A DNA stretch of 12,769 nucleotides from Actinomycetes bacterium (lineage in GTDB: Bacteria > Actinomycetota > Acidimicrobiia > Acidimicrobiales > Palsa-688). A program made the translations under genes and the position numbers. Location: contig JAKBBS010000091.1 in the NCBI GenBank assembly GCA_021808425.1, forward strand, positions 1 through 12,769, in the 5' to 3' direction. Positions 1 through 12,769 of this stretch are shown here, piece by piece. Position 1 is the first letter of the stretch; every line of letters starts with the position of its first letter. The notes beneath the pieces are model-generated. The model worked only from the letters and a program-made list of their open reading frames with translations, ran no database searches and was not told where the DNA came from.

Positions 1-1
1 C

Positions 2-1666
2 GCGGAGTGCCACAGCACCTCGTCGATCTTCCGCGGCTACAGCGTCTTCATGAAAGGCAAAGATCCCCGCGACGCCCACTTCATCACCAGCCGGATCTGC
101 GGTATCTGCGGAGACAACCACGCCACCTGTTCTTGCTACGCGCAGAACATGGCCTATGGGGTGCAACCTCCTGCGCTCGGCGAGCAGATCGTCAACCTTG
201 GTGAGGCGGCCGAGTACATGTTCGACCACAACATCTTCCAGGAGAACCTGGTCGGCGTGGACTTCTGCGAGAAGATGATCGCGGAGACCAACCCGGGGGT
301 CCTCGAGCAGGCCAACCGGACAGAGGCACCCCACGCCGCCGATCACGGTTACAAGACCGTCGGGGACATCATGCGCTCGCTCAACCCCTTCTCGGGCGAG
401 TTCTACCGGGAGGCGCTGCAGGTGAGCCGCTACACCCGGGAGATGTTCTGCCTGATGGAGGGCCGTCACGTGCACCCCTCTACCCTCTATCCCGGAGGGG
501 TGGGGACTACCGCGACGATCCAGTTGTTCACCGACTACTACACCCGGCTGATGCGTTACGTGGAGTTCATGAAGCGGGTCGTTCCGATGCACGACGACCT
601 CTTCAACTTCATATACGAGGCGATGCCAGGCTACGAGCAGGTAGGGCTGCGGCGGACGCTGCTCGGATGTTGGGGGGCGTTCCAGGATCCCTCGGTGTGC
701 AACTTCAACTACAAGGACATGACCAAATGGGGCCGCGCGATGGGCGTCACCCCGGGAGTGGTGGTCGACGGGAAGCTGGTCACAAACGACCTGGTCGAGA
801 TCAACCTCGGGATCCGGATCCTGCTCGGACATTCGTTCTACGACGACTGGGAGGACCGGGAGATGTTCGTCACTCGCGACCCTCTCGGCAACCCGGTCGA
901 CCGCCGCCACCCCTGGAACCAGACCACGATCCCGCAGCCCCAGAAGCGGGACTTCGACGGCAAGTACAGCTGGGTGATGGCGCCCCGCTGGTTCGACGGC
1001 AAGGACCACCTCGCGTTGGACACCGGAGGCGGCCCGCTCGCAAGGCTGTGGTCGACGGCGTTGTCCGCCCTGGTCCACACCGACCATCTGGATGCCACCG
1101 GCACCGGCGTGGTGATCCACTTGCCGAAGACAGCCCTGCGCCCCGAGGTGACCTTCGAGTGGAAGATTCCGCAATGGTCGAACACCATCGAGCGGGACCG
1201 GGCGAGAACCTACTTTCAGGCTTACGCGGCTGCGGCAGCCCTCGATTTCATCGAGAAGGCGCTGGCCGACATCCGGGCCGGCAAGACCAAGACTTGGGAG
1301 CCCTTCAAGGTGCCCGACGAGGCGATCGGCTGCGGCTTCACCGAGGCGGTCCGCGGGGTTTTGTCCCACCACATGGTGATCAAAGGTGGCAAGATAGCCA
1401 ACTACCACCCGTACCCGCCGACGCCGTGGAACGCCAACCCCCGCGACATCTACGGCACTCCGGGCCCCTACGAGGACGCTGTGATCGACACCCCGATCTT
1501 CGAGGAGAACGACCGCGAGCACTTCAAAGGCATCGACATTATGAGGACGGTTCGCAGCTTCGACCCGTGCCTGCCGTGTGGGGTCCACATGTACCTCGGA
1601 GGAGGCAAGGTGCTACAGCGGCTGCACTCACCCACGCAGGTGGCCGAACCCGAGCTCGCATCCTGA
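2..1666 (+). CDS. hhyL: Group 1h [NiFe]-hydrogenase large subunit, 5'-truncated by the window edge
   Basis: Catalytic subunit that splits H2 at the Ni-Fe site, partnered by an Fe-S small subunit whose gene is probably just upstream. The frame is open from base 2 with no start, so the N-terminus is missing; 554 residues remain. The L1 motif RICGICGDNH lies at partial residues 31-40 (Cys33, Cys36). The L2 motif DPCLPCGVH lies at residues 521-529 (Cys523, Cys526, His529). These four cysteines are the expected nickel ligands. After His529 a 25-residue tail begins MYLGGGK, which the family protease normally removes. The GDNHATCS context after L1 and the DPCLPCGVHMYLG ending are typical of group 1h enzymes (recalled, not searched). 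The ATG at 50 is internal, because conserved sequence (AECHSTSSIFRGYSVF) precedes it. The maturation genes downstream support the call. Confidence 0.95.
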   Translation, partial: AECHSTSSIFRGYSVFMKGKDPRDAHFITSRICGICGDNHATCSCYAQNMAYGVQPPALGEQIVNLGEAAEYMFDHNIFQENLVGVDFCEKMIAETNPGVLEQANRTEAPHAADHGYKTVGDIMRSLNPFSGEFYREALQVSRYTREMFCLMEGRHVHPSTLYPGGVGTTATIQLFTDYYTRLMRYVEFMKRVVPMHDDLFNFIYEAMPGYEQVGLRRTLLGCWGAFQDPSVCNFNYKDMTKWGRAMGVTPGVVVDGKLVTNDLVEINLGIRILLGHSFYDDWEDREMFVTRDPLGNPVDRRHPWNQTTIPQPQKRDFDGKYSWVMAPRWFDGKDHLALDTGGGPLARLWSTALSALVHTDHLDATGTGVVIHLPKTALRPEVTFEWKIPQWSNTIERDRARTYFQAYAAAAALDFIEKALADIRAGKTKTWEPFKVPDEAIGCGFTEAVRGVLSHHMVIKGGKIANYHPYPPTPWNANPRDIYGTPGPYEDAVIDTPIFEENDREHFKGIDIMRTVRSFDPCLPCGVHMYLGGGKVLQRLHSPTQVAEPELAS

Positions 1667-1692
1667 GCCCGGGGACCCAGACAGCGCCTGCG

Positions 1693-2283
1693 ATGGCATC
1701 ATCTCGCAACCTCCGGGCAGACGGTGAGCGTATAGGGCAGCTGCTCGACCAGCTGCAAGCGGGCGGCGACCGGCGCAGCTACCAAAGCGTGCAGGAGCTG
1801 CTCAGCTTGCTCAGCGGGCTTTACGAGGTCGGGATCTCCCGGATGGTCGAGTTGATCCGCGAGCGGTCGCCCGGGCTGCTCGACGAGATGGCCGAAGACG
1901 GCCTGGTCTCCGGCCTTCTGCTGATCCATGGACTGCACCCGAAAAGCCTTGTCGATCGCCTGGAGGCGGCCTTGGCCAAAGTCCGGCCCCTGCTCGGCAC
2001 CCACGGCGGTGACGTCGAGATCGTCGACGTCGACTCCGGCACCGGTGCGGTGCTGATCCGGCTGCTCGGAAGCTGCGACGGTTGCCCGTCGTCGGCCGTC
2101 ACCCTGCAGAGCGCAGTGGAACGTGCGATCGTGGACGCCGCGCCGGAAATCACCGTCATTGACGTTGTCGAGCCACCGCCGCCGCCACCGATCGCGCCGA
2201 CGTCGCCTGGTTCGGTGCCGGTGTCGATTACCGCAAAGCGGACCTTCGAACAGTGCCCCGCGGAAGCGTTGGCCAGCGCATGA
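1693..2283 (+). CDS. NifU C-terminal-domain Fe-S protein of the hydrogenase cluster
   Basis: Predicted 196-aa Fe-S scaffold or carrier. Residues 1-85 form a helical N-terminal region with no domain I can name. Residues about 90-155 are a NifU C-terminal domain with LGTHGGDVEIVDV and the CxxC motif GSCDGCPSS (Cys128, Cys131), which in this family holds a bridging or transferable Fe-S cluster. A run of six prolines follows, then a tail of about 25 residues ending in EALASA. The likely client is the Fe-S small subunit of the hydrogenase (inference). The ATG at 1693 is 26 nt after the large-subunit stop and has only a weak ribosome site; no better in-frame start precedes the conserved part. The stop overlaps the next ATG (ATGA, 2280-2283). 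I recall that related cluster proteins can carry a Rieske domain after NifU; none is visible here. Confidence 0.88.
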   Translation: MASSRNLRADGERIGQLLDQLQAGGDRRSYQSVQELLSLLSGLYEVGISRMVELIRERSPGLLDEMAEDGLVSGLLLIHGLHPKSLVDRLEAALAKVRPLLGTHGGDVEIVDVDSGTGAVLIRLLGSCDGCPSSAVTLQSAVERAIVDAAPEITVIDVVEPPPPPPIAPTSPGSVPVSITAKRTFEQCPAEALASA

Positions 2284-2954
2284 ACGACCCGCTGCAAGTG
2301 CTCCAAAGGATCCGCCGTCCACCCCCCCGATCGGAAACCCGCCAAGGCGAGGCCTGCGACCTGTGTAGCGAGCCGATCGCCGACGAGCACGACCACGTGG
2401 TCGACGTCCATGCCCGCAGCCTCCTGTGCTCGTGCCGGGGATGCTATTTGCTTTTCATGTCCACGGGTGCCGGCGGCGGCCACTACCGTGCTGTCCCGGA
2501 GCGGTACCTGTCACTGCCTCCCGGGGTGATGTCACGGGACTTGTGGGACTCGCTGCAGATCCCTGTCGGGATAGCGTTCTTTTTCCTCAACTCCAGCCTC
2601 GGTCGGGTAGCTGCTTTCTACCCCGGTCCGGCCGGGGCGACCGAGTCGACTCTCGCGCTCGACACCTGGGACGGACTGGTAAACGCCGAACCCATGTTGG
2701 CGACCATGGAAGCCGATGTGGAGGCATTGCTGGTGCGGGCCGGACGCGAGGGCGCAGTGCCCGACTTCGCTGTGCCCGAGGGTCCAGTGCCCGACTGCTT
2801 CGTCGTGCCGATCGACGCGTGCTACGAACTGGTCGGGCAGATGCGAATGCTGTGGAAGGGTTTCGACGGGGGCAACGAAGCGCACGAGGCAATCGACAGC
2901 TTCTTCGAAGCCGTAGCTGCGAAGGCCGGAGTTGAATCCGGAGCCGGCGTATGA
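2280..2954 (+). CDS. DUF5947-family hydrogenase-cluster protein with N-terminal Cys motif
   Basis: 224-aa protein that I recognise as DUF5947, a family tied to group 1h hydrogenase clusters and without a known function. The N-terminal part holds CDLC (Cys26, Cys29), His37 and His39, then CSCRGC (Cys50, Cys52, Cys55) followed by YLLF. This layout could bind a metal or an Fe-S cluster. The motif GAGGGHYRAVPERYLSLPPG follows, and the rest (about 90-210) looks like a compact soluble alpha/beta domain. No signal peptide or membrane helix is seen. The start at 2280 is chosen because it forms an ATGA overlap with the nifU-like stop; an in-frame GTG at 2253 would reach back into that gene. It ends in another ATGA overlap with the DUF6084 gene. 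A role in Fe-S or Ni-Fe centre maturation, or in electron transfer, is inference only. Confidence 0.85.
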   Translation: MNDPLQVLQRIRRPPPRSETRQGEACDLCSEPIADEHDHVVDVHARSLLCSCRGCYLLFMSTGAGGGHYRAVPERYLSLPPGVMSRDLWDSLQIPVGIAFFFLNSSLGRVAAFYPGPAGATESTLALDTWDGLVNAEPMLATMEADVEALLVRAGREGAVPDFAVPEGPVPDCFVVPIDACYELVGQMRMLWKGFDGGNEAHEAIDSFFEAVAAKAGVESGAGV

Positions 2955-3589
2955 CGAACCTCGCTTTCGAGATTGTCGGCGCCCGGGCCGAACCCCACGC
3001 CGCCGTCCCGACCATCGCCTTCCGCCTGGCGTTAACCGAGACCGAGGGTACCCCGGTGCACGCCGTTGCCCTGCAATGCCAGATCCGGATCGAACCGAGG
3101 CGACGGCTGTACGATCCTTCGGACGAGGAGCGTCTCTACGGGCTTTTCGGAGAGACACCGCAGTGGGGGAACTCGCTCAACCCGTTCCTATGGACCCATG
3201 TTTCGACGACGATCGCGAGCTTCTCTCGATCCACCGAGGTCGACCTTGCGGTGCAGTGCAGCTATGACCTCGAGGTGGCGGGTGCCAAATACATGCACGC
3301 TTTGCGCGACGGCGAGATTCCACTGCTGTTCCTTTTTTCCGGGTCGGTGTTTGCGAGTGGCAGCTCGGCGTTTGCGTTCGAGCGGGTGTCGTGGGAGCGG
3401 GAATCGCGCTACCGGCTGCCAGTGACCGTTTGGCGGGAAGTGATGGACCTGTACTATCCCGGCGGCGGATACTTGAGACTTAGCAGTGAGGTCATCGACC
3501 GTCTGGAGGCGTTCAGGACCCGCCGGGCTCTTCCCACATGGGACCAGGTCCTGGAGCAATTGCTCAAAGAGGCCGGGGAAGTCGACTGA
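2951..3589 (+). CDS. DUF6084-family hydrogenase-cluster protein
   Basis: 212-aa soluble protein that I recognise as DUF6084, an uncharacterised family found beside DUF5947 in group 1h hydrogenase loci. The start FEIVGARAEPHAAVPTIAF is typical. Other landmarks are the basic IRIEPRRRLYDPSDEERLYGLFG stretch (46-67), the aromatic QWGNSLNPFLWTHV segment (71-84) and the YYPGGGYLRLSSEVIDRL segment (168-185). The two cysteines (43, 103) are not arranged as a metal motif. Alternating hydrophobic stretches suggest a largely beta fold (inference). The start codon shares ATGA with the preceding stop, and the stop shares one base with the next start (TGATG, 3587-3591), so expression is probably coupled to both neighbours. 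The constant co-occurrence suggests assembly or stabilisation of the hydrogenase, but nothing in the sequence shows a catalytic site. Confidence 0.83.
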   Translation: MTNLAFEIVGARAEPHAAVPTIAFRLALTETEGTPVHAVALQCQIRIEPRRRLYDPSDEERLYGLFGETPQWGNSLNPFLWTHVSTTIASFSRSTEVDLAVQCSYDLEVAGAKYMHALRDGEIPLLFLFSGSVFASGSSAFAFERVSWERESRYRLPVTVWREVMDLYYPGGGYLRLSSEVIDRLEAFRTRRALPTWDQVLEQLLKEAGEVD

Positions 3590-5010
3590 TGCGTTCATCG
3601 CTGTTCGATCGCCTGGACGTGGCACGCGCCGTGGCCGACGCGGTCCTCTACGAAGGCTACGTCCTCTACCCGTACCGGGCGTCGTCGAAAAAGAACCAGT
3701 TCAGATGGCAGTTCGGCGTCCTCGTCCCACCGGCGTTCTCCGATCTGGACAGTTCAGAGCGCTCGACGGTGACCACCGAATGCCTGCTAAACCTCAGCGG
3801 CGAGCCGTCGGTCGGGGTGCGCGTTCGTTGCCTGCAGGGGCAGCGCCGAACGGTTGAGGAGGCGACGGCGGTTCCTGGCGAGTACGCAGAGGTGGACTTC
3901 CTCCTGACCGACCGGAAGAAGCTCGTGGCATGGGACGAAGCCGTCGACCAGGTCGTTGACCTCGGCCCGCTCGAACTTGTCCGAGGCGCCGGCCGGGCGC
4001 AGCGAGAATTTTTCTTCGAGGCAGGTTCGGACTGCGAGATGGTAACGGCGGCCGACGGTGGGATCGCCGGTCGTTTGGTTCGAACCCGTGAACGCGTTAC
4101 TGGGCATCTGCAGGTCGAAGTCGTCGCCCTCGAAGGCGAGGCCCGCCTTTCACGAGTAAGTGTCACCGTCGAGAACACCACGAGGTGGGGCGGCGACACC
4201 GGCCCGGTCTCGGGGGTGCATCGGCGCGACGAGGTGCTCCCGTTCTCGCTCGTCGCGGTACATACCATGCTGGCGGCAGACGGGGCGACCTTCGTGTCGA
4301 TGCTCGACCCCCCCGAGCGCTTCGAGCAGGCGGTCTCGTCCTGCCGGAATACCGGCACATTCCCGGTGCTGATCGGCACGGGAGACGTCATGTTGTCGTC
4401 GCCGATCATCCTCTACGACCAGCCCGAAATCGCAGCGGAAAGTCCCGGAGATCTCTACGACTCCACCGAGATCGACGAAATTCTCGCGCTTCGGGTCCTG
4501 ACATTGACCGACGAGGAGAAAATGGAAGCTCGCGGCACCGACGCCCGCTCCGCCGCTATCGTCGACCGTTGCGACGAGATGTCCCCCGCGACCTGGGAGA
4601 GACTCCACGGGGCGGTTCGATCTACCCGCGAGCCCTCCTTGCATGGCGGCGACGAATGGCAGGACCCGGTGCCGTGGTGGGATCCCGACGCCGACAGCTC
4701 GGTCGACCCGTGGAGTGACACGGTGGTTGTCGACGGTTCGGTGCTGGCGCAGGGGAGCGCGGTGATACTAAGGCCGAAGCGGCGTTCGGACGCGCAGGAC
4801 ATCTTCCTCGACGGCCTGTGCGCCACTGTGGCCGGAGTATTCAAAGACGCTGAAGGCAGCGTCTTCGTGGCGGTGACCGTCGACGACGACCCGGCCAGCG
4901 AGGAGCTGGTGTGGCAGGGAAGGTACCTCTTTTTCCATCCTGACGAAGTGGAGACCGTCGACTCGGCGCTCGTCGACTCGGCGCTCGTCGGCGAGGAGGA
5001 CTTCTCATGA
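3589..5010 (+). CDS. Uncharacterised 473-aa hydrogenase-cluster protein
   Basis: I cannot assign a characterised family. Similar proteins sit at this place in actinobacterial group 1h clusters (from memory). Near the N-terminus is the conserved-looking VLYEGYVLYPYRASSKKN (19-36) followed by FRWQFGVLVPP. The middle, about 45-280, is rich in alternating hydrophobic residues and looks beta-structured. Residues 285-305 hold SPGDLYDSTEIDEILALRV and an acidic helical stretch. The C-terminal 90 residues (about 385-470) look like a separate small beta domain: GSAVILRPKRRSDAQDIFLD, then GRYLFFHPDEVE. No membrane helix, signal peptide or Cys cluster is seen. The ATG at 3589 overlaps the previous stop by one base; the open frame continues upstream, but only inside the DUF6084 gene. 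The end carries a 15-bp tandem duplication (VDSAL twice) and overlaps the protease start by ATGA. A structural or assembly role is a guess. Confidence 0.8.
   Translation: MRSSLFDRLDVARAVADAVLYEGYVLYPYRASSKKNQFRWQFGVLVPPAFSDLDSSERSTVTTECLLNLSGEPSVGVRVRCLQGQRRTVEEATAVPGEYAEVDFLLTDRKKLVAWDEAVDQVVDLGPLELVRGAGRAQREFFFEAGSDCEMVTAADGGIAGRLVRTRERVTGHLQVEVVALEGEARLSRVSVTVENTTRWGGDTGPVSGVHRRDEVLPFSLVAVHTMLAADGATFVSMLDPPERFEQAVSSCRNTGTFPVLIGTGDVMLSSPIILYDQPEIAAESPGDLYDSTEIDEILALRVLTLTDEEKMEARGTDARSAAIVDRCDEMSPATWERLHGAVRSTREPSLHGGDEWQDPVPWWDPDADSSVDPWSDTVVVDGSVLAQGSAVILRPKRRSDAQDIFLDGLCATVAGVFKDAEGSVFVAVTVDDDPASEELVWQGRYLFFHPDEVETVDSALVDSALVGEEDFS
4957..4986 (+). repeat. 15-bp perfect tandem duplication in the 473-aa gene
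   Basis: GTCGACTCGGCGCTC occurs twice head to tail, followed by GTCG as the start of a third copy. It is in frame and encodes VDSAL twice, ten residues before the C-terminus. It leaves the reading frame and the ATGA junction with the protease intact. Confidence 0.95.
4993..5000 (+). promoter_or_regulatory. Ribosome binding site of the hydrogenase protease gene
   Basis: GAGGAGGA lies six bases before the ATG at 5007. It sits inside the 3' end of the preceding gene and fixes the protease start at the ATGA overlap. Confidence 0.7.
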
Positions 5011-5510
5011 GCCGGCGGATCCTCGTGGCAGGAGTGGGAAACATCTTCTTGAGCGACGATGGCTTCGGGGTGGAAGTGGCATCCAGGATGGCGAAACAAC
5101 AGCTTCCCCCCTCGGTCACTGTCTCAGACTTTGGAATACGAGGCGTCCACCTCGCCTTCGAACTGCTCGACGGCTACGACGCCCTGGTGCTCGTAGACGC
5201 CGTGGCGATGGGCGAAGCGCCCGGGACCTTGGCTCTCCTCGATGCCGGCGACGGATCCTGGTCAGGTGTCGCTAACGACGAGGCACTTATCGACGCACAC
5301 ACCATGAGCCCAGATGTGGTCTTTGCCACCCTCCGCCGGATAGGGGGCAAGCTCGACGCGAACTACGTGCTCGGATGCCAACCGGCCTGCCTCGACGAGG
5401 GAATCGGCCTTTCGCCGCAGGTCGAGGCAGCCGTGGGGACGGCCGTAAGAATGTGCGAACAACTGCTGACCGACATGCTCCAACCCGCAGGAAAGGGAAC
5501 CTCCCGATGA
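5007..5510 (+). CDS. [NiFe]-hydrogenase maturation endopeptidase (peptidase family M52, HyaD/HybD type)
   Basis: 167-aa nickel-dependent protease that removes the C-terminal tail of the large subunit after the last Cys/His motif, once the Ni-Fe site is filled. The N-terminus has the family motif ILVAGVGNIFLSDDGFGVEVA. By comparison with E. coli HybD (Glu16, Asp62, His93), the metal ligands should be Asp18 in SDDG, Asp64 in LVLVDAV and His98 in DAHTMSPD. Length matches the family (about 150-200 aa). Its target is very likely the product of 2-1666, whose tail begins after His529. The start is fixed by an ATGA overlap with the 473-aa gene and a strong ribosome site at 4993-5000. The stop overlaps the next small gene. 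The last ten residues (LQPAGKGTSR) look unstructured. Confidence 0.93.
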   Translation: MSRRILVAGVGNIFLSDDGFGVEVASRMAKQQLPPSVTVSDFGIRGVHLAFELLDGYDALVLVDAVAMGEAPGTLALLDAGDGSWSGVANDEALIDAHTMSPDVVFATLRRIGGKLDANYVLGCQPACLDEGIGLSPQVEAAVGTAVRMCEQLLTDMLQPAGKGTSR

Positions 5511-5611
5511 TCCGCCACTTCGCCTTGCCGCTTGCGCTCGCAGCCCTCGCCGGGCTCGTGATCAAGTCGATTCCCGATGTCGCCAGGTACCTCAGGATCC
5601 GGCGGATGTAA
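5507..5611 (+). CDS. 34-aa single-helix membrane protein (DUF6893-like)
   Basis: Very short gene starting in an ATGA overlap with the protease stop (5507-5510), with a purine-rich GGAAAGGGAA site just upstream. The product has one hydrophobic helix, about residues 5-19 (FALPLALAALAGLVI), followed by KSIPDVARYLRIRRM, a basic tail that fits the cytoplasmic side. I recognise the tail pattern (P-D-x-x-R-Y-L-R-I-R-R-M) as that of DUF6893, a tiny family found in group 1h hydrogenase operons. Its place next to the protease and its fixed C-terminus argue for a real product. It may anchor or contact the hydrogenase at the membrane (inference). Many gene callers would skip it because of its size. Confidence 0.78.
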   Translation: MIRHFALPLALAALAGLVIKSIPDVARYLRIRRM

Positions 5612-5674
5612 GACCGCCGTGTGCGCAAATCGTCGCCATGAGCGGGATCATCGCCGAGGGCGCCAGGTGAGACC

Positions 5675-6010
5675 GTGCACGAACTAGGACTGTGCGCGTC
5701 GATCGTGGACGCGATCGAGCGCCGGGCCGGAGAGCGCCCGGTGGCGGGTGTGCGGGTCCGGGTGGGGCTTCTCCACCATGTGCACCCAGAAGCGTTCGAG
5801 CAGTCGTTCGCTGTCGCGGCGATGGGAACTGTGGCCGAGGACGCTAGCGCCGACCTGGTTCTCATCCCGGTCCAGGCTCGCTGCGGATCGTGCGGCCACT
5901 CGTGGTCATGCGACCTCGTCCCGGTCGCGTGCCCGCAGTGCCAGGCGGTGCAGGTCGACCTGACCGGCGGGGATGAACTGGTCCTGGAGTCGATCGAATA
6001 CAGAGGCTGA
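5675..6010 (+). CDS. hypA: Hydrogenase nickel-incorporation protein HypA
   Basis: 111-aa metallochaperone that brings nickel to the large-subunit precursor, normally together with the GTPase HypB. The start is GTG at 5675, which gives the required M-H-E terminus: His2 is the nickel ligand and must directly follow the initiator. AGGTGAG at 5665-5671 can serve as the ribosome site. The structural zinc site is CGSC (Cys70, Cys73) and CPQC (Cys86, Cys89). The length is normal for HypA. It follows the 34-aa gene after 63 bases in which I see no promoter or structure that I would defend. It is followed nine bases later by hypC. No hypB is found between them or elsewhere in the window. Confidence 0.94.
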   Translation: MHELGLCASIVDAIERRAGERPVAGVRVRVGLLHHVHPEAFEQSFAVAAMGTVAEDASADLVLIPVQARCGSCGHSWSCDLVPVACPQCQAVQVDLTGGDELVLESIEYRG

Positions 6011-6017
6011 GGAGGAG
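6011..6017 (+). promoter_or_regulatory. Strong ribosome binding site of hypC
   Basis: GGAGGAG lies in the nine-base gap between the hypA stop and the hypC ATG at 6020. It is close to the ideal anti-16S match and sets the MCLGIPG start. Confidence 0.75.
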
Positions 6018-6019
6018 AG

Positions 6020-6310
6020 ATGTGCTTGGGCATACCCGGACAGGTTGTCGAGTTCGTGGACACCAACGACCAGCTGGCCCGCGTCGATGTCTCCGGCGTC
6101 ACCCGGCTGATCAACATTGGACTACTCGAAGACGAGGGTCTGGAGCTAGGCGACTGGGTGCTCATCCACGTCGGTTTCGCAATGTCGAAGATCGACGAGG
6201 AGGAAGCCGCGCGGGCACTTGCGTCCCTGAAGTTGATGGGCCGCGACTACGACAACGAGCTCGAAAGTTTCTGGTCCTCGAGGATCACCGCGACGTCATC
6301 GGGAGGCTGA
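6020..6310 (+). CDS. hypC: Hydrogenase assembly chaperone HypC (HypC/HybG/HupF family)
   Basis: 96-aa chaperone that works with HypD to build and carry the Fe(CN)2CO unit to the large subunit. It begins with the hallmark MCLGIPGQVV, in which Cys2 becomes essential after removal of Met. The OB-like core continues through RVDVSGVTRLINIGLL and GDWVLIHVGFAMSKIDEEEA. The last 25 residues (after KLMGRDYDNE) extend slightly beyond the usual short HypC. The ATG has a near-ideal ribosome site. The stop is one base before the ATG of a 28-codon small ORF and 98 bases before hypD. A second HypC-like domain is present in this operon as part of the fusion gene at 10030. Confidence 0.95.
   Translation: MCLGIPGQVVEFVDTNDQLARVDVSGVTRLINIGLLEDEGLELGDWVLIHVGFAMSKIDEEEAARALASLKLMGRDYDNELESFWSSRITATSSGG
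6301..6306 (+). promoter_or_regulatory. Ribosome binding site of a possible small ORF
   Basis: GGGAGG lies five bases before the ATG at 6312 and inside the last codons of hypC. It is much better than the site available to hypD (AGGG at 6397-6400). Confidence 0.55.
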
Positions 6311-6311
6311 C

Positions 6312-6398
6312 ATGGCAGCGATAGTACGAGCAGCGATAGCACGAGTGCCGATCGGTTACGCACCCGCCGCACAGCGGATGCACCGGTCGGCGGCGTAG
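6312..6398 (+). CDS. Possible 28-aa small protein between hypC and hypD
   Basis: Unrecognised short ORF that fills most of the gap between hypC and hypD. For: an ATG one base after the hypC stop, a strong GGGAGG site five bases upstream, high-GC codons, and a stop (TAG, 6396-6398) only ten bases before the hypD ATG, which suits translational coupling. The product starts MAAIVRAAIARVPIGY and is basic, with Arg and Ala rich stretches. Against: its first third comes from a 15-bp tandem duplication, its length is marginal, and I know no family like it. It could be a coupling leader whose translation feeds ribosomes to hypD, a remnant of a lost gene, or chance. Confidence 0.4.
   Translation: MAAIVRAAIARVPIGYAPAAQRMHRSAA
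6315..6344 (+). repeat. 15-bp tandem duplication at the start of the small ORF
   Basis: Two adjacent 15-bp copies, 6315-6329 and 6330-6344, differ at one position (GCAGCGATAGTACGA versus GCAGCGATAGCACGA). In the small-ORF frame they encode AAIVR and AAIAR, so the change preserves the frame. Confidence 0.93.
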
Positions 6399-6408
6399 GG
6401 CATCGGAC

Positions 6409-7548
6409 ATGCGCTTCGTCGACGAGTACAGGGATCCTGTTGCCGCGCGAGGTCTCGTCTCGCGCATAACTGAGTTGGCGGGGGGTGAACATTTTAAGTT
6501 CATGGAGGTGTGCGGGGGCCACACCCACACCATCTACCGCCACGGCATAGAGCACCTCGTCCCGCCCAACGTGGAACTGGTGCACGGTCCGGGCTGTCCG
6601 GTCTGCGTGATCCCGATGGGCCGGATAGACGACGCCATTTCGGTTGCCAAGCGGCCGGGGGTGATCTTCACATCTTTCGGCGACATGATGAGGGTTCCGG
6701 GTAGCGGCGGCAACCTGCTGAAAGCAAAAGCCGAGGGCGCCGACGTGCGGTTCGTCTACTCGCCTCTCGACGCTTTGCGCCTGGCGGTCGACAATCCTGA
6801 CCGTCAAGTGGTGTTCTTCGCTGTCGGGTTTGAGACCACCGCCCCGTCGACAGCGGTCACCTTGGTCCAAGCGTCGAGGCGACGGGTTGCCAACTTCACC
6901 GTGTTCTGCAACCACGTGACCATAGTCCCGCCAATCAGGGCGATCCTTGAATCGCCTGACCTCCGACTCAACGGCTTCCTCGGACCTGGCCACGTGTCTA
7001 CTGTGATTGGGCAGCGCCCATACCGCTTCGTGCCCGGCGTGTACCACAAGCCGTTGGTGACAGCCGGCTTTGAGCCGTTGGACATTCTCGTCGCGATATC
7101 AATGCTCCTGGCACAGATCCGCGAGGGTCGCTGCGAGGTCGAGAACCAGTACTCCCGGGTTGTGAAAGACGAAGGCAACCCCCGTGCCCTTGCCCTGCTC
7201 GGCGAAGTGTTCGAACTCCGGCCACATTTCGAGTGGCGGGGCCTGGGTTTCATCTCGCAGAGCGCCCTCAAACTCCGGGGGGAGTTTGCCGACTTCGACG
7301 CCGAGTTGCGCTTCGAGATCCCCGGGGTGCGCGTCGCCGACCCGAAAGCCTGCCAGTGCGGAGAGGTACTAAAAGGGGTGATACGGCCGTGGGAGTGCAA
7401 AGTGTTCGGCACCGCCTGCACGCCTGAGACACCGATCGGGACGTGCATGGTCTCCTCGGAGGGCGCCTGTGCCGCCTACTACAACTTCGGCCGGATGCAC
7501 CGCGAGGTGGCTGTGAGCATGGGCCGCGCGAGTCCGGTCGGGGTGTGA
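6409..7548 (+). CDS. hypD: Hydrogenase formation protein HypD
   Basis: 379-aa [4Fe-4S] protein that, with HypC, assembles the Fe(CN)2CO group. It begins MRFVDEYRDP, a typical HypD start. Conserved landmarks in order: FMEVCGGHTHTIYRHG (Cys35), VHGPGCPVCVIPMG (Cys63, Cys66), FTSFGDMMRVPGS, FFAVGFETTAPSTA, FCNHVTIVPP, GFLGPGHVSTVIG, and a C-terminal cysteine-rich part with CQCGEVLKGV, GTACTPETPIGTCMVSSEGACAAYY that supplies the Fe-S ligands. The length fits the family (about 370-380 aa) and there is no break. Only AGGG at 6397-6400 is available as ribosome site, so expression may depend on coupling with upstream translation. The stop overlaps the GTG start of hypF. Confidence 0.96.
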   Translation: MRFVDEYRDPVAARGLVSRITELAGGEHFKFMEVCGGHTHTIYRHGIEHLVPPNVELVHGPGCPVCVIPMGRIDDAISVAKRPGVIFTSFGDMMRVPGSGGNLLKAKAEGADVRFVYSPLDALRLAVDNPDRQVVFFAVGFETTAPSTAVTLVQASRRRVANFTVFCNHVTIVPPIRAILESPDLRLNGFLGPGHVSTVIGQRPYRFVPGVYHKPLVTAGFEPLDILVAISMLLAQIREGRCEVENQYSRVVKDEGNPRALALLGEVFELRPHFEWRGLGFISQSALKLRGEFADFDAELRFEIPGVRVADPKACQCGEVLKGVIRPWECKVFGTACTPETPIGTCMVSSEGACAAYYNFGRMHREVAVSMGRASPVGV

Positions 7549-10040
7549 CCCCTCCAGCCCTTCCGGGCGCGTTGGCCCCACTCGCGTCGGCGTCGCGAGC
7601 ACGCGAAACGGGTCGCACCGTTCGCCGCCGGATAACGGTGGCGGGGGTCGTGCAGGGCGTCGGGTACCGCCCCTTCGTACATCGCCTGGCCGGCGAGCTT
7701 TGCCTCGCGGGCCATGTCGGCAACGACACCGGAGGCGTATTCGTTGAGGTGGAGGGGAACGAGACCGCCGTCGGATCTTTCGAGTCCCGCCTGGCGACCG
7801 ACGCGCCGCCGCTCAGCCGGGTGGAGCGGGTCGAGGCAGTGGCACTCGAGGTGCTGGGGGAGAGCGGTTTCCGCATCGTGGATAGCAATCCCTCCATCGT
7901 GGATAGCAATCCGTCGGGAGCGTCACGCACCTTCGTCTCCCCCGACGTCGCTGTTTGCGACGACTGTCTTAGGGAACTGTTCGAGCCGGCCGACCGCCGC
8001 TACCGGTATCCGTTCATCAACTGCACCAACTGTGGTCCCCGCTTCACTATCACCATCAGGTTGCCCTACGACCGGCCCAACACCACCATGGCCGGATTCA
8101 CCATGTGCGGCATTTGCAGCGCGGAGTACCACGATCCCGCCGACCGCCGCTTCCACGCGCAACCGATCGCCTGCGAGGAATGCGGACCGCGGATGCGCTA
8201 CGAGAGCGCAGGAGGGACCGTCGAAGGCACCGACGCGGCCGTAGCTACAGCCCAGGCGGCGCTTCGAGCCGGGCGGATCGTCGCCGTGAAAGGGCTCGGC
8301 GGCTACCACTTGGCGTGTGACGCCACCTCGGACGCCGTGGTGCGAGAACTGCGGAAACGCAAGGGCCGCATGGACAAACCGTTCGCTGTAATGACAGCTG
8401 ACCTCGATCGGGCTCGCAGTCTCGCTCGAATCACCGATTACGAAGCCGAGGTGCTCGCGAGCCCTGCCAGGCCGATCCTCTTGGTGGCAAAGCGCGACAA
8501 CCCTTGCGATCCCAGCGAAGGACGGTTAGCGCTGGCCGAACCCGCACCGGCCGAAGTCGCGCTGGGCGGATGCGCACTGGCGGAATCAGTCGCACCGGGC
8601 AACCCATGCGTGGGCATCATGCTCCCCTACACCCCGGTCCACTACCTCCTCTTCGCTCGTGGCCCCGGATCGCCGGACTCTTTGCCAGAAGTCTTGGTAA
8701 TGACCAGCGGCAACCTGAGCGAGGAGCCGATATGTTATGACGACGCGGAAGCCAGGAGACGTCTGGCGGGCATCGCCGACGGTTGGCTGGTCCATGACCG
8801 CCCCATCCACGTCCCCTGCGATGACTCGGTGCTGCGAATCGACTCCGGGGAGCAGCTTCCGATCCGGCGGTCACGGGGTTTCGCTCCGCTCCCGGTGAAG
8901 CTGCCGATCGCGGTTCCGCCGACGCTTGCGACAGGTGGGGAGCTCAAGAACGCGTTCTGCGTGGCAGAAGGCAACGACGCATGGATGAGCCAGCACATCG
9001 GCGACATGGGCAGCGTCGAAACCCTCCACGCGTTCGAGCGGTCGGTCGAGCAGTTCACGGACATCTACCGGATCCTCCCGGTTGTCGTAGCAGCCGACGC
9101 CCACCCCCTCTACCAGGCCCGGGTCTGGGCCGAAGGCCACAGCATTCGGCCGGTAGCCACCGTCGGGCACCACCACGCTCACGTCGCCTCGGCAATGGCC
9201 GAGGCCGGTGTCTCAGCCGACGAGCTGGTGATCGGCTTCGCGTTCGACGGGACCGGCTACGGCTGCGACGGCGCTATCTGGGGCGGTGAAATGCTCCTCG
9301 CCGGTTATCGGGATTACACGAGGGTCGGTCATCTGCGCTACGTACCTCTGCCGGGAGGCGACGCCGCGATCCGCAAACCCTACCGGGCGGCACTAGCCCA
9401 GCTGTGGGCGCTGGGCATCCCGTGGGACGAGCGGCTGGCGCCGGTGGCTGCGGCGCCTCCCGCCGAGCTGGAAGCGTTGCAACGACAGCTCGAGCGCGGG
9501 ATCGGCTGCGTAGCGACCTCCAGCATGGGCCGGCTCTTCGACACAGTCAGCTCGATCCTCGGCGTTCGCCAAACCGTCTCGTTCGAAGCGCAAGCGGCGA
9601 TCGATCTCGAAGCGCTGGCCGCGTCGTGTGGCAAAGCGCGCCGCTGCTACCGATTCGAACTTCACGGTGCCGAGTGGGATCACGGGCCCGTGTTGAAAGC
9701 CGTGGTAGAGGATCTTCTCGACGGTTGCGGAGTCGAGGCCGTCGCCAGCGGCTTCCACCACGCGCTTGCCACACTTGTCGGCGATGCCGCGGATGCCGCC
9801 CGATCGCAGGCCGGGATCAACCGGGTGGTGCTGAGCGGCGGGGTATTCCAGAACATTCTGCTCCTGCGCCTGGCACGCGAAGAGTTGCTGAGGCGGGACT
9901 TCAGGGTGATCACCCACCGGCTGGTGCCCCCCAACGATGGAGGGCTTGCCCTCGGACAGGTGGCGGTCGCAGCGGCCCAGACTCGTCTGTCGAACCGAAG
10001 CGGTGCGCCCGTAGCACGGCAGTCCGGGAATGAGGCGTGA
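7545..10040 (+). CDS. hypF: Carbamoyltransferase HypF
   Basis: 831-aa enzyme that converts carbamoyl phosphate and ATP into a carbamoyl group on the HypE C-terminal Cys, the source of the cyanide ligands. Domains: acylphosphatase about 27-110 (VVQGVGYRPF at 35-44); two zinc fingers with Cys138/141/160/163 and Cys188/191/210/213; YrdC-like about 228-445 (VAVKGLGGYHLACDA, LPYTPVHYLLF, MTSGNLSEEP); Kae1-like about 460-810 with GHHHAHVAS (His542-His546), FAFDGTGYG, VLSGGVFQN and PPNDGGLALG. The GTG at 7545 overlaps the hypD stop (GTGA); the open frame extends further upstream only within hypD. This leaves 26 residues before the first domain. Oddities: a 21-bp tandem duplication (residues 111-124) and a possible insert of about 30 residues with two Cys in the YrdC region (319-352). 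It ends within the start of the next gene. Confidence 0.95.
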   Translation: MTPPALPGALAPLASASRARETGRTVRRRITVAGVVQGVGYRPFVHRLAGELCLAGHVGNDTGGVFVEVEGNETAVGSFESRLATDAPPLSRVERVEAVALEVLGESGFRIVDSNPSIVDSNPSGASRTFVSPDVAVCDDCLRELFEPADRRYRYPFINCTNCGPRFTITIRLPYDRPNTTMAGFTMCGICSAEYHDPADRRFHAQPIACEECGPRMRYESAGGTVEGTDAAVATAQAALRAGRIVAVKGLGGYHLACDATSDAVVRELRKRKGRMDKPFAVMTADLDRARSLARITDYEAEVLASPARPILLVAKRDNPCDPSEGRLALAEPAPAEVALGGCALAESVAPGNPCVGIMLPYTPVHYLLFARGPGSPDSLPEVLVMTSGNLSEEPICYDDAEARRRLAGIADGWLVHDRPIHVPCDDSVLRIDSGEQLPIRRSRGFAPLPVKLPIAVPPTLATGGELKNAFCVAEGNDAWMSQHIGDMGSVETLHAFERSVEQFTDIYRILPVVVAADAHPLYQARVWAEGHSIRPVATVGHHHAHVASAMAEAGVSADELVIGFAFDGTGYGCDGAIWGGEMLLAGYRDYTRVGHLRYVPLPGGDAAIRKPYRAALAQLWALGIPWDERLAPVAAAPPAELEALQRQLERGIGCVATSSMGRLFDTVSSILGVRQTVSFEAQAAIDLEALAASCGKARRCYRFELHGAEWDHGPVLKAVVEDLLDGCGVEAVASGFHHALATLVGDAADAARSQAGINRVVLSGGVFQNILLLRLAREELLRRDFRVITHRLVPPNDGGLALGQVAVAAAQTRLSNRSGAPVARQSGNEA
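7875..7916 (+). repeat. 21-bp tandem duplication in hypF
   Basis: Copies at 7875-7895 and 7896-7916 match at 19 of 21 bases. In frame they give IVDSNPS twice (residues 111-124), exactly in the linker between the acylphosphatase domain and the first zinc finger, so the fold is probably undisturbed. Confidence 0.95.
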
Positions 10041-10785
10041 CCAGATGAGGTCCCTGGTTGCCGCCGAGATCGGCGAGAGTTTCGGCGAGGACGTGGCGGT
10101 CGCCGCATTGGAAATGGCGAGGCGTTTCGCTGCCGGGGCAACGATGTGGTGTGTCTCGCCCCAGTGGCCGTCGCACGCGCGCCACGTGGCGGTGGAGTTC
10201 GTGCACCCGGTGATCGTAGGCAAGAGGGCCCTGCCGGCCGTTCAGGTCGACGGACCCGACATGGTCGATACCTTGCGCCTTCTGGTTCGAACCGGCGACA
10301 TCCTCGTCGCGATCAGTTCGGGTGACGACCACCTCACCAAACGACTGTTGCTTCGGGCCGGAGCATGGGGGGTGACCAGGTTTTGGCTCGGTGGCGGCCC
10401 ACGCCCGGGCGCCGGGATGGTGGAACATGTCGTCTGGTCGGAGGGGACTGACCCGGCGATATCGGCACGCTCGGGTGACGTGGTGATGCTCTACCACCTG
10501 CTGTGGGAACTGACCCACGTCGCGTTCGAGCATCCCGGCCTGCTCGAAGTGGATCCGACCCGGAGCTCGGCCTGCCCGGATGAAGTGTGCCTCACCTGCT
10601 CCGACGACGCCCAGATTGCCGAGGTGATCGAAGTGTACCCTGACCGGACTGCGTCGGTGCGTACCCGTGGGTCGACCACGACGGTGGATCTAAGTCTGGT
10701 CGAGCCTGCCAGCCCGGGGACCCTCGTTCTGGTCCACGCCGGCGTCGCGCTTACCACACTCGGGGAGGACGCCGATGACTGCTGA
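10030..10785 (+). CDS. SIS-like domain fused to a HypC/HupF-like domain
   Basis: 251-aa two-domain protein. Residues about 25-165 resemble a sugar isomerase (SIS) fold: GDILVAISSGDDHLTKRLL (89-107) lines up with the GDMALGFSTSGGSFNVLRAF part of the next gene, followed by a strand, a loop and a long helix (LYHLLWELTHVAFE). Residues about 185-247 are HypC-like: CLTCSDDAQIAEVIEV, a central strand region and TLVLVHAGVALTTL. Cys182, Cys187 and Cys190 are internal, so the free N-terminal Cys2 of true HypC is not available. It probably helps assemble the Ni-Fe cofactor (inference). The ATG at 10030 overlaps hypF by 11 nt; an in-frame ATG at 10045 is an alternative start. The 3' end overlaps the next gene by 11 nt. 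Confidence 0.8.
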   Translation: MRRDQMRSLVAAEIGESFGEDVAVAALEMARRFAAGATMWCVSPQWPSHARHVAVEFVHPVIVGKRALPAVQVDGPDMVDTLRLLVRTGDILVAISSGDDHLTKRLLLRAGAWGVTRFWLGGGPRPGAGMVEHVVWSEGTDPAISARSGDVVMLYHLLWELTHVAFEHPGLLEVDPTRSSACPDEVCLTCSDDAQIAEVIEVYPDRTASVRTRGSTTTVDLSLVEPASPGTLVLVHAGVALTTLGEDADDC

Positions 10786-11434
10786 GCCGACGGGTTTCCT
10801 CTATCCGTTTATCGACTCCGAGGAGCGCGACGCTGCCGGACTGCTCGACGACCTTGCGGCGTCGGCGCGCTCGAAGGTGGCGATCAGCCGCGAGGTGCGC
10901 GTAGAGTCAATCCGAAGGTGCGGTGAAACCCTCCGGGAGGCGGGGGGCGAGATGGCCCGGGGCTTCGCCCGGGGGGGCCGCCTGTTCGCGTTCGGCAACG
11001 GCGGAAGCGCCACCGACGCGGAGGGGGCAGTCGATCTCTTCCGCCGGCCGCCCCGTGGCCGTCCGCTGCCGGCAGTGTCGCTGGTGGACGACAAGGCGGT
11101 GATCACCGCCTTGTCTAACGACGTCGGCTTCGAGTTGGTGTTCTCCCGCCAGATAATCGCCCACGCCCGACCGGGGGACATGGCGCTCGGTTTCTCGACG
11201 AGCGGTGGTTCGTTCAACGTGCTTCGGGCTTTCGAGGAGGCCAGCAGCCGGGGACTTTTGACCATCGGCTTTAGCGGCTACGAAGGCGGGGCCATGGCAG
11301 CGAGCCGCCACGTCCGGTACTGCCTGGTGGTTCGCTCGGACAGCGTCCACCGGATCCAAGAGTCACAGGAGGCCATCATGTTCGCGCTGTGGGGAGAGGT
11401 ACAGGAACGCCTAGGACAGGAGGGCGGACGATGA
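10775..11434 (+). CDS. SIS-domain protein, GmhA-like, in the hydrogenase operon
   Basis: 219-aa protein with a helical N-terminus (1-60) and a SIS fold of the phosphoheptose isomerase type. Phosphosugar-binding loops are present: FGNGGSATDAEGAVDLF (73-89), ALSNDVGFELVFSRQI, STSGG (141-145) and HRIQESQEA (192-200). Compared with the E. coli GmhA sequence as I remember it, the positions of zinc ligand His61, catalytic Glu65 and catalytic His180 are Gly84, Leu88 and Phe203, so heptose isomerase activity is doubtful. It may bind a sugar phosphate or nucleotide, or pair with the SIS-like domain encoded just upstream (inference). The start has a strong GGGGAGG site (10762-10768), six bases upstream, and overlaps the previous gene by 11 nt. 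The stop forms an ATGA overlap with hypE. Confidence 0.85.
   Translation: MTAEPTGFLYPFIDSEERDAAGLLDDLAASARSKVAISREVRVESIRRCGETLREAGGEMARGFARGGRLFAFGNGGSATDAEGAVDLFRRPPRGRPLPAVSLVDDKAVITALSNDVGFELVFSRQIIAHARPGDMALGFSTSGGSFNVLRAFEEASSRGLLTIGFSGYEGGAMAASRHVRYCLVVRSDSVHRIQESQEAIMFALWGEVQERLGQEGGR
11418..11424 (+). promoter_or_regulatory. Ribosome binding site of hypE
   Basis: AGGAGGG lies six bases before the ATG at 11431. Together with the ATGA overlap it selects this start and thus a HypE with an extended N-terminus. Confidence 0.7.
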
Positions 11435-12594
11435 CCGACGTCGCCGGCCTGGCCCCCTTTGATGGCGCGACCTGCCGGGCAGTCGAGGCGGCGGGGACTA
11501 CCGACGGGCTTAGCTCCTCCAGCTCGCGCGAGGAGGCGGTGTTCGAGCGTATCGAGTCCTTCAGGCGCAGAAAGCCCCGACTGCGCGACGAGGTGGTCAC
11601 CCTCGCCCACGGCGCGGGGGGCAAGGCTTCTGCCGCCTTGCTCGAAGCGGTGTTCCTGCCGGCGTTCAACCCTGGTAACTCCTCGCCGAGAGAGGACGCC
11701 GCGATCGTGCAGCTGCCCGGCGGTGGCAGGCTGGCTTTCACCACCGACTCGTTCGTCGTCAGACCTCTCCGCTTCCCCGGAGGTTCCGCCGGACATCTTG
11801 CAGTGCACGGAACAATCAACGACCTGTCCGTGATGGGTGCCAGGCCTCTCGCCCTTGCGGCCGCTTTCGTGCTCGAAGAGGGGTTCCCGATCGAAGAGCT
11901 GCGCGGACTCGTCGCCGACATGGCCGAAGCGGCGGCCGCAGCGGGCGTGCCGATCGTCACCGGGGACACCAAAGTCGTCGGTCACGGGGAAGCCGAGGGG
12001 ATGTACATCGCGACCTCAGGCGTCGGGATGGTGCCCGAAGGCCGCACCCTGTCCGCCGCCCGGGTGGCACCCGGCGACGTCGTGGTCTGTTCGGGCACTA
12101 TCGGCGACCATGGGATGGCGGTGATGCTCGCCCGGGGCGACTTGGCGCTCGACGCAGACATCGTCTCGGACACAGCTGCCCTGCACCGGCTGGTCGAGCG
12201 GATCCTCGAAGCCGCTCCGTCCACTCGCTGGATGCGTGACGCCACCCGCGGAGGAGTGGGAACAGTCTGCAACGAACTGGCGAAGGACAGCAACCTCACC
12301 GTGGTGCTCTACGAGTCGGCGCTTCCTCTGCGACCGGCAGTTGCGGCCGCCTGCGAACTCCTCGGCATAGACCCCCTGTACGTCGCCAACGAAGGCAAGC
12401 TGCTGGCGATCGTTGCACCCGAGGAGGCGGACGCGGCGCTTGCCGCGATGCGCAACCACCCCCTCGGGATCGACGCGGCGGCGATCGGTGAGATCCGCGA
12501 ACACCCCCCAGGAATCGTAGTGCTGGTCACTCCACTCGGGGGTACCCGAATCGTGGACATGCTCGTCGGGGATCCCCTGCCACGGATTTGCTGA
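11431..12594 (+). CDS. hypE: Hydrogenase expression/formation protein HypE
   Basis: 387-aa ATP-dependent enzyme of the PurM/AIRS superfamily. It accepts the carbamoyl group from HypF on its C-terminal Cys and dehydrates it to thiocyanate, the cyanide donor for iron. The protein ends in PRIC, with the required last residue Cys387. Core motifs in order: VTLAHGAGGKAS (56-67), TTDSFVVRPLRFPGG, GTINDLSVMGARPL, TGDTKVV, GTIGDHGMAVML, MRDATRGGVGTVCNELA. About 55 residues precede the core, including a Ser run and the basic FRRRKPRLRDE; E. coli HypE starts directly at the core. I recall similar extensions in actinobacterial homologues. The start has a strong ribosome site and an ATGA overlap. It is the last gene of the operon in this window. 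Confidence 0.96.
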   Translation: MTDVAGLAPFDGATCRAVEAAGTTDGLSSSSSREEAVFERIESFRRRKPRLRDEVVTLAHGAGGKASAALLEAVFLPAFNPGNSSPREDAAIVQLPGGGRLAFTTDSFVVRPLRFPGGSAGHLAVHGTINDLSVMGARPLALAAAFVLEEGFPIEELRGLVADMAEAAAAAGVPIVTGDTKVVGHGEAEGMYIATSGVGMVPEGRTLSAARVAPGDVVVCSGTIGDHGMAVMLARGDLALDADIVSDTAALHRLVERILEAAPSTRWMRDATRGGVGTVCNELAKDSNLTVVLYESALPLRPAVAAACELLGIDPLYVANEGKLLAIVAPEEADAALAAMRNHPLGIDAAAIGEIREHPPGIVVLVTPLGGTRIVDMLVGDPLPRIC

Positions 12595-12653
12595 ACCATT
12601 GGGGTCCGAGCGTGAGCCTCCGAGTCCCTAAGCGGCCCATCTCAACAGGCGGA

Positions 12654-12670
12654 GGTGGCTACCAGCCACC
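12654..12670. terminator. Short hairpin after hypE, possible terminator
   Basis: A perfect 7-bp inverted repeat (GGTGGCT and AGCCACC) with a 3-base loop sits 60 bases after the hypE stop and before a possible convergent gene. There is no T run on either side, so it is not a classical intrinsic terminator. It may help end or stabilise the transcript. Confidence 0.3.
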
Positions 12671-12692
12671 AGGACTGAGCCGTCGAGGAAGG

Positions 12693-12769
12693 TCAGCTTG
12701 GAGCGATTCGGGCGCCATCCTCGAGTACCTTTTTGAGAGCGGCGAGTTCTGTGTCGATCAGGCTTGTTT
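12693..12769 (-). CDS. Possible 3' end of a convergent gene, unidentified
   Basis: On the minus strand a frame enters from the right edge and stops with TGA (complement of 12693-12695) after 24 visible codons. The readable end is SLIDTELAALKKVLEDGARI followed by APS. Its composition looks like protein: an amphipathic helix with mixed charges. It is too short to name. A gene converging on the hydrogenase operon would explain why the operon ends here. The 98 bases between hypE and this stop hold only the hairpin. Confidence 0.35.
   Translation of the reverse strand, partial: TSLIDTELAALKKVLEDGARIAPS

Follow-up and report, generated by a model that had tools for sequence, protein, structure and literature searches.

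Why do two SIS-type genes, one of them joined to a HypC-like domain, lie among the maturation genes of a [NiFe] hydrogenase? The question is raised by a contig of 12,769 nucleotides from an Actinomycetes bacterium (Acidimicrobiales, Palsa-688; JAKBBS010000091.1), referred to here, over its whole length, as the window. DUF5947/DUF6084 genes adjoin the large subunit gene, an arrangement shared with the C. necator pHG1 locus, and the genes identified in the window are hydrogenase and hyp genes, with heptose/LPS context absent. The sequence-only reading had noticed a fusion gene, comprising a SIS domain (SIS-A) and a HypC-like domain (HypC2), and an adjoining SIS gene (SIS-B) within a hydrogenase maturation operon, and this observation was confirmed (Table 1). 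An internal ATG, as in P0001, is an alternative start of the fusion gene and gives a product of 246 aa.

Table 1. Features of the window, with coordinates, strand and basis of assignment
Feature	Position	Strand	Basis or remark
[NiFe] hydrogenase large subunit	2..1666	+	NCBIfam hydrogenase matches; 5' end lost at window edge
hypA	5675..6010	+	PF01155, E 4.2e-26
Standard hypC, N-terminal Met-Cys	6020..6310	+	PF01455, E 1.2e-25
hypD of the SIS-linked clade	6409..7548	+	PF01924; tree placement
hypF (approximate start)	7560..10040	+	Five HypF Pfam domains
SIS-A~HypC2 fusion gene, 251 aa	10030..10785	+	ORF; HupF_HypC match; GmhA fold
SIS-A domain, residues about 1-169	10030..10536	+	
SIS-A His52 and Glu56 (GmhA zinc/catalytic His64 and Glu68, B. 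pseudomallei numbering)	10183..10197	+	
SIS-A His156 (GmhA His183)	10495..10497	+	Alignment
HypC2 with internal Cys187-x-x-Cys190	10588..10779	+	PF01455; Foldseek HypC 3vyr_A, E 2e-4
SIS-B, GmhA-like protein, 219 aa	10775..11434	+	SIS_2, E 4.2e-12; GmhA PDB chains, E 8e-28
SIS-B Asn75...Ser78 (GNGGS loop)	10997..11008	+	
SIS-B Ser141-Ser146, phosphate-binding loop STSGGS	11195..11212	+	
SIS-B Gln195 (GmhA Gln175)	11357..11359	+	
hypE	11431..12594	+	TIGR02124, 405 bits (cut-off 251.6)

The claim of two homologous SIS domains was borne out, as both have the SIS/GmhA fold and a common origin. SIS-B exceeds the cut-off of SIS_2 (PF13580; 46.7 bits, cut-off 27). The N-terminal half of the fusion gave no Pfam SIS or SIS_2 match at E<=10 and no match to the GmhA equivalogs (TIGR00441 / PRK13936); its homology to SIS proteins comes instead from a fold match and profile-profile comparison, so a Pfam SIS match, proposed as a check on both products, was obtained for SIS-B and not for the fusion. 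Relatives of the fusion amounted to 7981 among 7997 scored.

The known enzyme with which A and B share their fold is GmhA, sedoheptulose-7-phosphate isomerase (SIS_2; TIGR00441), whose phosphate loop recurs in B. We aligned 245 SIS-A rows (229 unique) and 245 SIS-B rows (231 unique), many from close kin; the SIS-A set included 117 of 120 database fusions, the other 3 having been removed by a motif filter. Equivalents of His64 and Glu68 occur in 245/245 SIS-A rows and 0/245 SIS-B rows, and that of His183 in 243/245 SIS-A rows, the other two being gaps. Gln175, which SIS-A lacks, has its counterpart in 244 of the 245 SIS-B rows (the remaining one is a gap), and SIS-B lacks His64, Glu68 and His183. 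Neither polypeptide alone thus carries the four GmhA zinc ligands, and A and B jointly hold all of them; as judged from these alignments, the metal site appears to be split residue by residue, with His, Glu and His in A and Gln in B. A GmhA study describes Gln175 as a zinc ligand contributed by the neighbouring monomer (PMC5387315), so the four ligands, present once per A:B pair, are distributed as between neighbouring monomers of GmhA. One genome (G122; L114 and L130 denote a single site in it) has an A~HypC2 fusion and retains Gln175 in A and His183 in B; residue loss is therefore not a simple consequence of fusion.

The phosphate site is similarly one-sided. The Ser, Thr, Ser and Ser of the STSGGS loop are present in 245/245 SIS-B rows, and the Asn and Ser of the GNGGS loop in 244/245. 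SIS-A has lost the NDxG segment and most of the phosphate loop, of which remnants persist in the 245 rows at the first Ser (111), the Thr (41) and the third-position Ser (11), and at the last position in none (0). The earlier proposal that the pair binds a phosphorylated metabolite is consistent with the loop of SIS-B, and its heterodimer would be made sharper by a metal site that appears divided between the partners.

In our view, the likely product of this gene pair is a single asymmetric enzyme of GmhA type, with A and B as its subunits and a composite metal site. The association of A and B would be obligate, as an A:B pseudodimer or perhaps A2B2, with a single live composite site per pair and a dead mirror-image site. 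A would hold the metal and provide the catalytic base, whereas B would bind the phosphate and supply the fourth ligand. The A:B model requires that Gln175 and the phosphate loop (Ser123-Ser128) of a GmhA site belong to one monomer, as they probably do; no statement on the monomer source of this loop was found in the open-licence literature. The predicted chemistry is most likely a metal-assisted enediol reaction (isomerisation or a related step), and the substrate would most likely be a small sugar or keto compound that carries a phosphate. GmhA is a homotetramer, whereas A and B would be two different subunits with one site per pair; they also fall below the GmhA family cut-offs and lie in a hydrogenase rather than a heptose operon, and SIS-A has additional conserved motifs (VEFVHPV..GKRALPA and YHxLWExxH).

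Gene arrangement is consistent with the two domains acting together, as previously suggested. SIS-A and SIS-B form a single polypeptide in 78/80 genome loci, although the one-chain form is over-represented here because these 80 were the loci closest to Thermus SIS-A among 570, some loci having been retrieved twice. In Actinomycetota, the two were fused or adjacent in 30/30 loci. Cupriavidus necator H16 has a SIS gene (H16_RS31885) in the operon of its actinobacterial-type hydrogenase. Tandem SIS proteins, i.e., the GlmS isomerase domain and GKRP, have a paired SIS pseudodimer, and a model of a one-chain homologue of the two chains of the window (L010) superposes on both across the two SIS domains, with predicted packing of this tandem type. 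The SIS pair differs from GlmS and GKRP in that it has no glutamine amidotransferase part, has GmhA-type metal ligands, is linked to HypD, and consists of two chains in the window.

The most durable alternative, unlikely though still to be reckoned with, is that the A:B pair is a non-catalytic gate, which takes a bound phosphosugar as its cue to switch HypCD on or off. SIS domains are used without catalysis in GKRP, RpiR-type regulators and DiaA; DiaA was among the fold matches, and the modeled one-chain form superposes on both GKRP and GlmS. A pure sensor, however, needs neither a metal site nor a catalytic base, and His64, Glu68 and His183 persist throughout the A rows bar the two gaps, even in window-type A rows that are decayed elsewhere. 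Moreover, single-SIS forms in other hydrogenase loci retain the complete set of four zinc ligands.

HypC2 resembles the HypC/HupF/HybG chaperones (PF01455) in fold and, as anticipated for the fusion, in its Pfam match (41.5 bits, cut-off 28.5). It differs from them in being non-N-terminal, in having an extra Cys (C-x-x-C) and in scoring below the cut-off of NCBIfam HypC (TIGR00074; 31.6 bits, cut-off 48); the window also has a standard hypC in addition. The statement that this domain lacks Cys2 was half right: because the domain is C-terminal it has no N-terminal Met-Cys, but the internal Cys187 fills the Cys2 column. A search for HypC2 drew a blank in 55 of the 79 one-chain loci that bear HypD and in all 9 single-SIS hydrogenase loci; the domain is thus dispensable for the SIS module generally. 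In one locus (L143), it persists after the SIS-A motifs are gone, which seemingly gives it a role of its own. This persistence, together with the loss of most of the phosphate loop and NDxG segment, would suit a structural adaptor, in which SIS-A is a dead fold holding HypC2 near SIS-B or HypD. We regard this as quite improbable, since the H-x-x-x-E and YHxxWE motifs are among the SIS-A columns invariant across phyla and HypC2 is attached to a minority of the SIS-A domains surveyed. As part of the asymmetric enzyme, HypC2 would instead dock A, in this lineage, onto the HypC-HypD-HypE scaffold.

That SIS-B is a true GmhA of ordinary heptose biosynthesis, its operon position being incidental, is hardly credible: such genes are named gmhA in databases, in JGI and in papers that draw or list them near hydrogenase genes as putative phosphoheptose isomerase (PMC5900883; PMC7735108; PMC5445863), but SIS-B scores far under the cut-offs of all four matched phosphoheptose isomerase equivalogs (e.g., 99.5 vs 209.45 and 107.8 vs 276 bits), lacks three of the four zinc ligands, has hydrogenase and hyp neighbours, unlike the four plasmid GmhAs retrieved for comparison (glycosyltransferase, gmhB, rfaE or nucleotidyltransferase genes), and belongs to a gene set that follows one HypD clade.

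This clade was seen in a HypD tree that was built quickly, with long branches flagged, from 155 starting rows, of which 16 were removed for insufficient flanking sequence and 2, being identical, were merged; SIS-linked rows came mainly from a SIS search, and unlinked rows were partly hand-picked (large genomes, high HypD scores). No SIS gene was found with four HypDs of the clade (L143, L149, L161 and L179), so the module is dispensable somewhere, and 4/80 loci (L069, L072, L074 and L078) had no hyp gene within the retrieved stretch. The idea that SIS is a general hyp gene was rejected: with a first pass that scored just 12-16 candidates per large genome, SIS-A (E<1e-30) was detected in 39/296 Actinomycetota genomes and HypD in 151/296. 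HypD was present in 37 of these 39; in the two lacking it, the contigs that carry SIS measure 12.7 kb (G195) and 9.8 kb (G270). In Acidobacteriota, SIS-A (E<=1e-25) was found in 6/217 genomes and HypD in 99/217, by a search that overlooks some single-SIS loci, e.g., L162 (G381). As to co-occurrence with group 1h, which had been proposed as a check, the module extends beyond loci with group 1h markers (L001 and L003 have it without DUF6084). The apparently divided metal site and the HypC-like arm point to an accessory step during assembly of the metal centre of the hydrogenase, in which the SIS module would cooperate with a HypC-HypD-HypE scaffold whose HypD belongs to one lineage.

Could this step concern ligand supply? 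HypX, a CO-forming accessory of aerobic [NiFe] maturation, is likewise outside HypA-F and adjoins hypD in O2-tolerant systems, although the proteins are unrelated, and formyltransferase and enoyl-CoA hydratase Pfam domains were absent from both products at E<=10. A role of SIS as a HypX substitute at the genome level was rejected, as searches with C. necator HypX (L089:1682-3472; E<=1e-15) gave no mutual exclusion in either phylum. HypX was detected in 1/39 SIS-A-positive Actinomycetota genomes (37 HypD-positive) vs 3/114 SIS-A-negative, HypD-positive ones, and, among 80 of the 99 HypD-positive Acidobacteriota genomes, in 0/7 with a SIS gene vs 2/73 without one found; being scarce with and without SIS, it allows no exclusion to be claimed. 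Full-length HypX was found in 0/11 one-chain genomes (short matches in 10/11, best E 4e-9), and no HypX match stood beside a SIS-linked HypD in the surveyed loci. Among 60 listed of 122 plasmid HypD records, compared manually, SIS lay within 5 kb in 19, HypX in 12 and both in 0, and nine records with both had them 54-87 kb apart; the plasmids are close kin, and this pattern is given little weight. At least four DUF6084-marked (group 1h) HypD loci had neither SIS nor HypX found (L136, L140, L161 and L197). The suggested tie to aerobic ligand supply, like the suggested gating, is unsupported, and one study has Acidithiobacillus ferrooxidans GmhA raised during anaerobic hydrogen growth (PMC7735108). 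We hold it doubtful that the A:B enzyme is a second, HypX-independent route to the CO-ligand precursor, by metal-assisted enediol chemistry on a phosphorylated sugar or keto compound at the HypCD scaffold, held there by HypC2.

The "gmhA" genes in hydrogenase clusters of Acidobacteria, A. ferrooxidans and M. smegmatis correspond to the present ones in location and naming, whereas the published portions seen give no A/B split, composite site, HypC fusion or HypD-clade link; a search of the open-licence literature found no description of the A/B split or a HypC-SIS fusion. The SIS module accompanies one HypD lineage through many phyla, and its residue map is precise and testable; what had been an overlooked "gmhA" annotation thereby becomes a concrete target for biochemistry, in hydrogenase loci that include those of the atmospheric-H2 group 1h type. 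If the CO-precursor route were true, the SIS enzyme would be the missing accessory of HypX-less hydrogen scavengers in air. If the A/B pair is true, it would be a natural case of a homomer turned into an obligate heteromer, with one site live and one decaying.

The window carries one end of an operon for a [NiFe] hydrogenase, in which a large subunit gene cut at its 5' end is followed by genes for a NifU-like protein, DUF5947, DUF6084, a 490-aa protein and the maturation protease, and then by hypA, hypC, hypD, hypF, the fusion gene, the SIS gene and hypE. The fusion joins an N-terminal half, SIS-A, to a HypC-like half, HypC2; the SIS gene encodes SIS-B.

Coordinates of the SIS genes and related features in the window and in surveyed loci (L numbers)
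Locus	Feature	Coordinates
window	SIS-A~HypC2 fusion gene	10030-10785
window	SIS-B gene	10775-11434
window	490-aa protein, between DUF6084 and protease	3538-5010
L002	second small HypC-family gene	6564-6791
L003	second small HypC-family gene	6431-6664
L003	SIS-A~SIS-B gene	8929-10050
L126	broken SIS-A remnant	8658-9077
L143	decayed fusion	7044-7715

The 11-nt overlap of the two genes noted in the sequence-only reading is borne out by their coordinates. That reading had also described the fusion as a SIS-like half joined to a HypC-like half; Pfam searches identified HupF_HypC in the C-terminal half and returned no match at E<=10 for the N-terminal half. The downstream product matched SIS_2 and was GmhA-like in a PDB sequence search. 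Since the fusion has about 8000 database relatives (7981/7997 scored), it represents a family and not a peculiarity of one contig. The 490-aa protein matched nothing in NCBIfam and reached the cut-off of no Pfam family; an unnamed gene occupies the corresponding position in the Cupriavidus necator and Methylocystis loci (L004, L159).

The presence of a gmhA-like gene in hydrogenase operons is already known. Such genes appear in a figure legend (PMC5900883), in a passage of PMC7735108 and in a table (MSMEG_2706; PMC5445863), and another table lists 68 genes from the surroundings of hydrogenases as one SIS cluster (PMC12727194). An association of HypD, HypE and GmhA was computed in PMC3231954, where the authors term it unclear in the passage concerned. 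The operon text for C. necator in PMC4377017 names no SIS gene; what it gives is hupD and hyp genes, plus four unknown ORFs (PHG066-069). Neither the split into A and B, nor the divided site, nor the fusion to HypC was described in anything our literature searches returned.

The zinc ligands of GmhA are given as H64, E68, Q175 and H183 in PMC5705639, and we counted these columns in an alignment of 245 SIS-A, 245 SIS-B, 6 single-SIS and 5 GmhA sequences. All four ligands are kept in GmhA (5/5) and single SIS proteins (6/6). SIS-A has H64 and E68 in 245/245 and H183 in 243/245 (2 gaps); SIS-B has neither H64 nor E68 (each 0/245) and carries Q175 in 244/245 (1 gap). The S/T/S/S phosphate loop and the Asn-Asp pair are present in every SIS-B (245/245). 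A deletion removes the Asn-Asp stretch from 225/245 SIS-A sequences, and the SIS-A loop retains its first Ser in 111/245, Thr in 41/245, the third-position Ser in 11/245 and the last in 0/245.

In Neisseria GmhA, according to PMC5387315, one monomer contributes H61, E65 and H183 to each zinc and the adjacent monomer contributes Q175. Applied to an A:B pair, this sharing would yield one live site, with H, E and H from A and Q from B, and a mirror site that would be dead, B having lost H and E. In GmhA, the phosphate loop of the site equivalent to the live one presumably comes from the monomer in B's position. Only the dead site could then make use of A-Q175 and B-H183. One-chain forms still carry both (80/80 and 78/78), the window type has lost them (0/119 and 1/122), and in L120-L125 the A-Q175 position is Lys and B-H183 is retained. 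At live-site residues there are gaps and no substitutions among the 245 SIS-A and 245 SIS-B rows. The composite-site model predicts this pattern of loss, which would be hard to get otherwise.

The SIS module occurs in five architectures. In the first, one SIS protein carrying both motif sets lies between hypC and hypD (between hypF and hypD in Methylocystis); it is found on plasmids of C. necator H16, Mesorhizobium, Afipia, Novosphingobium, Bradyrhizobium and Methylocystis, and in Acidobacteriota loci L160, L162 and L166. In the second, A and B form one chain, as in 78/80 best loci of a genome scan whose ranking by similarity to Thermus SIS-A biases it towards this form; in the other two (L041, L085) the gene runs off the contig end. 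Record titles place it in Acidobacteriota, Deinococcota, Bacillota, Chloroflexota, Gemmatimonadota, Rubrobacteraceae and others, and it accounts for 29/39 SIS-A-positive genomes in sampled Actinomycetota. A hyp gene is present in 76/80 scan stretches and was not found in L069, L072, L074 and L078. In the third, A, a free HypC2 gene and B are neighbours (L120, L122, L124, L125); in the fourth, A fused to HypC2 adjoins B (the window, Mycobacterium intracellulare plasmid L001, and sampled-genome loci L105, L114, L115 and L118). The fifth, L143, is decayed: its SIS-A half lacks the H-x-x-x-E-F and YHLLWE motifs, HypC2 is intact, and no SIS-B was found in the locus, whose order is HypF, HypC, fusion, HypE, HypC, HypD.

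Across all loci, some fetched twice, A and B occur together in 125, and 6 more have B plus an A scoring best as the single form; the 13 'single' loci include 4 GmhA controls. A alone occurs in four, three at contig ends (L041, L085, L127) and the fourth, L126, as a broken piece that lies downstream of a complete hypCDE set and is followed by no recognisable SIS-B. The SIS-A~SIS-B gene of the Sulfobacillus acidophilus plasmid (L003) is unannotated and loses its reading frame close to the 3' end, by frameshift or sequencing error. A glutaredoxin-like gene, named 'Uxx-star' in the Thermus record, is present in 64/80 SIS loci L009-L088, in many cases with the SIS gene on one side and hypF on the other.

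C..C.D is found in 46/47 HypC2 domains of the loci and C.TC.D in 37/47, the latter also in 120/120 window-like fusions; Cys187 of the window aligns to the Cys2 column of HypC. HypC2 was not found in 55/79 HypD-bearing one-chain loci or in any of 9 single-SIS hydrogenase loci, and is therefore not a component of every SIS locus. We infer that this domain serves to dock onto, or to handle, the HypCD side. L002, L003 and other loci have a second small gene of the HypC family, with an internal C-x-x-C-x-D; it stands free beside hypC/hypD in several phyla, and such genes look like a separate subfamily. One genome (G122; L114 and L130 are one place) has the A~HypC2 fusion in a lineage where A and B still bear the dead-site residues; because these SIS domains are less decayed, A and HypC2 may have been joined on more than one occasion, with a second independent event in that lineage.

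The module appears to go with a single lineage of HypD. Of 155 HypD rows, 16 with too little flank were set aside, 139 were labelled by whether or not a SIS gene lies within 12 kb, and merging 2 identical rows gave a tree of 137. One branch (SH-aLRT 98) separates all 84 SIS-linked HypDs, along with 4/53 unlinked ones (L143, L149, L161, L179), from the remaining rows, in a quick LG+G4 tree with several long branches flagged. Linkage requires 5 changes against a shuffled mean of 42.2 (0/500 as low), in a non-random sample whose linked rows came mostly via the SIS search and whose unlinked rows came partly from chosen genomes. Among 296 Actinomycetota genomes, 151 have HypD and 39 have SIS-A, 37 of the latter with HypD.

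CO supply is an attractive role for the SIS pair because a review leaves the origin of CO open (PMC12134894). Comparison with HypX, the CO-forming accessory of aerobic maturation, gave no support for this role at the genome level, and the locus-level separation of SIS and HypX in plasmids rests on few independent cases. A passage of PMC7735108 reports GmhA of Acidithiobacillus ferrooxidans as elevated in anaerobic growth. Full-length HypX (E 2e-123) is found in G097 (locus L123), the only such case among the 39 SIS-A-positive Actinomycetota genomes, and neither SIS nor HypX was found in four HypD loci that carry DUF6084, a marker of group 1h (L136, L140, L161 and L197).

Conservation of the metal ligands and of the phosphate loop favours a catalytic role for the SIS pair, acting on a phosphorylated small molecule, and the gene neighbourhood, HypD linkage and HypC fusion argue that this activity would lie at the HypCDE stage.
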